DNA from: Fluviicola sp.
GTDB lineage: Bacteria; Bacteroidota; Bacteroidia; Flavobacteriales_D; Crocinitomicaceae
Direction of reading: 5' to 3'
Assembly: GCF_029266855.1 (NCBI RefSeq)
Contig: NZ_JAQSWB010000009.1
Coordinates: 1 to 64,000 of the forward strand
DNA length: 64,000 bases
The notes beneath the pieces are model-generated. The model saw nothing but the letters and a program-made list of their open reading frames with translations. It did not search any database and had not been told where the DNA came from. Position 1 is the first letter of the stretch. Each line of letters begins with the position of its first letter. A program made the position numbers and the translations under genes. Shown here piece after piece: positions 1 through 64,000 of this stretch.

Positions 1-1604
1 CTCACGGAATTATTGTTGACAGCAGTTGCTTCAAAGCTAACCAGACCAATTGGCAAAGAAGCTCCACAGTTAACAGTAATGCATTGCGGAGCAGTATAAA
101 TACACCCGAAATTGTCGGTTACACTATAAGTAAAACAAGGAGTTCCCTGGTTAGTTGGAGTAACGTCAGCGGTTGTAGCTCCCGTACTTGAAAGTATTGG
201 ACTTGCCGACCATCCCTGGGAAGCAATGGTTGGGGTAAATGAAGGTGCAGATAAAAGCGCTGCATTGAAATTAATGTCCCAGTTAAAAATATAACCGTTA
301 TCTATTGCAAGATGATCCGTAACCTGGATTGTCCAGCTCCCATTCAACGGACAGCCTACTAAGCCTGCAAATGAGTTAGCCGGCATATAATTGCCAGGGC
401 TTATAGAAGTTGCTGCAGGATTACCGGCAGTAGTCGTGGATCCGTTAACCAATAAGGTCGCAGCCGAAGGAGTAAAACAGTAAGTAGCTCCAACACCGGG
501 ACCAGTTCCTGCGTCATCCAAAGCACCACCCAAATAAGTACTTCCCCCACCCGGATAATCTTTCAAACTAATTGACAACCCACTCGGACAAATTAATTCA
601 ATATCTAAATCTCCCAGGTAAGAATGCTCAATATTCAAACACACATTTGTAATATCTGTCGCCGTAGTTACCACTGCACTCGGACTATAACAATTGGTTG
701 TGATTGATGTGGTGTAGGAAACTCCGGAGCCGTCCGGTAAGAAAGTCGTACCGGAAACGGGCGGTGTACAGTTTACAGTATACGGTGTCATTGCAACATT
801 GGCAGCCAAGGCGCTTGTGAAATTAGTACACACAGTAGCAGGTGTAGCAGAGGTTCCGACCGTTGGTGTAGTTGAAACCTGAACATTACGATTGAGGGAA
901 TTGGAGTTCGTACATCCATTTGGATCCGTAATCGTCAAATTGACCAAATAACTGCCGGCTGCCGGATAAGAATAGTTGATGTTTGTTCCATTCACTGTAA
1001 CTCCATTTCCCATTGACCATGTATAAGTTGCTCCTGCAGCCGAAGTACCGAATGTTCCGCTCCCAACGAAGTTTACACTTTGCCCCTGGCAAACTCGAAT
1101 AATCCCGTCACCTGCGGGAGCTTCATTCGAACTTACCCAATTGGAAACAATTGATTGACATGGCGTAATACAACTGATCGTTCCGGCCCAACCCGCAGCC
1201 GTTGAAGGGAAGAAAAAATTCCCATCCGAAGTGAAACGGAAAGTCAGACAACCGGAAGCATTGCTCAAAGTTGCCTGCACAATACCAGGACTTGAATTTC
1301 CTGAATAAACACCCAAGCTAGGGGCTGAGGTATTGGCACCATCGTAGATATAAAGATAATCCCAGCCGTTTTCCGTAGCAAAAGAGGTGAAATTCACCCG
1401 GATTTTATTTCCGGCTACTCCCGGACAAATGGTATATGTCCGGTCCTGACCGTATCCGTAATTAGAACCTGATCCACCTGAATCATAAAATGTTCCGCTA
1501 CAGGTACTGACAGTATTTGTACCACCTGGCATATTATACGTTTGGGCAAATGAATTTGCTATGGATAGTGAAAATCCAAAAATGAGTAGTGTTAGTTTTT
1601 TCAT
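1..1604 (-). CDS. Secreted CUB/PKD/P-domain adhesin-like protein (3' end outside window)
   Basis: The reading frame opens with ATG at 1604 and stays open to the window edge, so at least 534 residues are present and the C-terminus is missing. Residues 1-21 are a signal peptide ending in SFAQ. Then come a CUB-like domain (about 30-140; CSGTFYDSGG, YGYGQDRTYTICPG, WDYLYIYDG), a PKD-like domain (about 165-245; YTWSMGNG, SYPAAGSYLVNLTITD) and a proprotein-convertase P-like jelly roll (about 320-430; NIEHSYLGDLDIELICPSG, LNGSWTIQVTD). This architecture is typical of large Bacteroidota T9SS-exported surface proteins, and a sorting domain is expected beyond the edge. It lies 2 bp behind the small secreted protein at 1607-2005, so the two are probably co-transcribed. 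The role (adhesion or extracellular binding) is inferred from domains only. Confidence 0.8.
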   Translation of the reverse strand, partial: MKKLTLLIFGFSLSIANSFAQTYNMPGGTNTVSTCSGTFYDSGGSGSNYGYGQDRTYTICPGVAGNKIRVNFTSFATENGWDYLYIYDGANTSAPSLGVYSGNSSPGIVQATLSNASGCLTFRFTSDGNFFFPSTAAGWAGTISCITPCQSIVSNWVSSNEAPAGDGIIRVCQGQSVNFVGSGTFGTSAAGATYTWSMGNGVTVNGTNINYSYPAAGSYLVNLTITDPNGCTNSNSLNRNVQVSTTPTVGTSATPATVCTNFTSALAANVAMTPYTVNCTPPVSGTTFLPDGSGVSYTTSITTNCYSPSAVVTTATDITNVCLNIEHSYLGDLDIELICPSGLSISLKDYPGGGSTYLGGALDDAGTGPGVGATYCFTPSAATLLVNGSTTTAGNPAATSISPGNYMPANSFAGLVGCPLNGSWTIQVTDHLAIDNGYIFNWDINFNAALLSAPSFTPTIASQGWSASPILSSTGATTADVTPTNQGTPCFTYSVTDNFGCIYTAPQCITVNCGASLPIGLVSFEATAVNNNSV

Positions 1605-1606
1605 AA

Positions 1607-2005
1607 TCAGCGCAGAGTTACTGGATCAATGACTATAATGTAATTAGTTCCATCCACTCTAATGACCTGTTTTTGGTCACTAAAAAACGGAAGGTTATAG
1701 GTAATCGGGATAAATGTTGCAGGATTAAATTGGCTGTAATTGATTGCTACAATTGTCGGATTATAGCGATTCATTAAGGGAAACGAAGAAAGTAAAGGAT
1801 ACTTGTCGTTTGGAGTTAAAGGTTCTACCAGGTATTTCATCCGATTGACAAAGCAATCTTCCAGAGCTGTTACCGCATCCGGATTATTAGCAACCCAGCT
1901 GTCTCCATATACGGATGTGATCGCGGGAAGATATTGCGCTGAGGCATAATTAGTAGTTAAAATGCAAAAAACGCACGCAAAAGTAGTAGTAAATAAGTAG
2001 TTCAT
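1607..2005 (-). CDS. Small secreted protein, unknown function
   Basis: 132 aa. The N-terminus has a signal peptide (hydrophobic FTTTFACVFCILTTNYASA, cleavage near ASAQ). The mature part of about 110 residues has no motif I recognise; it is aromatic-rich and ends in a beta-like segment (QVIRVDGTNYIIVIDPVTLR). Only 2 bp separate its stop from the ATG of the CUB/PKD protein, which suggests one transcript and possibly a joint role at the surface. I do not recognise the family. Confidence 0.7.
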   Translation of the reverse strand: MNYLFTTTFACVFCILTTNYASAQYLPAITSVYGDSWVANNPDAVTALEDCFVNRMKYLVEPLTPNDKYPLLSSFPLMNRYNPTIVAINYSQFNPATFIPITYNLPFFSDQKQVIRVDGTNYIIVIDPVTLR

Positions 2006-2234
2006 TTCAAATAGTGTTTGAACAAAATTAATCGATAAACTACACTAAATGAGTGCTTAACAAGAAGTTAGAAGCGATGAAAAATAGCTAACAATTTAGT
2101 AAACTATGGATATTCGGTCGCTAATTACAAATTTTCATTCGCCTGCCTAAAATTTTAAACCTTCACAGATTTATGAAAAAAAAATTCTGTTACAGAAATC
2201 ACTAAATACAATTTCCTGAGAAATTTTACAAACA

Positions 2235-2266
2235 AAAAACCCTTCTTTTGCACAGCAAAAGAAGGG
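2235..2266 (-). terminator. Rho-independent terminator of icmF
   Basis: A perfect 12-bp stem (cccttcttttgc at 2240-2251, gcaaaagaaggg at 2255-2266) with a 3-nt loop. On the minus strand it is followed by a T-run (2235-2239). It lies 25 bp past the icmF stop. Confidence 0.9.
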
Positions 2267-2290
2267 TGTAAACTATTGTATTAAAGGATC

Positions 2291-5200
2291 TTACATATTT
2301 CTCCTGTACTGTCCTCCTACTTCAAACAAAGATTTCGTGATCTGTCCTAAGGAAGCGTATTTACAAACCTCCATTAACTGATCGAAGATGTTCTTATTCT
2401 GAATTGCCGTTCGCTGAAGTTCACTGAGTAAATCATCCAATTTATCTTTATGGCTTGTCTTCAGGATTTCCAGCATCGTAATTTGGTATTGTTTTTCCTC
2501 CTCGGAAGCACGAATCACTTCTTTTGGCTCAACCGTCGGAGATCCCTTTGAACTCAGGAAAGTATTTACCCCGATAATCGGGAAATCTCCGTTGTGCTTC
2601 AAAGTTTCATAGTAGAGTGATTCTTCCTGTATTTTTGATCTCTGGTACATCGTTTCCATTGCTCCAAGCACCCCTCCGCGTTCAGTAATCCGATCAAATT
2701 CCGTCAGTACTGCCTCTTCCACTAAATCGGTCAGTTCTTCAATAATGAATGAACCCTGCAATGGATTTTCATTTTTCGCCAAACCTAATTCGCGATTAAT
2801 GATCAATTGAATAGCCATCGCTCTGCGAACCGATTCTTCGGTTGGTGTGGTGATTGCCTCATCATATGCATTTGTGTGCAATGAGTTGCAGTTATCGTAG
2901 ATCGCATACAAGGCCTGTAGAGTGGTTCGAATATCATTGAAGTCAATTTCCTGGGCATGTAATGAGCGTCCGGAAGTTTGAATGTGATATTTCAACATTT
3001 GAGCACGCGGATTTGCGCCATATTTTTTTGACAGTGCTTTCGCCCATATTCTTCTTGCAACCCGACCAATAACCGCATATTCCGGGTCAATTCCGTTGGA
3101 GAAAAAGAACGACAGGTTCGGTCCGAAAGCATTGATATCCATTCCCCGGCTTAAATAGTACTCCACATATGTGAATCCGTTTGCCAAAGTAAATGCCAGC
3201 TGAGTGATCGGATTTGCTCCTGCTTCTGCAATGTGGTATCCGGAAATAGAAACAGAATAGAAATTCCGCACTTGTTTTTCAATGAAGTATTGCTGAACAT
3301 CTCCCATCAGGCGAAGAGCGAATTCCGTAGAAAAAATACAAGTGTTTTGAGCCTGATCCTCTTTCAAAATATCTGCCTGAACAGTTCCGCGGACCTGTTT
3401 TAATGTTTCGGTTTTGATCTCAGTATAGACATCAGCAGGAAGTACCTGGTCACCCGTAACTCCCAAAAGCATTAGACCCAAACCATCATTTCCTTCCGGA
3501 AGCGGTCCTTGGTAGCTTGGTCTCTCAACCCCTTTTGCTTTATAAATTGCAGCTATCTTAGCCTCAACTTCTTTCTCCAGCCCGTTTGCTTTGATGTATT
3601 TCTCACAATTCTGATCAATTGCAGCATTCATGAAAAAGCCCAATAACATCGGAGCAGGTCCGTTTATCGTCATGGAAACTGAAGTAGCCGGATGTGACAA
3701 ATCAAATCCGGAGTATAATTTCTTCGCATCATCCAGACAACAGATCGAAACACCTGAATTTCCTACTTTACCATAAATATCCGGTCTTACATCCGGGTCA
3801 TTTCCGTAAAGCGTAACAGAATCAAACGCAGTTGACAAACGTTTTGCCGGCATTCCAAGGCTTACGTAATGAAAACGACGGTTTGTTCTCTCGGGACCAC
3901 CTTCGCCAGCAAACATACGAGTCGGATCTTCTCCTTCTCTTTTAAAAGGGAATAAACCTGAAGTATACGGGAATTCACCCGGAACATTTTCCTGTAAAGA
4001 CCAACGCAAAATATCTCCCCACGATTTGAATTTAGGAAGTGCTACTTTCGGAATCTGTGTATGAGACAAGGATTCAGTATGTGTAGCCATTCTCAGTTCC
4101 TTATCGCGAACCTTAAAAATAAATTCCGGTGCGGCGTATGAAGCCTTCTTTTCTTCCCAAGCCTCCAATAATTGCCAGTTATGCGGATCCAAATCGCGTT
4201 TCACGTTTTCAAATGCTTCCTGAACTCCTTTTACCAAGCGGTCTTTGTCCTCCATTGAACTCGCCTGGATAGTTTCAATAGATCTTTGCAAACCATATAA
4301 CCTGTCTGCTACATCAACCTGTTTGTCAACCCATTTATCAAAATTCCGGTTGTTTTCAGAAATTTCGGATAAATATCGTGTTCTATCAGGCGGGATAACA
4401 AAGATCTTTTCAGACATTTCCTTTGTAATCTCGAATTTCGAATCCAAAGGAGCATTCGTTTTCTCTTTCACTTTATCCATGATCACCTTATACAAGGTAT
4501 TCATTCCCGGATCATTGAATTGGGAAGCGATCGTACCAAAAACAGGCATTTCATCAACCGGTTTTTCCCAGAGATTATGGTTTCGCTGATATTGTTTGCG
4601 TACATCTCTCAAAGCATCCAAAGCGCCTCGTTTGTCGAATTTATTCAATGCGATCACATCGGCAAAATCCAGCATATCAATCTTCTCAAGCTGAGTTGCC
4701 GCTCCGTATTCCGGGGTCATCACATATAAAGAAACATCTGAGTGATCTAAAATTTCCGTATCCGATTGCCCGATCCCGGAAGTTTCCAGGATGATCAGAT
4801 CGTAGTTTGCTGCTTTCAAAATCTGAATTGCTTCCGCAACGTGTTTTGACAATGCAAGATTCGACTGACGGGTTGCCAATGAGCGCATATAAACACGATT
4901 ATTTTTGATCGCATTCATACGAATTCTGTCGCCCAGTAATGCCCCTCCTGTTTTACGTTTTGACGGATCGACGGAAACAACAGCGATTTGTTTATCCGTA
5001 AAGTCCATCAGGAACCTGCGAACCAACTCATCAACCAATGAGGATTTACCTGAACCTCCCGTACCGGTAATACCCAAAACCGGAACATCATTTTTAGCAG
5101 CCAATTGATGCACCTGTTCCATAACAGGAGCAGCCATTTCTGGATAATTCTCTGCCGCTGAAATCAGACGTGCGATCGAAGGAACGTGTTTTTCAGCCAA

Positions 5201-5671
5201 ATGATCGATCTCTCCATTCAAAACATCTCCAATGGGATAATCAGAGCGCTCAACCAAATCATTGATCATTCCTTGAAGTCCAAGAGAACGGCCATCATCC
5301 GGGTGGTATAAACGCGTAATTCCGTAATTCTGTAACTCTTCAATTTCGGAAAGAAGAATAGTTCCTCCTCCTCCACCGAAAATCTTGATATGCGGAGCAC
5401 CTTTTTCTTTCAGCAAATCATGCATATACTTGAAGTACTCCGTATGCCCACCCTGATAGGATGTCATTGCAATTGCCTGTGCATCTTCCTGGATTGCCGT
5501 ATCAACTACTTCTTCTACTGAACGGTCGTGACCTAAATGGATTACTTCACAGCCGGTAGACTGAATGATTCGACGCATGATATTAATCGCTGCGTCATGA
5601 CCGTCAAACAGGGATGCTGCTGTTACAATCCGGATGTTATTTTTTGATTTGTAGGGTGCTTGTTGCTCCAT
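2291..5671 (-). CDS. icmF: Fused isobutyryl-CoA mutase IcmF
   Basis: 1126 aa, the usual IcmF length. Coenzyme-B12-dependent acyl-CoA mutase with its G-protein chaperone built in; interconverts isobutyryl-CoA and n-butyryl-CoA, and some members also act on isovaleryl- or pivalyl-CoA. Domains in order: B12-binding domain (about 12-145; D23-G-H25-D-A-A with the cobalt-ligand His, SYQGG near 71, a GGGGG turn near 99-103); MeaB-like GTPase (about 195-420; P-loop GTGGSGKS at 203-210, [33 protein letters not shown]); linker; mutase TIM barrel and tail (about 560-1126; [19 protein letters not shown]). The [10 protein letters not shown] context is that of IcmF rather than methylmalonyl-CoA mutase. It is monocistronic with its own terminator. 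No cobalamin riboswitch was recognised upstream. Confidence 0.95.
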
Positions 5672-5925
5672 ATCAAATGTTGTTTTTTTCGATTTTTAAG
5701 TTCCCAAAGATAACTCAATTTGCAGACACTTTTTCGTTCTCAGAAACGAAATTCTTCCTCATTTGGAGTAAAGTGGTCAAAAACTCCATTATCTGGTAAT
5801 CCGAAAAACAAAAAAACACCTTCTCTTTGCCATACATGAATGAAATTAACCTACAGCTCATTTGTAAAATAAACAGCGGTAGCCGAAAAGCTTATGAGTA
5901 GGCATCATTATTCAATTTAATCACA

Positions 5926-8427
5926 ATGATCAAAAAAACATTTACCATTTTGGCCGGTTTGCTCCTGAGTTGGAGTTCACAGGCACAATTTTTTGAAAAT
6001 TTTACAACGCCTACCTACACCTGGACCCCAGCCGGAGTGAATGTTGGCATTTCCGCAACGCAGGTTAAGTTTACAGGCTGTGCTGACGGGCAATCCAATC
6101 GAATTTACACCAACCATGGTTTAACAATGACTGATAATTGGGTTTTGGAAACAGATTTTCAATTCACTGCAGTAGGAACGGGTGGTCCAGGTCATCATAT
6201 TGCATCGGTAACAGCTGGCACCCAAGATCCGGTTTCGGGTCCCTCACCTACTTATACTGCAACGAATCAAAGTGCTATTGCGATGATGTTTTATTCAACC
6301 AATCACACCAATAATCCCAGCAGTTTTGAATTGGTTGGAACTTGCAAAAACGGAAGCGGAGCATGGACTAATTCTGCCGGGATCGTATTATCTAATGGTA
6401 AAACATACTATTTGAGATTGGAACGTCTTGATGCAACTCATGCACGTGTTTCCGCTTTTATGGACCCTGCAAGAACAGTACACGCAACAAACTCGCCACA
6501 ATGTTTCAACTTGGGTATTCATTTTACGAATAACTTATCAGTTATTCAACATGGAAATTCATGTTGGGGATCTCCTGATCGAATATTAACCGGATGGATC
6601 GACAATACGCGCCTAACCAGTTACACAACCAGCGAGATTATCGCAGGAAATCAGCAAGTTTGTTCCGGGACAGGAAATCCGGTTGCATTTACTTCCAGTG
6701 CAACTTCCAATAATCCGGATGTAACTTACCAATGGCAAGCCTCAACTGATGGTGGTATTACCTGGACAAATGTCGGGGCTAATTCAGCAACTTATGATCC
6801 ACCTGCAGGCATTACTCAAAACACCTTGTACAGACGACTTACAACACATACATCTTGTGGTGATCAACACTTCTCAAACACCATTAGTGTAACAGTTGTG
6901 AATTGCAATAACTTACCATGTGACTATTCAAATGATTTCTCAAGTGCCGCAAACTGGACAACTGAGGGTACAGGATTAGATATTAATGGTGGTACTTTCA
7001 ATTATAACAATTGCTCAGGTGGAGTTTCCAATCGTATGTTTACCAATCATAATGTAGCCCTTACAAATAACTGGAGACTTGACTTTGATTTCAATTTCAC
7101 TGATTTCGGAACTGGCGGTCCGGGACATCACTTAGCTTCCTTAACTTCCGGAACATTGGATCCGGTATCCGGTTCGAACGGTTCTCCATGGGTAGCAACG
7201 AACCAGGACGCAGTAGCTGCTATGTTCTATTCTACAAACCATACAGATACAGAGTCAACTTTCATGCTTGTCGGCTGTTCAAAAAATGACAACAGTCCAT
7301 GGGTTCTTTCAAGCGGAATACTGCTTGAGGACGATACTCAGTATTTTATTACACTTGAACGTCTGGATCAAACTCATGGTCGTATTTCTGTGTACTCAAA
7401 TGCTGCCAGAACAGTCCATGTAGCAAATTCACCACAATGTTTTGCTATAAATGCAGGTGTTACATCCAATTTAAACATTCTTCAACATGGAAACACTTCA
7501 TGGGCAGGATCTGACAGAAGCTTAACAGGAACGATTGATAACGACTGTTTGTCCCTGTTGAACTTTACAGGCGGTACTATCACTTACAATCAAAAAGTAC
7601 CTTGCGGAACCGCACCAAACACCATCATGTCAACATCTCCTGCCAGCGGACCGAATAACTTTTACACATTTACATATGTATGGGAACAATCAACTGATAA
7701 TGTCAATTGGACAGCTGTTGTTCCTGCAGCTACCGCTTTAAATTTTTCTCCACCAATTTTATACCAAACAACTTACTATCGCAGAGTTGCAACAGGACCA
7801 TGTGGTATGACTTTGATAAGTAATACGATTACTAAAACGGTTAGTTTAAATACTGCATACAATTCAGAGTTCAGTTTAAATGTGAATTGTCAGTCAGGTC
7901 AAGCCAATTTCTCTGTAGAGGCCAATCCAGTTGTCAGCTCCGGAAATAATTTCCTAGGCACATGGACTATTACAGACATCACAGCGGGTACTCCGTCTTA
8001 TTCAGATCCTTCATGGAACAACGACGACCCTTGTTATTTTGCAGGTTACAATTTCATTCAAGGTCATGTTTATGAGATTGTTTATACCGTACAAGACATC
8101 TGTACCCAACCAGGTTCAACGCTGCATACCGTAACTTGTTCTGCAGGAATGATCTTACAGGATGGAAGAGAAATCGACGGTAAAACGACAACTACCAGTG
8201 CGATAAATCCTAACCCGACAAACGGAGTATTTACGGTTGAGGTAAAAGACTTAAATGCAACGGAGGTTTCTATTTACAATGCTCAGGGAAGATTAATTCG
8301 ATCTGTTATGATCTCAAATGACGCTATCAGTTCCCGTTTTGATCTATCTGATCAACCAAGTGGCATCTATCTTGTGAACATTCGCACGGAAGATGGAATA
8401 CTAACACACAAATTAATTAAAGAATAA
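5926..8427 (+). CDS. T9SS type A sorted protein with two lectin-like repeats
   Basis: 833 aa. Signal peptide 1-20 (ILAGLLLSWSSQAQ). Two homologous beta-sandwich units of about 200 residues (about 22-225 and 325-545) share NRxxTNHxxxxTxNW, GTGGPGHHxAS, MFYSTNH, LERLDxTHxRxS, ARTVHxxNSPQCF and the pattern (V/I)xQHGN. They are probably concanavalin-like laminin-G-type domains from an internal duplication. Ig-like segments follow each unit (YQWQASTDGGITW; YVWEQSTDNVNW). The last 75 residues are a type A T9SS sorting domain (INPNPTNGVFTVEV ... QPSGIYLVNI ... HKLIKE), so the protein should be exported and surface-anchored or released. The ligand is unknown. A terminator follows. Confidence 0.85.
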   Translation: MIKKTFTILAGLLLSWSSQAQFFENFTTPTYTWTPAGVNVGISATQVKFTGCADGQSNRIYTNHGLTMTDNWVLETDFQFTAVGTGGPGHHIASVTAGTQDPVSGPSPTYTATNQSAIAMMFYSTNHTNNPSSFELVGTCKNGSGAWTNSAGIVLSNGKTYYLRLERLDATHARVSAFMDPARTVHATNSPQCFNLGIHFTNNLSVIQHGNSCWGSPDRILTGWIDNTRLTSYTTSEIIAGNQQVCSGTGNPVAFTSSATSNNPDVTYQWQASTDGGITWTNVGANSATYDPPAGITQNTLYRRLTTHTSCGDQHFSNTISVTVVNCNNLPCDYSNDFSSAANWTTEGTGLDINGGTFNYNNCSGGVSNRMFTNHNVALTNNWRLDFDFNFTDFGTGGPGHHLASLTSGTLDPVSGSNGSPWVATNQDAVAAMFYSTNHTDTESTFMLVGCSKNDNSPWVLSSGILLEDDTQYFITLERLDQTHGRISVYSNAARTVHVANSPQCFAINAGVTSNLNILQHGNTSWAGSDRSLTGTIDNDCLSLLNFTGGTITYNQKVPCGTAPNTIMSTSPASGPNNFYTFTYVWEQSTDNVNWTAVVPAATALNFSPPILYQTTYYRRVATGPCGMTLISNTITKTVSLNTAYNSEFSLNVNCQSGQANFSVEANPVVSSGNNFLGTWTITDITAGTPSYSDPSWNNDDPCYFAGYNFIQGHVYEIVYTVQDICTQPGSTLHTVTCSAGMILQDGREIDGKTTTTSAINPNPTNGVFTVEVKDLNATEVSIYNAQGRLIRSVMISNDAISSRFDLSDQPSGIYLVNIRTEDGILTHKLIKE

Positions 8428-8447
8428 ATATCTAACCCTTAATGAAC

Positions 8448-8490
8448 AAACCGTCCCGAAAGTAATTTTCGAGGCGGTTTACTTTTTTTA
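8448..8490 (+). terminator. Rho-independent terminator
   Basis: Stem with outer arms aaaccg (8448-8453) and cggttt (8475-8480) and an inner cgaaa/tttcg pairing, followed by acttttttta. It separates the T9SS gene from the histidine kinase gene. Confidence 0.75.
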
Positions 8491-8504
8491 TTTATTCTTG
8501 TAAA

Positions 8505-11336
8505 ATGAATCTGAGAGTCTTAACGATCCTTTTTATTTGCTGTTTCACCAACTCAAAAGCTCAAGAACTTTATGGTAAATACTTAGGTACGGAACAGGGA
8601 TTATTGTCTAAGGAATGTTACGACATTAATTTTAACAAGGAAGGCTATTTGATTGTAGGCACCCAATACGGTCCTATGAAATATGACGGTGAAAAATTTA
8701 TTTCCATTTGCATGAACCTTCCCATTGAGCGGCGAATCATTTACGATTTCGAAAAAGATCCATACGGGCAGATTTACATGTTGAATTCAAAAAATGAAAT
8801 CTATATTCTAAAAAAAGACCGGGCAGTCCGTATCATTTTCAAAACTTCTCCTCCCTTAAAAGCACATATTCATTTTAAAAAAATACATTGGTACAGTAAA
8901 GGTTTGATTTTTCTCACGAGCGATGTTTATTATCGGTATCAGTTCAAGAACAACAGTTTGTCGCGATATTCCGAAAAAAACAAATTGTTTAAAAACAGAT
9001 TCATTTATGACCCTTCGAAAGAATTTCCTTTCGAAAAATATTTTTCCGAAGCAACAATTATTCCGGATTATACTATTGAATTGAATTTAAATAAGAAAAA
9101 AATACTGTATGAGGTCAAAGAATCTATTATTTCAGGATCACGCGAAGATATAATCAAAGTAGCAAACACCCATTTCGCTGTTATCAATTCAAATCTCTAT
9201 CAAATTTATCCGACCAAGATAAAGGCCCTTCCCTACAAAGACATATTATTCATTGAGTTTTTCCATAACAGAATCTGGCTGGCCACTAATGACGGACTAA
9301 TTGAGCTTGATACCAATGGAAATTTAATTCAAATTCATTTTCGCGGACAAGTAGTCGGAGGCGTTGTATCAATTCCTGATAAAGGCATTGCAGTGTCTCT
9401 TAATGAAAATGGAGTTTTTATGTGCTCCAACATATACGAACGCTACTACAAACAAATTATGCCAACAGATATTTCCGGGCACGGAAAAACAATCATTGTA
9501 GGAAATAAAACAGGAGAATTGTTTGAGTTCAAAAACCATAAGCTACATAAAATAGAAAATACGATCCAACTAAATGTCAAAGGTCCAACTGCTGCTTATC
9601 TGAAAAGTATCCGACGAATCGAATTCATCAAAAACAAATGGTACATCTGTACTATCAAAGGATTGTACGGATTGACACCTAACCTGAAGAGATCAGAAAA
9701 AATATTCATGAATCAATATTTAAGTTTCAGCGATTTTTTCATTTCAAAGGAACAGATTTATTCAATCAATTGGAGTGGAGTTACTTTACATAAACCTGTC
9801 ACACATCGTCTCATCACTCCCTTTATCCGCTGCAAGTGCCAAGTTAATGATTCAGTAATTCTATTGGGTAGTGAAGATGGACTTTTTGAGTTTAACATAA
9901 ACAACTGGAAAATAACCCGGTCAGCTCTTTTTAAAAAACCATTCTATATTAGTTACATCCAAGCTTTGGGGCCCAACGAGTTACTTGTTTCATCCCGTTA
10001 TGAAGGCATCTTCCATTTTAAAAACGGACACCTGATAAAAAAGTATCAGGCACCCTGTTTCTCGTTAAAAAAAGCATTAATTTCTGAAAATCAACTTGTT
10101 GCCGGTGGAAACCAAGGAATTTATATCACGCAACTATACAACAAGAAAAAAAATTCCTGGACAAAGATCTTCAACAAGGAAATCCAGAATATGTTTTTGA
10201 TCAAAAAGAAACTATTCATTTGCGCGGATAACGACCTTATTACGAAAGAACTCATTCCCTATCATGAAATCAGGAAACCGGCAATTATTTTGAATGAAAT
10301 TCTTTTGGGAAGACAGAAGATCAAAAAACTCCCCAAAGAAATCAGCTATAACATCCCTATTTCATTGGATTTCGACATTTTAAACTTTAGCGCAAACAAA
10401 CTCAGGCTTTATTACCGGTTAAACGGTGAATCCAGGATCTGCCGATATACCGAAGAAACCAAAATCAGTTTTGAGGCACTCCCAAGCGGTAAATATCGGT
10501 TAGAATTATTTCCCGTTATTGATAGTAAAATTCAATTCGACAACTCGAAGCAATATCACTTTAAGATCAATCAGCCATTTTGGGAAAGCACCTTATTCTA
10601 TTTATTGGTTTCCGTCGTTATTCTTCTCCTGCTATTATCCATTCGGCTTATAAGAAATCTCCGGCGTAAGAAAAGAGCAGCCGAAAGAGCAGAGTTGGAA
10701 AGTAAACTGAATGAATACAAACTCCTCGCAGTAAAAGCACAGGTAAATCCACACTTTCTGAGTAATGGGCTTGCCGCAATACAAGCATTGATTTTAAAAG
10801 GTGACAACGATCATGCAGCACATTACCTGGCGAAATTCAGTTTTCTGATGCGGAAAATTCTCTATTACAGCGAAACCCAATTCATAACTGTAAAGCAGGA
10901 GTTAGAGCTGGCAGAAACATACCTAGAGCTGGAACTATTACGTTTAAAGAACCGCTTCATAGTCCATCGCCACGTATATTTATCCGAACCAGAGCTCCGC
11001 AGATTCCTCGTGCCTTCACTCCTGCTTCAACCCATTTTGGAAAATGCTATCTGGCACGGCTTGAAATTCAGAGAGGATAACCCGGAACTAGTAATTTCAC
11101 TTCAATTAAATCAAAATCAGGAACTGGTAATTGAGATTAGTGATAATGGTCCCGGATTCAACTCACTGAATAAAACAGAAGAGCATTTATCCAAAGGAAA
11201 TAAACTCATCACCGAACGAATTGACACCCTGAATAAACAATTTCAAAAACAAGTCGCCCAAATGGATATTCTGACCTCTGCTTCCGGAACGAAAGTTATT
11301 TTCACCTTCACACCTGATCTCTATCAACCGCAGTAA
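8505..11336 (+). CDS. LytS-type sensor histidine kinase with periplasmic propeller-like sensor
   Basis: 943 aa. Signal peptide 1-19. A long periplasmic region (about 20-690) carries propeller-like repeats (GLLSKECYDINFNKEGYLIVGT, IWLATNDGLIELDTNGN, LLGSEDGLFEF) and a Y_Y_Y-like beta domain before a single TM helix (LFYLLVSVVILLLLLSIRLI). The cytoplasmic part is a His_kinase (PF06580) plus HATPase pair: QVNPHFLSNGL with the phospho-acceptor His, PSLLLQPILENAIWHGL (N box), ISDNGPGF (G box). The usual PHFLFN is PHFLSN here. A box like TAnnCTTG (8493-8500) lies 4 nt before the ATG, suggesting a very short leader. The response regulator starts 2 bp after the stop. The stimulus is unknown. Confidence 0.88.
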   Translation: MNLRVLTILFICCFTNSKAQELYGKYLGTEQGLLSKECYDINFNKEGYLIVGTQYGPMKYDGEKFISICMNLPIERRIIYDFEKDPYGQIYMLNSKNEIYILKKDRAVRIIFKTSPPLKAHIHFKKIHWYSKGLIFLTSDVYYRYQFKNNSLSRYSEKNKLFKNRFIYDPSKEFPFEKYFSEATIIPDYTIELNLNKKKILYEVKESIISGSREDIIKVANTHFAVINSNLYQIYPTKIKALPYKDILFIEFFHNRIWLATNDGLIELDTNGNLIQIHFRGQVVGGVVSIPDKGIAVSLNENGVFMCSNIYERYYKQIMPTDISGHGKTIIVGNKTGELFEFKNHKLHKIENTIQLNVKGPTAAYLKSIRRIEFIKNKWYICTIKGLYGLTPNLKRSEKIFMNQYLSFSDFFISKEQIYSINWSGVTLHKPVTHRLITPFIRCKCQVNDSVILLGSEDGLFEFNINNWKITRSALFKKPFYISYIQALGPNELLVSSRYEGIFHFKNGHLIKKYQAPCFSLKKALISENQLVAGGNQGIYITQLYNKKKNSWTKIFNKEIQNMFLIKKKLFICADNDLITKELIPYHEIRKPAIILNEILLGRQKIKKLPKEISYNIPISLDFDILNFSANKLRLYYRLNGESRICRYTEETKISFEALPSGKYRLELFPVIDSKIQFDNSKQYHFKINQPFWESTLFYLLVSVVILLLLLSIRLIRNLRRKKRAAERAELESKLNEYKLLAVKAQVNPHFLSNGLAAIQALILKGDNDHAAHYLAKFSFLMRKILYYSETQFITVKQELELAETYLELELLRLKNRFIVHRHVYLSEPELRRFLVPSLLLQPILENAIWHGLKFREDNPELVISLQLNQNQELVIEISDNGPGFNSLNKTEEHLSKGNKLITERIDTLNKQFQKQVAQMDILTSASGTKVIFTFTPDLYQPQ

Positions 11337-11338
11337 GT

Positions 11339-12085
11339 ATGAAAACATTTATTATAGACGACGAGCAGGCAAATCGGGAAATTCTTCAGATTCTGATCCG
11401 GAAATATTATCCGGAAATCGAAATCCAAGGAGAATCAGACAGCCTGGATGTCTTTTTACAAAGCGAAACGCTTCAACGATCTACCGATCTATTATTCCTG
11501 GATATTCTGATGCACGATAAAACGGGATTTGACCTGTTGAATCAACTTAACAAACGTACTTTCGAAGTGATCCTGGTAACCGGGTTTGAAGAATTTGCCT
11601 TACAAGCGTTTGAGCATTCAGTGATTGATTATATCCTGAAACCAATTGATAAGGATCGGTTTTGTTCTGCAATTGAAAAAGCGAAGAAACGAATTTCCGA
11701 AAAAGACCTGCTTGAATCAGTTAAAGACAAACTCAATACCCAGTCAAAAATCCCTGTCATAAAAAATAAAAAAACGCATTACATCGAATATTCAAATGTG
11801 GCCTATATGATCGGACAATCAGGAGGTTATACTACCATTTTCTGTAAGAATGGTGAATCCTATCTCCTTTCAAAATCACTCAGCAACATAGAAAATGAGT
11901 GTTCCGAAATTCCTTATCTTGTCCGGGCCAGTCAATCGGTCATAATTAATCTGCAGGATATTCAGACTTGTGACCAGGGCGGATCCGGCTACATTGAACT
12001 CAGAACAAACAACTTCGAGATCTTCCTTCCCAGAAGAAAAAAAAGAGAGGTTTTGACTCAATTAGAGATATACCTGAAAGCCTAA
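11339..12085 (+). CDS. LytTR-family response regulator
   Basis: 248 aa. Receiver domain 1-118 with acidic D7/D8, phospho-acceptor D55 (LLFLDIL), T81 and K101 (YILKPID). The LytTR DNA-binding domain spans about 145-245 (YIEYSNVAYMIGQSGGYTTIF, KSLSNIE, FLVRASQSVIIN-type core seen here as YLVRASQSVIINL, IFLPRRKKREV). Starts 2 bp after the kinase stop, so the pair is an operon. It is the DNA-binding output of the kinase; targets cannot be read from the window. Confidence 0.93.
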   Translation: MKTFIIDDEQANREILQILIRKYYPEIEIQGESDSLDVFLQSETLQRSTDLLFLDILMHDKTGFDLLNQLNKRTFEVILVTGFEEFALQAFEHSVIDYILKPIDKDRFCSAIEKAKKRISEKDLLESVKDKLNTQSKIPVIKNKKTHYIEYSNVAYMIGQSGGYTTIFCKNGESYLLSKSLSNIENECSEIPYLVRASQSVIINLQDIQTCDQGGSGYIELRTNNFEIFLPRRKKREVLTQLEIYLKA

Positions 12086-12089
12086 GGAA

Positions 12090-12542
12090 TTATTCGGCTG
12101 AAAAACCTTCTTCTGTAGGCAGCAAAAGTGCTTTGCCATATTTTTCGATCCGGTGAGCATGACGTTTTTTAATGTATTCCGCAATTGGCAAAGACTTTCC
12201 TTCTTCATCAATCCGAACAAAAGTCATATTGGTGTGAGTTACCAAATCCTGGTTACCGGTATACACATTATGCTTGCGAATTTCCATATACAATTCAATG
12301 GAAGAATTCCCAAAGCGTACCACTTTTCCGTAAACCTTTAAGATCGCCCCGGATTTAACCGCTTTTTTGAAAACAAGTTCATCCACTTTGATGGTTACCA
12401 TGTTAGGAGAGTCACAAATCTGAGAGGCAAAAGAACCCGCAGCATCATCAATCAATGACATTAACTTCCCACCAAACATATTGTTATGAATGCCGATGTC
12501 AAAGTCTTTACAGATATACGTGGTGATCAATTCCATTTCCAT
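12090..12542 (-). CDS. Hotdog-fold acyl-CoA thioesterase (YciA-like)
   Basis: 150 aa from the ATG at 12542; an ATG at 12602 is in frame, but its 20 extra residues (CIYPIHSGSLVTF...) do not fit the family, which starts near MELITTY. The hotdog core shows FGGKLMSLIDDAAGSFA, VTIKVDELVFKKAVKSGAILKVYGKV and NMTFVRIDEEGKSLPI, as in cytoplasmic acyl-CoA thioesterases that hydrolyse fatty acyl-CoA to free CoA. Its stop lies 4 bp from the convergent response-regulator stop. Substrate chain length is not visible. Confidence 0.85.
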   Translation of the reverse strand: MEMELITTYICKDFDIGIHNNMFGGKLMSLIDDAAGSFASQICDSPNMVTIKVDELVFKKAVKSGAILKVYGKVVRFGNSSIELYMEIRKHNVYTGNQDLVTHTNMTFVRIDEEGKSLPIAEYIKKRHAHRIEKYGKALLLPTEEGFSAE

Positions 12543-12654
12543 TTTGCTTAAAAGTGTTGTAAAAGTAACAAGACTTCCGCTATGAATGGGGTAAATACAC
12601 AAAATGTTTTAGTCTATTTTATGAGCTTATAAGGATAAGTTGTATTATTGCGAT

Positions 12655-14619
12655 GTGAAAAATTCCTTACTCACTATTGCTTTGATGATTCTATTTGTTC
12701 CTGCCTGGGGACAAACAAATCCCATTGATTCTGTTTACAAACTTGGAAAGGCTGAAAAGAACATCAAAAAGAAACTTCTCCTCCTTAACGAGTCTATTGC
12801 GCATGGCTGGTATTACGGCGACTACGACAAAGCAATCCGTTACGGAACAGAATCGTTGAAACTGGCCCATAAATACAAAAACGATTCTATTGCCAGTTTA
12901 ATGGATAACAACATGGGAATTGCCTATGATTATAAGGGTGATTATTCGCAGGCGCTGACACATTTTTTCCGTGCTTTGCGCGTCGCGGAAAAAATCAAAG
13001 ACCGAAATAACGAGGCGTATATACTAAGCAATATCGGGTTGATATACAACAACCAGGAGCAATATGAAAAAGCGCTCCAATACCATAAAAAATCACTAAA
13101 AATAAGACGTGAGCTTCATTTTAAAAGAGGAACCTCTGCGTCTATCAATAATATCGCCATTGTTTTCATGAACCAAAAGAAGTATGAAAAGGCTATTCAA
13201 TATTATCACCAATCTGTTGCTATTGATTTGGAACTAAAAGACAGTCTCGGGCTTGCAGATGATTACAACAACCTTGGAGTTTGCTACCAACATAAGAAAG
13301 AGTTTGAAAAATCGGCATTCTATCAATTAAAATCACTGAAAATCCGGGAAAAACTGGGACAAGACCTGGGAGTTGCAACTTCCAAGCTAAACCTGGGTGT
13401 TTTGGCTGTAAAACGAGGAAAACTTGCAGAAGGAGAAAAATACCTGAACGAATCAAGAATCCTTGCAAAAAAACTGGGCGCGAAAGAAACCCTAAAGTCT
13501 GTTTATCAAAGTCTTTCCGAGCTTGCTGAAAGGAAAGGAGATTTCAAAAGGGCTTATGAAAACCTTTATCTATACAATGATATTGAAAAAGAACTTGCAG
13601 ACGAGAACAATATTCGCAAACAGACCCAGGAGGAAATGAACTATCAGTTTGATAAAGAACGTGAAATCCAGCGTTTGAATCAACTGAAAACAGCACTGGA
13701 AAACAAAAAGAAACAGGAACAGGCCCTCATCATCAATTGGGCGATCGCTATTGTGGGGATTTTGATTCTTGGTTTCTCCTTCATTCTTTATCGCCGTTGG
13801 AACGAAGTAAAGAAACAAAAGGTGATTATCGAAGAGAAAAACCGTCAGGTCGAAGAGAAAAATCATGAGATTTTGGATTCCATTAATTATGCAAAACGCA
13901 TCCAAACAGCTATCCTTCCTTCAGCACAATTACGGGCAAAAGTACTCCCCGATCATTTCGTATTGTATGAACCAAAAGATATCGTAGCCGGAGATTTTTA
14001 CTGGCTTGAAGAAACCAAAGATTCGATCATTTTTGCAGTTGCAGACTGCACCGGGCATGGAGTTCCGGGAGCCATGATGAGTGTTGTATGTCACAACGCT
14101 TTAAATCGTTCTGTAAAAGAATTCGGTTTGCGAAATCCCGGAGAAATCCTGGATAAAACGAGGGAAATTATTGTCGATGAGTTATCCAAAAACCAGCAGG
14201 ATGTTTCCGACGGAATGGATATTTCCCTGTGTACCTGGAACAAAAGTAACAATGAAATAAGTTGGGCAGGTGCCAATAATCCGCTTTGGATCTGGAAAAA
14301 AGAGAGCAAAGCCATTGTCGAGATCAAACCCAACAAACAACCAATCGGAAAGCATTTCGACATGCAGCCTTTCACCAGTCATTTGGTAGAACTGGAAAAA
14401 GGCGACCGCATTTATCTGATTACCGATGGTTATGCAGATCAATTCGGAGGGCCGGAATCGAAAAAATTCAAGACCAAGAATCTTAAAAATCTTTTGATTC
14501 AAATTTCAAATAAAAAGATTCAACAGCAAATCGATATTCTGAAGTCTACTTTTTTCAAATGGAAAGGTGACCTGGAACAGATCGACGATGTTTGTATTAT
14601 GGGAATTGAGATCGAGTAA
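12655..14619 (+). CDS. TPR-containing PP2C/SpoIIE-type phosphatase
   Basis: 654 aa from GTG at 12655, chosen because it starts the signal peptide (VKNSLLTIALMILFVPAWGQ); an upstream TTG at 12640 would add five polar residues. The periplasmic half has about six tetratricopeptide repeats (ALTHFFRALRVAEKI, ALQYHKKSLKIRREL, AIQYYHQSVAIDLEL, SAFYQLKSLKIREKL). A TM helix lies near 360-380 (INWAIAIVGILILGFSFILY), followed by a coiled coil (KQKVIIEEKNRQVEEKNHE) and a SpoIIE-like phosphatase domain (IVAGDFYWLEE, VADCTGHGVPGAMMS, LYLITDGYADQFGG-type motif seen here as RIYLITDGYADQF). A transmembrane Ser/Thr phosphatase for partner-switching-type signalling is likely; no anti-sigma partner is in the window. 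Confidence 0.9.
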   Translation: MKNSLLTIALMILFVPAWGQTNPIDSVYKLGKAEKNIKKKLLLLNESIAHGWYYGDYDKAIRYGTESLKLAHKYKNDSIASLMDNNMGIAYDYKGDYSQALTHFFRALRVAEKIKDRNNEAYILSNIGLIYNNQEQYEKALQYHKKSLKIRRELHFKRGTSASINNIAIVFMNQKKYEKAIQYYHQSVAIDLELKDSLGLADDYNNLGVCYQHKKEFEKSAFYQLKSLKIREKLGQDLGVATSKLNLGVLAVKRGKLAEGEKYLNESRILAKKLGAKETLKSVYQSLSELAERKGDFKRAYENLYLYNDIEKELADENNIRKQTQEEMNYQFDKEREIQRLNQLKTALENKKKQEQALIINWAIAIVGILILGFSFILYRRWNEVKKQKVIIEEKNRQVEEKNHEILDSINYAKRIQTAILPSAQLRAKVLPDHFVLYEPKDIVAGDFYWLEETKDSIIFAVADCTGHGVPGAMMSVVCHNALNRSVKEFGLRNPGEILDKTREIIVDELSKNQQDVSDGMDISLCTWNKSNNEISWAGANNPLWIWKKESKAIVEIKPNKQPIGKHFDMQPFTSHLVELEKGDRIYLITDGYADQFGGPESKKFKTKNLKNLLIQISNKKIQQQIDILKSTFFKWKGDLEQIDDVCIMGIEIE

Positions 14620-14651
14620 TTCCTAATTACGAATGCCGAATTATAAAACAG

Positions 14652-15152
14652 ATGAATAAAATCCTCGAAACAACCCGTTTATACCTCCGGGAAATGACAC
14701 CTGAAGATGCTGAGTCGGCTTATTTATTGAATTTGGATCCGGAAGTTATTCAATATACCGGCGATGATCCTTTTGAAAGCATTGAAGAAGCCCGGGATTT
14801 TTTGGAGAAATACGAATCTTATCAAAAATACGGGTTCGGGCGTTGGGGAGTTATACTCAAAGAAACAAATGAATACCTGGGCTGGTGCGGATTAAAATAC
14901 ACCCCCGAACTGGATGAATTCGACATTGGTTACCGCTTCATGAAAAAGTGCTGGGGAAAGGGATACGCAAGCGAAGCCGCCGAAGCGTGTATCAGACTAG
15001 GATTCGAACAATTCAACATGAAAACAATCGTTGGAAGAGCAATGCCAGCTAATGCAGCCTCTGTTCGTGTACTTCAAAAAATCGGGTTAACTTACCTTGA
15101 AAACCGGATTACGGAAGGAACAGAAGAAGTGATTTATATCAAACACAAATAA
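14652..15152 (+). CDS. GNAT acetyltransferase, RimJ/RimL-like
   Basis: 166 aa. Begins with the RimJ-like TTRLYLREMTPEDAE and has the GNAT acetyl-CoA loop as CWGKGYASEAAEACIRLGF, then AMPANAASVRVLQKIGLTYL, a common C-terminal motif of ribosomal-protein or small-molecule N-acetyltransferases. The next gene starts 4 bp after its stop, so it leads a three-gene operon. The acceptor substrate is not predictable. Confidence 0.88.
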   Translation: MNKILETTRLYLREMTPEDAESAYLLNLDPEVIQYTGDDPFESIEEARDFLEKYESYQKYGFGRWGVILKETNEYLGWCGLKYTPELDEFDIGYRFMKKCWGKGYASEAAEACIRLGFEQFNMKTIVGRAMPANAASVRVLQKIGLTYLENRITEGTEEVIYIKHK

Positions 15153-15156
15153 GATT

Positions 15157-15546
15157 ATGACTGACCCAAAAGTAGATGAGTTCATTTCAAAGCAGGAACC
15201 AAACGAACAGGAATTTGTAAGCTACCTGAGAAATTCGGTTCTAAAAATTGATCCGGAAATCCAGGAACAGATCAAGTGGAATTCGCCCAGTTTCTTTTAC
15301 GCCGGTGAAATGAAAGCCTTCGATTCGAAAGAATACAAACGCGACCTGCTGGTATTGAATCTACACCACGGGAAATTCTTACTGGTCTTCCCTACCGGTG
15401 CAAAAATTGAGGATTCCATTTTAAAAGGAAAAAACTATCCCGATGGCAGAAAAATTGTTACGATTGAAAACCTGGAGGGGCTCAAAAAAATCGAACCTTC
15501 CTTAAAAGCCGGAATTTTAGATTGGATCAAACAAATTGAGAAATGA
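15157..15546 (+). CDS. DUF1801 family protein (YdhG-like)
   Basis: 129 aa. Motifs of the DUF1801 fold: VDEFISKQEPNEQEF, EQIKWNSPSFFYAGEMKAF, NLHHGKFLLVFPTGA, LEGLKKIEPSLKAGILDWIKQ. The family is cytoplasmic and has no firmly established biochemical role. Its stop overlaps the next start by 4 bp (ATGA), which indicates translational coupling. Confidence 0.8.
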   Translation: MTDPKVDEFISKQEPNEQEFVSYLRNSVLKIDPEIQEQIKWNSPSFFYAGEMKAFDSKEYKRDLLVLNLHHGKFLLVFPTGAKIEDSILKGKNYPDGRKIVTIENLEGLKKIEPSLKAGILDWIKQIEK

Positions 15547-16169
15547 AAAAAGTAAATACACCATTTTTATTGCTTTTAATCGGGACTTTATTCCTGGTAT
15601 ATTCCTGTGGAGAAACTGTTTCGAAAAAAGAATCCGGGGAAACTCCTGCAGTGAAAGAAATAAAAGAAACAGAAGAACCCAGAGAATCTGCTTCAGCAAC
15701 TAAAAAATCTGACATTCTAATTGAAAACAAGGTTCTACATGCCTTTTCCGACCCCTCAAAAAAAGATGAATTCCGGATTGCAATAAGCGGAAAAAGTCTT
15801 TTGAAAGGAAAAGTGCTTTTTACGATCACCAATTCCGAAGGAAAGAATCTGCTAAGAGAAGAATTTGACGCGAATTATTTGCTTGGCTATGATTTCACGG
15901 GAAATATCAATTCCAAAAAAGAAACAGATGCCTTCATTCAAAAACGCATCCGGGAATTTTTCTCTGAAGATCGTTTCAACACTCCTGCAATTGAGGAAGA
16001 TGTTGTTTTCGAAGATCAAAGTTACTATATCGACAAGGAAACCTGGGAAGAAGTAAAAGCGAATAAACAGTCGATCGGATTTTATTATTTGCTTGGTTCG
16101 GAAGATGGAAGACATATTGCTTTTTCAGGTAAAAAGGGGAAAGTGGTGATGTTTTATAATTGTTGCTAA
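15543..16169 (+). CDS. Predicted lipoprotein, unknown function
   Basis: 208 aa. Lipoprotein signal LLLLIGTLFLVYSC with a lipobox Cys at about 22, followed by a charged low-complexity stretch (KKESGETPAVKEIKETEEPRES) that probably acts as a linker. The folded part (about 55-208) has no family I recognise. Its start overlaps the DUF1801 stop by 4 bp. Confidence 0.75.
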   Translation: MKKVNTPFLLLLIGTLFLVYSCGETVSKKESGETPAVKEIKETEEPRESASATKKSDILIENKVLHAFSDPSKKDEFRIAISGKSLLKGKVLFTITNSEGKNLLREEFDANYLLGYDFTGNINSKKETDAFIQKRIREFFSEDRFNTPAIEEDVVFEDQSYYIDKETWEEVKANKQSIGFYYLLGSEDGRHIAFSGKKGKVVMFYNCC

Positions 16170-16199
16170 ACTTGATAATCAGCAATTTATCTGGAACCT

Positions 16200-16296
16200 G
16201 TAAACGATTTTATTAACATGCTGACATTTAGATATCAATGATTTGATATTCAAACACATACCCTCTATTTGTCAACCATTTTATTAATTCGTTTAC
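16200..16296. promoter_or_regulatory. Two operator-like 26-bp repeats upstream of the winged-helix gene (O1, O2)
   Basis: O1 begins at 16200 (gtaaacgattttattaac, right half diverged) and O2 spans 16271-16296 (gtcaaccattttattaat then tcgtttac). Both match the repeats downstream of the regulator gene. The unit is an imperfect palindrome with GTAAAC/GTTTAC ends. Operator function is inferred. Confidence 0.55.
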
Positions 16297-16379
16297 AGAA
16301 AAAAAATCAAGAAAAATTATTGAATTTCCTATTGCATCAAATGAACTTTTCTATTAACTTAAATGGAAAACAGTAATTT

Positions 16380-16682
16380 ATGCGTGCATTTAAACCAAAC
16401 AACTACACACTGGAAGACTTTGAAGTAACTGTAATTGGAGAGGCAATTTGTCATCCTGCAAGAAAGCGAATTATTCAGCTACTGAAGACAAACAAAAATC
16501 TGACTAATACCAGATTATCGAAAATCCTTAATTTAAGTAAACCAGCCATAACAAAACATCTCTTAAAACTTAGCGATGCCAATATCGTAAGCTACAAGTA
16601 CACTATTCACGAATTCAAAATCAGACTAAACACCAATGGATTCAACAAAATGGAGCAATTCATTATAGAAATGAAATCATAA
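16380..16682 (+). CDS. ArsR-like winged-helix transcriptional regulator
   Basis: 100 aa, essentially one wHTH domain: ICHPARKRIIQLLKTNKN (helices 1-2), LTNTRLSKILNLSKPAITKHLLKL (helix-turn-helix), then a wing (IVSYKYTIHEFKIRLN). There is no ArsR-type CxC metal motif and no sensor domain, so any effector is unknown. Two copies of a 26-bp imperfect palindrome lie upstream and three downstream, between this gene and lemA. I infer autoregulation and control of lemA-htpX. Confidence 0.8.
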   Translation: MRAFKPNNYTLEDFEVTVIGEAICHPARKRIIQLLKTNKNLTNTRLSKILNLSKPAITKHLLKLSDANIVSYKYTIHEFKIRLNTNGFNKMEQFIIEMKS

Positions 16683-16723
16683 GCGATTCGCTGATTTTTA
16701 TAATCAGCGATTGGCCTCGTCTT

Positions 16724-16822
16724 GTAAACCATTTAGTTAACTCGTTTACACGCAAAACCAACATAAACCTAAAAATCAACTAGATAAAAGCATTTTGTTA
16801 ACCATTTTATTAATTCGTTCAT
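16724..16822. promoter_or_regulatory. Two operator-like 26-bp repeats (O3, O4)
   Basis: O3 (16724-16749; gtaaaccatttagttaac then tcgtttac) has intact GTAAAC/GTTTAC inverted ends. O4 (16797-16822) repeats accattttattaattcgtt exactly as in O2. Spacing between starts is 73 bp, close to the 71 bp between O1 and O2. Confidence 0.6.
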
Positions 16823-16841
16823 CCCCCCCACCCATCCAGAT

Positions 16842-16903
16842 AATCCACTTTTTAGTTAAGAATTCATAAACCCGCACACGAACAAAAATTAGTGGTATAT
16901 TCG
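16842..16903 (+). promoter_or_regulatory. lemA promoter with overlapping weak operator copy (O5)
   Basis: A -7-like box TATATTCG lies at 16896-16903, 24 nt before the lemA ATG. A degenerate fifth repeat (16842-16871; ttttagttaagaattcataa) covers the expected -33 region. This placement would suit repression by the neighbouring regulator (inference). Confidence 0.45.
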
Positions 16904-16927
16904 CTTAACTTTTAAACTAAAAAAAAC

Positions 16928-17491
16928 ATGATCGCTGGTATTATCATTGGAGTTGTTGTATTGATTTTAATCATTTGGTTAGTATCCATCAATAACCGAC
17001 TTGTTTCATTAAAAAACAATCGTGAAAGCGCTTTTGCTGACATTGACGTTCAATTGAAGCAACGTTACGACCTAATTCCACAATTACTTGGAGCTGTTAA
17101 AGGCTACATGAATCACGAAAGTGAAGTCCTAACACGTGTTACAGAAGCTCGTTCAAGATACCTGAAAGCAGATACTATTTCTGAAAAAATTGCAGCTGAG
17201 AACAACATGGGTGCTGCATTGAACGGATTGAACATTCAGATTGAAGCTTACCCGGATTTGAAAGCAAACACGAACTTCATGCATTTACAACAGGAAATCG
17301 GTGATTTGGAAAACAAACTGGCTGCAGTTCGCCGTTTCTTTAACTCTTCTACAAAAGAGTACAACAATGGGATCGAACAATTCCCAAGCAACCTGATCGC
17401 AAACTTCAAAGGGTACAAAACAGAACCTATGTTTGACCTGGGAATTGATCAGCGTCAAACACTTGACAAAGCACCGGAAGTTAAATTCTAA
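16928..17491 (+). CDS. lemA: LemA family membrane protein
   Basis: 187 aa, the usual LemA length. One N-terminal TM helix (IAGIIIGVVVLILIIWLVSI), then the LemA helical domain (LVSLKNNRESAFADIDVQLKQRYDLIPQLLGAVKGYMNHE, EVLTRVTEARSRY, RRFFNSSTKEYNN). Starts 9 bp before the HtpX-like protease gene; the lemA-htpX pairing is widespread and suggests a shared envelope role. Its promoter region carries operator-like repeats. Confidence 0.93.
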   Translation: MIAGIIIGVVVLILIIWLVSINNRLVSLKNNRESAFADIDVQLKQRYDLIPQLLGAVKGYMNHESEVLTRVTEARSRYLKADTISEKIAAENNMGAALNGLNIQIEAYPDLKANTNFMHLQQEIGDLENKLAAVRRFFNSSTKEYNNGIEQFPSNLIANFKGYKTEPMFDLGIDQRQTLDKAPEVKF

Positions 17492-17500
17492 TAGACTTAA

Positions 17501-18421
17501 ATGGCAGCTTATATTGGTCTTCACGAGCAAATTCGAAGCAATAATTTAAAATCTTCATTGATATTGGCAGGATTCCCGTTATTAATTTTAGCGGGAGTCT
17601 ATGCTTTTTTCTTCTTTATGATGGGAGGAAAGGAACACATGGACCAGGTAAATCAGCGGTTCATTACAACCATTCCATTTGTTATCGGAGGAGTGCTGAT
17701 CTGGTTTTTTATTGCCTATTTTGCGAATTCCACCCTCATCCAATTAGCTTCCAATTCAAAACCTTTGGAGCGAAAGGAAAACATGCGGGTGTATAACCTG
17801 ACGGAAAATTTATGCATGTCTATCGGTATGAAAATGCCGCAATTATTTGTCATTGATTCCCCGGCATTGAATGCCTTTGCTAGCGGGATTAATGAAAAAA
17901 GTTATGCAGTAACATTAACCACAGGAATCATCGATCACTTGAATGATGAAGAATTGGAAGGTGTAATTGCCCACGAATTAACACATATCCGGAACAAAGA
18001 CGTTCGCTTACTGATCATTTCTATCATCTTTGTTGGGATCATTTCTTTCGTAGTAGATATCTTATTGCGAAACCTCATTTGGGGCGGAGGAAGAAGAGAT
18101 AAGGAAGACAATAAATTAGTTATCGTTGCATTGGTCATTTCAGCTGTAGCCTTATTATTATCCATCCTGTTCAAATTTGCTCTATCCCGCCGACGCGAAT
18201 ACCTCGCAGATGCAGGAGCAGTTCAGATGACCAGAAATTCCAGGGCAATGGCTTCCGCTTTGCGAAAGATTTCCGGGAATTCCGAAGTTAGCGATGTAAA
18301 AAGCGAAGACGTAAAACAGATGTTCATCGAGCACAAAGCATTGGACGGAGCAGGATTTGCAGGCTTGTTTGCAACTCACCCACCGATCGAAAAACGCATT
18401 GCTGTATTGGAGCAGATGTGA
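17501..18421 (+). CDS. htpX: HtpX-like M48 membrane metalloprotease
   Basis: 306 aa. Two N-terminal TM helices (about 20-42 and 55-75) and two more around the active-site domain (about 168-190 and 205-225). Zinc site H158-E-L-T-H162 in GVIAHELTHIRNKD, with a downstream ligand region REYLADAGAVQMTRN. Membrane-protein quality-control protease, co-transcribed with lemA (9-bp gap). Confidence 0.92.
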   Translation: MAAYIGLHEQIRSNNLKSSLILAGFPLLILAGVYAFFFFMMGGKEHMDQVNQRFITTIPFVIGGVLIWFFIAYFANSTLIQLASNSKPLERKENMRVYNLTENLCMSIGMKMPQLFVIDSPALNAFASGINEKSYAVTLTTGIIDHLNDEELEGVIAHELTHIRNKDVRLLIISIIFVGIISFVVDILLRNLIWGGGRRDKEDNKLVIVALVISAVALLLSILFKFALSRRREYLADAGAVQMTRNSRAMASALRKISGNSEVSDVKSEDVKQMFIEHKALDGAGFAGLFATHPPIEKRIAVLEQM

Positions 18422-18428
18422 TTATCGA

Positions 18429-18863
18429 ATGAAAAAAACATCCGCCCTTTACTTAAAAACAACATTAGTTATTTTTGGATTTCTGCTTGTTACTTTTGGA
18501 TTTTTTATTGAATTCAAATCTATTTGTGGATATGCCCCTATTCCTGGCTCTGAATCACAACTTTGGTACATCTTTTCACTTAGCTCAATTTCCATTTTCT
18601 CTCTAAGCTATTTTTTTAATAATCTCCTTGGTAAAATCCTCGTTTATTCCTTCGCTGTAATTTTAATTTCTTACATGATCATCGCTACTTGGGGATCAAA
18701 AGTTGGATGGGGCAAACCATGTGATTCATCTGAAAACGGATACTATTTAACAATATTAGGAAGCTTATTGATCCTAGTAGCCGCAATAATCGCTCCAATA
18801 ATCTCAAAAAAGAAAGCTAGCAGAAATACATCAAGTGAACTAATAGATCAGAATGATTTCTAA
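18429..18863 (+). CDS. Four-TM membrane protein, unknown function
   Basis: 144 aa from ATG 18429, 7 bp after the htpX stop; a longer frame from 18357 would lie inside htpX. Predicted TM segments near 8-28, 45-62, 68-88 and 104-126; lysine-rich polar tail. Probably the last gene of the lemA-htpX operon. Its stop overlaps the convergent arfB stop by 3 bp. Family not recognised. Confidence 0.65.
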   Translation: MKKTSALYLKTTLVIFGFLLVTFGFFIEFKSICGYAPIPGSESQLWYIFSLSSISIFSLSYFFNNLLGKILVYSFAVILISYMIIATWGSKVGWGKPCDSSENGYYLTILGSLLILVAAIIAPIISKKKASRNTSSELIDQNDF

Positions 18864-19264
18864 TTCACCTTCCCCCTCAATTTCTTAATCTCAGCCTTTT
18901 TCTTTTTGACCAGAAGCCGGCGTTCTTTAACTGCTCTTGGAACTTTTGTTTCTTTCCGGTTCTTAACTACCTTAAAAGCGTAGGCCAACAACTCGTCCAG
19001 TTTTTCAAGCACCAGCTGTTTATTCCCTAATTGAGACCGGTCAGCTTATGAAACGATTTGAAGCACCCCGTCTTTGGTGAGCTTATGTGAAAGTTTACTT
19101 AACAGTAATTCACGCTGCTCATCGGTGATTAAGGATGAAGTTTGAATATTCCAGTTCAATTCGACTTTCGAAGAAACCTTATTAACATTCTGTCCACCTT
19201 TCCCCCCGCTTCTGCTTGTCTTGAAGGAAATTTCAGAAAGGATCTGATGTGCGGATAAACTCAT
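18860..19264 (-). pseudogene. arfB: arfB ribosome-rescue hydrolase gene with one in-frame stop
   Basis: Reads as ArfB/YaeJ (ICT1-type peptidyl-tRNA hydrolase that frees stalled ribosomes): SRSGGKGGQNVNKVSSKVEL contains the catalytic GGQ, then DGVLQIVS. At 19046-19048 the frame meets TAA where the family has Gln (E. coli: IKAQEYRSQ; here IVS-stop-ADRSQ). The same frame then continues without any other defect through ADRSQLGNKQ, LDELLAYAF, VPRAVKERRLLVKKKKAEIKKLRGKVN to a TAG at 18860-18862. So a single CAA-to-TAA change removes the linker and the basic tail that sits in the mRNA channel. Either a recent nonsense mutation, a sequencing error, or readthrough. Confidence 0.85.
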
Positions 19265-19298
19265 GAAAGTCTTGATATAAAGTCATCAATAAAATTAA

Positions 19299-21935
19299 CT
19301 AAATCCTGACAATCAGTTTTACATTGAAGCGGCGTTGCGTTAAATAATTCGGGATTGAATAATACTTTCCGGATACATCCTGGACCCATTGCTTGGAAAG
19401 TACATTGTTTACGCCAAGCAAGTTAAATACTTCAAAAGAAATAATCGCGCTTTCCATCTTTTTCAGGAAGTTCCGTGTTTTTCCAGGTTTGCGGTATAAA
19501 ATATCATAAGACATTCCCATATCTACCCGGAAGTAAGCTTTCATCGTCAGGGTATCTTTGTAACGCGAATGATCCGGCGGACCATAAGGCAAGCGGGAAC
19601 CATAAGTAATCCCAACCTGAACGGTCAATTGTTCTACCCCTGGCATGTGATCCTGGAATAATACACCCACGGTTACACGCTGGTCAGTCGGTCTGCGGAT
19701 ATATCCCGGGCTCACCCGGTTTGAATCCACTGCAACCTGGTCTTCACTAAACCCGAAAATGATCTTTTCGCCTGCTGCATTATAGTAATCGTAGTAATAA
19801 TCGTCTTTGATATCTTCTTTCGTAGATAGTAACCCCAATTTAAAGAAGGACATTAAACCGGGAACGAACTCACCGTTTAGATTCAAATCCAATCCTGTTG
19901 CATATGCGACTGCGTTATTCGTTGCAAAGTAACGTGTACGAACATTGTCTACTTCGTAAGGATTTACGTCCCACAAATATTTATAATAAGCTTCTGCCGA
20001 AAATTTAAACGGAGATTCGCGTTTCCACATAAAGAAACTGTAATCCATTCCCAGCACAAAATGAGCGGACTTCTGGGATTTAACGTTTTGGTTGATTTGA
20101 CCCGTAAATGTTCTGAATTCCCTGTAAAAAGGAGGCTGATAATATAAGCCCGAAGAAAAACGGTAACGAACTCCTCTTCGAACAAATCTCCCATTTTGAT
20201 ATACATATTTTATAGGAAAATAGGTTAGAGTTAATCGTGGTGTGATGAATCCTTCACTGTTGAAGGTTGTATAAGTTCCTCTTAATCCATAATCCAAACT
20301 CAAGCCGGAACGCGACTCTTCAATCGTATCACGCAAGAAACGTTCATGGATCGTACCCACCGAGTCCTTATAGGTAATCTTCTTTGAAACCGGGATATTT
20401 TTACGCGCCTTCTTCCATTCCCAATGGTCCTGCGCATACCCATTGTAACGCTGATTATCAAGCTGCAGATTACTTTTAACGGTTTCAAACAGATCCACTT
20501 CATCTGTTGGTTCATTGACCTGGGAAAAACCTGCCGAATCCACAAATTGCCATTCGCTCAGCACATCGGTAAAATGATCCAGCTGAATTCCTGCACCGAC
20601 CTTTAATTGGTGACGGGTCTCTTTATTTTTCGTTTTGAAACTGACTGTTCCATCATGGTATACACTGATGATGTCTGCATTCAATTTGTTTCGTGCATGA
20701 TTTAAGAATCCGCCAATTCCAAGAACCGCAATAGAATCACCAAATTCCTCTTTGGACGGATCCATTTCCAATTCATTGATATAATACTCACCTAAAATAT
20801 CAAAGGTCTCACGCTCATCGCTTCGGAAGTAAGTACAGAACGTTTTTCCTTCGTATTTTTTGGAGGTATAATTCAAAGATGTTCCCACTGTTGAAGTTAA
20901 AAACTTGGTTTTTTCCTGGCCTTCAAAGTAGATATTGAATGAGTAAGCCTGATTTGCCGTCCCGAAATCTGTTTTACTGGTTTGCGGAGCAAATTGATAG
21001 GTATTTGAGGAAACATGACCAAGCATTGTCCAGCTCCAACGTTCATTGATCGTATAATTTGTGACCGCCTGTGCATCCCAAAAAACGGGATTATAATTTC
21101 CTTTGGTAGGAAGCGAATTCAACAGGTAACCATTTGCGCGATATCTCGCTCCGAATAAATACTGGAAACGATTGTGCTTTCCAATCTGATCTTCTACATG
21201 AGCTTCAACACCCAACAGGGAAGCCATTGCAGAAATACGCAGTGAATCCGGTTTTTTATAGTGAATATCCAAAACAGAACTCAGTTTATCTCCATACATA
21301 GATTGAAATCCACCGGAAGAGAAATACACATCCTGAACCAGGGCTGTATTAATAAAGCTTAAGCCCTCCTGCTGGCCCGAACGCGTTAAAAAAGGTCTGT
21401 TAATCAAAAACCCATCAACATATACTAAATTCTCATCGTAATTTCCTCCGCGTACATTGTAATTGGAAGTTAACTCATTATTAGAGTTTACTCCTGCCTG
21501 GGTAAGAACCAGCAAACTGGTAATTCCGTTCGGCATGGGAAGTTTTTGCAGGTCAATCGGAGGAATACGATCCAAGCCATTGATATCCTCCTTGGTGGTT
21601 TTTATCACCACACCATCAATAATCCCAAAATCAAAAACAACGGGGTCCAAAACGAATGAATTCACATCCGGGATCTGAACATTTTTCCGGAATTCGTTTT
21701 CAGTATCATACCGGGCAATCATCCCATATTTGTTGGGAGTAAGCTGAACCCTGAAGCGACCGTTTTGATCTGTTTTAGCAGCAATGGTGTCCGTTCCGAG
21801 AATGAAATAAACCACCACATTTTGCAATTCCACTTTGCGGTTATCAAGTACACTTCCAGTTACCTGAACTTGAGACCAAACAGTGGTCAAGGGCATAAAA
21901 ACAAGAAGAAGTAATACTAGAAATTGGTTTCGCAT
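19299..21935 (-). CDS. TonB-dependent outer-membrane receptor
   Basis: 878 aa. Signal peptide 1-21 (LVLLLLVFMPLTTVWS). A carboxypeptidase-regulatory-like domain (about 24-110; VQVTGSVLDNRKVELQNVVVYF, TDQNGRFRVQL) precedes the plug (about 125-235; LPMPNGITSLLVLTQAGVNSNNE, NYNVRGGNYDENLVYVDGF, SGGFQSMYGDKLSSVLDI) and a long beta-barrel ending in RFNVKLIVRI with a C-terminal hydrophobic strand. There is no SusD neighbour, so a glycan role is not supported; the substrate is unknown. Confidence 0.92.
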   Translation of the reverse strand: MRNQFLVLLLLVFMPLTTVWSQVQVTGSVLDNRKVELQNVVVYFILGTDTIAAKTDQNGRFRVQLTPNKYGMIARYDTENEFRKNVQIPDVNSFVLDPVVFDFGIIDGVVIKTTKEDINGLDRIPPIDLQKLPMPNGITSLLVLTQAGVNSNNELTSNYNVRGGNYDENLVYVDGFLINRPFLTRSGQQEGLSFINTALVQDVYFSSGGFQSMYGDKLSSVLDIHYKKPDSLRISAMASLLGVEAHVEDQIGKHNRFQYLFGARYRANGYLLNSLPTKGNYNPVFWDAQAVTNYTINERWSWTMLGHVSSNTYQFAPQTSKTDFGTANQAYSFNIYFEGQEKTKFLTSTVGTSLNYTSKKYEGKTFCTYFRSDERETFDILGEYYINELEMDPSKEEFGDSIAVLGIGGFLNHARNKLNADIISVYHDGTVSFKTKNKETRHQLKVGAGIQLDHFTDVLSEWQFVDSAGFSQVNEPTDEVDLFETVKSNLQLDNQRYNGYAQDHWEWKKARKNIPVSKKITYKDSVGTIHERFLRDTIEESRSGLSLDYGLRGTYTTFNSEGFITPRLTLTYFPIKYVYQNGRFVRRGVRYRFSSGLYYQPPFYREFRTFTGQINQNVKSQKSAHFVLGMDYSFFMWKRESPFKFSAEAYYKYLWDVNPYEVDNVRTRYFATNNAVAYATGLDLNLNGEFVPGLMSFFKLGLLSTKEDIKDDYYYDYYNAAGEKIIFGFSEDQVAVDSNRVSPGYIRRPTDQRVTVGVLFQDHMPGVEQLTVQVGITYGSRLPYGPPDHSRYKDTLTMKAYFRVDMGMSYDILYRKPGKTRNFLKKMESAIISFEVFNLLGVNNVLSKQWVQDVSGKYYSIPNYLTQRRFNVKLIVRI

Positions 21936-22042
21936 CTTCGATTAAACGTTGAATTGTCGAAATTAGTGTAAATGTTTCTATTTCGTTGGCACAAGCAAGC
22001 GTTTTTTATTATTTCTCGCAGAAAGAACTTTTTTTCAAGTTT

Positions 22043-22174
22043 CCCACAGACGAGCACGGAAGTACACAGAAGAAATTCTTTAGTTTCAAAAGGCTTCTGA
22101 AATGATCCAAAAAGAGTTTGTGAAAACACAATACTAAAAACCTCCGTGTCCTCAGCGTACCTCCGTGGGAGATA
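22043..22174. repeat. Imperfect inverted repeat between TonB receptor and bshC
   Basis: Left arm tcccacagacgagcacggaa (from 22043) and right arm ending ctccgtgggaga (near 22174) are imperfectly complementary, with further pairing (gtacacagaag with ctccgtgtcc). It resembles a degenerate palindromic element; no coding content seen in 21936-22183. Confidence 0.4.
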
Positions 22175-22183
22175 ACCCCAAGA

Positions 22184-23770
22184 TCAACCTTTTACCAAAT
22201 CAATCACTATCAATTCCCTTTCAAAAGGATCAATTTCCCGGTGAATCTGGTTTAAAAGTTCTTTATAAGCCCCGCTTGGTGCAAATTGCAGCCAATGAAA
22301 ATATCGTTCCTGCAGCGTGTTTTCAGGTATAATGCGCTCCGAAATAAAATCAATGGATTGAAGTACTTGTTCATGACGCTGCTTCAATTGTTTGACCAAA
22401 CGCTGTTCAAATGATTCCAGTTGTTTTTTGATGCGAACAGTTTCTGCTTCCGCAAAAGATTCGAGAGTGGCTTCAATCGATTTGGCTTTTTCTATCATCG
22501 TCGAACGCAAAGCATTGAATTCAGAATAAAGTACGGAAAGATCCAGATCATCTCCTTCATTTTCTATTAGAAACAGCTTCTTCAATTCTTCTTTTGATTC
22601 AAAATAACGTTCATTTGGCCAGTTCAATTTATCCATCCGTTTCTTCAATGCGCCATCCATCAATTGAATGGAAATGCGCTGCTGAATTAATGGGAACAGA
22701 GTATTATGCACATCAAAAACACCTTTCAACTGGATCCAGTAAGCCATTTCGCCACCACCTCCTACGTAAACCAGGTTCGGCAGAATAGTTTCCTGGTAAA
22801 CCGGGCGTAAAATCACATTGGGAGAAAAATTCTCCGGTTCTGATTCCACTAAGTTGTTTAATTCTTCCTTAGTGTAAATTTTACCGTCAATTGCCAAACC
22901 GTTTTCAACCGGCTCAATGCGCAAACGCTCACCGGCTTTCAGGTAAAATAAGTTGCAATCCCGTGACTGTGCCTGTGCTTTAAATCCGGAAGTTTCAATC
23001 AGTTTATTCGTATCCAAAACTGCATGGTGTGCCGAAGGACTTGCCATTTCCCGCAAGATTACTGGAATAAACTCACGCTTTAATTCGCGGTTATCAGGCT
23101 GAAGTACCAGCACTCCAAAGTCAGCAAACAGTTTACTGATAAATTCCTGTAAATACGAAGCATAATCCGTTTTCTCCGGAATAGCGATCAGGTTGGAAAT
23201 CTCCGTTTCTTTTCCTTCAAAAAAAGTCTTGAACTGTGACAAAATTTCCTGGAAATCATTCATATTGAAGCGACCCACAGGACCGGTCTGACTAGATTCC
23301 CACGTTAGCTTTTGACTGAACAAATGCGTCGATTTCACTTCATCAAAATCATGATCTTCGGAAGCCATCCAAAAAACAGGAACCGCTTTAAATTCATTCT
23401 GAGCTTTGTTAAATTCTTCAGCCAAACGGACCACATGCAGTACTTTATAGATCAAATAAAGCGGTCCGGCAAAAAGGGTAAGCTGATGGCCCGTCGTAAT
23501 AGTGAACGTGTTTTCGTCCTCCAGTAATTTCAGGTTTTCCAACTGACTTTGCGACGCAAAAGAACTGATCTGCCTATTCCAGGCCTGTAGCAGGTTCTGT
23601 CTTGTTGAAGAAGAATAAACTTCCTTCTTTTTTTGTGCCTGAAGCTGAAGATCCGAAATGGAATTCAATGGTGTTGTAAGAAATTGCCCGAATGTTGATT
23701 GATTCCCGAAAGCATGGGAAAAAGATGAAAACTGTTTGATTTTATCTCGAGCGATTGTTGTATGACTCAT
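22184..23770 (-). CDS. bshC: Bacillithiol synthase BshC (cysteine-adding)
   Basis: 528 aa, as expected for BshC, which adds cysteine to GlcN-malate in the last step of bacillithiol synthesis. Diagnostic segments: TITTGHQLTLFAGPLYLIYK, VPVFWMASEDHDFDEVKST, GVLVLQPDNRELKREF, YVGGGGEMAYWIQLKGVF. A long helical coiled-coil region lies near 400-480. bshA and bshB are not in the window. Its 5' side (23771-24076) holds no gene: only a purine/pyrimidine-rich direct/inverted stretch (ccctctaaagggag), the TCCGCCGCGGCGGA palindrome and the next gene's promoter. Confidence 0.93.
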   Translation of the reverse strand: MSHTTIARDKIKQFSSFSHAFGNQSTFGQFLTTPLNSISDLQLQAQKKKEVYSSSTRQNLLQAWNRQISSFASQSQLENLKLLEDENTFTITTGHQLTLFAGPLYLIYKVLHVVRLAEEFNKAQNEFKAVPVFWMASEDHDFDEVKSTHLFSQKLTWESSQTGPVGRFNMNDFQEILSQFKTFFEGKETEISNLIAIPEKTDYASYLQEFISKLFADFGVLVLQPDNRELKREFIPVILREMASPSAHHAVLDTNKLIETSGFKAQAQSRDCNLFYLKAGERLRIEPVENGLAIDGKIYTKEELNNLVESEPENFSPNVILRPVYQETILPNLVYVGGGGEMAYWIQLKGVFDVHNTLFPLIQQRISIQLMDGALKKRMDKLNWPNERYFESKEELKKLFLIENEGDDLDLSVLYSEFNALRSTMIEKAKSIEATLESFAEAETVRIKKQLESFEQRLVKQLKQRHEQVLQSIDFISERIIPENTLQERYFHWLQFAPSGAYKELLNQIHREIDPFERELIVIDLVKG

Positions 23771-24021
23771 GAAACAAAGTTACACATCATTTCCACTTGT
23801 AGAAATTACCATGGAAGGCAATTTGTTAAAAATAGGAAAAATGAAATCTGTAGGTTTCCAATAATCTTCTTTTCCTCCCTCTCTATCTCCCTCTAAAGGG
23901 AGAGGTTTTAATCCTACTTCTATCGGACCAAAATTCGGCATTCGTATCCGGATAACTATCGGGATGTTATCCTACCTATCCCAAATCACTTCCGCATTAA
24001 CATTTGTCGTGATTTGGTCTT

Positions 24022-24035
24022 TCCGCCGCGGCGGA
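24022..24035. repeat. 14-bp GC-only palindrome, copy 1
   Basis: TCCGCCGCGGCGGA, a perfect palindrome in AT-rich intergenic DNA. An identical copy lies inside the tRNA remnant at 42623-42636. It may be a REP-like core. Confidence 0.6.
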
Positions 24036-24049
24036 CTATCGCTTTTTCT

Positions 24050-24057
24050 TATCTTTG
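24050..24057 (+). promoter_or_regulatory. -7 box of cyclophilin promoter
   Basis: TATCTTTG, a perfect match to the Bacteroidota consensus TAnnTTTG, 19 nt before the ATG at 24077. Confidence 0.6.
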
Positions 24058-24076
24058 CACTTAAAATTTAAGAAAA

Positions 24077-24529
24077 ATGGAAGCTATCATTCGCACTGAA
24101 AAGGGAGATATGCGTGTAACCTTCTTCCAGGAAGATGCACCGAAAACAGTTGCTAACTTTGTCAAGTTGGCCAAAGAAGGATTTTACGACGGGTTAACAT
24201 TTCACCGTGTTTTACCGGATTTTGTTATCCAGGGAGGATGTCCGAATTCACGTGAAGGAGCCAAAGGAATGCCGGGAACGGGCGGACCAGGTTACAGTAT
24301 CGATTGTGAATTAACGGGTGGAAACCAGTTTCATGACCGCGGAGTTCTTTCTATGGCTCACTCAGGAAGAAATACCGGAGGATCTCAATTCTTTATTTGT
24401 CACAGCAGAAACAGAACATCACATTTAGATCGCCAGCATACTTGTTTTGGAAAAGTACTTGATGGTTTGGATATCGTTGACGACATCAGAGAGGGCGACC
24501 GTATTCTTGCAATAGAAATTCAAGATTAA
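24077..24529 (+). CDS. Cyclophilin-type peptidyl-prolyl isomerase
   Basis: 150 aa cytoplasmic cyclophilin without signal peptide. Conserved motifs: FVKLAKEGFYDGLTFHRVLPDFVIQGG (active-site Arg in FHRV), SMAHSGRNTGGSQFFICH, HLDRQHTCFGKVLDGLDIVD. Catalyses cis-trans isomerisation of prolyl bonds in protein folding. A bidirectional terminator separates it from the convergent DUF1573 gene. Confidence 0.95.
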   Translation: MEAIIRTEKGDMRVTFFQEDAPKTVANFVKLAKEGFYDGLTFHRVLPDFVIQGGCPNSREGAKGMPGTGGPGYSIDCELTGGNQFHDRGVLSMAHSGRNTGGSQFFICHSRNRTSHLDRQHTCFGKVLDGLDIVDDIREGDRILAIEIQD

Positions 24530-24542
24530 AATAAACCAGGCA

Positions 24543-24580
24543 AAAAAAGAGGGGTGGAAAAATTTCCACCCCTCTTTTTT
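24543..24580. terminator. Bidirectional rho-independent terminator
   Basis: A 38-nt palindrome: aaaaaagaggggtggaaa, centre, tttccacccctctttttt. A-run on one side and T-run on the other, between convergent genes. Confidence 0.93.
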
Positions 24581-24593
24581 AATATAAAGATTC

Positions 24594-25034
24594 TTAGTTT
24601 GCAGTTCCTTCAGTAGTTTCCTGAGGCAATACTTTACCGGTAATTGTTAAGATAATCGGCTCCGTAGAAGCATTTGTTGTTACAGTAATTGTTTTGGTAA
24701 ACTGACCAACACGCTTCGTATCGTAATTCACAACAATCTTAGACGATTTTCCTTTTGCAATCGGTTCAGTTGGCTTTTCAGCAGCTGTACACCCACAAGA
24801 GGTCTGAACATTTGTGATGATCAAAGGAGTTTTCCCCGTGTTTTTGAATTCAAAAATGAAAGGTTCTTTAGAATCATACTTGATTTCTGCTCTTTCTATT
24901 TTAAGCGTTTTAAAAGTGATCGGTGACTTGGTTGTAGTCTTCACTTCTTTTTTAGCCTTATCTTTTTTCTCTGCTGTTTGCGCAAATGTTCCAAATGAGA
25001 TCAATGAAACCGCAAGAATTGCTATTACTTTCAT
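24594..25034 (-). CDS. DUF1573 domain secreted protein
   Basis: 146 aa. Signal peptide 1-18 (IAILAVSLISFGTFAQ), a lysine-rich linker, then an Ig-like DUF1573 domain (FEFKNTGKTPLIITNVQTSCGCTAAE, GKSSKIVVNYDTKRVGQFTKTITVTTN). The TSCGCT motif is characteristic of the family, which is common in Bacteroidota envelopes; its molecular role is not established. Confidence 0.88.
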   Translation of the reverse strand: MKVIAILAVSLISFGTFAQTAEKKDKAKKEVKTTTKSPITFKTLKIERAEIKYDSKEPFIFEFKNTGKTPLIITNVQTSCGCTAAEKPTEPIAKGKSSKIVVNYDTKRVGQFTKTITVTTNASTEPIILTITGKVLPQETTEGTAN

Positions 25035-25348
25035 GTGTTTTAGTTTTAACTGTACAAGAATACGAACTCTTTTCTTAATGGTTGTTTAATTAACAAAAAA
25101 TTAGCCAAATTTCTAATTGCTTCCGATAGCTATCAGAATACGAATCCCAAGCTGTGCAACTTATCTGATTTTTACATTTGTGAGAAATGATATCATGGAG
25201 TAAAGCGGATACAGTTTGATCCATTCATACAATTCAGCTTTGCTATTTTGCAATTTATTAGCACCCACTTATTAATTAAAAAAACTGAGTATGCAGGGGT
25301 AATTCCATACTTAAAATTGATTCAGAAATTTGTTAGATCCTTAACAGT

Positions 25349-25414
25349 TCCATACTTCCTTCATACTATATCCATACTTGATCCATACTACACCCGTACT
25401 TCACCCCTATTTCA
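25349..25414. repeat. 11-bp tandem repeat, six degenerate units
   Basis: Units start at 25349, 25360, 25371, 25382, 25393 and 25404 with consensus TCCATACTTCA: TCCATACTTCC, TTCATACTATA, TCCATACTTGA, TCCATACTACA, CCCGTACTTCA, CCCCTATTTCA. An isolated related ccatactt lies at 25305. The repeat sits in the 470-bp gap between the DUF1573 gene start and the Nudix gene stop; I see no other feature in that gap. Confidence 0.65.
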
Positions 25415-25504
25415 CCTTCCTGTTTCCACACCTTAAGGGACAAATTCCTTCAACAAAAGATGTTTTAAGGTGTCACACTTTTGTAAACACATTCGTAAAT
25501 TATT

Positions 25505-26113
25505 TCACCAATCTTTTGCCATATCCAGCACTTCCCGGATCGAATCATAGGTATTGTTCCGGATCATTTCCCATTCCTCTTTTTCAATCCATACTGCTTG
25601 GGTTATTGACTCTTCTTCCTGCGGAAACAAATCCATCGGACCGGAATAATTCAATGCGTACCACCAATTCTTTTTAATAGTTGCTCTTCCCATATAGGAA
25701 TAGGTATGAAACGTAATTCCCAGTAAATGGTCAATTACCGGTCCTTTAATACCACATTCCTCCTCAATTTCCCTCACTGCAGCTTCCCAGGGTTGCTCAT
25801 TTGCATCCAATTTTCCCTTTGGGATATCCCATACGCCATGTCGTTCAATAAATAAATACCGCCGATCACACTTTACTATCCCTCCGGCAGCATCCATAAA
25901 CTCGTATGCATGAAAAACCTGATTGAATGCCATTTCAAAATCCTCGTAAACTACTAGTATACAAACTTCTGAAGCGGGAAAATCAAACTGATCCAAAAGC
26001 TTTGACAAATCATTTTCCAAAGAATTCAGAACCAAATTATACTCTTTTGAAGGTCTTTCTTCCGAAGAATCCAAAAATTCTATAACCGAATTATCAATAA
26101 AAACTTTGTACAT
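25505..26113 (-). CDS. Nudix hydrolase
   Basis: 202 aa from ATG 26113; a longer frame to 26341 would overlap pyrE. The N-terminal 70 residues are a family-specific extension. The Nudix box is complete at about 100-122: GKLDANEQPWEAAVREIEEE then CG, matching GX5EX7REUXEEXGU and binding divalent metal for hydrolysis of nucleoside-diphosphate-linked substrates. It is divergent from pyrE, with only 7 bp between the two start codons. Confidence 0.9.
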   Translation of the reverse strand: MYKVFIDNSVIEFLDSSEERPSKEYNLVLNSLENDLSKLLDQFDFPASEVCILVVYEDFEMAFNQVFHAYEFMDAAGGIVKCDRRYLFIERHGVWDIPKGKLDANEQPWEAAVREIEEECGIKGPVIDHLLGITFHTYSYMGRATIKKNWWYALNYSGPMDLFPQEEESITQAVWIEKEEWEMIRNNTYDSIREVLDMAKDW

Positions 26114-26116
26114 TTG
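26109..26116 (+). promoter_or_regulatory. -7 box of pyrE promoter inside the Nudix start
   Basis: TACATTTG ends 4 nt before the pyrE ATG (26121), so the pyrE message would be nearly leaderless. The box overlaps the first codons of the divergent Nudix gene. Confidence 0.55.
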
Positions 26117-26120
26117 TAAC

Positions 26121-26762
26121 ATGATTTTAAATAAAGATCGAGCACTAAAAGTAGCTGAATTTTTGCTACAAATTAAAGCAGTAAAGTTACAACCAAATTC
26201 TCCATTTACATGGGCTTCCGGTTGGAAATCGCCTATATATTGTGATAACAGAATCACACTTTCGTTTCCGGCAATCAGAACATATATTCGCCAGGGATAT
26301 GCGGAAGCAATTCTGGAACATTTCGGAAAGCCGGACATCATTGCTGGTGTTGCAACCGGTGGAATTGCCCAGGGAGCATTAGTGGCACAAGAGCTGGGAA
26401 TTCCTTTTATCTATGTTCGCAGTTCTGCAAAAGGGCACGGTATGGGGAATATGATCGAAGGTCATTTTGAAAAAGGACAGCGAATCGTTGTTATTGAGGA
26501 TCTGATCTCTACCGGGGGAAGCAGTCTGCAGGCAGTTCATGCTTTAAGAGATGCCGGATTGGAGGTAAAAGGATTGGTAGCAATCTTTACTTACGGTTTT
26601 GATCTTTCGATAAAGAATTTTGCCAATGCGGAATGTCCGTTTGTAACACTTACAGATTATGATCATTTGATCGATCAGGCACTGAAATCGGATTACGTTA
26701 CTGATTCAGATGTGAACTCCTTACGCGAATGGAAGATCAATCCTGAAAACTGGAAAAACTAA
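26121..26762 (+). CDS. pyrE: Orotate phosphoribosyltransferase
   Basis: 213 aa from ATG 26121, which fits the family; an upstream TTG at 26106 would add residues and overlap the promoter box. Converts orotate and PRPP to OMP in pyrimidine synthesis. The PRPP loop is VVIEDLISTGGSS; the catalytic flexible loop includes YVRSSAKGHGMGNMIEG; the N-terminal substrate region is SPFTWASGWKSPIYCDNR. Followed after 4 bp by the SRPBCC gene, probably in the same operon. Confidence 0.95.
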   Translation: MILNKDRALKVAEFLLQIKAVKLQPNSPFTWASGWKSPIYCDNRITLSFPAIRTYIRQGYAEAILEHFGKPDIIAGVATGGIAQGALVAQELGIPFIYVRSSAKGHGMGNMIEGHFEKGQRIVVIEDLISTGGSSLQAVHALRDAGLEVKGLVAIFTYGFDLSIKNFANAECPFVTLTDYDHLIDQALKSDYVTDSDVNSLREWKINPENWKN

Positions 26763-26766
26763 AACC

Positions 26767-27168
26767 ATGTTATTAAAGACTGAATCTTCACATGTCAACG
26801 CTTCGGCAGAGCGCGTATTTGAATTTCTTTCGGATGCAAAAAACATCGAACATTTACTACCGAAAGATAAGATCTCTGATTTTCAGTCGGATGAAAACGG
26901 CTGTTCGTTTAAGGCCCAGGGAGGAATTGTCATTCCATTGATCTATGTCTCGAAGGAACCGAATACCAAAATTTTGATGGAATCGGGTGATAAAGCACCT
27001 TTCAGCTATACCTTATCGATCATTCTTAAAGAAACCAGCGACGCAAGTTGTGAAGGTCATATTGAATTCGAAGCAAACATAAATATGTTTATGAAAATGA
27101 TGGTGGAAAAACCATTGAGCAATCTTTTCGGAGTGATGACTAAAAATTTGCAGAAACAATTTGAATAA
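26767..27168 (+). CDS. SRPBCC (START-like) family protein
   Basis: 133 aa. Polyketide-cyclase/START-like pattern: TESSHVNASAERVFEFLSDAKNIEHLLP at the N-terminus, central beta strands, and a long C-terminal helix (MVEKPLSNLFGVMTKNLQKQF). Such proteins bind hydrophobic ligands; the ligand is unknown. It sits 4 bp after pyrE. Confidence 0.82.
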   Translation: MLLKTESSHVNASAERVFEFLSDAKNIEHLLPKDKISDFQSDENGCSFKAQGGIVIPLIYVSKEPNTKILMESGDKAPFSYTLSIILKETSDASCEGHIEFEANINMFMKMMVEKPLSNLFGVMTKNLQKQFE

Positions 27169-27242
27169 TTACGAATTATTAGATCATTTATTATTCTATC
27201 AATATTCAAACTAACTCGGAATAGGAATTATTCGTAATCATC

Positions 27243-28004
27243 CTACATTTTCAACTTCTCCGAAGCGTAATTTGCTTCAAAATTTAATTCCTGGTTGTGG
27301 TAAATAGTGATTACTCCCTCCTTTTCAACCAATAGATTTCCAATCAGGTCTACTCCACGGATAATTCCGGTGAAAGGAACAGGATTTTGGCGTTCCTCGA
27401 GGATGATTTCCTCATCTTTCTTCCACAGAAAAGATTCATAAGTGCTTTTCAGGTAATCAAAATCACTTTGCCTGACATACTGATAGAATTTGTTCATGTT
27501 TTCAGTTAAAACATCCAAAACGTCCAGGACATCCGGTGATTTCCCTGAAATTTCTTCCAGGGATGTAGCATAGACCACACTCTGAACCGGTGAAAGATTT
27601 ATTCCAATTCCGATGATCGCTCCTTCTACCCTGCCATTTTTCCAATTCGTTTCGATCAGAATTCCCGCAATTTTTTGATTATCAATGAAAATATCATTCG
27701 GCCATTTAATGGTTACGTTTTTGCGTGTAAAGGATTGAATCATCCCGCGAACCGCAAGTGCAATGCCCATATTTAAATAACACAAGTGGTCGACTGACAA
27801 AAAATCAGTTTTCAAAAAATAGCTCCCGGTAAACTGTTTAGAGCCTACAGACTGCCAATTTCTACCTCTTTGTCCTCTTCCCGCCGTCTGATGCTCTGCC
27901 AAAATTACAGTCCCATGCGCCAATTTACCCTCTGAAAGTAACTTGGCAGCATAATTGTTGGTAGAGTCTACCTCATGTAATTGGATAATTTGTTGACCAA
28001 TCAT
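27243..28004 (-). CDS. birA: Biotin--[acetyl-CoA-carboxylase] ligase, catalytic type
   Basis: 253 aa. Lacks the N-terminal HTH of E. coli BirA, so it is a ligase without repressor function. Motifs: HEVDSTNNYAAKLL, AEHQTAGRGQRGRNW (biotinyl-AMP loop), KWPNDIFIDNQKIAGILIE with the catalytic Lys, IGIGINLS, and a short C-terminal SH3-like domain. Biotinylates acyl-CoA carboxylase subunits. Divergent from rsfS. Confidence 0.94.
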   Translation of the reverse strand: MIGQQIIQLHEVDSTNNYAAKLLSEGKLAHGTVILAEHQTAGRGQRGRNWQSVGSKQFTGSYFLKTDFLSVDHLCYLNMGIALAVRGMIQSFTRKNVTIKWPNDIFIDNQKIAGILIETNWKNGRVEGAIIGIGINLSPVQSVVYATSLEEISGKSPDVLDVLDVLTENMNKFYQYVRQSDFDYLKSTYESFLWKKDEEIILEERQNPVPFTGIIRGVDLIGNLLVEKEGVITIYHNQELNFEANYASEKLKM

Positions 28005-28060
28005 GTTTTATTAACAAGTATTTGCATTTAACAATCACACAAATCAAGCTAATAAATGCT

Positions 28061-28068
28061 TAGATTTG
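28061..28068 (+). promoter_or_regulatory. -7 box of rsfS-ftsH promoter
   Basis: TAGATTTG matches TAnnTTTG and lies 17 nt before the rsfS ATG at 28086. It overlaps an alternative upstream ATG (28056), which argues against that start. Confidence 0.6.
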
Positions 28069-28085
28069 TACTTACAAATTTACGA

Positions 28086-28463
28086 ATGTATAAATTAAAA
28101 AACGACATAGATTCTAAAGTACTTTGCGACGCTATCGTTGAAGGTATGCAAGAAAACAAAGCGAGAGACATCGTTGTATTAGACCTACGAAACATTTCAA
28201 GTGCAGTTACAGACTTTTTTGTCATTTGCTCCGGTGAGTCAAGTGTGCAAGTGGATGGTATTGCTTCTACAGTGGCAAGACATACACGAAAAGAGTTGCA
28301 GGAAAAACCATGGCACCAGGAAGGTAAAACAACTTCCGAGTGGGTTTTACTGGATTATGTAAGCGTAGTAGCTCATATTTTCTACAAGGATGCACGACAT
28401 TTTTATGAATTGGAAGATTTATGGTCAGATGCACTCAGAACTGACATTCCAAATTTGAATTAA
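28086..28463 (+). CDS. rsfS: Ribosomal silencing factor RsfS
   Basis: 125 aa from ATG 28086. RsfS binds uL14 on the 50S subunit and blocks subunit joining under starvation. Family motifs: DIVVLDLRNISSAVTDFFVICSGES, HQEGKTTSEWVLLDYVSVVAHIF, YELEDLWSDA. The start follows from the promoter box at 28061-28068. ftsH begins 6 bp after its stop, a common neighbour in Bacteroidota. Confidence 0.94.
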   Translation: MYKLKNDIDSKVLCDAIVEGMQENKARDIVVLDLRNISSAVTDFFVICSGESSVQVDGIASTVARHTRKELQEKPWHQEGKTTSEWVLLDYVSVVAHIFYKDARHFYELEDLWSDALRTDIPNLN

Positions 28464-28469
28464 TCTATT

Positions 28470-30578
28470 ATGGCTGAAAATAACAATTCAAACAAACCGA
28501 AGAAGAACCCCTACGCAATTTATTGGATTTACGCAGTAATTGTCCTGGGAATCATTTTTGCGGCTTATTACAACAATTCTTCGGATCCAAAATTGCGGAA
28601 TATCAATACATTCTACGCCTTAGCAGATTCAAGTATGATTGCCAACGCGCAGATCGTAAACCGTTCAAGAGTAGATTTCAAACTGAATGAAGCAGGCGAA
28701 AAATTTGTCAAAGCAAATCCAAAGGGGGAATTTAAGTACCTGAAAACTGCATTGGAAAAGAAAGGAACTCCTCTCTCTAGTAAGAGTGCCCCTGTTTTTT
28801 CCATAGATATAGTAGATGCAGGAAACTTTGAAACGAAGCTGGATCAAATCAATGAGCGTCTGGTTGCTAAGGGAAAGGCTGCTATATCAGCTCCTCCGGT
28901 TGAAGAAGTAAATTACTTCAGTTCCATTTTGGGATTCCTTTTACCAATTATCATCATTATCCTGATTTGGGTTTTCGTAATGCGAAGAATGTCGGGCGGA
29001 GGCGGTGGTGCCGGAGGCCAGATCTTCAATATCGGTAAATCAAGAGCCCAGGTTTATGAAAAAGGAAAATCTACCAACATTACATTTAAGGATGTTGCCG
29101 GTTTAGAAGGAGCAAAAGAAGAGATCCAAGAAATCGTTGAGTTCCTGAGAAGTCCGCAGCGCTATACTGAACTGGGTGCTAAAATTCCGAAAGGAGCTTT
29201 ACTTGTAGGTCCTCCGGGAACCGGTAAAACCTTATTGGCAAAAGCAGTAGCAGGAGAAGCAAAGGTTCCGTTCTTCTCACTTTCAGGTTCTGATTTCGTT
29301 GAAATGTTTGTTGGAGTCGGGGCATCACGGGTTCGTGACTTATTCCGCCAGGCAAAAGAAAAGGCACCTGCAATTATTTTCATTGATGAGATCGATGCAA
29401 TAGGTCGTGCAAGAGGTAAAAACAATGGTTTCAACTCAAATGACGAGCGCGAAAACACCCTGAACCAGCTATTAACTGAGATGGATGGTTTCGGAACGAA
29501 CTCCGGTGTAATTATTCTTGCGGCAACAAACCGTGCAGATGTACTGGATGCAGCCCTGATGCGTGCAGGTCGTTTTGACCGCCAAATCTATGTTGACATG
29601 CCGGATCTGAACGAACGTAAAGAGATTTTCCAGGTTCATTTAAAACCTTTGAAACTGGATAAGAACATGGATATTGATTTCCTGAGCAAACAAACACCAG
29701 GTTTCTCCGGAGCAGATATCGCAAACTTATGTAATGAGGCAGCTTTAATTGCTGCACGCAAAAACAAAAAGTTTGTAGAAAAACAAGATTTCCTTGATGC
29801 AGTCGACCGTATTATCGGTGGACTTGAAAAGAAAAATAAAATTATTACAAAAGGAGAAAAGCGTGCGATCGCTTTCCATGAAGCCGGTCACGCGACTACT
29901 TCCTGGTTGTTGGAACATGCGCATCCTTTGGTAAAAGTGACTATCGTACCTCGCGGCCGTTCATTAGGAGCTGCATGGTATTTACCAGAAGAAAGAAGTA
30001 TCACTACCACGGAACAAATATTAGATGATATGTGTTCGGCATTGGGTGGTCGTGCAGCAGAGCAATTGATCTTCGGAAAAATCTCTACCGGCGCCTTGAG
30101 TGATCTGGAAAAAGTAACCAAACAAGCTTATGCCATGGTCTCAATCTACGGATTGAATGACCGTGTCGGGAATATTTCATTCTACGATTCACAAGGTCGT
30201 GATTCATTTACAAAACCTTATTCCGAAGATACTGCACGTATTATTGACGAAGAAGTAAGTAAACTGATCGAATCCCAATATCAGCGTGCATTGTCAATCT
30301 TGTCGGAGAACAAAGATAAGTTGGGCTTGCTGGCAGATAAACTATTGGAAAAAGAAGTTATTTTCAAAGAGGATTTGGAAGAAATTTTTGGGAAACGCTT
30401 ATGGATTTCGGAAGAAGAAGAAAGCAGAGCAGTGAATACACCTCCGAATGAGGATTCAACTCCGCTTGATTTCAATTCGGAAGAGACACCAAGCAATGAT
30501 ACCGAACCGAATTCGGATTCAAACAAGATCAATCCAAGCATTGAACCCTTGGATAACTCGAATAAATCGGAAGCGTAG
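28470..30578 (+). CDS. ftsH: ATP-dependent zinc metalloprotease FtsH
   Basis: 702 aa membrane AAA+ protease. TM helices at about 15-33 and 152-171 flank a periplasmic domain; a glycine-rich linker follows (GGGGGAGGQ). AAA module: Walker A GPPGTGKT (247-254), Walker B IIFIDEIDAIG, second region of homology (AATNRADVLDAALMRAGRFDRQ). The peptidase zinc site is H470-E-A-G-H474. The C-terminal 50 residues are an acidic, Ser/Asn-rich tail. Degrades membrane and regulatory proteins. A terminator follows directly, and cdsA starts just behind it. Confidence 0.97.
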   Translation: MAENNNSNKPKKNPYAIYWIYAVIVLGIIFAAYYNNSSDPKLRNINTFYALADSSMIANAQIVNRSRVDFKLNEAGEKFVKANPKGEFKYLKTALEKKGTPLSSKSAPVFSIDIVDAGNFETKLDQINERLVAKGKAAISAPPVEEVNYFSSILGFLLPIIIIILIWVFVMRRMSGGGGGAGGQIFNIGKSRAQVYEKGKSTNITFKDVAGLEGAKEEIQEIVEFLRSPQRYTELGAKIPKGALLVGPPGTGKTLLAKAVAGEAKVPFFSLSGSDFVEMFVGVGASRVRDLFRQAKEKAPAIIFIDEIDAIGRARGKNNGFNSNDERENTLNQLLTEMDGFGTNSGVIILAATNRADVLDAALMRAGRFDRQIYVDMPDLNERKEIFQVHLKPLKLDKNMDIDFLSKQTPGFSGADIANLCNEAALIAARKNKKFVEKQDFLDAVDRIIGGLEKKNKIITKGEKRAIAFHEAGHATTSWLLEHAHPLVKVTIVPRGRSLGAAWYLPEERSITTTEQILDDMCSALGGRAAEQLIFGKISTGALSDLEKVTKQAYAMVSIYGLNDRVGNISFYDSQGRDSFTKPYSEDTARIIDEEVSKLIESQYQRALSILSENKDKLGLLADKLLEKEVIFKEDLEEIFGKRLWISEEEESRAVNTPPNEDSTPLDFNSEETPSNDTEPNSDSNKINPSIEPLDNSNKSEA

Positions 30579-30593
30579 TATAAATTTAATAAG

Positions 30594-30632
30594 CCTCCCG
30601 CGGGAATAAAACCCTGCGGGAGTGTTTTTTTT
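30594..30632 (+). terminator. Rho-independent terminator after ftsH
   Basis: Stem ctcccgc (30595-30601) with gcgggag (30616-30622), extended inside by ggg/ccc, then a run of eight T. It ends 2 nt before the cdsA ATG, so it could also attenuate cdsA transcription. Confidence 0.85.
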
Positions 30633-30633
30633 G

Positions 30634-31518
30634 ATGAAAGATGTATTGATACGCTCCGTTTTCGGGGCTTTATTTTTGATGGTTGTTTTCACTCCTTTCG
30701 TATATGATGTGCGAAACGGCGGGAACATCATGAACATGGTATTTTACGTATTTACCATGCTCGGAACCCATGAACTGTTCGAAATGAGCAAGAAGAGTTC
30801 CTTCAAAAACAACCTCAAGGCACCAGCCTTATTATTAGTAACAGCATTATTTATGCCTCTGCTGATCCAAACCGCATCCCAGTTTTTCCCTTTGCTGTAT
30901 AATCCCGTTTGGGATTTCATTCTGCAAACACCCCTCATTTTTGTCCTGTGGGGAATTTTAATTCTCAGCATCCTGGTAATGAGTTACTGGATCTTCAAAA
31001 GAGAAAAGATCGACTTTGTTTTCAAGAACACCTTTCTATTCAATTTCTTCTATCCGCTTTTACCGATGTGGATTTTAGCCTGTGCTTACACATTCTCCAA
31101 TGGCGAAACAAAGACCCTCTTATTAATCGTTCTATTACCGATTTACCTAAACGATACACTGGCTTATGTTTGCGGCCGTTTATTCGGTAAAACACCGTTA
31201 ATCCCGAGTGTTTCTCCCAAGAAAACGCGTGAAGGATTTATCGGCGGATTAATTGGTGCGGCACTGGTAATGCTGGCCATTCTTTATTTCACAGACCAAT
31301 TCACAAAAGCCAACGCACTTGCGATAGTAGGTGTATCCGTTCTAGCCAGTATTTTGGCAACTTTAGGCGACTTATTCGAGAGCAAATTAAAACGCTCTAT
31401 TGCTATTAAAGATTCCGGAAATATTCTTCCGGGCCATGGTGGAATTCTGGACCGAATTGACGCGATGCTTTTCGTAGCTCCCGTTTTATATGTACTTTTG
31501 GCCCTAATTATCAGTTAA
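30634..31518 (+). CDS. cdsA: Phosphatidate cytidylyltransferase
   Basis: 294 aa from ATG 30634; a GTG at 30622 would lie in the terminator stem. About eight TM helices. The C-terminal CDP-DAG synthase signature is clear: SPKKTREGFIGG, TLGDLFESKLKRSIAIKDSGNILPGHGGILDRIDAM. Makes CDP-diacylglycerol for phospholipid synthesis in the inner membrane. psd follows after 9 bp, so it leads a phospholipid operon. Confidence 0.95.
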   Translation: MKDVLIRSVFGALFLMVVFTPFVYDVRNGGNIMNMVFYVFTMLGTHELFEMSKKSSFKNNLKAPALLLVTALFMPLLIQTASQFFPLLYNPVWDFILQTPLIFVLWGILILSILVMSYWIFKREKIDFVFKNTFLFNFFYPLLPMWILACAYTFSNGETKTLLLIVLLPIYLNDTLAYVCGRLFGKTPLIPSVSPKKTREGFIGGLIGAALVMLAILYFTDQFTKANALAIVGVSVLASILATLGDLFESKLKRSIAIKDSGNILPGHGGILDRIDAMLFVAPVLYVLLALIIS

Positions 31519-31527
31519 CAAAAAAAC

Positions 31528-32190
31528 ATGACACTTCACAGAGAAGGAACAACTACAATTATTATTGCGGTTATTATTTTAGGATTGATCCAATGGGGGA
31601 ATTACTGGTTATACACCATAACAGGCTGGCTTTGGTTATTCTTGTTATTATCTGCCGGAGCATTGGTAATGCTTTATTTGGTGGTCCAGTTCTTCAGAAT
31701 CCCGAAACGCACATTTACCTTTACTGATACGGATATTTTATGTCCCGCAGACGGAAAAGTAGTTGTAATTGAAGAGGTTGAAGAAACAGAATACTTTAAA
31801 GACCGCCGCATCCAGGTTTCTATTTTCATGTCTCCATTGAATGTACATGCGAACTACTTCCCGATCAGCGGGTTGGTGAAATACGTCAAATACCACAAAG
31901 GATTATTTTTGGTTGCATGGCATCCGAAGAGTTCCACAGATAATGAACGAAGCACAGTAGTTGTTCAGCATTCATCGGGGCAGGAAGTTCTGTTCAGACA
32001 AATTGCCGGAGCTGTGGCGCGAAGAATCTGCTATTATGCGAAAGAAGGCCAAACTGCGGAAGCAGGACAGGAGTTCGGGTTTATTAAATTCGGTTCCCGT
32101 GTGGATATCCTTTTGCCGCTTGGCACGAAATTAGATGTTAAAATTGACCAGGATGTTAAAGCTAAGTTAACGAAGCTTGGCTCATTCTAA
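31528..32190 (+). CDS. psd: Phosphatidylserine decarboxylase, short form
   Basis: 220 aa, the short Psd type without the long N-terminal domain. Two N-terminal TM helices (about 10-27 and 34-53). Motifs: LCPADGKVVVIEEV, MSPLNVHANYFPISG with a conserved His, and FIKFGSRVDILLP, where self-cleavage between G189 and S190 should create the pyruvoyl group. Produces phosphatidylethanolamine; adjacent cdsA supplies CDP-DAG for the pathway. Confidence 0.94.
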   Translation: MTLHREGTTTIIIAVIILGLIQWGNYWLYTITGWLWLFLLLSAGALVMLYLVVQFFRIPKRTFTFTDTDILCPADGKVVVIEEVEETEYFKDRRIQVSIFMSPLNVHANYFPISGLVKYVKYHKGLFLVAWHPKSSTDNERSTVVVQHSSGQEVLFRQIAGAVARRICYYAKEGQTAEAGQEFGFIKFGSRVDILLPLGTKLDVKIDQDVKAKLTKLGSF

Positions 32191-32229
32191 TATTAATTGT
32201 ATTTTTAGTGAAATTAAAAAATTGAATCC

Positions 32230-32433
32230 ATGAAAAAAGCATTTGTTGCATTGACTTTATTAATGTTCGTAGGTTCTGTAAGTGCTACAGTTTACGCTGC
32301 TTCTAACAACACTTCAGTTTCTGTCGTTAAACATGACGATAAAAAAGAGAAAAGAAAAAAGAAAAGCAAAAAAGGTTCTTCTTGTGCTGGTGAAAAATCA
32401 GGAGGTACTTGTTGCCAAAAGAAAGCTGCTTAA
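32230..32433 (+). CDS. Small secreted Lys-rich, Cys-containing protein
   Basis: 67 aa. Signal peptide 1-23 (AFVALTLLMFVGSVSATVYA). The mature part of about 44 residues is highly basic (KKEKRKKKSKKG) and ends with CAGEKSGGTCC, three cysteines. No known family. It has its own terminator and follows psd by 39 bp. Cysteine spacing could suit metal binding or disulfides; this is a guess. Confidence 0.7.
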   Translation: MKKAFVALTLLMFVGSVSATVYAASNNTSVSVVKHDDKKEKRKKKSKKGSSCAGEKSGGTCCQKKAA

Positions 32434-32451
32434 TACATTGAACAAAATTAA

Positions 32452-32491
32452 AAACCCCGTAGCAGAATTTATATTCACTACGGGGTTTTTT
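32452..32491. terminator. Rho-independent terminator
   Basis: Stem aaaaccccgtag with ctacggggtttt around a 14-nt loop, T-run at the right end and A-run at the left, between the small gene and the convergent DUF2147 gene. Confidence 0.88.
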
Positions 32492-32511
32492 ATATCCGAT
32501 AATTTCCGGTC

Positions 32512-32943
32512 TTAGTCTGAACTTTTAACCCAGGTTTGAGTCCTGTAAAAAGGTCCGACATATCCTCTCACATGTAATTTAGTGAAGTCGTCACGATCGA
32601 TCCAAATTGCGCAGTTATATACTTTCCCGTTTTCAGGATCTACGATCGTTCCATCTTCCCATTCTCCACCATCCCACTTCAATCCGCGCACGATCTGCAA
32701 ACCAACCAAGGGCTGATCCTTGCGATCGTCCGTGCATTTCTTACACTTCGGATTGTCTTCTCTTCCTTCGCGCGGGTACAAATAGGTGATTTTCCCATAG
32801 AGTTTCTCATCCTTTTTGTAGAGTTCCACTTTAGACTTCTTCTTGCCTGTTTTGTCGTCAATTGTAACCCAGGTGCCAATGCATGATTGTGCCTTAGCAG
32901 CTACAAAAAACAACAGAAATAATGATGTGATGATCCATTTCAT
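32512..32943 (-). CDS. DUF2147 family secreted protein
   Basis: 143 aa from ATG 32943, which begins the signal peptide (WIITSLFLLFFVAAKA); an upstream in-frame ATG at 33012 adds unrelated residues. The mature part has the DUF2147 pattern: IGTWVTIDDKTGKKKSKVELY, DNPKCKKCTDDRKDQPLVGL, WEDGTIVDPENGKVYNC, LHVRGYVGPFYRTQTW. A small lipocalin-like beta fold of unknown role; CxxC (KCKKC) is also typical. Confidence 0.85.
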   Translation of the reverse strand: MKWIITSLFLLFFVAAKAQSCIGTWVTIDDKTGKKKSKVELYKKDEKLYGKITYLYPREGREDNPKCKKCTDDRKDQPLVGLQIVRGLKWDGGEWEDGTIVDPENGKVYNCAIWIDRDDFTKLHVRGYVGPFYRTQTWVKSSD

Positions 32944-33082
32944 AGTTTCGAATTTTACCCCAATATACAACTTTTTGTTATGATTGCATAGGAAAGTAAA
33001 GCTTATCGACATTTGAGCTAGCAGGATTCAGAATTTTAGAATTCTAGTTTTAACGAACCAGTGTATTCAATTTTAGGTCACA

Positions 33083-33661
33083 TTAAGTCCCTTGTACAAT
33101 CTCCACGAAATTCCCGATCATCATCAGACCCTGCGGGGTCAAAATGCTTTCGGGGTGGAACTGGACGGCATAGATTTTTTTTGCCGGGATCTCCATCGAC
33201 ATCAATACTTCGCTTTCGGAATATGCTGTTGGAATAAACGGCGAATTCTCCTTCAATTTCACTGCCCAGGAATGGTATAAACCAACTTCAACTACCTCAG
33301 GAATTCCAGTGTAAAAAAGAGAATCCTTCACCACTAAGCGAATTTCTTCACTCAGGCCGTGTTTCACCATTTCCTGGTTGTACAAAGAATCTCCGGTATG
33401 GATAGCCAAAGCCTGCATTCCGAGGCAAACACCCAAGACCGGGATATTCTTTCTAACTGCTTCTGTTACAACTTCCATTAGCTTTCCGGCCTGAGGCGGC
33501 AGTCCGGGACCTGGAGAAAGAACCACAGCATCATAGTTTATAAGAGCAGACAGATCCACATCCAAATTTGTACAGACCTCTACTGCCACATCGCATTGTT
33601 CCAGATAATGAACAATGTTATAGGTAAAGGAATCGAAGTTATCTACTAATAAAAACCGCAT
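33083..33661 (-). CDS. Anthranilate/aminodeoxychorismate synthase component II (glutamine amidotransferase)
   Basis: 192 aa from ATG 33661, starting MRFLLVDNFDSFTYNIVHYL as in TrpG/PabA. Class I glutamine amidotransferase with oxyanion region LSPGPGLP, nucleophile C79 in GVCLGMQALA, and the His-Glu pair in VQFHPESILT. Releases ammonia from glutamine for chorismate amination. No trpE, pabB or other trp gene is nearby, so TrpG and PabA cannot be separated; a standalone gene favours folate-type PabA or dual use. Confidence 0.9.
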   Translation of the reverse strand: MRFLLVDNFDSFTYNIVHYLEQCDVAVEVCTNLDVDLSALINYDAVVLSPGPGLPPQAGKLMEVVTEAVRKNIPVLGVCLGMQALAIHTGDSLYNQEMVKHGLSEEIRLVVKDSLFYTGIPEVVEVGLYHSWAVKLKENSPFIPTAYSESEVLMSMEIPAKKIYAVQFHPESILTPQGLMMIGNFVEIVQGT

Positions 33662-33667
33662 GTGGGC

Positions 33668-33684
33668 CAAATTTACTAAACTTG
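33668..33684. promoter_or_regulatory. Divergent -7 boxes of trpG/pabA and ridA
   Basis: Minus-strand TAAATTTG (33668-33675) lies 6 nt before the amidotransferase ATG. Plus-strand TAAACTTG (33677-33684) lies 13 nt before the ridA ATG. The two promoters are back to back in 36 bp. Confidence 0.5.
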
Positions 33685-33697
33685 CAAAAAAGAATCG

Positions 33698-34075
33698 ATG
33701 AAAAAAGCAATTCAAATTCCAGGGGCTCCTGCTCCGATCGGGCCATATAGTCAGGCAATTGTCAGCGGAGATACGGTTTATGTCAGCGGACAGATTCCAT
33801 TGAATCCATTTACAGGTGAATTGGAGGTAGGATCTATTGAAGAAGCCACCCATCGTATTCTGAAAAACATTGAAACATTATTGAAAGAGTGTGAAATGAC
33901 ACTTGGCAATATTGTAAAATGCAGCATTTTCATGACGGACTTAGGACAATTTTCCGAGATGAATGCCGTTTATGGCTCATACTTCCAGGATGTACCTCCG
34001 GCAAGGGAAACCGTACAAGTTTCCAAATTGCCAATGAACGTACCGATCGAAATATCCTGTATTGCCGTAAAATAA
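33698..34075 (+). CDS. ridA: RidA family enamine/imine deaminase
   Basis: 125 aa, the standard RidA length. Hydrolyses reactive 2-aminoacrylate-type enamines from PLP enzymes. Motifs: APAPIGPYSQAIVSGDTVYVSGQIPL, THRILKNIETLL, KCSIFMTDLGQF, and PPARETVQVSKLP with the conserved substrate-binding Arg. Divergent from the amidotransferase gene. Confidence 0.94.
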   Translation: MKKAIQIPGAPAPIGPYSQAIVSGDTVYVSGQIPLNPFTGELEVGSIEEATHRILKNIETLLKECEMTLGNIVKCSIFMTDLGQFSEMNAVYGSYFQDVPPARETVQVSKLPMNVPIEISCIAVK

Positions 34076-34096
34076 CTTAAAAACACACTTGGTATT

Positions 34097-36049
34097 GTGA
34101 CTCATTCCGCTCCAAAAATTGCTGTTATTATAGTCAACTATAACGTTGTCTTTTTCCTGGAGCAATGCCTGAATTCCGTTTCCGAAGCAATGAAACAGGA
34201 ACCAGCAGAAGTATGGGTTGTCGATAATAATTCAGTGGATGGCTCCGTGGAAATGGTCCGCGAGAAGTTTCCCTGGGTGAATATCATTGCAAATAAGGAT
34301 AATAAAGGGTTTTCCAAAGCGAATAACCAGGCGATGGAAATCTCCCAGTGTGATTACCAGTTGCTTTTAAATCCCGATACCGTTATTGAAGAAGACACTT
34401 TGTTCAAAGTTGTCAAATACATGGATGAACATCCGGAAGTTGGCGGATTAGGAGTTCGAATGGTGGACGGAAAAGGAGTTTTTCTGCCCGAATCCAAAAG
34501 AGGTTTGCCCACACCGGCCGTTGCTTTCTATAAGATTTTCGGGATCTCACGTATTTTCCCGAAATCAAGAATCTTTGGAAAATACCATTTAGGCTATTTA
34601 TCCGAATTTGAAACCAACGAGATCGAGATCCTTTCAGGTGCATTCATGTTAATGAGAAAGGAAGCCCTTGATAAGGTCGGTTTGCTGGATGAAGAATTTT
34701 TCATGTACGGGGAAGACATTGATCTTTCCTACCGCATCATCAAAGGAGGATATAAAAATGTGTATTTCCCGGAGACCCGTATTATTCACTACAAAGGCGA
34801 AAGCACGAAAAAAAGTTCGGTAAACTACGTGTTTGTCTTTTACCGGGCAATGGTCATTTTTGCACGGAAACACTTTTCGCAAAAGAATGCCCGCCTGTTT
34901 TCATTCCTGATCAATTCGGCTATTTATTTCAGAGCCGGCCTGGCAATCGGAATGCGCTTCATCCGCAAGATCACACTTCCGGTCTTTGATACTTTGTACC
35001 TTTTACTCGGTTTATTTGCATTAACCAATTACTGGCAGCAAGCTCAAATCGATTTCCCGGAACAAACGACCAATATCCTAATCCTGTTCTATACATTTAT
35101 CTGGATGACTTCAGTGGCCCTGCAAGGTGGTTACGATCAGCCTGTTACCTTCAAGAAGTTCATTTTCGGGGGAGCGATCGGAACCGCATTCATACTGATC
35201 TTGTATGCCCTGTTCCCGAAAGAATGGCAATTTTCCAGGCTTTTTATCCTGCTGGGAGCAGTTTGGATCATTTCCTACTACATTCTTTCAAGATGCATCC
35301 TTCATTTGGCGATCGGGAAACGATTCATCATTAATGGCCGCAAGCATGCTAATTTTGCTATTGTAGGTTCACAGGAAGAATTTGAACGCGTTTCGCACCT
35401 GCTTCATCAAACCCAGCCCAAGATTGCCCGGATCATCTCCGTTTCCATTGACGAAAATCATGGAAAAGACGCTTTGGGATCAATCAGTCAACTGGAGCAG
35501 ATCGTACGGGTACACAACATTGATGAGCTGATCTTTTGTGCCAAAGATACCAGTGCGCGGGATATTATTCATTGGATGACCGCCATCCCGGATCTATCCG
35601 TAGATTACAAAATCGCGCAACCGGACAGCCAATACCTGATCGGCTCCAACTCGATCGAAACTGCGGGCGATTTGTATATCCTGGAAATCAATGCAATCAG
35701 TCAGCCAGCAAAAAGACGTCAAAAAAGATTGTTTGATTTTATCATTGGCCTGATCCTGTTCGCCTGTTCGCCTATCTTAATCTGGTTTTACAAAAATAAG
35801 TTCCAATTCTTAGGAAATAGTTTGAAACTGATCAGCGGAAGAAAAACAGTTGTATCATACACCGAACAAAGCAACTTAAGCAACAAGCAATTACCCAAAA
35901 TAAAAAAGGGAATCCTCACTCCTACCGACCATTTAAGCGGATTGGATGAGAATCTGAAATCCAAACTGGATTTGCTGTATGCACGTGAATATTCAGTTTT
36001 CCGTGACATTCAGATATTATGGAAAGCGTGGAAAAAATTGGATCATTAA
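34097..36049 (+). CDS. Glycosyltransferase 2 fused to a truncated polyprenyl-P sugar transferase-like module
   Basis: 650 aa, GTG start at 34097, 21 bp after ridA. Residues 1-270 are a GT-A family 2 transferase of the rhamnosyltransferase kind (IAVIIVNYNVVFFLEQCL, VVDNNSVDGSVEMV, LLLNPDTVIE as the DxD region, ILSGAFMLMRKEALDKVG, FFMYGEDIDLSYRI). Several TM helices (about 270-405) follow, then a CoA-binding-like Rossmann domain (about 415-530; NFAIVGSQEEFERV, IDELIFCAKD) as in WbaP/WcaJ-type bactoprenyl-sugar transferases. The C-terminus keeps KRRQKRLFDFIIGLILFACSP and a region around SGRKTVVSY, but the sugar-phosphotransferase catalytic part is short and lacks recognisable motifs. Probably makes surface polysaccharide; the second activity may be lost. 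Confidence 0.82.
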   Translation: MTHSAPKIAVIIVNYNVVFFLEQCLNSVSEAMKQEPAEVWVVDNNSVDGSVEMVREKFPWVNIIANKDNKGFSKANNQAMEISQCDYQLLLNPDTVIEEDTLFKVVKYMDEHPEVGGLGVRMVDGKGVFLPESKRGLPTPAVAFYKIFGISRIFPKSRIFGKYHLGYLSEFETNEIEILSGAFMLMRKEALDKVGLLDEEFFMYGEDIDLSYRIIKGGYKNVYFPETRIIHYKGESTKKSSVNYVFVFYRAMVIFARKHFSQKNARLFSFLINSAIYFRAGLAIGMRFIRKITLPVFDTLYLLLGLFALTNYWQQAQIDFPEQTTNILILFYTFIWMTSVALQGGYDQPVTFKKFIFGGAIGTAFILILYALFPKEWQFSRLFILLGAVWIISYYILSRCILHLAIGKRFIINGRKHANFAIVGSQEEFERVSHLLHQTQPKIARIISVSIDENHGKDALGSISQLEQIVRVHNIDELIFCAKDTSARDIIHWMTAIPDLSVDYKIAQPDSQYLIGSNSIETAGDLYILEINAISQPAKRRQKRLFDFIIGLILFACSPILIWFYKNKFQFLGNSLKLISGRKTVVSYTEQSNLSNKQLPKIKKGILTPTDHLSGLDENLKSKLDLLYAREYSVFRDIQILWKAWKKLDH

Positions 36050-36121
36050 AAACCATTGATGAAAATCCTATTTTTTCCGTTATTTTTGTACGAAAATTAA
36101 TCGAGAATTCTTAGTCGTTAT

Positions 36122-37480
36122 ATGGCACAAATTGAAATTCGTCTTCCAAAAATGGGAGAAAGCGTTACAGAAGCTACCATTACCAATTGGTTAAAAGAAG
36201 TTGGTGATACCGTAGCAATGGATGAACCTTTGGTAGAAGTTGCAACGGATAAAGTTGATAACGAATTACCATCAGAAGCTGCTGGAGTTTTGGTTCAAAA
36301 ACTATTTGAAAAGGACCAGGTTGCTCAAGTTGGCGATGTAATTGCGATTATCTCTACAGACGGAGATGCTGCGCCGGTTGCACCAAAAGCTGAACCTGCT
36401 GCAACAGCGGCGGTTGCTGATACGGTAAGTCAGGCACAGGCAGTTGTTTCAAACGGAGGAGTTACTTTGGAAAAAAGCAGTGGAGACGGAAAATTCATTT
36501 CACCGCTTGTAAGAAGCATTGCACAAAAAGAAAATATTTCCATGTCGGAGATCGATGCGATCAGCGGAACAGGCATGGGCGGAAGAGTGACTAAAAAAGA
36601 CATTCTTTCATACCTTGACACACGTGGGACCGGAGAAGCTGCACCAGCTGTTACCCAGGCAAAACCTGCTGTATCTGCACCGGCTGCATCCAACGGAGCC
36701 GCTCCAGCGGTTGTTTCAGGCGGATCTTCCTTCTTAAGCAATATCAAAGAACCGGTTGTGATGCCAATGGCCGGAGACGAGATCATCGAGATGGACCGTA
36801 TGCGTAAGCTGATCGCTGAGCACATGGTGATGTCGAAACACGTTTCTCCACACGTTACTTCTTTTGTTGAAGCAGACGTTACGAACATCGTAAACTGGAG
36901 AAACAAAATGAAAAAGGAATTTGAAAAACGCGAAGGTGAAAACTTAACGTTCACTCCTATTTTCATGGAAGCTGTTGTGAAAGCAATTAAAGATTTCCCG
37001 ATGATCAACGTTTCCTTATCCGGAAATCAGATCATCAAACGCAAGGATATCAATATCGGAATGGCAACTGCACTTCCTTCAGGAAACTTGATTGTTCCTG
37101 TAATTAAGCAGGCAGACCGTATGAACTTAACAGGAATTGCAAAATCGGTAAATGAATTGGCGAGAAACGCACGCGACAATAAATTGAAACCGGAAGATAT
37201 TCAGGGCGGGACATATACCGTAACAAACGTAGGAACATTTGGAAACGTGATGGGAACTCCAATCATTAACCAACCTCAGGTTGCAATCCTTGCTTTGGGA
37301 GCAATCCGTAAGATGCCTGCAGTTATTGAAACTCCTGAGGGAGACTTTATCGGAATCCGTCACAAAATGTTCTTATCTCATTCATACGATCACCGCGTGG
37401 TTGATGGTTCATTGGGAGGTCAGTTTGTGCGCAGAGTCGCTGATTATTTAGAGCAATTCGATGTTAACCGCGAACTATGA
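36122..37480 (+). CDS. Lipoyl E2 acyltransferase of a 2-oxo acid dehydrogenase complex
   Basis: 452 aa. N-terminal lipoyl domain with K44 in EVATDKVDNELPSEAAG; an Ala/Pro-rich linker; peripheral subunit-binding domain (about 120-160; FISPLVRSIAQKENISMSEID, GTGMGGRVTKKDIL); second Ala/Pro linker; catalytic domain with SHSYDHRVVDGSLGGQF carrying the active-site His and Asp. The DKVD(N) lipoyl motif resembles branched-chain and 2-oxoglutarate E2 more than E2p. E1 and E3 genes are not adjacent, so the exact complex is unresolved. Confidence 0.92.
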   Translation: MAQIEIRLPKMGESVTEATITNWLKEVGDTVAMDEPLVEVATDKVDNELPSEAAGVLVQKLFEKDQVAQVGDVIAIISTDGDAAPVAPKAEPAATAAVADTVSQAQAVVSNGGVTLEKSSGDGKFISPLVRSIAQKENISMSEIDAISGTGMGGRVTKKDILSYLDTRGTGEAAPAVTQAKPAVSAPAASNGAAPAVVSGGSSFLSNIKEPVVMPMAGDEIIEMDRMRKLIAEHMVMSKHVSPHVTSFVEADVTNIVNWRNKMKKEFEKREGENLTFTPIFMEAVVKAIKDFPMINVSLSGNQIIKRKDINIGMATALPSGNLIVPVIKQADRMNLTGIAKSVNELARNARDNKLKPEDIQGGTYTVTNVGTFGNVMGTPIINQPQVAILALGAIRKMPAVIETPEGDFIGIRHKMFLSHSYDHRVVDGSLGGQFVRRVADYLEQFDVNREL

Positions 37481-37515
37481 TGACACTAGTTGTAACTAAA
37501 AAATAAAATACACGT

Positions 37516-37556
37516 AAGACCCACCAACTTTAAACTGAAAGCGGTGGGTCTTTCTT
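37516..37556 (+). terminator. Rho-independent terminator after E2 gene
   Basis: Stem aagacccacc (37516-37525) with ggtgggtctt (37543-37552), then tcttaattt. Confidence 0.85.
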
Positions 37557-37569
37557 AATTTATACTACA

Positions 37570-39909
37570 ATGAGATTACTGAAATCTACTATTTTACTAA
37601 CTCTCTTGTGTCCCTTTATATCCTTCGGGCAATATGACACAAAGCGCGTAATGGAACTGATCAATAACGGATCGGAATCCGAACTGGTAATGGAGAGTGC
37701 GATTATGATCCAGGAAGGCTATTTCTATCAAGCCGGGATGATCGTAGACAAATTACTCGAATTTCAACCTACCAGTTCCAATTATAACTACAGACGTGGA
37801 TTCATTTACCTGGAAATGTCTACCGATTTCGTGAAAGCAACTCCTTACCTGGAAAGAGCAGTATTGAAAACGGACAAAAAGTATGATCCCTTCAATACCA
37901 AAGAAACAGCTGCTCCGATCGATGCTTATTTTGAAATGGGTAAATGTTATCACAGATCGGGAAATATTGACAAAGCTGAAGAGTTTTTCAATAAATTCCT
38001 GGCTGCATCCATTACGAAATCCAACAATGTATTTTTTGCGAAATTGTACCTGGAGCAATGTAAGGTCGCTCGTGCGGAAATGGCAAATCCCAAAAATGTT
38101 TATTTGAAAAACATGGGGAATTCTGTTAACACAACTAACCCTGAATTTTCGCCTGTCATTTCACTCGATGGTTCGGCATTGTATTATACCTCCAAAAGAA
38201 GATGGCCTACAGGAGCATCGGACAAAGGTCTGGACCCGAGAAACAACCAATACCCGGAAGACATTTATGTTTCATACCGCGATTTCGATTCCACCTGGAT
38301 GGATCCGATCAAACTGGAATTTTGTGATTCGCTTCAAAACGAGGCAACTTTGGCTGTAAGCCCGGATGAGCGCCGTGTATATGTTTACCAGGATACCAAA
38401 GGAAACGGAGATATTTTCTACTCCGATTTCTCTACAAATAAATTCCAGGAAGTAACACATCTAGAGGACAAGAAAATCAACACCAACGATTGGGAGACAC
38501 ATGCAACCGTGACTCCTGACGGACAAAAAATGTACTTTGTATCTAACCGCAACGGCGGTATGGGAGGAAGAGACATTTACTACTGTACAAAACAAAAAGA
38601 CGGCAGCTGGGGAACACCGGTGAATGCAGGACCAAATATCAACGGACCGATGGATGAGGAATCACCATTTGTTTCCATAGACAACAGCACGCTTTACTTT
38701 TCCAGCAACGGAAATAGAAGTATGGGTGACTTTGATATTTTCATGTCGACCAGTGACGGTAAAGGTCAATGGGGACCTTCAGTAAATTTAGGCTCTCCTA
38801 TCAATTCAACCTGCGACGATATCTTCTACACAACTACCGTTGACGGTTTAACCGGATACATGACTTCCCTTCGTATTGACGGCAAAGGAGAAAAAGATAT
38901 CTACGAGATCAAGAACAATTACCTGGGAGTTAAAAACATTGCTGTTTTAAACGGGAAGATCAGTGTAATCGGGAACAGACCGCTTCCTGAAGACGTATCT
39001 GTAACATTGAGATGTCTGAACTGCGACAATCCATATGACCGTAAATTATTCCCGCGTCTGCGCGACGGAGTATTCATGAACTCACTGGAGCCGTGTAAAG
39101 AGTACGACCTTACTTTCTCTTATGAAAAAGACGGTAAGAAAAACTTCTACAGCGAGAAATTCAAAACAGAATGCAACAAGGAATATTCGGAAGTTTACCG
39201 CGAATTCTGGCTGGACCTGGACAAGCAAATGATGGTGAAACCTTACTATGTAGCCGGAACCATTACTGACAGCAAGACCAAAGAAAAATTGTCCGGCGTA
39301 ACAATCAGCCTGACAGACAAGAAAACAGGAGACAAACTTTCCCGATCATTGACTAAGAACAACGGGGCTTACAAAACCGATACACTTGGCGGAATGAAGA
39401 AAGGTGATAACGTGGAGTTTGCTTTAACCTTGGAAAAAGAAGGATATCTTACCATGAGTTATGATGCTCCTGTGACCCTGGATGACAATTCCGAAATCCG
39501 TATCGATGGTGTATTGGTTAAGAATGAGGTAGGAACAGATATCGGTTTGAACGTGAACCCGATCTACTTCGACTACAACAGATGGGATATTCGCCCGGAT
39601 GCAGCCAAAGAACTGGATAAGATCGTGAAAATCATGAAAGAGAATCCGGGGATTAAGATTGAATTGGGTTCTCACACGGATAGCCGTGGTAAAGATGAGT
39701 CCAACATCAAATTATCCGATCAGCGTGCGAAAGCTTCAGCCCGTTATATTGTTTCCAAAGGAATTTCTGCAAACAGAATTACAGGAAAAGGATATGGTGA
39801 AACGAAACTGAAAATATCTGAAGCTCAGATCGAAAGTATGCCAAGCAAAGAAGAAAAAGAAAAAGGACATCAGTTGAATCGTAGAACTGAGTTTATTATT
39901 GTGAAGTAA
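37570..39909 (+). CDS. PorE-like OmpA family protein (TPR, WD40-like propeller, CRD, OmpA)
   Basis: 779 aa. Signal peptide 1-20. Order: TPR-like helices (about 25-170), PD40/WD40-like propeller (about 180-450; FSPVISLDGSALYYTSKR, TLAVSPDERRVYVYQDTKG, TVTPDGQKMYFVSNRNGGMGGRDIYY, VSIDNSTLYFSSNG), a carboxypeptidase-regulatory-like domain (about 560-650), and an OmpA domain (about 665-779; PIYFDYNRWDIRPDAAKELDKI, LGSHTDSRGKDESNIKLSDQRAKA, GYGE, LNRRTEF). This is the PorE architecture; in the T9SS PorE links the machinery to peptidoglycan. No lipobox Cys is seen, unlike P. gingivalis PorE, and no PorP-like gene is adjacent, so it may be a paralogue. Confidence 0.88.
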   Translation: MRLLKSTILLTLLCPFISFGQYDTKRVMELINNGSESELVMESAIMIQEGYFYQAGMIVDKLLEFQPTSSNYNYRRGFIYLEMSTDFVKATPYLERAVLKTDKKYDPFNTKETAAPIDAYFEMGKCYHRSGNIDKAEEFFNKFLAASITKSNNVFFAKLYLEQCKVARAEMANPKNVYLKNMGNSVNTTNPEFSPVISLDGSALYYTSKRRWPTGASDKGLDPRNNQYPEDIYVSYRDFDSTWMDPIKLEFCDSLQNEATLAVSPDERRVYVYQDTKGNGDIFYSDFSTNKFQEVTHLEDKKINTNDWETHATVTPDGQKMYFVSNRNGGMGGRDIYYCTKQKDGSWGTPVNAGPNINGPMDEESPFVSIDNSTLYFSSNGNRSMGDFDIFMSTSDGKGQWGPSVNLGSPINSTCDDIFYTTTVDGLTGYMTSLRIDGKGEKDIYEIKNNYLGVKNIAVLNGKISVIGNRPLPEDVSVTLRCLNCDNPYDRKLFPRLRDGVFMNSLEPCKEYDLTFSYEKDGKKNFYSEKFKTECNKEYSEVYREFWLDLDKQMMVKPYYVAGTITDSKTKEKLSGVTISLTDKKTGDKLSRSLTKNNGAYKTDTLGGMKKGDNVEFALTLEKEGYLTMSYDAPVTLDDNSEIRIDGVLVKNEVGTDIGLNVNPIYFDYNRWDIRPDAAKELDKIVKIMKENPGIKIELGSHTDSRGKDESNIKLSDQRAKASARYIVSKGISANRITGKGYGETKLKISEAQIESMPSKEEKEKGHQLNRRTEFIIVK

Positions 39910-39930
39910 GAACTATATTTCATCTATGAA

Positions 39931-39963
39931 GGCCGGTTTGTCGCGAGACGGACCGGCTTTTTG
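39931..39963 (+). terminator. Rho-independent terminator
   Basis: Stem gccggt (39932-39937) with accggc (39952-39957) and inner gtc/gac pairing, followed by ttttt. Confidence 0.85.
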
Positions 39964-40118
39964 CTTTAACAATTGAATGGAGAATTGAAAAGATTGGATT
40001 TACATCCTAAACTATCAGCGCTTGGTTTAAAAAAGTGCTTTTTCTTTTTCAATTTTACATTGTCAATTATCAAACTTCCACGCATTTTCCGCATCTTTGA
40101 AGTATAACTTTTAGTATT

Positions 40119-40973
40119 ATGAATTTATCACTCACTCGAAATTTTGTTATGCTGGACCTGGAAACAACAGGATTGGATGTAGCAAAGGATCGGATTATTG
40201 AAATCGCTTTGATCAAAATTACTCCGGATGGAGAACAGAGTGAGTATTGCAGACGCGTCAACCCTACTATTCCGATCTCTGCAGAATCTGCACAAATTAC
40301 AGGAATTACAGACGAGATGGTTGCCGGTGAACCTACTTTCGGACAATTGGCCGACGAGATCGCAGCATTTATCGGTGATGCAGATCTTGGTGGATACAAT
40401 TCAAACAAGTTTGACATTCCTGTCCTGGCAGAAGAATTCCTTCGCATCAATCATTCCTTCAAGATCAACGAACGGAAATTTATCGATGTGCAGAATATCT
40501 TTCACAAGATGGAACAGCGAACCCTTGCGGCGGCTTATCAATTCTACTGCAAAGAACCCATGGAAAATGCACACAATGCCTTATATGATACCAAAGTTAC
40601 TTTAGACGTTTTCAAAGCACAATTGGAGCGCTATCCCGACCTGGCTAAATCCATTCCCGAACTGGCAGATTTTTCGCGCCAGGGAAACCAGGAATGGCAC
40701 GATTTCGCAGGAAGGCTTGCAAAAACAAAAGATGGCCAGGTATGTTACAACTTCGGCAAGCATAAAGGAAAAACAGTAGAAGAAGTTGCAGACTCGGAGC
40801 CCGGTTATTTCGGTTGGATGATGGACGCCGACTTCCCCCTATTCACCAAACAGTTGTTGCGCGAAGAAATGGAACGCATCAAGCAAAAACGCCGCGAGAA
40901 ACGGGAAGGTGAAACTTCCAATCTGAGTATCGAAGATAAATTGGCGGCATTACAGAATAAGTTCAAAAAATAG
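40119..40973 (+). CDS. DnaQ-like 3'-5' exonuclease (DEDDh) with C-terminal FGKHKGK module
   Basis: 284 aa. Exonuclease domain 1-185: Exo I MLDLETTGLD (D13, E15), Exo II GYNSNKFDIPVLAEEF, Exo III HNALYDTKVTLDVF. The C-terminal part has CYNFGKHKGKTVEEVADSEPGYFGWM, a DUF3820/ExoX-type segment. So it is a standalone DNA-repair or RNA-trimming exonuclease rather than Pol III epsilon. Followed by a strong inverted repeat. Confidence 0.92.
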   Translation: MNLSLTRNFVMLDLETTGLDVAKDRIIEIALIKITPDGEQSEYCRRVNPTIPISAESAQITGITDEMVAGEPTFGQLADEIAAFIGDADLGGYNSNKFDIPVLAEEFLRINHSFKINERKFIDVQNIFHKMEQRTLAAAYQFYCKEPMENAHNALYDTKVTLDVFKAQLERYPDLAKSIPELADFSRQGNQEWHDFAGRLAKTKDGQVCYNFGKHKGKTVEEVADSEPGYFGWMMDADFPLFTKQLLREEMERIKQKRREKREGETSNLSIEDKLAALQNKFKK

Positions 40974-40981
40974 AAACGTAC

Positions 40982-41038
40982 ACTTCGACTCCGCTCAGTG
41001 TCCTTTCAATAGAATTGGTGACTGAGCGGAGTCGAAGT
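40982..41038. repeat. 17-bp perfect inverted repeat (CTTCGACTCCGCTCAG type)
   Basis: Arms acttcgactccgctcag (40982-40998) and ctgagcggagtcgaagt (41022-41038), 23-bp spacer. No T-run follows, so it is less likely a simple terminator. The CTTCGACTCCGCTCAG core is one I associate with dispersed intergenic repeats in Bacteroidota. Confidence 0.75.
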
Positions 41039-41053
41039 CACCAATTATAAAGT

Positions 41054-41665
41054 ATGAAAATCATTTGTATCGGGCGAAACTACGCTGATCACGCGAAGGA
41101 ATTGAATAATCCGCTTCCGAGTGAGCCCGTTTTTTTTATGAAACCTGATACGGCATTGCTGCCCGCAGGAAACGATTTTTACATCCCCGACTTCACAAAA
41201 GATTTGCACTACGAATGCGAGATCGTTGTGAAGATCAAAAAAGTGGGAAAGAATATCCAGGAGAAATTTGCCAAAGATTATTACAGCGAAATCTCACTGG
41301 GAATCGATTTTACAGCACGCGATTTACAGGAACAATGCAAGGCGAAAAGTCTGCCATGGGAAAAAGCAAAGGCATTCGACAACAGTGCTCCCATGGGAAC
41401 ACATTTCGTTCCGGCGGACTCGCTAGACCTTAGCGACCTGCATTTCAGCTTAAAGAAGAACGGTGAAACAGTTCAGAAGGGCCATTCAGCCGACATGATC
41501 TTTTCGATTGACAAAATCATCGCATTTGTATCTCAATATGTGACACTGAAAACCGGCGACCTGATCTTTACCGGAACACCTGCCGGAGTTGGTCCGGTTG
41601 CAATCGGAGATCATTTGGAAGCGTTTATCGGGGAAGAGAAGATTTTGGACCTTAAAATTAAATAG
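41054..41665 (+). CDS. Fumarylacetoacetate hydrolase family protein
   Basis: 203 aa, the short single-domain FAH type. Motifs: MKIICIGRNYADHAKEL, PVFFMKPDTALLP, DLHYECEIVVKI with the metal-binding Glu pair, GIDFTARDLQ with the Asp ligand, TGDLIFTGTPAGVGPV. Members hydrolyse or decarboxylate acylpyruvates or oxaloacetate; the substrate is not settled by sequence. The next gene starts 5 bp downstream. Confidence 0.93.
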   Translation: MKIICIGRNYADHAKELNNPLPSEPVFFMKPDTALLPAGNDFYIPDFTKDLHYECEIVVKIKKVGKNIQEKFAKDYYSEISLGIDFTARDLQEQCKAKSLPWEKAKAFDNSAPMGTHFVPADSLDLSDLHFSLKKNGETVQKGHSADMIFSIDKIIAFVSQYVTLKTGDLIFTGTPAGVGPVAIGDHLEAFIGEEKILDLKIK

Positions 41666-41670
41666 GTAAT

Positions 41671-42543
41671 ATGAAAAACTTTTTATATCTGATATTACTA
41701 TGTTCTGTTTTTAGTTGTAAGAAAGATGAGGACAAAATCAAAACAGATCTTGATAAAATGAATCTTACCGGTCCCGTGCGGATTGTTAAGTCCCATTCTT
41801 ATTATGTGGAGAACAATAGAAAAACAGATGGTTTAATTAATATCCAGTTTTTTAATAAAAAAGGAATGCTTGTCAAATCTATTGAAAAGTATTTTTACTC
41901 ACCTACCAAAAAGTGGCACATATCAACAAATATTTACAATCGAAAAGGAGACATTTCAAGACGATACTCAAACTTGGGAGCATTAACCGTTTTTCATAAG
42001 TATGAATACAATAAATATGGCTTGAAAACCCGGGAGCGTTTTGGAACTAAAAAATTTGGATTAACTCGATCAGTCGATTACAAATACAATCATAATAATC
42101 TGATAACAAAAGAAATACACAGAGAAGAGGACAAAACATACATCCGTACTTACAGTTATGATTCTAGAGATAATCCTGTTTGTCAAACAACATATCTGGA
42201 TGGGAAAGAAGTAACTAAACATTATTGCAAATACGATCAGAATAACGATCTTATTTGGTCCCGTTATCAAAATAAAAATGGAGTTTGCACACGTTCACTA
42301 ACGTTGAATAATCGAGGTGATGTTACCAAAGAGGAATCTTATGGTATTTCCTTTGAAGGCGAAGATTGGGTAGAATTCGATAACATTAATATGTTAGGTT
42401 TTTTAGTAAATCCCCAAAAATATAGTAGCAGATCAACATTCAAATACGACAAAAATAGTAATTGGCTATCGCGCAAATCTTTTTTTATGGGCAAAAAATC
42501 TCAAGAAGAAGTAAGAACAATTGCTTATTATGATATCGATTAA
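41671..42543 (+). CDS. Predicted lipoprotein with RHS/YD-like repeats
   Basis: 290 aa. Lipoprotein signal LYLILLCSVFSC with Cys at about 16. The mature part is strongly repetitive, with tyrosine-rich beta-hairpin units resembling RHS/YD repeats (KYEYNKYGLKTRERF, VDYKYNHNNLITKEI, RTYSYDSRDNPVCQTTY, YCKYDQNNDLIWSRYQN, FKYDKNSNWLSRKSF). Probably an outer-membrane lipoprotein with a small wrapped beta structure. Starts 5 bp after the FAH gene; function unknown. The accessory zone begins right after it. Confidence 0.78.
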   Translation: MKNFLYLILLCSVFSCKKDEDKIKTDLDKMNLTGPVRIVKSHSYYVENNRKTDGLINIQFFNKKGMLVKSIEKYFYSPTKKWHISTNIYNRKGDISRRYSNLGALTVFHKYEYNKYGLKTRERFGTKKFGLTRSVDYKYNHNNLITKEIHREEDKTYIRTYSYDSRDNPVCQTTYLDGKEVTKHYCKYDQNNDLIWSRYQNKNGVCTRSLTLNNRGDVTKEESYGISFEGEDWVEFDNINMLGFLVNPQKYSSRSTFKYDKNSNWLSRKSFFMGKKSQEEVRTIAYYDID

Positions 42544-42579
42544 ATAGCTCTTCTTTACTTCAAGAAAGCAGAAAAATAG

Positions 42580-42587
42580 TATATTCG
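42580..42587 (+). promoter_or_regulatory. -7-like box upstream of tRNA-Leu
   Basis: TATATTCG, one mismatch from TAnnTTTG. Transcription from here would run through the tRNA remnant (42610-42648) before the intact tRNA. Confidence 0.45.
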
Positions 42588-42609
42588 CAAGCGCTTAGAA
42601 CGCAATACC

Positions 42610-42648
42610 GCGCATGTGGTGGTCCGCCGCGGCGGATGGCAGACACGC
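42610..42648 (+). pseudogene. tRNA-Leu 5' remnant with inserted GC palindrome
   Basis: The 12 bases gcgcatgtggtg match the first 12 of the intact tRNA, and tggcagacacgc (42637-42648) matches its D-arm tggtagacacgc with one change. Between them, in place of aaat, is gtccgccgcggcgga, containing the 14-bp palindrome also found at 24022-24035. There is no anticodon arm, so this is not a working tRNA. Confidence 0.75.
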
Positions 42649-42665
42649 AAAGTAAAAGTATAACT

Positions 42666-42748
42666 GCGCATGTGGTGAAATTGGTAGACACGCCATCTTG
42701 AGGGGGTGGTTTCCTATGGATGTGCTGGTTCGAGTCCAGTCATGCGCA
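42666..42748 (+). tRNA. tRNA-Leu (anticodon GAG)
   Basis: Acceptor stem GCGCATG (42666-42672) pairs with CATGCGC (42741-42747), discriminator A. D-arm ggtgaaattggtagacac; anticodon stem CCATC/GGTGG around loop TTGAGGG, giving GAG; a long variable arm as in class II tRNAs; T-arm gctggttcgagtccagt. CCA is not encoded. A hairpin terminator follows (42756-42796: aaaaagcgaa with ttcgcttttt). Confidence 0.95.
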
Positions 42749-42880
42749 CAAAAAGAAAAAGCGAATCGCGTCAGCAGTTCGCTTTTTCTTTTTCCCTCTA
42801 TACTCACACTCTCCCTCACACTTTCCTTTACTTTTTCTTTTTGTGCAGTAGTGAGTGTGGAGTTTTGAGTGTGAGGGGAA
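42744..42880. repeat. tRNA-end direct repeat, copy A (terminator plus imperfect palindrome)
   Basis: Starts in the tRNA 3' end (gcgcac). The block 42744-42822 is identical to 45887-45965 except one base (gcgtcagc versus gcggcagc), and 42847-42880 matches 46046-46079. It holds the tRNA terminator hairpin and then long imperfect complementary arms (ctatactcacactctccctc and gagtgtggagttttgagtgt) around a 24-nt loop. It looks like a MITE-like or cruciform element. Confidence 0.85.
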
Positions 42881-42953
42881 TCTGGCTTCGTGCTGTTTCA
42901 TTTCTCGTTTCAAATGCTTATATTCAAGTAAAGAATAACTTAAACCAATATTC

Positions 42954-43307
42954 ATGTTTGATTTTGAAAAGCTGGATGTTTACCAGAAAGCCAAAGCATT
43001 TAACAAAGAGGTTTTAATGCTGATGAAAAACACTAAACCTATTGATATTGTTACGAAGAATCAGTTGCGAAGAGCCTCATTAAGCATCGTATTGAATATT
43101 GCAGAAGGTACAGGCCGTTTTAATAAAGCTGACAAACGACACTTTTACATTATGTCAAGGGGATCGGCCTTCGAATGTGTTGCCATCTTTGATGTGTTGA
43201 AAGATGAAACTATTTTGAATGAAGAAGAGTTCACCCAATTTTATGGAAAAGCAGATGAATTGTCGCGGATGTTGTTTCGGATGATTGGGAATTTGTCAAG
43301 CAATTAA
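42954..43307 (+). CDS. Four-helix bundle protein (23S rRNA IVS-type, S23 family)
   Basis: 117 aa. Typical pattern: FDFEKLDVYQKAKAFNKEVL, NQLRRASLSIVLNIAEGTGR, DKRHFYIMSRGSAFECVAIFDVL, then a C-terminal helix (LSRMLFRMIGNLSSN). The family is named after 23S rRNA intervening sequences, but most members, like this one, are free-standing genes of unknown function that are often mobile or accessory. It is the first cargo gene after tRNA-Leu. Confidence 0.9.
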   Translation: MFDFEKLDVYQKAKAFNKEVLMLMKNTKPIDIVTKNQLRRASLSIVLNIAEGTGRFNKADKRHFYIMSRGSAFECVAIFDVLKDETILNEEEFTQFYGKADELSRMLFRMIGNLSSN

Positions 43308-43325
43308 GTCATACACTTAGAGAAA

Positions 43326-43383
43326 GAGGTGATGAAAATTATCTCCTTTTTTCATTTCATTAAGATGGACGAGAAGTTGATGT
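43326..43383 (+). repeat. Module-border repeat unit A with terminator hairpin
   Basis: Hairpin gaggtgat/attatctc (G-T pairs allowed) followed by ctttttt. Shares atctccttttttcatt (43341-43356) and tggacgagaagtt (43366-43378) exactly with unit B at 44059-44097. The two units bound the WG-like lipoprotein gene. Confidence 0.7.
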
Positions 43384-43425
43384 GAAAGCAATTACTTAAT
43401 TTTATTCAAACAATGATTTAACCTT

Positions 43426-43956
43426 ATGAATAAGTCCCTTCTCTATCCCATACTGTGCCTGTTGATCGGCGGTTGCACGCAAAATTCCAAACCTTCGAAA
43501 GAAGCTCCGGCGATTCAGTCTGTCCCGGACAATACTGTATCGTTCGAGAAAGTGGAAGCGCAATATGACACCTTGATCCCGCTCTTCGACGGACTATTTC
43601 TCACGTATGACGATGCAGATACATCGGCAGGTTTTTGGCAAATACACAGTGAGGATAAGAAATGGGGAGTAATAGACAGTGCCGGTCAGATCATTGTTCC
43701 ATTCGTCTGCGATGGTGTTACCGCTACTGGAGAGCATACGGGAATTGCTTCTGTATTCGGAGGTGCCACCCCACTCAATACCGGAGTTCCCAGGTACAGG
43801 TATTCAGGAGTGTACTTCACTTTTACTAAAGACGGAAGTAACCATAAGAACGGTAAACCCTGGAGTCGCGTCATTACTCATATCGCCGACAGGCACAAAA
43901 ATGAGTTCATTTTTACGCTCGGCCCAGCTTATTTCGTTCCGGAAGAAATAAATTAA
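43426..43956 (+). CDS. Predicted lipoprotein with WG-like repeat
   Basis: 176 aa. Lipoprotein signal LYPILCLLIGGC with Cys at 16. A WG-repeat-like segment (KKWGVIDSAGQIIVPFVCDGV, about 85-105) is the only recognisable feature; WG repeats form beta structures of unknown role. More GC-rich than nearby small genes. It lies between border repeat units A and B. Confidence 0.75.
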   Translation: MNKSLLYPILCLLIGGCTQNSKPSKEAPAIQSVPDNTVSFEKVEAQYDTLIPLFDGLFLTYDDADTSAGFWQIHSEDKKWGVIDSAGQIIVPFVCDGVTATGEHTGIASVFGGATPLNTGVPRYRYSGVYFTFTKDGSNHKNGKPWSRVITHIADRHKNEFIFTLGPAYFVPEEIN

Positions 43957-44004
43957 TATTGCCACTTCAAGATACAAACAGAACTGCAATCGCTATAATT
44001 TTTT

Positions 44005-44102
44005 GGTTCTACTTTTAGACTGAATTGCGCACACACGATAAGGGAGATAACGGAAGTTATCTCCTTTTTTCATTCTATAAGGACTGGACGAGAAGTTTAT
44101 GC
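44005..44102 (+). repeat. tRNA-end-like remnant R1 plus terminator, module-border unit B
   Basis: ggttctacttttag ... gaattgcgc (44005-44030) is 24/26 identical to R5 (46339-46364) and ends like the tRNA (gcgcac). A perfect terminator follows: ggagataac (44043-44051), gttatctcc (44056-44064), six T. cacacgataagg is shared with R3; tggacgagaagtt with unit A. Confidence 0.75.
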
Positions 44103-44198
44103 CGACAAGTTGAGCTGTAGCTCAACTTCGTCGGTAAGTCCAGTCGTGCGCAAAAAAAAGAATCGGGATTTTATGGTAGTAAGGTTCCGATTTTTTTT
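44082..44198 (+). repeat. Large hairpin and tRNA-end remnant R2 with terminator
   Basis: agtccagtcgtgcgca (44137-44152) matches the tRNA-Leu 3' end (42733-42748) at 15 of 16 positions. It closes a large hairpin: gactggac (44082-44089) with gtccagtc (44138-44145), and ccgacaagttgagct (44102-44116) with agctcaactt-c-gtcgg (44119-44134). A terminator follows: aatcgg (44161-44166), ccgatt (44187-44192), T-run. Confidence 0.75.
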
Positions 44199-44323
44199 TC
44201 ACTCCTCTCTCACCTTCTTCCAAATTCAATAATGCCATTGATTAATTGGTATTAACCAACTATTTTACAAGTACTATTTATCCGGTGTTTTATGTTATTA
44301 TTGATTCATTAAAACTCCTGCTT

Positions 44324-45247
44324 ATGAGACATCACCACACTTTATTTGTGTCCCGGATTTATTTGCGACTCATTATTACCGTTCTATTATCCTCTCCGTT
44401 TTCAGTTTCAGCGCAGGAAGAAACCGCCTTTCCTAATGATTATGGAGCCTGGCAGGTTGAATCTAGTTGGATAGAGATTGAACCCTTTGGTTATGTGTGG
44501 TTCTCACATCTGGACCAATTTGAAGCTCTTTCCTCTCCTGATTCAGATACGTTGATGTTATTGTTCGACAACGGAGCCTGGCTTGGAAATTGCTATTCTA
44601 CAGCTGATAAAATGTATTTTAGCTTTGTGTCTAATGATAGACCTTTTAATTTTAATTTTCAAGCAGATACAGGTGTTTATTACCTGCTTTATGATTTTTC
44701 GCTTGAGGTTGGTGATACGGCATACACAGATGACCTCGGAGCTGGCCCTCCACATCCTGTCACTGTTGACAGCATCACGATGGAAGAGATTTACGGAGTC
44801 ATGCTGAAACACTTCTACCTTTCAAATTCGGACATAATTGTTGAGAAGATAGGCAGTCTTCAGGGTTTATTTCGCCCCTATTCCCGTTCATTCGAAATAA
44901 ATCAATATTTGTGTTCCTATTATGGCTTTTTTCTCACAGCAGGTCTCTCCACACAATATAGTTATAACATGGAAAACTGTCCATCAGGTCTAGGCCTGGA
45001 AACAAATGAAATGAATGCAGTAAATGCATATCCGAATCCCGCTAATGACAAACTGACTATTACTACCAAGCTTCCTGTATTGGAATATCACCTTTATTCG
45101 GCAGCAGGAACGGTTGTTGAAATACCAAATGTAATGCAGGAAAACAAACTGGAATTAGTCGTGTCCGGATTGCCTTCCGGTATTTATTTCCTCGAATTAA
45201 AAGACCGCAGTGGGAATTCAAAAATGTTACACTTTATACGAAATTAG
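44324..45247 (+). CDS. T9SS type A sorted secreted protein
   Basis: 307 aa from ATG 44324, chosen because it begins the signal peptide (RLIITVLLSSPFSVSAQ); an earlier in-frame start at 44246 adds a second hydrophobic stretch. The mature domain (about 32-225) has no family I recognise. The C-terminal 75 residues are a type A sorting domain (VNAYPNPANDKLTITT, YHLYSAAGTVVEI, SGLPSGIYFLELKD, KMLHFIRN). Bounded by border repeats B/R1-R2 and R3. Confidence 0.8.
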   Translation: MRHHHTLFVSRIYLRLIITVLLSSPFSVSAQEETAFPNDYGAWQVESSWIEIEPFGYVWFSHLDQFEALSSPDSDTLMLLFDNGAWLGNCYSTADKMYFSFVSNDRPFNFNFQADTGVYYLLYDFSLEVGDTAYTDDLGAGPPHPVTVDSITMEEIYGVMLKHFYLSNSDIIVEKIGSLQGLFRPYSRSFEINQYLCSYYGFFLTAGLSTQYSYNMENCPSGLGLETNEMNAVNAYPNPANDKLTITTKLPVLEYHLYSAAGTVVEIPNVMQENKLELVVSGLPSGIYFLELKDRSGNSKMLHFIRN

Positions 45248-45292
45248 TCCAGTTGTGGGGCACACGATAAGGAAGATAATGGAAGTTATTTC
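45244..45292 (+). repeat. tRNA-end-like remnant R3 with weak terminator
   Basis: ttagtccagttgtggggcac (45244-45263) resembles the tRNA 3' end, and cacacgataagg is identical to R1. A weak hairpin (gaagataa/ttatttcttc) with a T-rich tail follows. It overlaps the last codon of the T9SS gene. Confidence 0.6.
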
Positions 45293-45368
45293 TTCTTTTT
45301 ATTTCTGAGCAGATAAAGTAGTTTTTTAAATAAATTTTTCCTTTTTTAGCAGTCTTTAATAATCTCAA

Positions 45369-45818
45369 ATGGATAATCATAATTTGCCAAAAACAGAAAA
45401 AGAGCTTGAAAATTGGATGAAAAACAATTGTTATAACTTCAATGGCTATTCAATAAACGGAAATTCCATTTTTGAAGGTTTCGGCATAAATAAGTTGGGC
45501 GGACTTTTCAGTTGGTATTACACTGAAAGAGGTAAAAAAAAAGATCTTAAATACTTTCAATCTGAAGAAGAAATTATTGCATATGCTTTTAACCAAATAA
45601 AGGGGGATAAGTGGGCAAAAACGAATTGTATTGGATTTACAACGAGGATAGAGGAGAAAGAAGAACTTGAAAGCATACTCAAAGAAAAACAAGTTGCCTT
45701 TTTTCAAGATGAAATCCCCTATTATGGAATTGAAAAACCAGTATATCGAACTTTTGTTTTGGGATGTGATATCAATAGCACAGAGTACCTAAAAGAAAAG
45801 TATTACAAAGAGAAATAA
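45369..45818 (+). CDS. Small cytoplasmic protein, possible orphan immunity protein
   Basis: 149 aa, no signal peptide, acidic/lysine-rich. Segments GLFSWYYTERGKKKDLKYF, SEEEIIAYAFNQIKGDKWA and IPYYGIEKPVYRTFVLGCDI remind me of single-domain immunity proteins of polymorphic toxins, but this rests on memory of sequence style only. No toxin gene is adjacent. AT content is high compared with core genes. It lies between R3 and R4. Confidence 0.55.
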   Translation: MDNHNLPKTEKELENWMKNNCYNFNGYSINGNSIFEGFGINKLGGLFSWYYTERGKKKDLKYFQSEEEIIAYAFNQIKGDKWAKTNCIGFTTRIEEKEELESILKEKQVAFFQDEIPYYGIEKPVYRTFVLGCDINSTEYLKEKYYKEK

Positions 45819-45862
45819 CCCTCTAGTTATATTGTTTTTGAATTCGTTAAAAGTTAGCTTTT

Positions 45863-46079
45863 CCGGTTCGAACTTTGAACTGACTTGCGCACAAAAAGAA
45901 AAAGCGAATCGCGGCAGCAGTTCGCTTTTTCTTTTTCCCTCTATACTCACACTCTCCCTCACACTGAGTCGTAGCTATTCTTCGTCTTTTCTGTCTTGTG
46001 AGACAGAGCCTCAGTCTTCGCAAGCAGTGCTTGCTCTTCTTTTTGAGTAGTGAGTGTGGAGTTTTGAGTGTGAGGGGAA
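45863..46079. repeat. tRNA-end remnant R4 plus direct repeat copy B
   Basis: ggttcgaactttgaactgac (from 45865) then ttgcgcac continues into 45887-45965, identical but for one base to copy A. Terminator hairpin at 45897-45934. The central loop is 80 nt instead of 24 and holds two perfect hairpins: ctgtct-tgtg-agacag (45991-46006) and gcaagc-agt-gcttgc (46020-46034), closed by actgag/ctcagt. The second shared block is 46046-46079. Confidence 0.85.
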
Positions 46080-46112
46080 ACATTATATCTTCGCAGACTA
46101 AAACAGTTCAAC

Positions 46113-46328
46113 ATGTCCTGGAATTACAGAATAATGAAACGGGAAATATATTCCGGCGAATTTGAATATTCAATTCACGAAGTTTATTACAATGATGAAG
46201 GTAATGTAATCAGCACTTCAAGCCCCCTGATTCCATCTTGTCCTTCACCCGAAGCTATATTGGAAGAATTTGAGATCATGAAGATTGCTTTCGAAAAGGA
46301 AATATTAATCTATCATCAAGAAGATTGA
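46113..46328 (+). CDS. Small conserved-looking hypothetical protein
   Basis: 71 aa. MSWNYRIMKREIYSGEFEYSIHEVYY at the N-terminus and SPEAILEEFEIMKIAFEKEI at the C-terminus match a style of short orphan proteins (MxWNYR...IHEVYYDE) I recall from diverse bacteria; function unknown. It is a one-gene module between direct repeat copy B and R5. Confidence 0.65.
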   Translation: MSWNYRIMKREIYSGEFEYSIHEVYYNDEGNVISTSSPLIPSCPSPEAILEEFEIMKIAFEKEILIYHQED

Positions 46329-46338
46329 GATTTAAAAT

Positions 46339-46384
46339 GGTTCTACTTTTAGTCCGAATTGCGCGCGCAAAAAAATAAGAGCAT
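46339..46384 (+). repeat. tRNA-end-like remnant R5 with half terminator
   Basis: 46339-46364 is 24/26 identical to R1. It continues into aaaaataagagcat (46371-46384), the exact left arm of the R6 terminator, but the right arm is missing. R5 and R6 thus bound the 46609-47616 gene. The rest of 46385-46608 shows no gene, only AT-rich leader sequence. Confidence 0.7.
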
Positions 46385-46608
46385 GATTCTATAACTTTGT
46401 GCACTGCTTAAATTTTGCCAAAATCCCGTCGGGAATTCTGATGGACAATTAATCAATAGTTCCGCTTGGAACCATGGTTAATATTAAGCACTAAAAGTCG
46501 AAACGTTTATATTTCATGTTAAAATATAATTAATTGTGAATATTTCAGCTTTAGTTGTAATAACATCTTTGTCTGGTTAATTTACAGTGAATTAAATAAC
46601 CATTATTC

Positions 46609-47616
46609 ATGAGATTAGTAAAACTAACAGTGGCCGCATTGTGCGTCGGAATGACGTTTGTGGCCTGCGAGAAAGACAAACTTTCCGCAAGAAGTAAAAA
46701 ACCGGTATCCGCTACCGAAACAGAAAAAGCGGATGATCCAATCAGTAAGCTTTTCAGGAGTTACGTAGCCCAGAACACGGTGTCCGCCCAGTTCAATGCG
46801 TTGAATGGTGGAGAGCTTATCAATCCAGGTGGTAATGTTAGGGTCTCTATCGATGGGTCAGCGCTGACACGTCCGGATGGAACTCTTGAGACAGGACAGG
46901 TAACTATCAGTATGTTTGTTGCTGATGAGCTTTCGGACAATGCGCTTGGTGGCATGCCGACACAAAGTGCTTTTGGTTCGCAGCAAGACTTCGGTGGCGG
47001 AATCGTGACAGCCGGTTCGATGCGCATCGAGATGTTCAACGCACAGGGAGAAGCACTGCAAGCCCTGGACGGCGGTGTTGTGGTGAATGTTGCCACAAGC
47101 CAGTTTAATCCGGAAATGACACTCTGGATAGGTGAAGCTTCTGTCAACCAGCCACGTGATAATGTCTGGGTGAGTGTACCCGATCCTGTTACACCGGGAG
47201 CAAACGGGCAATCCTATAACTTCAATTGGAGTCGGAATGCTAATTACAACATCGACATGCGAAACCTGTGTCCTGGATTACAGTTAACTGATCACAAGGT
47301 GACTATTTCGGGATCAGCTGCTTTCAATCGCACGAATACGCAGATCTATGTTGTACTCGAACCTTGTACTCAGCAAGGGCAGAAAATCATTTTCAGCCTT
47401 GACATGTACAATGCGACACCAAGATGGTGGTTTGCCAATCCAAATGCAAAACTTCCGATAGGATACCAGGTAACTTACGTAGCTATTACAAGCTATAACA
47501 ACCAGCTCTTTTACGGAAATGCCACGACCATTGTTACTCCAAACATGACAACGAACATCCCTGTTATGATGCCGACTACCATGGCTGCGCTGATGGCGTA
47601 TTTGAATAGTTTGTAA
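46609..47616 (+). CDS. Predicted lipoprotein, unknown function
   Basis: 335 aa. Lipoprotein signal LTVAALCVGMTFVAC with Cys at about 20, followed by a charged linker. The body (about 45-335) is beta-rich with features like NPGGNVRVSIDGSALTRPDGT, TAGSMRIEMFNAQGEALQALDGGVVVNV, LYNATPRWWF-like and a C-terminal helix (TMAALMAYLNSL). It may be an outer-membrane-anchored surface domain; family not recognised. It has a higher GC content than flanking spacers and is bounded by R5 and R6. Confidence 0.72.
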   Translation: MRLVKLTVAALCVGMTFVACEKDKLSARSKKPVSATETEKADDPISKLFRSYVAQNTVSAQFNALNGGELINPGGNVRVSIDGSALTRPDGTLETGQVTISMFVADELSDNALGGMPTQSAFGSQQDFGGGIVTAGSMRIEMFNAQGEALQALDGGVVVNVATSQFNPEMTLWIGEASVNQPRDNVWVSVPDPVTPGANGQSYNFNWSRNANYNIDMRNLCPGLQLTDHKVTISGSAAFNRTNTQIYVVLEPCTQQGQKIIFSLDMYNATPRWWFANPNAKLPIGYQVTYVAITSYNNQLFYGNATTIVTPNMTTNIPVMMPTTMAALMAYLNSL

Positions 47617-47677
47617 TCGAATTTCGAACTGACTTTATAAAAAATAAGAGCATTACGCGAGTGGTGCTCTTATTTTT
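47617..47677. repeat. tRNA-end-like remnant R6 with bidirectional terminator
   Basis: tcgaatttcgaactgactt (47617-47635) matches R4 (ttcgaactttgaactgactt). Then a terminator: aataagagca (47643-47652), tgctcttatt (47664-47673), A-run left and T-run right, serving both the upstream plus-strand gene and the convergent minus-strand gene. Confidence 0.7.
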
Positions 47678-47694
47678 TTTAGTTCCGGCGAGTT

Positions 47695-48768
47695 CTACCT
47701 TTTCACTATTTTAACCGAATGTTCGCCATCGGATTTGATGATGTACAAACCACTCGGAAATTCATTGAAATCGATAGTTGCTGTTTGCTCAAGCTCCATT
47801 TCTTTGATTAGAACACCTAGCATATCGTATATGTACACTTTATTCTTTGCATTGTTTCCGGAAAATTTAACATGCAAAACATCTGTCGTCGGATTTGGAA
47901 AAACGCTCCAATATTCATTCATGGTATTTTCTTCGGCTCCTAAAACCGGACAACTAGCATCCAGCAAATAATCGTATGGCCCGACATTCCAATCTGATAA
48001 ATGATCATAAACAGTTTGTTTTACTGCGTATTTAATATTTGCAGCATCAGTAGGAGAAAGCCCGGAATTGAAGGTGATTAATGTGGGATCACTTCTGAAT
48101 AACGTCGCATAAAAACAACAAGCGGCTGTATAACTTCCTGCCAGTGACGGATGACTCTCATCGGCTTGAAATAATTCTATCGAAGGATAGTTTTGCCTGA
48201 TATATCTCCATGCCGCACCTACCGGTGTTATACCTGCTTTTACAGAATCTGCATATACTTTATAATGTGATGTGATTGTACTGTCCATTTCATAGTAGGT
48301 ACGGGTAATCCATGTATCAACTGCACATTCGGGTGGAGTGCATAAATAAGTATCACCGGGTCTTCTCCCCCATGTACTGTAAAACATAGTCTGGGCGCAT
48401 AGATTATGTGCTTTAATTATACTATCGAGTTTAACACTGTATGAAATACCATTCATATAAGTAGAAGGATATGCAAGTGCCATACTTTGATCTTGCAAAA
48501 CAACATTATCCCAGTTTCCGCTTGCTATTTTTGCCAACGATGTTTGGTTTGTTAAATGCTGCCCTATGTAATATCCACCAGGAGCATTTATATCAAAAAT
48601 CAAAGTTTTACCTGTTGAATTGGCTATATCTGCCAGTAACTGAGGCAGATTATTTACATGTGTGTAGCTATTTCCTAAAAACAGTACTCTTTTTGTCTGT
48701 TGTCCAAATAAGGTAACTGAACACAAAATGAATATACCTAAAACGAATTTTTTATTGATATTTCTCAT
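47695..48768 (-). CDS. SGNH/GDSL-like hydrolase (DUF4886-like) with T9SS type A domain
   Basis: 357 aa from ATG 48768, which starts the signal peptide (NKKFVLGIFILCSVTLFGQ); the frame extends to 48837 but those residues are polar. The catalytic domain (about 22-265) shows block I VLFLGNSYTHVNNLPQLL with the Ser, NVVLQDQS, and ADESHPSLAGSYTAACCFYATLF with the Asp-His pair. It ends with a sorting domain (YWSVFPNPTTDVLHVKF, FPSGLYIIKSDG). Probably a secreted esterase or deacetylase on glycans (inference). Confidence 0.83.
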   Translation of the reverse strand: MRNINKKFVLGIFILCSVTLFGQQTKRVLFLGNSYTHVNNLPQLLADIANSTGKTLIFDINAPGGYYIGQHLTNQTSLAKIASGNWDNVVLQDQSMALAYPSTYMNGISYSVKLDSIIKAHNLCAQTMFYSTWGRRPGDTYLCTPPECAVDTWITRTYYEMDSTITSHYKVYADSVKAGITPVGAAWRYIRQNYPSIELFQADESHPSLAGSYTAACCFYATLFRSDPTLITFNSGLSPTDAANIKYAVKQTVYDHLSDWNVGPYDYLLDASCPVLGAEENTMNEYWSVFPNPTTDVLHVKFSGNNAKNKVYIYDMLGVLIKEMELEQTATIDFNEFPSGLYIIKSDGEHSVKIVKR

Positions 48769-48819
48769 TATTCTGGTTTTTAAGAAGCGCTTTTTAAACG
48801 TTTGATTAATATTATTGCA

Positions 48820-48843
48820 ATTCGGTTTGACTTTCAAACTGAC
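48820..48843 (+). repeat. Degenerate remnant R7
   Basis: ttcggtttgactttcaaact then gact aligns with R4 (cggttcgaactttgaactgact) with a one-base gap and few mismatches, but lacks the gcgcac end. It marks the last trace of the repeat series. Confidence 0.4.
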
Positions 48844-48863
48844 TATACACCTAAAAGAACCAC

Positions 48864-50081
48864 CTATCTCTTCGGGATAATCCCCTCTTCAATCCGCATG
48901 ACCTCATCATCTCTTTTTGTTTTGATCATCAACATTTCCAGGGAAGCCATTTTCTTACTCCATTCCCTGAATTCACAAAAATCAGTGAAAACAGGTATTT
49001 TTTGCTCGTTCACCTCCACAATGGTATCATTCAATTGCAGTCCTGCAAGAGCTGCCGAAGATCCTACGTAGAGAGTCCCTACATAACATGTGCTGCTTTT
49101 CGAATCATAGAGCATATTGAACCCAAGTTCTTTTTCATCCTTGGTCTTCTTTTCAAGCGGTTTCAGGTACATATCTTTTTTTCGGAAATCAATAACCATC
49201 GCATAATTGGAGAAGATTTCCATACCAAGCAGGGATTTATTTTGATTGGCCACATCAATTCGGTGCTTATCGATACGAACGTTCCCCATATAGATATCTG
49301 AAGAACTGTAATTATAGGAAGTATCCAAGTTGGCCCCAAACAATCCAAAAGAAGAGTATCCTGTCAGAACTTCCTTTAAGTCGTTTTTAAACAGGGTATC
49401 TGTTACCGCATTTTTAGGAATAGTCAACGCTCCGCTTGACCCTGAATCCACTAACACGTCTTTAAACAACTTCCCGTTTACGTTTACATCTACTGTCATA
49501 CCCGGAACAATATCCAGGCCGAAGGCAGACCGTTTTGAAAAGGAAACCCGTTGGTAGTCTTTGAGGTCCGGCAATGAGGACTTCTTTCGGTCAGTAATAA
49601 TGAGTTTTTTATTCTCAAAATCGATTTGCCAGTTGGCAGTTTGCATCAAATTTGCACCTATTATTCCGTCATAAGCAATACATCTGAGAAGTTCATGCGG
49701 GTTCGAATGAGCGGTAAGAATATCTTTAAATACCAGGTTTCCAATCCCTACATGAAGCATGACACAATCATTCTTAACAGCATTTCCCTGAGAGTCAGAT
49801 ACATTATAGACCAGCACCGTTTTTGCTTTTGTTTCTTCCAAAGCTTCCTTATAAATCACAGAAAACGGTGCGCCTGAATCTACGATAAACTCATATTCCT
49901 TGTCTGAATCATTGAGTTTTACTTTAATCACAATCAGTCCATTTTTTGATTCGAAAGGAATTTCTGTCCGGAAAGTTCCCTTAGGTGCTTCTCCTTTTGA
50001 CATATAGCGAAACAATTTGATCGAAGAGCAGCTGCTGGTCAGCAAAACAAGTAAAAACAGAATAAGCGTAGTTTTTTTCAT
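48864..50081 (-). CDS. Retropepsin-like aspartic protease lipoprotein with PDZ domain
   Basis: 405 aa. Lipoprotein signal LILFLLVLLTSSC with Cys at about 18. Two retropepsin-like halves, each with a catalytic-type motif: FIVDSGAPFSVI (about 65-76) and VLVDSGSSGALTI (about 215), the duplicated single-chain form. A C-terminal PDZ domain follows (VGTLYVGSSAALAGLQLNDTIVEVNEQKI). Similar Bacteroidota proteins are annotated as clan AA aspartic protease with PDZ. Probably an envelope protease; targets unknown. The 344-bp 5' gap to the next gene holds only the ECF41-type promoter near its end. Confidence 0.85.
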   Translation of the reverse strand: MKKTTLILFLLVLLTSSCSSIKLFRYMSKGEAPKGTFRTEIPFESKNGLIVIKVKLNDSDKEYEFIVDSGAPFSVIYKEALEETKAKTVLVYNVSDSQGNAVKNDCVMLHVGIGNLVFKDILTAHSNPHELLRCIAYDGIIGANLMQTANWQIDFENKKLIITDRKKSSLPDLKDYQRVSFSKRSAFGLDIVPGMTVDVNVNGKLFKDVLVDSGSSGALTIPKNAVTDTLFKNDLKEVLTGYSSFGLFGANLDTSYNYSSSDIYMGNVRIDKHRIDVANQNKSLLGMEIFSNYAMVIDFRKKDMYLKPLEKKTKDEKELGFNMLYDSKSSTCYVGTLYVGSSAALAGLQLNDTIVEVNEQKIPVFTDFCEFREWSKKMASLEMLMIKTKRDDEVMRIEEGIIPKR

Positions 50082-50381
50082 TGGTGTGTTGTAATATAAA
50101 ATAATTAGAAGCCTGATAGGACTGAATATAAGGCCGCTAAGATAAGAGATAGTTTAACACTGACAACTTTGCAGGTCATAGAACAAACAAGGGCATTTCA
50201 CAGGAATAAGCATACTTTTTCGTTTAGTTAAAACTGCCTGGATTGATCAGTAACACCAGAAATACCATCGGGAAATGAAAAGGTTGCCCGGCAAGCTATT
50301 TTTTATCTGACGCGAATATCCTAAGGTTTTGTGATTTAAAAATGCCAGCTGAGAATTCTTAAAAAAAATTTCACTTCTTTT

Positions 50382-50407
50382 TGTCACAAATCAGGTTCCT
50401 TCCGGTC
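50382..50407 (+). promoter_or_regulatory. ECF41-type sigma promoter
   Basis: TGTCACA (50382-50388) is an exact match to the known ECF41 -35 element. After a 15-bp spacer comes GGTC (50404-50407), one base from the ECF41 -10 element CGTC (usual spacer about 16). It lies 18 nt before the ATG of the CMD-family gene, which precedes the ECF41 sigma gene. Confidence 0.75.
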
Positions 50408-50425
50408 TTTGGTATAAAAAACGTT

Positions 50426-50986
50426 ATGGATACTCCCTTTCTTTTACCAATTGAGAGACCCAAAGGACTACTTTGGAAGCTCATTTATTTTATGACCCGC
50501 AAACGTTACGGCAAGGTCATCACTCCTTTAAAAGTCGCCGCAGTAAGAATGCCTGTAAGTTTCGGGATGTTCTCCGGGAAAATTGCACAGTTGGATAAAA
50601 AACTCAGTCTGCCAGCTGAAACCGTTATGCTTGTCAGGGAACAAGTAGCCCAAACCAATGTTTGCAAATTCTGCATTGATATCGGTCGTGCTCAGACCAT
50701 TGTTTCGTACATGAATCAGAAAAAATTTGACGCATTGCATGATTATCAATCGAGTCCATTATTCTCAGAAAAAGAAAAAGTATTGCTGGACTTCGTTACT
50801 ATGCTTGCTCAAGAACGCAAAATGGAGCGGGATCTTTTTGAAAAACTGGCAAAACATTACGATGAACGTTCTATCTGCGAAATCGTTTGGGTAGTAGCCA
50901 CCGAATTTTACTACAACATCGGCAATATCGGGCTAAACATTCATTCGGATATGCTGTGTGATATTGCCAAAAGAAAAGTCGGATAA
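50426..50986 (+). CDS. Carboxymuconolactone decarboxylase-like (AhpD-type) protein
   Basis: 186 aa from ATG 50426 (in-frame upstream codons would overlap the promoter). The all-helical CMD core shows LVREQVAQTNVCKFCIDIGRA with a C80xxC83 pair, as in AhpD-like peroxidase/thiol proteins. ECF41 sigma factors are known to sit beside and control such 'COE' genes (carboxymuconolactone decarboxylases, oxidoreductases, epimerases). The sigma gene starts 34 bp downstream. Confidence 0.9.
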   Translation: MDTPFLLPIERPKGLLWKLIYFMTRKRYGKVITPLKVAAVRMPVSFGMFSGKIAQLDKKLSLPAETVMLVREQVAQTNVCKFCIDIGRAQTIVSYMNQKKFDALHDYQSSPLFSEKEKVLLDFVTMLAQERKMERDLFEKLAKHYDERSICEIVWVVATEFYYNIGNIGLNIHSDMLCDIAKRKVG

Positions 50987-51020
50987 TCGTTCACACAGAA
51001 CTTAGTAATTTTGTTTTTCA

Positions 51021-51872
51021 ATGGAACTCACAAAAGAAATATTAGGGCTTCGCTCCTATCTCTTTAGCATCTCCTACAATATGCTGGGTATGGTCGAAGA
51101 GGCCGAGGATGTTGTACAGGATGTTTTTGAAAAGTGGATATCCGCTTCGGAAGTTCACGATGCAAAAGCCTACCTGGCGCGAATTGCGGTAAATCAAAGT
51201 ATCAACCGACTCAACGATCTTCGTAAAAGCCGGGAAAACTATATCGGAATGTGGCTTCCGGAACCTTATATTACTTTAGAACCGGAACCTGTGCCAACAC
51301 TTGAATACGGCATGCTCTTTTTGCTGGAACGATTGAATCCCAATGAACGGGCAGTCTTTATTCTGCGCGAAAGCTTTACGGAGGAATATACTTCGATTGC
51401 CGATATAACGGGGCTTACTGCTGAGAATTGCCGGCAATTGCTGCATCGCGCACATGAAAAGCTCGGACGAAGCAAGCCCTTACAGGTAGATGCTGAGAAA
51501 CAGCGAAAGTTCACCGAAGCCTTTCTTGCGGCGCTACACGGTCAGGATCGTTCGGAGCTGGATTCATTGTTGCGCAGTGATATCGAACTTTTCAGCGATG
51601 GCGGAGGCAAACGTGCTGCTGCCCTCAAAGCTCTCTTCGGGTTGGAGAAAGTTCTCAAATTTCTCATCGGGGTTACGCAGCTTCAGGAAGTCCAGCAACA
51701 TCAATTCGAGTATCGGTCTGCATTTGTAAACGGCCGGCCTGCAGCTATTATTTTCAATCAGACAACCGGAGAGCTGGACTCAATGCAGTACGTGGAGCTG
51801 GAAGGTCGGGAAATCACACGCCTGCTCTTTGTCAGAAATCCGGATAAACTGAGAATCAGGGGCAAATATTAA
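51021..51872 (+). CDS. ECF41-family RNA polymerase sigma factor with SnoaL-like C-terminal extension
   Basis: 283 aa. Sigma region 2 (about 8-72; EAEDVVQDVFEKW), region 4 (about 98-152; LNPNERAVFILRESF, TAENCRQLLHRAHEKL), and a C-terminal SnoaL/NTF2-like domain (about 160-270). All three ECF41 signature motifs are present: WLPEP (78-82) in the linker, DGGGK (193-197) and NPDKL (273-277). In this family the extension replaces an anti-sigma factor: it helps RNA-polymerase binding and also holds activity down. No anti-sigma gene is adjacent. The matching promoter precedes the upstream CMD gene, so autoregulation is likely. Confidence 0.95.
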   Translation: MELTKEILGLRSYLFSISYNMLGMVEEAEDVVQDVFEKWISASEVHDAKAYLARIAVNQSINRLNDLRKSRENYIGMWLPEPYITLEPEPVPTLEYGMLFLLERLNPNERAVFILRESFTEEYTSIADITGLTAENCRQLLHRAHEKLGRSKPLQVDAEKQRKFTEAFLAALHGQDRSELDSLLRSDIELFSDGGGKRAAALKALFGLEKVLKFLIGVTQLQEVQQHQFEYRSAFVNGRPAAIIFNQTTGELDSMQYVELEGREITRLLFVRNPDKLRIRGKY

Positions 51873-51999
51873 TCTTAAGCAGATGATTCTTTTCGCATTT
51901 TAATAAGTTAGATACACAAACAATTGCCGCAGGCTTGAATTTTATACAGGAACTTATTAATATTAATCCCTCAGGAAGGAACAACTAAATAACAAGCAT

Positions 52000-52368
52000 A
52001 TGGTTAATTCAATCAACTGGTTCGAAATCCCAGTCAAAGATTTCAACAGAGCCAAAGCATTTTATGGAACACTTTTCGGAGCAGAGATCCAGGAAATGCC
52101 TCATCCGGATTTCAAGTACGGTATTCTGCCGTGCGATATGCAAAATGGTGTTGGTGGAGCAATTGTTCAGGGCGACGGATTTGAGCCTTCCATGACAGGA
52201 TCTGTCATTTACCTGAACGGCGGTGATGACCTAAGCGGACCTCTTTCCAGAATTGAAAGTGCCGGAGGTAAAATCCTGATGCCCAAAACTTCAATCGGGA
52301 ACAATGGTTTTATGGCACATTTCGTAGATACGGAAGGAAATAAAATGGCATTACATTCGATGAATTAA
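52000..52368 (+). CDS. VOC family protein (glyoxalase/bleomycin-resistance fold)
   Basis: 122 aa, one VOC unit: MVNSINWFEIPVKDFNRAKAFYGTLFG, HPDFKYGILP, GKILMPKTSIGNNGFMAHFVDTEGNKMALHS, ending with the Glu/His metal region typical of the fold. No specific activity can be assigned. It lies 127 bp after the ECF41 gene; no ECF41 box was seen in that gap. Confidence 0.88.
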   Translation: MVNSINWFEIPVKDFNRAKAFYGTLFGAEIQEMPHPDFKYGILPCDMQNGVGGAIVQGDGFEPSMTGSVIYLNGGDDLSGPLSRIESAGGKILMPKTSIGNNGFMAHFVDTEGNKMALHSMN

Positions 52369-52579
52369 CAGTAAGACACAGAATGTATTGAAAAAGGAGT
52401 TGGCTTAAGGTCTACTCCTTTTTTTATTTAATAACGGACAAAACCCTTGATAGTTAGTAATCTAACCAACCCAATCTCTTTTGTTTTATATTTTACAAAG
52501 CCTAAAATTTAACGGTTTGCATTTGACTTGCGATAGGGAATGCCTTAACTTACTTCCTTTAACTATTATTCACTTTATT

Positions 52580-54274
52580 ATGAAGACAACACTATTTACA
52601 GTGGCAATTCTATTGGTGTCACACCTGTGCAGCGCACAACGAATCTTAGAATCTACCAACGGAAGTTGGGACAATCCGAATCTATCTGTTGAAACCTATA
52701 AAGACTTTGTCTTTAGCGGTTATACGGAAACAAACCCTGCAACAGGATTGTTAACTCCCACATTTAAGGTTTCCACCGTCACCGGAGCGCCGGTTACAAC
52801 CTATTATGTCGATTATCCGGATGCTGTTTATTTAATGGATTTCACTATTAGGGAAGCTACAAAAACGATCGTTCTTACCGGAATGACAGCTGTAACTACC
52901 GGTGGAACAGCTTACAAGATGATTGTGACCGAAGTCGACTTCATGACCGGAACACCGGTTCAAAGTTCACTGGAGTATCCTTTCAGTAACAACTCAATGA
53001 TCCCTCACCAGGTGATTCTTTCGGAACCAATGGGACAGGTAACCATAGTAGGAACTGAAGTTATAGGTACAATGTCATCCACCAGTTTTGCTTTCAACCC
53101 CAAATACGGTTTTGTGCTAGGACTGGATATCAACAATTTCAATAATATTCTTTACATGCCAATCCAACTGGATCTTCCTCCTGCAAGTAATGCGGATTAT
53201 GATATGCTGGAGAACATTACGGAAGTGGACGGATCTGGCTATTTTATTTCCGGGTCATGTAACGGACCGTCAGGGGAACAAAACCTCTTAATAATGGGAA
53301 CCGATTATAGTGGCAATGTTACTTTTTCATACATTATTGACAATACCAATTCCCGGTTTGCAGGCTCATCCGTTATGTATAATTCGGCACTGAATGTAGT
53401 TTACCTCACGGCTAACAACAGCGTTATGCACCAGTACCAAATCGCAAAGTGTGATCCGACTACCGGAGTGTTCCTGACTTCATGGGTCAGCCATCAATTC
53501 ACTACACTTCCGATCGGAGGCGGTGTGGACCAAAATGGTTTCCGCTTACAGCAAACTCCGGACAATTATATTATTTTGGGCGGATACTTAAGCGCTCCGT
53601 TCGGTGCATTGCCGCAGCAGCTCACTCCTTTCCAGGTAGTCATGCGGGATGATTTGGCATTTATTGTAGCAAAGCAGTACCAGTCAGATAATAACTCGCC
53701 TCTTTCTCCGAGTTATTTCGAACAAAACGGGAACTCTGTTTTTATCAATACACCGGATATGATTACTTATAATCCTTATGAAAGACGAACTTATTTGGTT
53801 AATCAAAATACAAACTACGGTGGTTTTGACTTAAACGTATCTTCCCTGTTCAAGGCTTCGAAATGCGAAAGATTATTGGAGGCGTATACGTTTTCCAATC
53901 CACCTAATGTGATTGGCACCGGAAACTTCAATCCGCTTCCGATGTACCCTGCTGTCTACATGCCAACTCCGGGACCGCGACCAATCTTAGAGCACATTCT
54001 TTGCCAAAGCATTGCACCTAAAGCACTTAACACAGCTACTCCGGAAGTTTCATTGGCACCGAATCCTGCTTCTGATCTGTTGAACATTACACTGGAGGAT
54101 GAAACAATCCGGGAAGTGGTGGTTTACGACATGAAAGGCAAACTTGTGCTTTCGCAAAATGCAACTGAGCGAACATTAACTCTTGATGTAGAAAAACTGG
54201 ATCAGGGAGCTTATGTCATTGAGATCACCACGAAAGAAGGCACAATTCACCACGAACGTTTCGTGAAAGAATAG
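52580..54274 (+). CDS. T9SS type A sorted secreted protein, unknown domain
   Basis: 564 aa from ATG 52580, which opens the signal peptide (TLFTVAILLVSHLCSAQ). The body (about 20-480) has repeated beta-rich, propeller-like units (TIREATKTIVLTGMTAVTT, EVDGSGYFISGSCNGPSG, QQTPDNYIILGGYLSAP). The C-terminal 75 residues are a type A sorting domain (VSLAPNPASDLLNITLEDE, DQGAYVIEITTKEG, HERFVKE). Exported and anchored or released through T9SS; role unknown. Confidence 0.82.
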   Translation: MKTTLFTVAILLVSHLCSAQRILESTNGSWDNPNLSVETYKDFVFSGYTETNPATGLLTPTFKVSTVTGAPVTTYYVDYPDAVYLMDFTIREATKTIVLTGMTAVTTGGTAYKMIVTEVDFMTGTPVQSSLEYPFSNNSMIPHQVILSEPMGQVTIVGTEVIGTMSSTSFAFNPKYGFVLGLDINNFNNILYMPIQLDLPPASNADYDMLENITEVDGSGYFISGSCNGPSGEQNLLIMGTDYSGNVTFSYIIDNTNSRFAGSSVMYNSALNVVYLTANNSVMHQYQIAKCDPTTGVFLTSWVSHQFTTLPIGGGVDQNGFRLQQTPDNYIILGGYLSAPFGALPQQLTPFQVVMRDDLAFIVAKQYQSDNNSPLSPSYFEQNGNSVFINTPDMITYNPYERRTYLVNQNTNYGGFDLNVSSLFKASKCERLLEAYTFSNPPNVIGTGNFNPLPMYPAVYMPTPGPRPILEHILCQSIAPKALNTATPEVSLAPNPASDLLNITLEDETIREVVVYDMKGKLVLSQNATERTLTLDVEKLDQGAYVIEITTKEGTIHHERFVKE

Positions 54275-54301
54275 CTTCAAATAGTAAATTTATTTTAAAG
54301 G

Positions 54302-54332
54302 CCTCGTTTGTTAACTCAAACGAGGTTTTTTT
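54302..54332. terminator. Rho-independent terminator
   Basis: Stem cctcgtttg (54302-54310) with caaacgagg (54317-54325), then seven T. Located between the T9SS gene and the convergent MNIO gene. Confidence 0.9.
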
Positions 54333-54338
54333 ATTGAA

Positions 54339-55478
54339 TCACCACCCCTGTTTCCACTTCTGTGCGATTCGCAAAGCCGTTTCCAGCATATAGGGCGACC
54401 ATTTTTCGATTTCCCAGGAAGAATGTGCCAATGACGATCGATGGAGTGAACGAAGCGCTTCATTGTAATCTGCCGAGTGTTCGAGTATGGAAGACAATTC
54501 GACTTGCTGTTCGTACAATTTTGCCGATTCGGGAACCGGTTCGTTTAGTGAAATGGATTCTTTCGGCAAAAAATCTGTAACTGAAATGGATTGATTTCGT
54601 GAATTGAAAGTATGGATAATTGACTGCATTCGTTCGAAATCCATTTGGAATTGGCGCTGACTTTCCATTGTATGAAGTGCAATTCCCAATTGTTCCAATA
54701 TGACAAACTTTAGATTCTTACACAAAGGCAATGTTTTTCTCAGCAAATCAAAGACAGCTTCCGGAACTGCATCGTCGTGTGTATCTCTCCGGATAGTACG
54801 TTCGGGCCGGATTCCGGATGATTCCCAACTTCCACCGGAAATATGAATCTCCCGCACTCGGTCGAGCGGATAGGCCCGGATCAATGTTTCAAAATCGAGT
54901 GAAAAGTTTTGAAGCTGACAATACAGGTTGTGCAGGTCCAGAATAATGAATCCGTTAACGGGTTCAATCAACCGTTCCAAAAATTCTCCATGACGTTGCA
55001 CTTCATCCAAAGAATAGGAAAAAGCCAGGTTTTCCAATCCGACAGGACAGGAACAGGCTTCCTGGATGCGCTGCAGTCGATCAATACCAATCGCCAGCGT
55101 TTCGGAAGTGTATGGAACAGAGATTGGTGCACCTTTATGGAAATCCTCGCCGGTCATGAAACCGAAATGCTCCGTTATGTGATCGAACTTGAAATTAGCG
55201 GAAACCTTGCGCAAATGATCGAGCCAGCGTTGTTGTTCGGTCGTCCATTTCCCTGAAAAAAGTGAAAAGTAGACACCATGACCTATAAGCCTTCCTTCCT
55301 GGCTGAAAGCCCGGAGGAGTTCAACAAACCAATCCGGGATCTCACGGACTTTGTATAAGGTATCGAAAGACCATTCGATTGCCTCCACTTTTTCAGAAGC
55401 AAACAAGGGCAAGGTTGCTTGTAAAAGCTGGTTATCTAGATTACACGAAACCCCCGAACGTATTTTTGAAACTGACAT
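54339..55478 (-). CDS. DUF692/MNIO-family multinuclear iron oxygenase with C-terminal extension
   Basis: 379 aa. The DUF692 TIM barrel spans about 5-290 with the family's metal and active-site pattern intact: H67 (GHGVYFSLFSG), E103-H104 (ITEHFGF), E149-N150 (VGLENLAFS), D181 and N184 (LDLHNLYC), H212 (REIHISGGSW), D232-H234 (RRDTHDD), E262. Relatives (MbnB, TglH, ChrH, BufB) use two or three iron ions to modify Cys residues of ribosomal peptides, each with a partner protein. Residues about 291-379 form a helical extension that may stand in for such a partner. The gene starts directly after the stop (TAA then ATG) of the Cys-rich peptide gene, implying coupled translation and an enzyme-substrate pair. 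Confidence 0.88.
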   Translation of the reverse strand: MSVSKIRSGVSCNLDNQLLQATLPLFASEKVEAIEWSFDTLYKVREIPDWFVELLRAFSQEGRLIGHGVYFSLFSGKWTTEQQRWLDHLRKVSANFKFDHITEHFGFMTGEDFHKGAPISVPYTSETLAIGIDRLQRIQEACSCPVGLENLAFSYSLDEVQRHGEFLERLIEPVNGFIILDLHNLYCQLQNFSLDFETLIRAYPLDRVREIHISGGSWESSGIRPERTIRRDTHDDAVPEAVFDLLRKTLPLCKNLKFVILEQLGIALHTMESQRQFQMDFERMQSIIHTFNSRNQSISVTDFLPKESISLNEPVPESAKLYEQQVELSSILEHSADYNEALRSLHRSSLAHSSWEIEKWSPYMLETALRIAQKWKQGW

Positions 55479-55688
55479 TTATCCCATTCCACAAGCAGGA
55501 CATGGTTCGCAATGAGTTGTAGTGGAATTGGAGCTATCCGTTCTGTTTTCATTGAGTTGCTCGTTCTTTTTTCTGATGTCTTGTTTCTCACAAGAAGTTG
55601 TTGCAGCAGAGATAGTTGCAACGGAAACACCTAAAGTGATTGCTTGTAGTAAAGATGATGATAGTTTCATGGCTTCAAATTTTTTCAA
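55479..55688 (-). CDS. Candidate RiPP precursor peptide for the MNIO enzyme
   Basis: 69 aa from ATG 55688 (63 aa if ATG 55670 is used). An N-terminal amphipathic/hydrophobic segment (LLQAITLGVSVATISAATTSC) resembles an export or lipoprotein signal with Cys33, though the TTSC box is weak. A charged, Asn/Ser/Thr-rich linker follows (DIRKKNEQLNENRTDSSNST). The C-terminus is HCEPCPACGMG, with Cys60, Cys63 and Cys66 in a CxxCxxC arrangement. Short peptides with clustered C-terminal cysteines directly upstream of DUF692 genes are known substrates of MNIO enzymes. Modification (for example thio-heterocycles) and metal binding are inferred. There is no transporter or protease gene beside it. Confidence 0.75.
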   Translation of the reverse strand: MKKFEAMKLSSSLLQAITLGVSVATISAATTSCEKQDIRKKNEQLNENRTDSSNSTTTHCEPCPACGMG

Positions 55689-55861
55689 AAGATAAACCTT
55701 TCACCCAAAAAGGACAAATTTATTATTTTAAATGTGTTTTTCTTTGATTGACTTGTACACAACGAAAAACATGCAGGAATCTTTATTTTGCACACATAGA
55801 CAACTATTCTTACCATTTGTGCGTTTCAAAGAAGGAAGAAAAGCCCTTTCACAAACCATCC

Positions 55862-57970
55862 ATGAAGTATCAGTTATTATTTGTTTATTTTCTTATTTCC
55901 ACATTGCCAGTTCTGGCACAAAATCAACACATGAATTGGTTCTTCGGATCTGGGAGTGGTTTGAGCTTCAGTTCGGGTAATCCTGTTCCAGTTGGTGGTA
56001 ACGGGATGACGACCAACGAATCCTGTGCTTCCATAAGCGATGCAAATGGCAACAAACTATTTTATACAGATGGTATAGAAGTTTGGAATGCTTTCAACTC
56101 CGTCATGCCCAATGGATCCGGACTGCTCGGTCATAAAAGCTCTCAGTGCATAATCATCCCCAAGCCGGGAAATTCGGGCAAATACTATATTGTTGCAACC
56201 GATGGTATTGAACACAACTGTCTAAACGGACTCACTTATTCCGAAGTGGATATGAGTTTACAAGGCGGTACCGGAGATATAACAGCAGTAAAAAATGTTC
56301 AATTGAATGCGCTCAACGGCGAATGGGTTACAGCAATAAGGCATGCAAATTGTGTTGATACCTGGATCATTACTCATGGAAAAGATCCGAACAATGTTTT
56401 CCTTGCCTATCATGTAAGTACTTTAGGAATCAATCCAATCCCTGTATCAACAAATCTCGGAATCTCTGTTCCATCTAATTTGTCGGGAGTTGGGATTATG
56501 CGACCAAATCCACAAGGAACAAAAATTGCGATGGCAAGATCTTATTCCGGCATGGGAAGCATTGAACTCATTGATTTCGATAACGCAAGTGGTATCGCAA
56601 CAGGAATCAACAATCTATACACAGCGACCACTACAAGCAATAGCTATGGGTTGGAATTCTCGAGAAGCGGTAATCGATTGTACTCAGGTGAATTCGGAAA
56701 TACTTACAACAGCATTTTTCAATACGATATGACAGCAGCAAATATTACAGTCACTCGTACAAAGGTCGGTCAGTTAGCATCAGCTCCTGGAGAAATCGGT
56801 CAACTCCAAATAGCACCGAATGATAAGATATATGTTAGCTACAATATGTGGCCTGCCGTCGACTTTATTGGGGTTATCACAGATCCTGAACTACTTGGAA
56901 CAAACTGCGGGTATGTGGAAAATGGAACTTCGATTGGAGCTCCTGCCATGTATGGACTACCCTGGTATTATAATCCGGATTACCTGATTCCATCCCCATT
57001 AGAACTTGGTCCTGATGCTACACTGTGCCTTGAAGGATCCATCACACTTTCGAACAATTTATCTAATGTTCCAGGTGCCACGTACCTTTGGTCTGATGGA
57101 AGCACGAATCCCACACTTCCCGTTTCAGAAGCAGGAACATACTGGGTTCAATATCAAATGGAATCTTGCCTTCCAACTATCGATTCTATTACCATTACTT
57201 TAGATACAACACAAATAGGTCATACAGTCGGTGATACCTCAGGATGTACACCATTTACTATTCAATTGGTTGGGATAGGTCCTCCGGGAATATCCGAATG
57301 GATTTGGGATATGGGTAACGGAACCATTATGCATACGCAAAATCCTGTATATGAATTTAAAACCCCCGGAATCTATACCGTATCGCTTACAGCAATCAGT
57401 GCAAACAATTGCTTAGTGCAAGACTCTGTAGTGATTCTTGCAGAGGCATTTCCAGTACCTATTGCTGATTTTTCCTTTCAACCTACAGTGGTTAAGCCCA
57501 ACATTCCCGTTACATTTACAGATCAATCAACTGGTAACATCGCAAGTTGGTTATGGCAAATCAACGACCAACAAATTTCCGTAGTCCCGCAATGTTCGTA
57601 TACCTTGGATGATTATATATTATTATCTGTTTCACTGACTGTGACAAATTCAGATGGCTGCAGCGACGAAAAAAAGATGACGGTATTTAAGCCAAGTGAT
57701 CTTGTCTATGTTCCAAATACATTTACACCGGATGGGAACGAACTGAATGCTATTTTCAAACCGATCGATTACTTTGGAGTTGTCAATGGATTCAGCATTT
57801 ACGACCGTTGGGGCGAACAGATTTGGTCAGGAAAATCAGCTATGGATGGATGGGACGGAACTATTCAGGGCAAACAAGCTCTTCCGGGAGTTTACACATG
57901 GGTGATTACAATAGCAAATACGGGTATTGCATCCAAAGAAATTCAAGGACATGTGACATTGGTGCGATAG
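55862..57970 (+). CDS. T9SS type B sorted protein with propeller-like and PKD domains
   Basis: 702 aa from ATG 55862, which begins the signal peptide (YQLLFVYFLISTLPVLAQ). Residues about 20-400 form a propeller-like domain (MNWFFGSGSGLSFSSGNP, NGNKLFYTDGIEVWN, YSEVDMSLQGGTGDITAVKNV, NPQGTKIAMARSY). Ig-like and PKD domains follow (about 405-480; 500-620; ISEWIWDMGNGT, PGIYTVSLTAIS). The C-terminus is a type B 'gliding motility' domain (VPNTFTPDGNELN, FSIYDRWGEQIWSG, MDGWDGTIQG, PGVYTWVITI). Paralogue of the protein at 61740-63161. Confidence 0.87.
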   Translation: MKYQLLFVYFLISTLPVLAQNQHMNWFFGSGSGLSFSSGNPVPVGGNGMTTNESCASISDANGNKLFYTDGIEVWNAFNSVMPNGSGLLGHKSSQCIIIPKPGNSGKYYIVATDGIEHNCLNGLTYSEVDMSLQGGTGDITAVKNVQLNALNGEWVTAIRHANCVDTWIITHGKDPNNVFLAYHVSTLGINPIPVSTNLGISVPSNLSGVGIMRPNPQGTKIAMARSYSGMGSIELIDFDNASGIATGINNLYTATTTSNSYGLEFSRSGNRLYSGEFGNTYNSIFQYDMTAANITVTRTKVGQLASAPGEIGQLQIAPNDKIYVSYNMWPAVDFIGVITDPELLGTNCGYVENGTSIGAPAMYGLPWYYNPDYLIPSPLELGPDATLCLEGSITLSNNLSNVPGATYLWSDGSTNPTLPVSEAGTYWVQYQMESCLPTIDSITITLDTTQIGHTVGDTSGCTPFTIQLVGIGPPGISEWIWDMGNGTIMHTQNPVYEFKTPGIYTVSLTAISANNCLVQDSVVILAEAFPVPIADFSFQPTVVKPNIPVTFTDQSTGNIASWLWQINDQQISVVPQCSYTLDDYILLSVSLTVTNSDGCSDEKKMTVFKPSDLVYVPNTFTPDGNELNAIFKPIDYFGVVNGFSIYDRWGEQIWSGKSAMDGWDGTIQGKQALPGVYTWVITIANTGIASKEIQGHVTLVR

Positions 57971-58012
57971 GCTGGTGTGTTTCGTTTACTTCATTTTGGG
58001 TATCTTCACACT

Positions 58013-58531
58013 ATGAAAATCGCATTTACAGGTGCTCATTGTGTCGGAAAGACAACGCTGGCAGAAAAACTGCAGACAACTTTACCGGACTATCTCTTTA
58101 TCCCGGAACCTTATGTCGAACTTGAAGAAGAAGGGCATATCTTTTCTGAAACACCCGGAGCGGAAGATTTTTCAGTCCAGCTTGAGTATGCGATCGAACG
58201 AATTTGCATCGATGAGCCGGATGTTATTTTTGACAGAAGTCCGCTCGATCTGCTAGCCTATCTCTATGTGACAGGCGGTGCCAAAGCTTCACAAAACTTC
58301 TACATGAAAGTACGCGAAGCCATGACAGAAATCGATCTGCTGGTATTTGTCCCGGTTGAAAAACCAGATCTGATAGACTGCCCGCAAAGTGAGTTCCCGG
58401 AATTGAGACAACAGGTCAATGAATTACTCCACGAATGGATCAGCGATTTTGACCTGGAGACGGTGGATGTTCGCGGAACTCTGGCCGAACGCGAAGAACA
58501 AATCATCCGTAAAATCTTAGAACTGGAATAA
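58013..58531 (+). CDS. P-loop ATPase/kinase-like protein (AAA_28)
   Basis: 172 aa from ATG 58013; an earlier GTG (57977) adds residues without family support. Walker A GAHCVGKTTL (7-16). VIFDRSPLDLLAYLYV is the Walker B/DRSP motif of NadR-like and AAA_28 nucleoside-kinase-like ATPases. Cytoplasmic; substrate unknown. It sits 42 bp after the T9SS gene. Confidence 0.83.
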   Translation: MKIAFTGAHCVGKTTLAEKLQTTLPDYLFIPEPYVELEEEGHIFSETPGAEDFSVQLEYAIERICIDEPDVIFDRSPLDLLAYLYVTGGAKASQNFYMKVREAMTEIDLLVFVPVEKPDLIDCPQSEFPELRQQVNELLHEWISDFDLETVDVRGTLAEREEQIIRKILELE

Positions 58532-58621
58532 GTGTACAGCCACTCTCTTAAATAATCCTAATTCATTTTATCCTCATTTTGATTTTCCTTAACTTCCTGT
58601 ACAACTGTAAATAGGAAGTGT

Positions 58622-60199
58622 ATGGAGCGCAAGGATCAAATTTTCGATGATGAACAGACTTCCGGGAGCAACACGTCTATCTGGATGCTGAAAACCCCGG
58701 TTAAATCATTCAACACACTTTCCCGCCCGATGGAAACGGATGTCCTGATCGTTGGCGGCGGAGTAGCAGGTTTAATGACAGCATACGAACTCCTTACGAA
58801 TGGAAAACGTGTTATCCTGGTTGAAGACGGAGAGATCGGCAGCGGTGAAACTCATCGTACTTCTGCCCACCTCACCTACTCGCTTGACACACAATATTCC
58901 GACCTGGAATCGCGCTTCGGAGAAGAAGAGGCAAAACTGATCGGTGATGCACACAAAACCGCAATCGATTGGATAGAAGAACTTGTAAAACGCGAAAAGA
59001 TCGCTTGTCATTTCAAACGGGTTGACGGCTTCCTCTTCCCGCATCCCACGGACAAGGAAGATGTGATCGAAAAGGAATTTGAGGTCACAAACCGTTTTGG
59101 TTTTGAAACAAGCATACATGAAATCATTCCGGGTTTTCTAAAAGGGAATAACAAGCGCTGCCTTCTGTTTCCCCAGCAGGCACAATTCAACATACTACTT
59201 TTTTTACTCGCTTTAGCAGATATCGTTGAACAGAAAGGCGGACAAATTTTCACCCGCTCGAAAGCAAAAAAATTCACGGAGAATAGCGTAGAAGTAAACG
59301 GGTTTACTGTGAATGCAAAACACATTGTGCTCGCAACAAACACTCCGATTGCGGGTCCCTTGATCACTCATACCAAACAATGGCCATACCGGACCTATGC
59401 TATTGCTGCGGAAATTCCGAAAGGAAGTGTCGAATATGCACTTTGGTGGGATACCGGCGACCAGGATGCTCCATGGGTTCAAAAACCCTATCATTACGTC
59501 CGGATCGAAGAAGGGGACGGAGATGTGGATTATTTAATTGTCGGTGGAGAGGACTACAAGACCGGCCAGGAAGACCGGGAAAATATTCCTGCGGAAATAC
59601 GTTATAAAAATCTCGAAATGTGGGCAAAAGACCATTTTCCTAATATCTCAGGCATTGCTGCCAAATGGTCGGGACAAGTCATTAACACGGTAGACGGATG
59701 TGGTTTTATCGGGAAGAATCCGGGGAGCGAAACAACTTACATCATCACAGGTGATTCCGGTAACGGAATTACAAACGCAGCGATCGGGGCGCAGTTAATT
59801 ACAGATCTGATTCTTGGAAAAGAAAATAAATGGGCGGAAGTTTTTGATCCTTCCCGCAGTGTATTTAAACATGCTCCAGGTGATTACCTGAAAGAAGTTG
59901 GGAACATGATCCGGCAGTATACGGATTGGCTCATGCCCGGAGACCAGAAAACAATCGAAGAGCTAAAACCCGGTGAGGGTGCAGTATTGCGTGAAGGATT
60001 AAAGAAAATAGCAGTTTTCAGGGATGAACAGGATAAACTTCACATCTGCAGTGCCGTTTGCCCGCATCTGGGCGCGATCGTTCAGTGGAATGCAGATGAA
60101 AAGACATTTGATTGTCCGGCACACGGCTCGCGTTTCAGTGCTTTGGGAAAAGTGATTAACGGTCCGTCGAATGGTGACTTGGGTGAAAAGGACGAATAA
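58622..60199 (+). CDS. FAD-dependent oxidoreductase with C-terminal Rieske domain
   Basis: 525 aa. DAO-type FAD domain with VLIVGGGVAGLMTAYEL (41-57) and VILVEDGEIGSGETHRTSAHLTY. C-terminal Rieske [2Fe-2S] domain with C480-P-H482 and C498-P-A-H501 (CPHLGAIVQWN, DCPAHGSRFSALGKVINGP). This fusion is widespread and is annotated as FAD-dependent oxidoreductase; the electron donor and substrate are unknown. It follows a 90-bp gap with no clear regulatory element. Confidence 0.92.
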   Translation: MERKDQIFDDEQTSGSNTSIWMLKTPVKSFNTLSRPMETDVLIVGGGVAGLMTAYELLTNGKRVILVEDGEIGSGETHRTSAHLTYSLDTQYSDLESRFGEEEAKLIGDAHKTAIDWIEELVKREKIACHFKRVDGFLFPHPTDKEDVIEKEFEVTNRFGFETSIHEIIPGFLKGNNKRCLLFPQQAQFNILLFLLALADIVEQKGGQIFTRSKAKKFTENSVEVNGFTVNAKHIVLATNTPIAGPLITHTKQWPYRTYAIAAEIPKGSVEYALWWDTGDQDAPWVQKPYHYVRIEEGDGDVDYLIVGGEDYKTGQEDRENIPAEIRYKNLEMWAKDHFPNISGIAAKWSGQVINTVDGCGFIGKNPGSETTYIITGDSGNGITNAAIGAQLITDLILGKENKWAEVFDPSRSVFKHAPGDYLKEVGNMIRQYTDWLMPGDQKTIEELKPGEGAVLREGLKKIAVFRDEQDKLHICSAVCPHLGAIVQWNADEKTFDCPAHGSRFSALGKVINGPSNGDLGEKDE

Positions 60200-60256
60200 T
60201 CATTGAATTCAGGTAGTAATTTAAACCATTTGGCATCCCGGATGTCTTAAAATACG

Positions 60257-60883
60257 ATGAAAGATTCAGCAAACGAAAAAACGGAGTTCTGGGAAGCCAG
60301 TTTTATTGAAAAGCAGGAAATGTGGGGTCTCGACCCTGCCAATTCTACCGCAATAACAACAGATATCTTTGTCCAAAACGCAGTAAAGAAGGTATTGATC
60401 CCAGGAATTGGTTATGGTCGAAATGCACGGCCCTTCCTGGAAAGCGGAATGTCTGTTACCGGGATTGAGATTTCGGAAACGGCTATTGAACTGCTGAAGA
60501 AACATTATGGAACGCAGATAAATGTCTATCATGGTTCTGTAACGGATATGCCGTTTGATGAGCTTCAGTATGACGGGATTTTTTGTTATGCCCTGATCCA
60601 TTTGCTTCATGCCCGCGAAAGAGAAAAACTGATCCGGGACTGCTACAATCAACTACCGGAAAACGGGTGCATGATTTTTACTGCGATCTCAAAAGAAGCT
60701 TCGACTTATGGAACCGGGAAACTGATCGGAAAAGACCGCTACGAACAGTTTGGAGGGGTCAATATATTCTTTTACGACCACGAATCAATTAGAGCAGAAT
60801 TCGGAGCATTCGGATTGGTCGATATCCGGGAAGTAATGGAGAACCAGCCGATGTTTTTGGTTACATGCAGGAAAACCAGCTGA
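60257..60883 (+). CDS. Class I SAM-dependent methyltransferase
   Basis: 208 aa. SAM motif I VLIPGIGYGRNARPFLESG, acidic motif VTGIEISETAIELLKKHY, and motif IV YDGIFCYALIHLL. The N-terminus (FWEASFIEKQEMWGLDP) resembles TehB/thiopurine-type small-molecule methyltransferases. Substrate unknown. It is 57 bp after the FAD/Rieske gene and may share its transcript. Confidence 0.88.
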   Translation: MKDSANEKTEFWEASFIEKQEMWGLDPANSTAITTDIFVQNAVKKVLIPGIGYGRNARPFLESGMSVTGIEISETAIELLKKHYGTQINVYHGSVTDMPFDELQYDGIFCYALIHLLHAREREKLIRDCYNQLPENGCMIFTAISKEASTYGTGKLIGKDRYEQFGGVNIFFYDHESIRAEFGAFGLVDIREVMENQPMFLVTCRKTS

Positions 60884-60885
60884 AA

Positions 60886-61542
60886 TCAATCCGGAAGTTC
60901 AGGTGTCCGCTTAATCTCCCGCATAATAGCAATCACCAAAACACTTTGTACGGCTGCAAAAAAGCACCACACAGATACCAGGTAAGCTTCGAAGAACACC
61001 TGTGTTACCACAAGAGAAACCACATTGGCCACAGCCAAAGCTATCGCCCGTTTCCGGGTAGAAAAGAAGGGCGCAATCACAATGGCAGCAATGTACAAGA
61101 CACCAGTTACTATCTGCAGAACTGTCGTTGTGCCTATTCTGTAGGAAATATGACAGCCATCGATCTGTGCAATTGCAGGAGAAAAAATCAGTCGGCAAGT
61201 AAGCAGAATTGAAACTGCAATACCGGCGAAAAGAAAATACCGGATAATTTTCCGGCGTTCGGGCAAGCGTTCAATTCCCAGGTATCCAAGCGGAATCCAA
61301 AAGGGCCATATGATCTGGGCAAAAATAAGAAATGCATATTTGGCGAAAGTATGCCACACGGAAAAACCGGTATCCGATAACGAAAGCCAAACAAAACCCT
61401 CACATACCTGCTGAATGGCGAACAGTAAAGGCATGGAGGCAAATATCAGATGGGCGGGTTTGCGGACCTGGCTAATGGAAGCCACACCTGCTATCGTCAG
61501 AACTCCTCCTGCAATAAAACTTGCGCTTGCTGAAAAACACAT
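60886..61542 (-). CDS. Multi-pass membrane protein (DUF6629-like)
   Basis: 218 aa from ATG 61542, giving the characteristic MCFSASASFIAGGVLTIAG start; a start at 61587 adds polar residues. Seven or so TM helices, with conserved-looking PLLFAIQQVCEGFVWLSL and QIIWPFWIPLGYLGIE. The MCFSA start is a hallmark of DUF6629, a family of unknown role. Its stop is 2 bp from the convergent methyltransferase stop. Confidence 0.78.
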   Translation of the reverse strand: MCFSASASFIAGGVLTIAGVASISQVRKPAHLIFASMPLLFAIQQVCEGFVWLSLSDTGFSVWHTFAKYAFLIFAQIIWPFWIPLGYLGIERLPERRKIIRYFLFAGIAVSILLTCRLIFSPAIAQIDGCHISYRIGTTTVLQIVTGVLYIAAIVIAPFFSTRKRAIALAVANVVSLVVTQVFFEAYLVSVWCFFAAVQSVLVIAIMREIKRTPELPD

Positions 61543-61739
61543 ACTCTTTGAATTAAGTGATTTACTATACGACCAACAACGCACCAACCCTTACATCATT
61601 CCGGTAATAGATAGAAGAAATATACACTTAATCACAGGATAAATACCGCTTTGATATTTTTAATAATTGGTTAAAGAACATAATCTCCAACCATTCAAAA
61701 CAAATTGTATCTATAGACCAATACAATAAGACTATTCAA

Positions 61740-63161
61740 ATGAAAAGCTATTCCTTGGCACTTCTCTTTTTTTTATTTCTGCTAAAAGGCCTTGGGCAAA
61801 ACATTCCGGAAATTAACCATTGGTTTTTTGGTGATCACGCAGCCTTGGATTTTAGTTCCGGTGTTCCGGTTTCAGTTCAAAACTCTCAATTAAATACAAT
61901 GGAGGGAACCAGCAGTATTTCAGACAGTGTCGGTAATTTGCTGTTTTATACTGATGGGATTACAGTTTGGAACAGACTCCATGGAATGATGCCAAATGGC
62001 CAAAATTTAATGGGACATCCCTCTACATCACAGTCTGCATTAATAGTTCAAAGGCCTTGCTATCCGAATCGTTATTATATTTTCACGGCTCCGGCTGGTG
62101 GCTCTAATAAACTATATTATTCTGAAGTAGACCTGGCACTTAATAGTGGTTTAGGAGCTGTAACAGCTGTTAAAAACATTCCCTTAGGAACAACTCTAAT
62201 TTCTGAAAAACTAGCTGTTGTCTGGCATACGGATGAACAACGTTTATGGCTCATTTGTCAGGAACCCTGGTTGACCAATCGATTTTTCGCCTACTTAATT
62301 TCATCAAGCGGAGTTGATTCCATTCCTGTTGAAAGTATTGCTGGAATTAATGAAAACGTCGGCGTTGGATACTTAAAAGCAAATCCGAAAGGAGATATTC
62401 TTGTTTCATGTAATTTTAAAAGTTCAAACATCCTTTCTTTTAACCGTACTACAGGAACAGTTTCAGATAAATTCGTAATCCCAAGAGATAGTGTTCCAAT
62501 AAATAATCTAATTGGTGCCGATCTGTTTTATGGGGCAGAGTTTTCTCCCAATGGAAACCTTTTGTATTTGACAACACTTGACACCAACATCTATCAATTT
62601 GATCTTACACAGCTTACAGCATTAGATGTCATTGAATCCATGGTAATAATAGGTAGTATTTTTCCTACATTAGAGACCAATGCCTCTGCTCTACAAATTG
62701 GCCCGGACGGAAAAATATATGTTGCTAAAACCGGGACATCTTCATTGGCCCGAATTGAAAATCCGGACGCCATCGGTATATCTTGTGGATTTACAGAAAA
62801 TGCAGTTCAGTTGTCCGGAGGTTGCGCATCAGGACTTCCCTCTTTCCAAATGTGCTACCGTTATAATTTCGATGAATGTCCATATATTCCTCCCACTCCG
62901 ATACCAGAGGTATCTCTAGAAATACCAAACATTATTACACCTAATAGTGATGGCTTAAATGATGTGTTCCTGATAAAAAACATGTCTTTGGGTCAAGTTT
63001 CACTAACCATAGCAAACCGCTGGGGAAATACAATCTTCTTTTCCGATGCATATATGAACGACTGGAACGGAGAAGCATACTCAGATGGAGTTTACTTCTA
63101 CCATATCTATGATTCGAAGAATCAAAAAACACATACCGGATTCCTGGAAATAATCCGGTGA
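61740..63161 (+). CDS. T9SS type B sorted protein with propeller-like domain
   Basis: 473 aa. Signal peptide 1-19 (SLALLFFLFLLKGLGQ). Propeller-like domain (about 20-385) closely parallels the 55862-57970 protein: NHWFFGDHAALDFSSGVP, GNLLFYTDGITVWNRLHGMMPNG, YYSEVDLALNSGLGAVTAVKN, KANPKGDILVSC, LQIGPDGKIYVAKTG. The type B sorting domain follows directly (IPNIITPNSDGLNDVF, LTIANRWGNTIFFS, DWNGEAYSDGVYFYHI), with no Ig or PKD insert. The ATG at 61740 is followed at once by the signal peptide. Confidence 0.87.
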   Translation: MKSYSLALLFFLFLLKGLGQNIPEINHWFFGDHAALDFSSGVPVSVQNSQLNTMEGTSSISDSVGNLLFYTDGITVWNRLHGMMPNGQNLMGHPSTSQSALIVQRPCYPNRYYIFTAPAGGSNKLYYSEVDLALNSGLGAVTAVKNIPLGTTLISEKLAVVWHTDEQRLWLICQEPWLTNRFFAYLISSSGVDSIPVESIAGINENVGVGYLKANPKGDILVSCNFKSSNILSFNRTTGTVSDKFVIPRDSVPINNLIGADLFYGAEFSPNGNLLYLTTLDTNIYQFDLTQLTALDVIESMVIIGSIFPTLETNASALQIGPDGKIYVAKTGTSSLARIENPDAIGISCGFTENAVQLSGGCASGLPSFQMCYRYNFDECPYIPPTPIPEVSLEIPNIITPNSDGLNDVFLIKNMSLGQVSLTIANRWGNTIFFSDAYMNDWNGEAYSDGVYFYHIYDSKNQKTHTGFLEIIR

Positions 63162-63180
63162 AACTGGAAAAATAATTATC

Positions 63181-64000
63181 CTATTTAAACCTCACCGCTT
63201 CACCTTTAAACGGCTGTGAGATCCAATTCCCAACAATCGAATTGAATAAATCCGGATTCAATGTTGGAAAACGGTGTACTTCTCCGGGTGAAATACTCAG
63301 GCTTGAAAAGCGGATATTCCGGTAGATCCAAAACGTATGTTCCTCCTTGATCACATCCCGGTCGCAGGACATAACCAGTACCGGAATCGAAATTTTCTTT
63401 AAATCTTCGGCAGTAATATGCGGTTGAAATTCCATCATGCGGTATTTCTGCTGTTCCAATTTCCAGTTTTTTGTAGAATCCCCTTTTGCCAGCATTTCTT
63501 CGGCTTTCACACGGTCAGAATGGATTCCATTTGCAGTTTCAGGATATAGACCATCCGGCTCGGCATTTGCTCCATAAGACACTAATTGTTTCATCGTTCC
63601 CGGATAATAAATCGCCATTAATAAACCAATGATCGCTCCATCACTCTTCCCGATCACAGTTACGTTTTCCAGTTTCAATTCTGTTAGTAATTTTGCTAAA
63701 TCACTTGCCTGCTGAATGTAGGTCAGAGAATCCGTCCCAAGCTCTGATTGACCGCGTCCACGACAATCCACCGCAACAACCTGGTACTTCTTTGAAAAAT
63801 GAGCGATCTGCGACGACCAGCCTTTAATCCCGGTACCATTTCCATGGATCAACAGAATGGGTTCTCCTGTTCCATAGATCTCATAATACAAATTCACACC
63901 ATTAATACGCAGAAATTTCCCCACAGCTTTATTGGAACCATACGGAACAGGATCCGGTTGGGAAAATCCCAAAAAAGAAATTAAAACCAGGGCAACAAGG
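63181..64000 (-). CDS. Secreted alpha/beta hydrolase (5' end outside window)
   Basis: The frame runs off the right edge: codons at 63999-63961 encode LVALVLISFLGFSQ, the end of a signal peptide, so the true start lies beyond 64000. About 273 residues are visible. Alpha/beta hydrolase fold: GEPILLIHGNGTGIKGWSSQI (oxyanion region), VVAVDCRGRGQSE, and VIGKSDGAIIGLLMA, where the nucleophile elbow is G-K-S-D-G; then VLVMSCDRDVI with the Asp and GEVHRFPT with the His. A periplasmic or exported esterase-like enzyme; substrate unknown. Confidence 0.88.
   Translation of the reverse strand, partial: LVALVLISFLGFSQPDPVPYGSNKAVGKFLRINGVNLYYEIYGTGEPILLIHGNGTGIKGWSSQIAHFSKKYQVVAVDCRGRGQSELGTDSLTYIQQASDLAKLLTELKLENVTVIGKSDGAIIGLLMAIYYPGTMKQLVSYGANAEPDGLYPETANGIHSDRVKAEEMLAKGDSTKNWKLEQQKYRMMEFQPHITAEDLKKISIPVLVMSCDRDVIKEEHTFWIYRNIRFSSLSISPGEVHRFPTLNPDLFNSIVGNWISQPFKGEAVRFK

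Follow-up and report, generated by a model that had tools for sequence, protein, structure and literature searches.

A peptide gene followed directly by a DUF692 (MNIO) gene in the genome of a Fluviicola strain (Crocinitomicaceae) raises the question of which peptide-modifying system the two genes form, and whether the enzyme could act without a separate partner protein. Here, the window denotes the whole stretch of DNA analysed, 64,000 nucleotides in length. A similar kind of locus was described by Chen et al. (PMC12636315), comprising a precursor with a lipobox and a CPACGMG end and an MNIO with a C-terminal helical domain, with no obvious partner gene. We consider the pair to be a DybAH-type DAG-RiPP system of this kind (probability of about 0.9). 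It is a real system of the kind described, ordinary for its family, and its features, in window positions, are as follows:

54297..54330, no strand assigned: 14-pair hairpin and T-run between convergent genes, terminator-like (-20.1 kcal/mol, z -5.4)
54339..55478, minus strand: 379-aa MNIO (DUF692), ChrH/DybH subfamily (PF05114, NF050165 alignment)
54342..54593, minus strand: C-terminal extension of the MNIO, residues 296-379, aligning where ChrH-family enzymes are reported to have a helical-bundle domain (PMC12636315)
55479..55670 (stop included), minus strand: DybA-like precursor peptide, 63 aa, with signal peptide, lipobox Cys27, polar linker and CPACGMG end (NF050125)
55482..55502, minus strand: CPACGMG core, codons for residues 57-63; macrocycle and hydantoin predicted here by homology to DybA (PMC12636315)
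55509..55511, minus strand: codon of Cys54, an additional, non-conserved cysteine three residues ahead of the core (precursor comparison)
55590..55592, minus strand: codon of Cys27, predicted lipobox cysteine and acylation site, judged by motif (hydrophobic stretch, then TTSC27)
55686..55718, minus strand: promoter-like element, TTTG (55715-55718) and TATCTTTTG (55686-55694), by motif match

The zero spacing noted in the original prediction was confirmed by the minus-strand ORFs: the precursor ends with HCEPCPACGMG and TAA and directly abuts the ATG of the MNIO (spacer of 0 nt), both frames being intact at the junction. The peptide itself had been read as 69 aa from a TTG at 55688, which we replaced by 63 aa from the ATG at 55670, because all 17 genus precursors open with MKLS or MKLP and the TTG sits within the TATCTTTTG promoter-like element. 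The three tail cysteines reported earlier as Cys60, Cys63 and Cys66 do exist, but they are now numbered Cys54, Cys57 and Cys60, and are joined by the lipobox Cys27 as the fourth cysteine of the peptide. TTTG plus TATCTTTTG resembles a promoter of the Bacteroidota type; AATAATAAATTTGTC of this element is common to the window and to two of the three other Fluviicola loci compared (L004 and L007) and is absent in the third (L005). Of the two neighbouring genes, neither of which looks like a cluster member, the convergent one encodes a type IX secretion tail (PF18962), and the divergent one encodes PKD domains plus a CHU_C tail.

The MNIO matches PF05114 (MbnB_TglH_ChrH, 5.4e-32), and its best NCBIfam model is ChrH (NF050165), with 399.4 bits over residues 9 to 376, below the equivalog cut-off of 600 bits. 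Judged by these scores, it would belong to the ChrH subfamily without being ChrH itself. Nine iron ligands of TglH are named in PMC10880893, and the corresponding predicted ligands are H67, H104, E149, D181, N184, H212, D232, H234 and E262; seven were placed via the TglH alignment, H67 and H104 only via an alignment with 3BWW and motif context. All nine positions are invariant across a 25-sequence alignment, in keeping with the earlier claim that every recognisable metal-site position is present.

The C-terminal extension had been proposed to replace a partner protein. It aligns with 24 other enzymes of the alignment, DybH and two ChrH-type enzymes among them, as well as with the ChrH model. 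The mel system encodes this domain apart from its MNIO, as a protein of its own that is needed for activity (PMC12636315). A comparable split was found in a genome of the same order (G009), where a 292-aa MNIO is followed by an overlapping 85-aa ORF, i.e., a split ChrH-like enzyme (L009). The extension profile matches this separate ORF (hhalign E 2.3e-5, probability 76%, 25% identity over 61 columns), which supports the view that the extension does the partner's work. With the mel domain being both separate and required, the proposal is plausible, and the idea of a fused partner is plausibly right in broad terms, yet it has already been published (PMC12636315). A search by sequence of the solved structures in PDB with the extension profile returned no MbnC or TglI chain, its three matches being weak and to unrelated proteins (best E 0.018). 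The GC content of the L009 contig is 0.489 over 15 kb vs. 0.404 in the window; as the contig looks foreign in our judgement, L009 was not counted as a Bacteroidota case. The ORF ahead of its split enzyme (L009:123-371, G009:C41) ends with TGACGMG, with Thr-Gly replacing Cys-Pro, and therefore lacks the ring-forming first cysteine.

The precursor scores 51.8 bits against NF050125 ('chryseobasin-related MNIO class RiPP peptide'), above the curated cut-off of 40, and the prediction that the C-terminal cysteine region is the modification site of an MNIO/RiPP pair is supported. A DNA pattern for CPxCGxG followed by a stop has a single match in the 4.3-Mb window genome, at this operon, while in 14 genomes of the genus all 16 matches lie inside the operon and a reversed control pattern gives 1 match; the pattern does not catch variants, for instance the G109 A1 peptide with its CTACGMG end. 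This confinement to the operon, compared with the reversed control, means that the peptide motif is not due to chance. Orphan substrates of the MNIO elsewhere were considered as well and rejected, given that every pattern match (1/1 in the window genome, 16/16 in the genus) belongs to the operon. A tblastn search of the plasmid collection with the precursor peptide (1e-5) gave zero matches.

The same peptide carries a predicted lipobox. Among 94 precursors from 79 loci, 92 have A, S or G ahead of a cysteine at the lipobox place, and TTSC is the commonest form in the precursor family (16/93). The lipobox of the window peptide is likewise TTSC, and its threonine at position -3, generally less usual than leucine, counts somewhat against the lipoprotein reading. 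The signal-like N-terminus noted before is thus present, but the lipobox Cys27 had been overlooked, and its presence points to a membrane-anchored lipopeptide and not simply to an exported peptide. The window genome encodes a lipoprotein pathway, with a single match above the cut-off for each of Lgt, LspA and Lnt.

Among known systems, the closest in kind is DybA/DybH from Dyadobacter crusticola, in which DybH alone converts CPACGMG to a macrocycle plus a hydantoin (-4 Da) and the lipobox cysteine of DybA is triacylated, making the product a lipoprotein or 'DAG-RiPP' (PMC12636315). We recovered the locus of D. crusticola DSM 16708 as L127, and its 50-aa peptide fits the published DybA numbering (Met26, Asp27, Ala46). 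The window shares with it the two-gene core, the combination of lipobox and CPACGMG, the fused C-terminal extension and the absence of an adjacent partner gene, and differs from it in the sequence of the enzyme (about 60% identity), in the length of the peptide (63 vs. 50 aa), in the extra Cys54 and in that its relatives in Fluviicola hold two precursors. The locus therefore corresponds to an already characterised MNIO pathway in kind, but not in sequence identity. MelA1/MelH/MelHc from Melainabacteria have the same core motif and a C-terminal domain that is homologous according to PMC12636315, but there the domain is a separate protein and the precursor exceeds 30 kDa and has a signal peptidase I signal (PMC12636315). 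Bufferins, oxazolins and methanobactins share the MNIO superfamily (BufB, HvfB, MbnB), and some bufferins and oxazolins carry lipoprotein signals (PMC12636315 and PMC12452194); they differ in their core motifs, separate partner proteins and copper-binding products. The locus extends the known range of lipidated MNIO peptides to Fluviicola, without altering what is known of their chemistry.

As the MNIO lies under the ChrH equivalog cut-off (399 vs. 600 bits), its chemistry was inferred from DybH. The precursor would be made with a lipoprotein signal, and in the cytoplasm the MNIO would bind its C-terminal CPACGMG, by homology needing no separate partner protein. The enzyme would then remove four electrons from the core, forming a Cys57-Cys60 macrocycle and a hydantoin as in DybH, so that the core would keep one free thiol and be 4 Da lighter, probably without S-methylation. 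Lgt, LspA and Lnt, the general lipoprotein pathway, would subsequently acylate Cys27, cut off the signal peptide and anchor the product in a membrane. Macrocyclization, lipidation and membrane location are all predicted by homology. As to the role, our guess is that the peptide works in the cell envelope, either binding a target with its ring or reacting through its thiol; the authors of PMC12636315 mention co-occurrence with SusCD and note that the ring resembles the B ring of nisin-type lantibiotics.

Two other products had to be weighed against this one. The MNIO could additionally S-methylate the thiol (+10 Da) in the fashion of Chryseobacterium, whose ChrA/ChrH pair has the same CPACGMG end and an MNIO of similar length with a C-terminal extension (PMC10214503). 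The identical motif, the near full-length match to NF050165 and an Archangium homologue that yielded both the -4 Da and the S-methylated product (PMC12636315) would all agree with such an outcome. However, the window MNIO is only 43–44% identical to the two enzymes above the ChrH cut-off (L018 and L019), compared with 59–60% to DybH, and a tree of 31 enzymes (L009 as outgroup; L009 and L021 flagged as long branches) places it with DybH and the enzymes of Chitinophaga and Hymenobacter, L018 and L019 being split off (99/99); within this non-Chryseobacterium clade, it is not grouped with DybH itself. In addition, the members assayed from Dyadobacter, Chitinophaga and Hymenobacter gave -4 Da (PMC12636315). 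We regard a ChrH-type product as very unlikely. The Chryseobacterium system also differs from the window in the signal of ChrA, which is of the signal peptidase I type and lacks a lipobox (PMC12636315), in a cluster that further encodes ChrI, ChrE and ChrP, and in its S-methylated product (PMC10214503).

Even lower odds are given to a peptide of the bufferin or methanobactin type that is exported and chelates copper or iron, the metal-binding product suggested in the original prediction. Its attraction lies in the CxxCxxC spacing of Cys54, Cys57 and Cys60 in the window, which recurs in the A1 peptides of three Fluviicola loci (L061, L062, L063). The conserved precursor motif is CPxCGxG, though: the place of Cys54 holds a cysteine in only 4 of the 94 precursors (79 loci, window excluded) and a serine in F. 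chungangensis A1, and the CxxCxxCGMG unit is consequently not conserved beside DUF692 homologues. Moreover, in contrast to its 399 bits for ChrH, the MNIO reaches 91.7 bits for BufB (NF050167, cut-off 310), 76 bits for HvfB and 22 bits for MbnB (TIGR04159, cut-off 325), the product of DybH does not show the absorbance seen in methanobactins and bufferins (PMC12636315), and the signal of the precursor is of the lipoprotein type. A copper chelator was rejected on the family scores and the non-conserved Cys54, and this analysis found no evidence for a copper- or iron-binding product. Cys54 might still change the product of the DybAH-type pair.

In order to see how such pairs are distributed, genome contigs were scanned once; 292 relatives were found and the best 80 kept, which tilts the survey towards the window's own type. 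Within these best 80 of 292, a precursor ending with CxxCGxG lies ≤ 700 nt upstream in 79 loci (one precursor in 65, two in 13 and three in 1, making 94), and 67 of the 94 precursors end with CPACGMG. In the sole locus without a precursor (L076, a Chitinophagales MAG), no ORF of at least 35 aa ending in the motif was present in the 600 bases upstream. In even samples, both counting the window genome, the ChrH model (E 0.001 or better) found matches in 14 of 199 genomes from the order and in 26 of 395 from the phylum, but only 7 and 6 of these, respectively, exceeded 300 bits, and the remaining weak matches look like other MNIOs. The two precursors (of 94) outside the lipobox pattern belong to L100 (Taibaiella chishuiensis) and L131 (a Chitinophagales MAG), where lipobox precursors stand beside one with an apparently plain secretion signal; one MNIO may therefore serve both export routes. 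Ten precursors in 9 of the 80 loci (L070, L071, L072, L073, L079, L110, L118, L124 and L128, from Saprospiraceae, Lewinellaceae and unplaced Bacteroidota) contain a further motif, CxxxCx[ILV]DH, located after the lipobox and ahead of the terminal CPxCGxG, possibly a metal site or a second modification site.

Within Fluviicola, the window stands out by its single precursor. The NF050125 peptide was found in 9 of 14 genomes, eight of which have two copies (A1 and A2, adjacent in 8/9 carriers) and the window one. The five other genus loci L004–L008 all have two precursors ahead of the MNIO, the A2 stop overlapping the likely MNIO start in L004, L005, L007 and L008 but not in L006, and the carriers G592, G594 and G595, which by coordinates are L062, L064 and L061, all possess the MNIO. 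A tree of the genus precursors (16 of 17, without G127 A2) separates A1 and A2 into two groups (86/89, no branch starred; 0/500 shuffles as low). The window precursor falls in A1 and is 89% identical to the A1 of L063, and its MNIO belongs to a seven-row tree group whose other six members carry two precursors. Most simply, by parsimony and with one assembly for the window strain, the ancestral Fluviicola operon had A1 and A2 and the window strain lost A2. The opposite course, in which a single precursor was ancestral and A2 was gained repeatedly, or an assembly fault has removed A2 from view, would agree with the single precursor in 65 of the 74 non-Fluviicola precursor-bearing loci (best 80 of 292) and with a branch order near the window, within the seven-row group, that the tree leaves unresolved. 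We consider it unlikely, since the A1 and A2 groups span the genus and take in the G109/L064 pair, whose branch lies outside the window's group, the six other members of the window's group all have two precursors, and both frames at the junction are intact.

Ancestral possession of A1 and A2 invites a further, rather doubtful suggestion: the Fluviicola system may normally be a two-peptide one, producing diverged lipidated macrocyclic A1 and A2 from one MNIO, possibly as a pair, with the window as a single-peptide variant whose Cys54 may alter the thiol chemistry. No account of the system in Fluviicola was found in the literature searched, and the main text of PMC12636315 mentions neither Fluviicola, Flavobacter or Saprospir nor two or multiple precursors; the two-versus-one pattern in Fluviicola is added here and is not claimed to be unpublished. 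It offers a natural comparison for probing what lipidated MNIO products do. The core codons of the window, TGTCCTGCTTGTGG, agree with the A2 of L007 and not with the A1 copies seen, a weak hint at crossing-over within the core that A1 and A2 share, the difference being one synonymous base in most copies.
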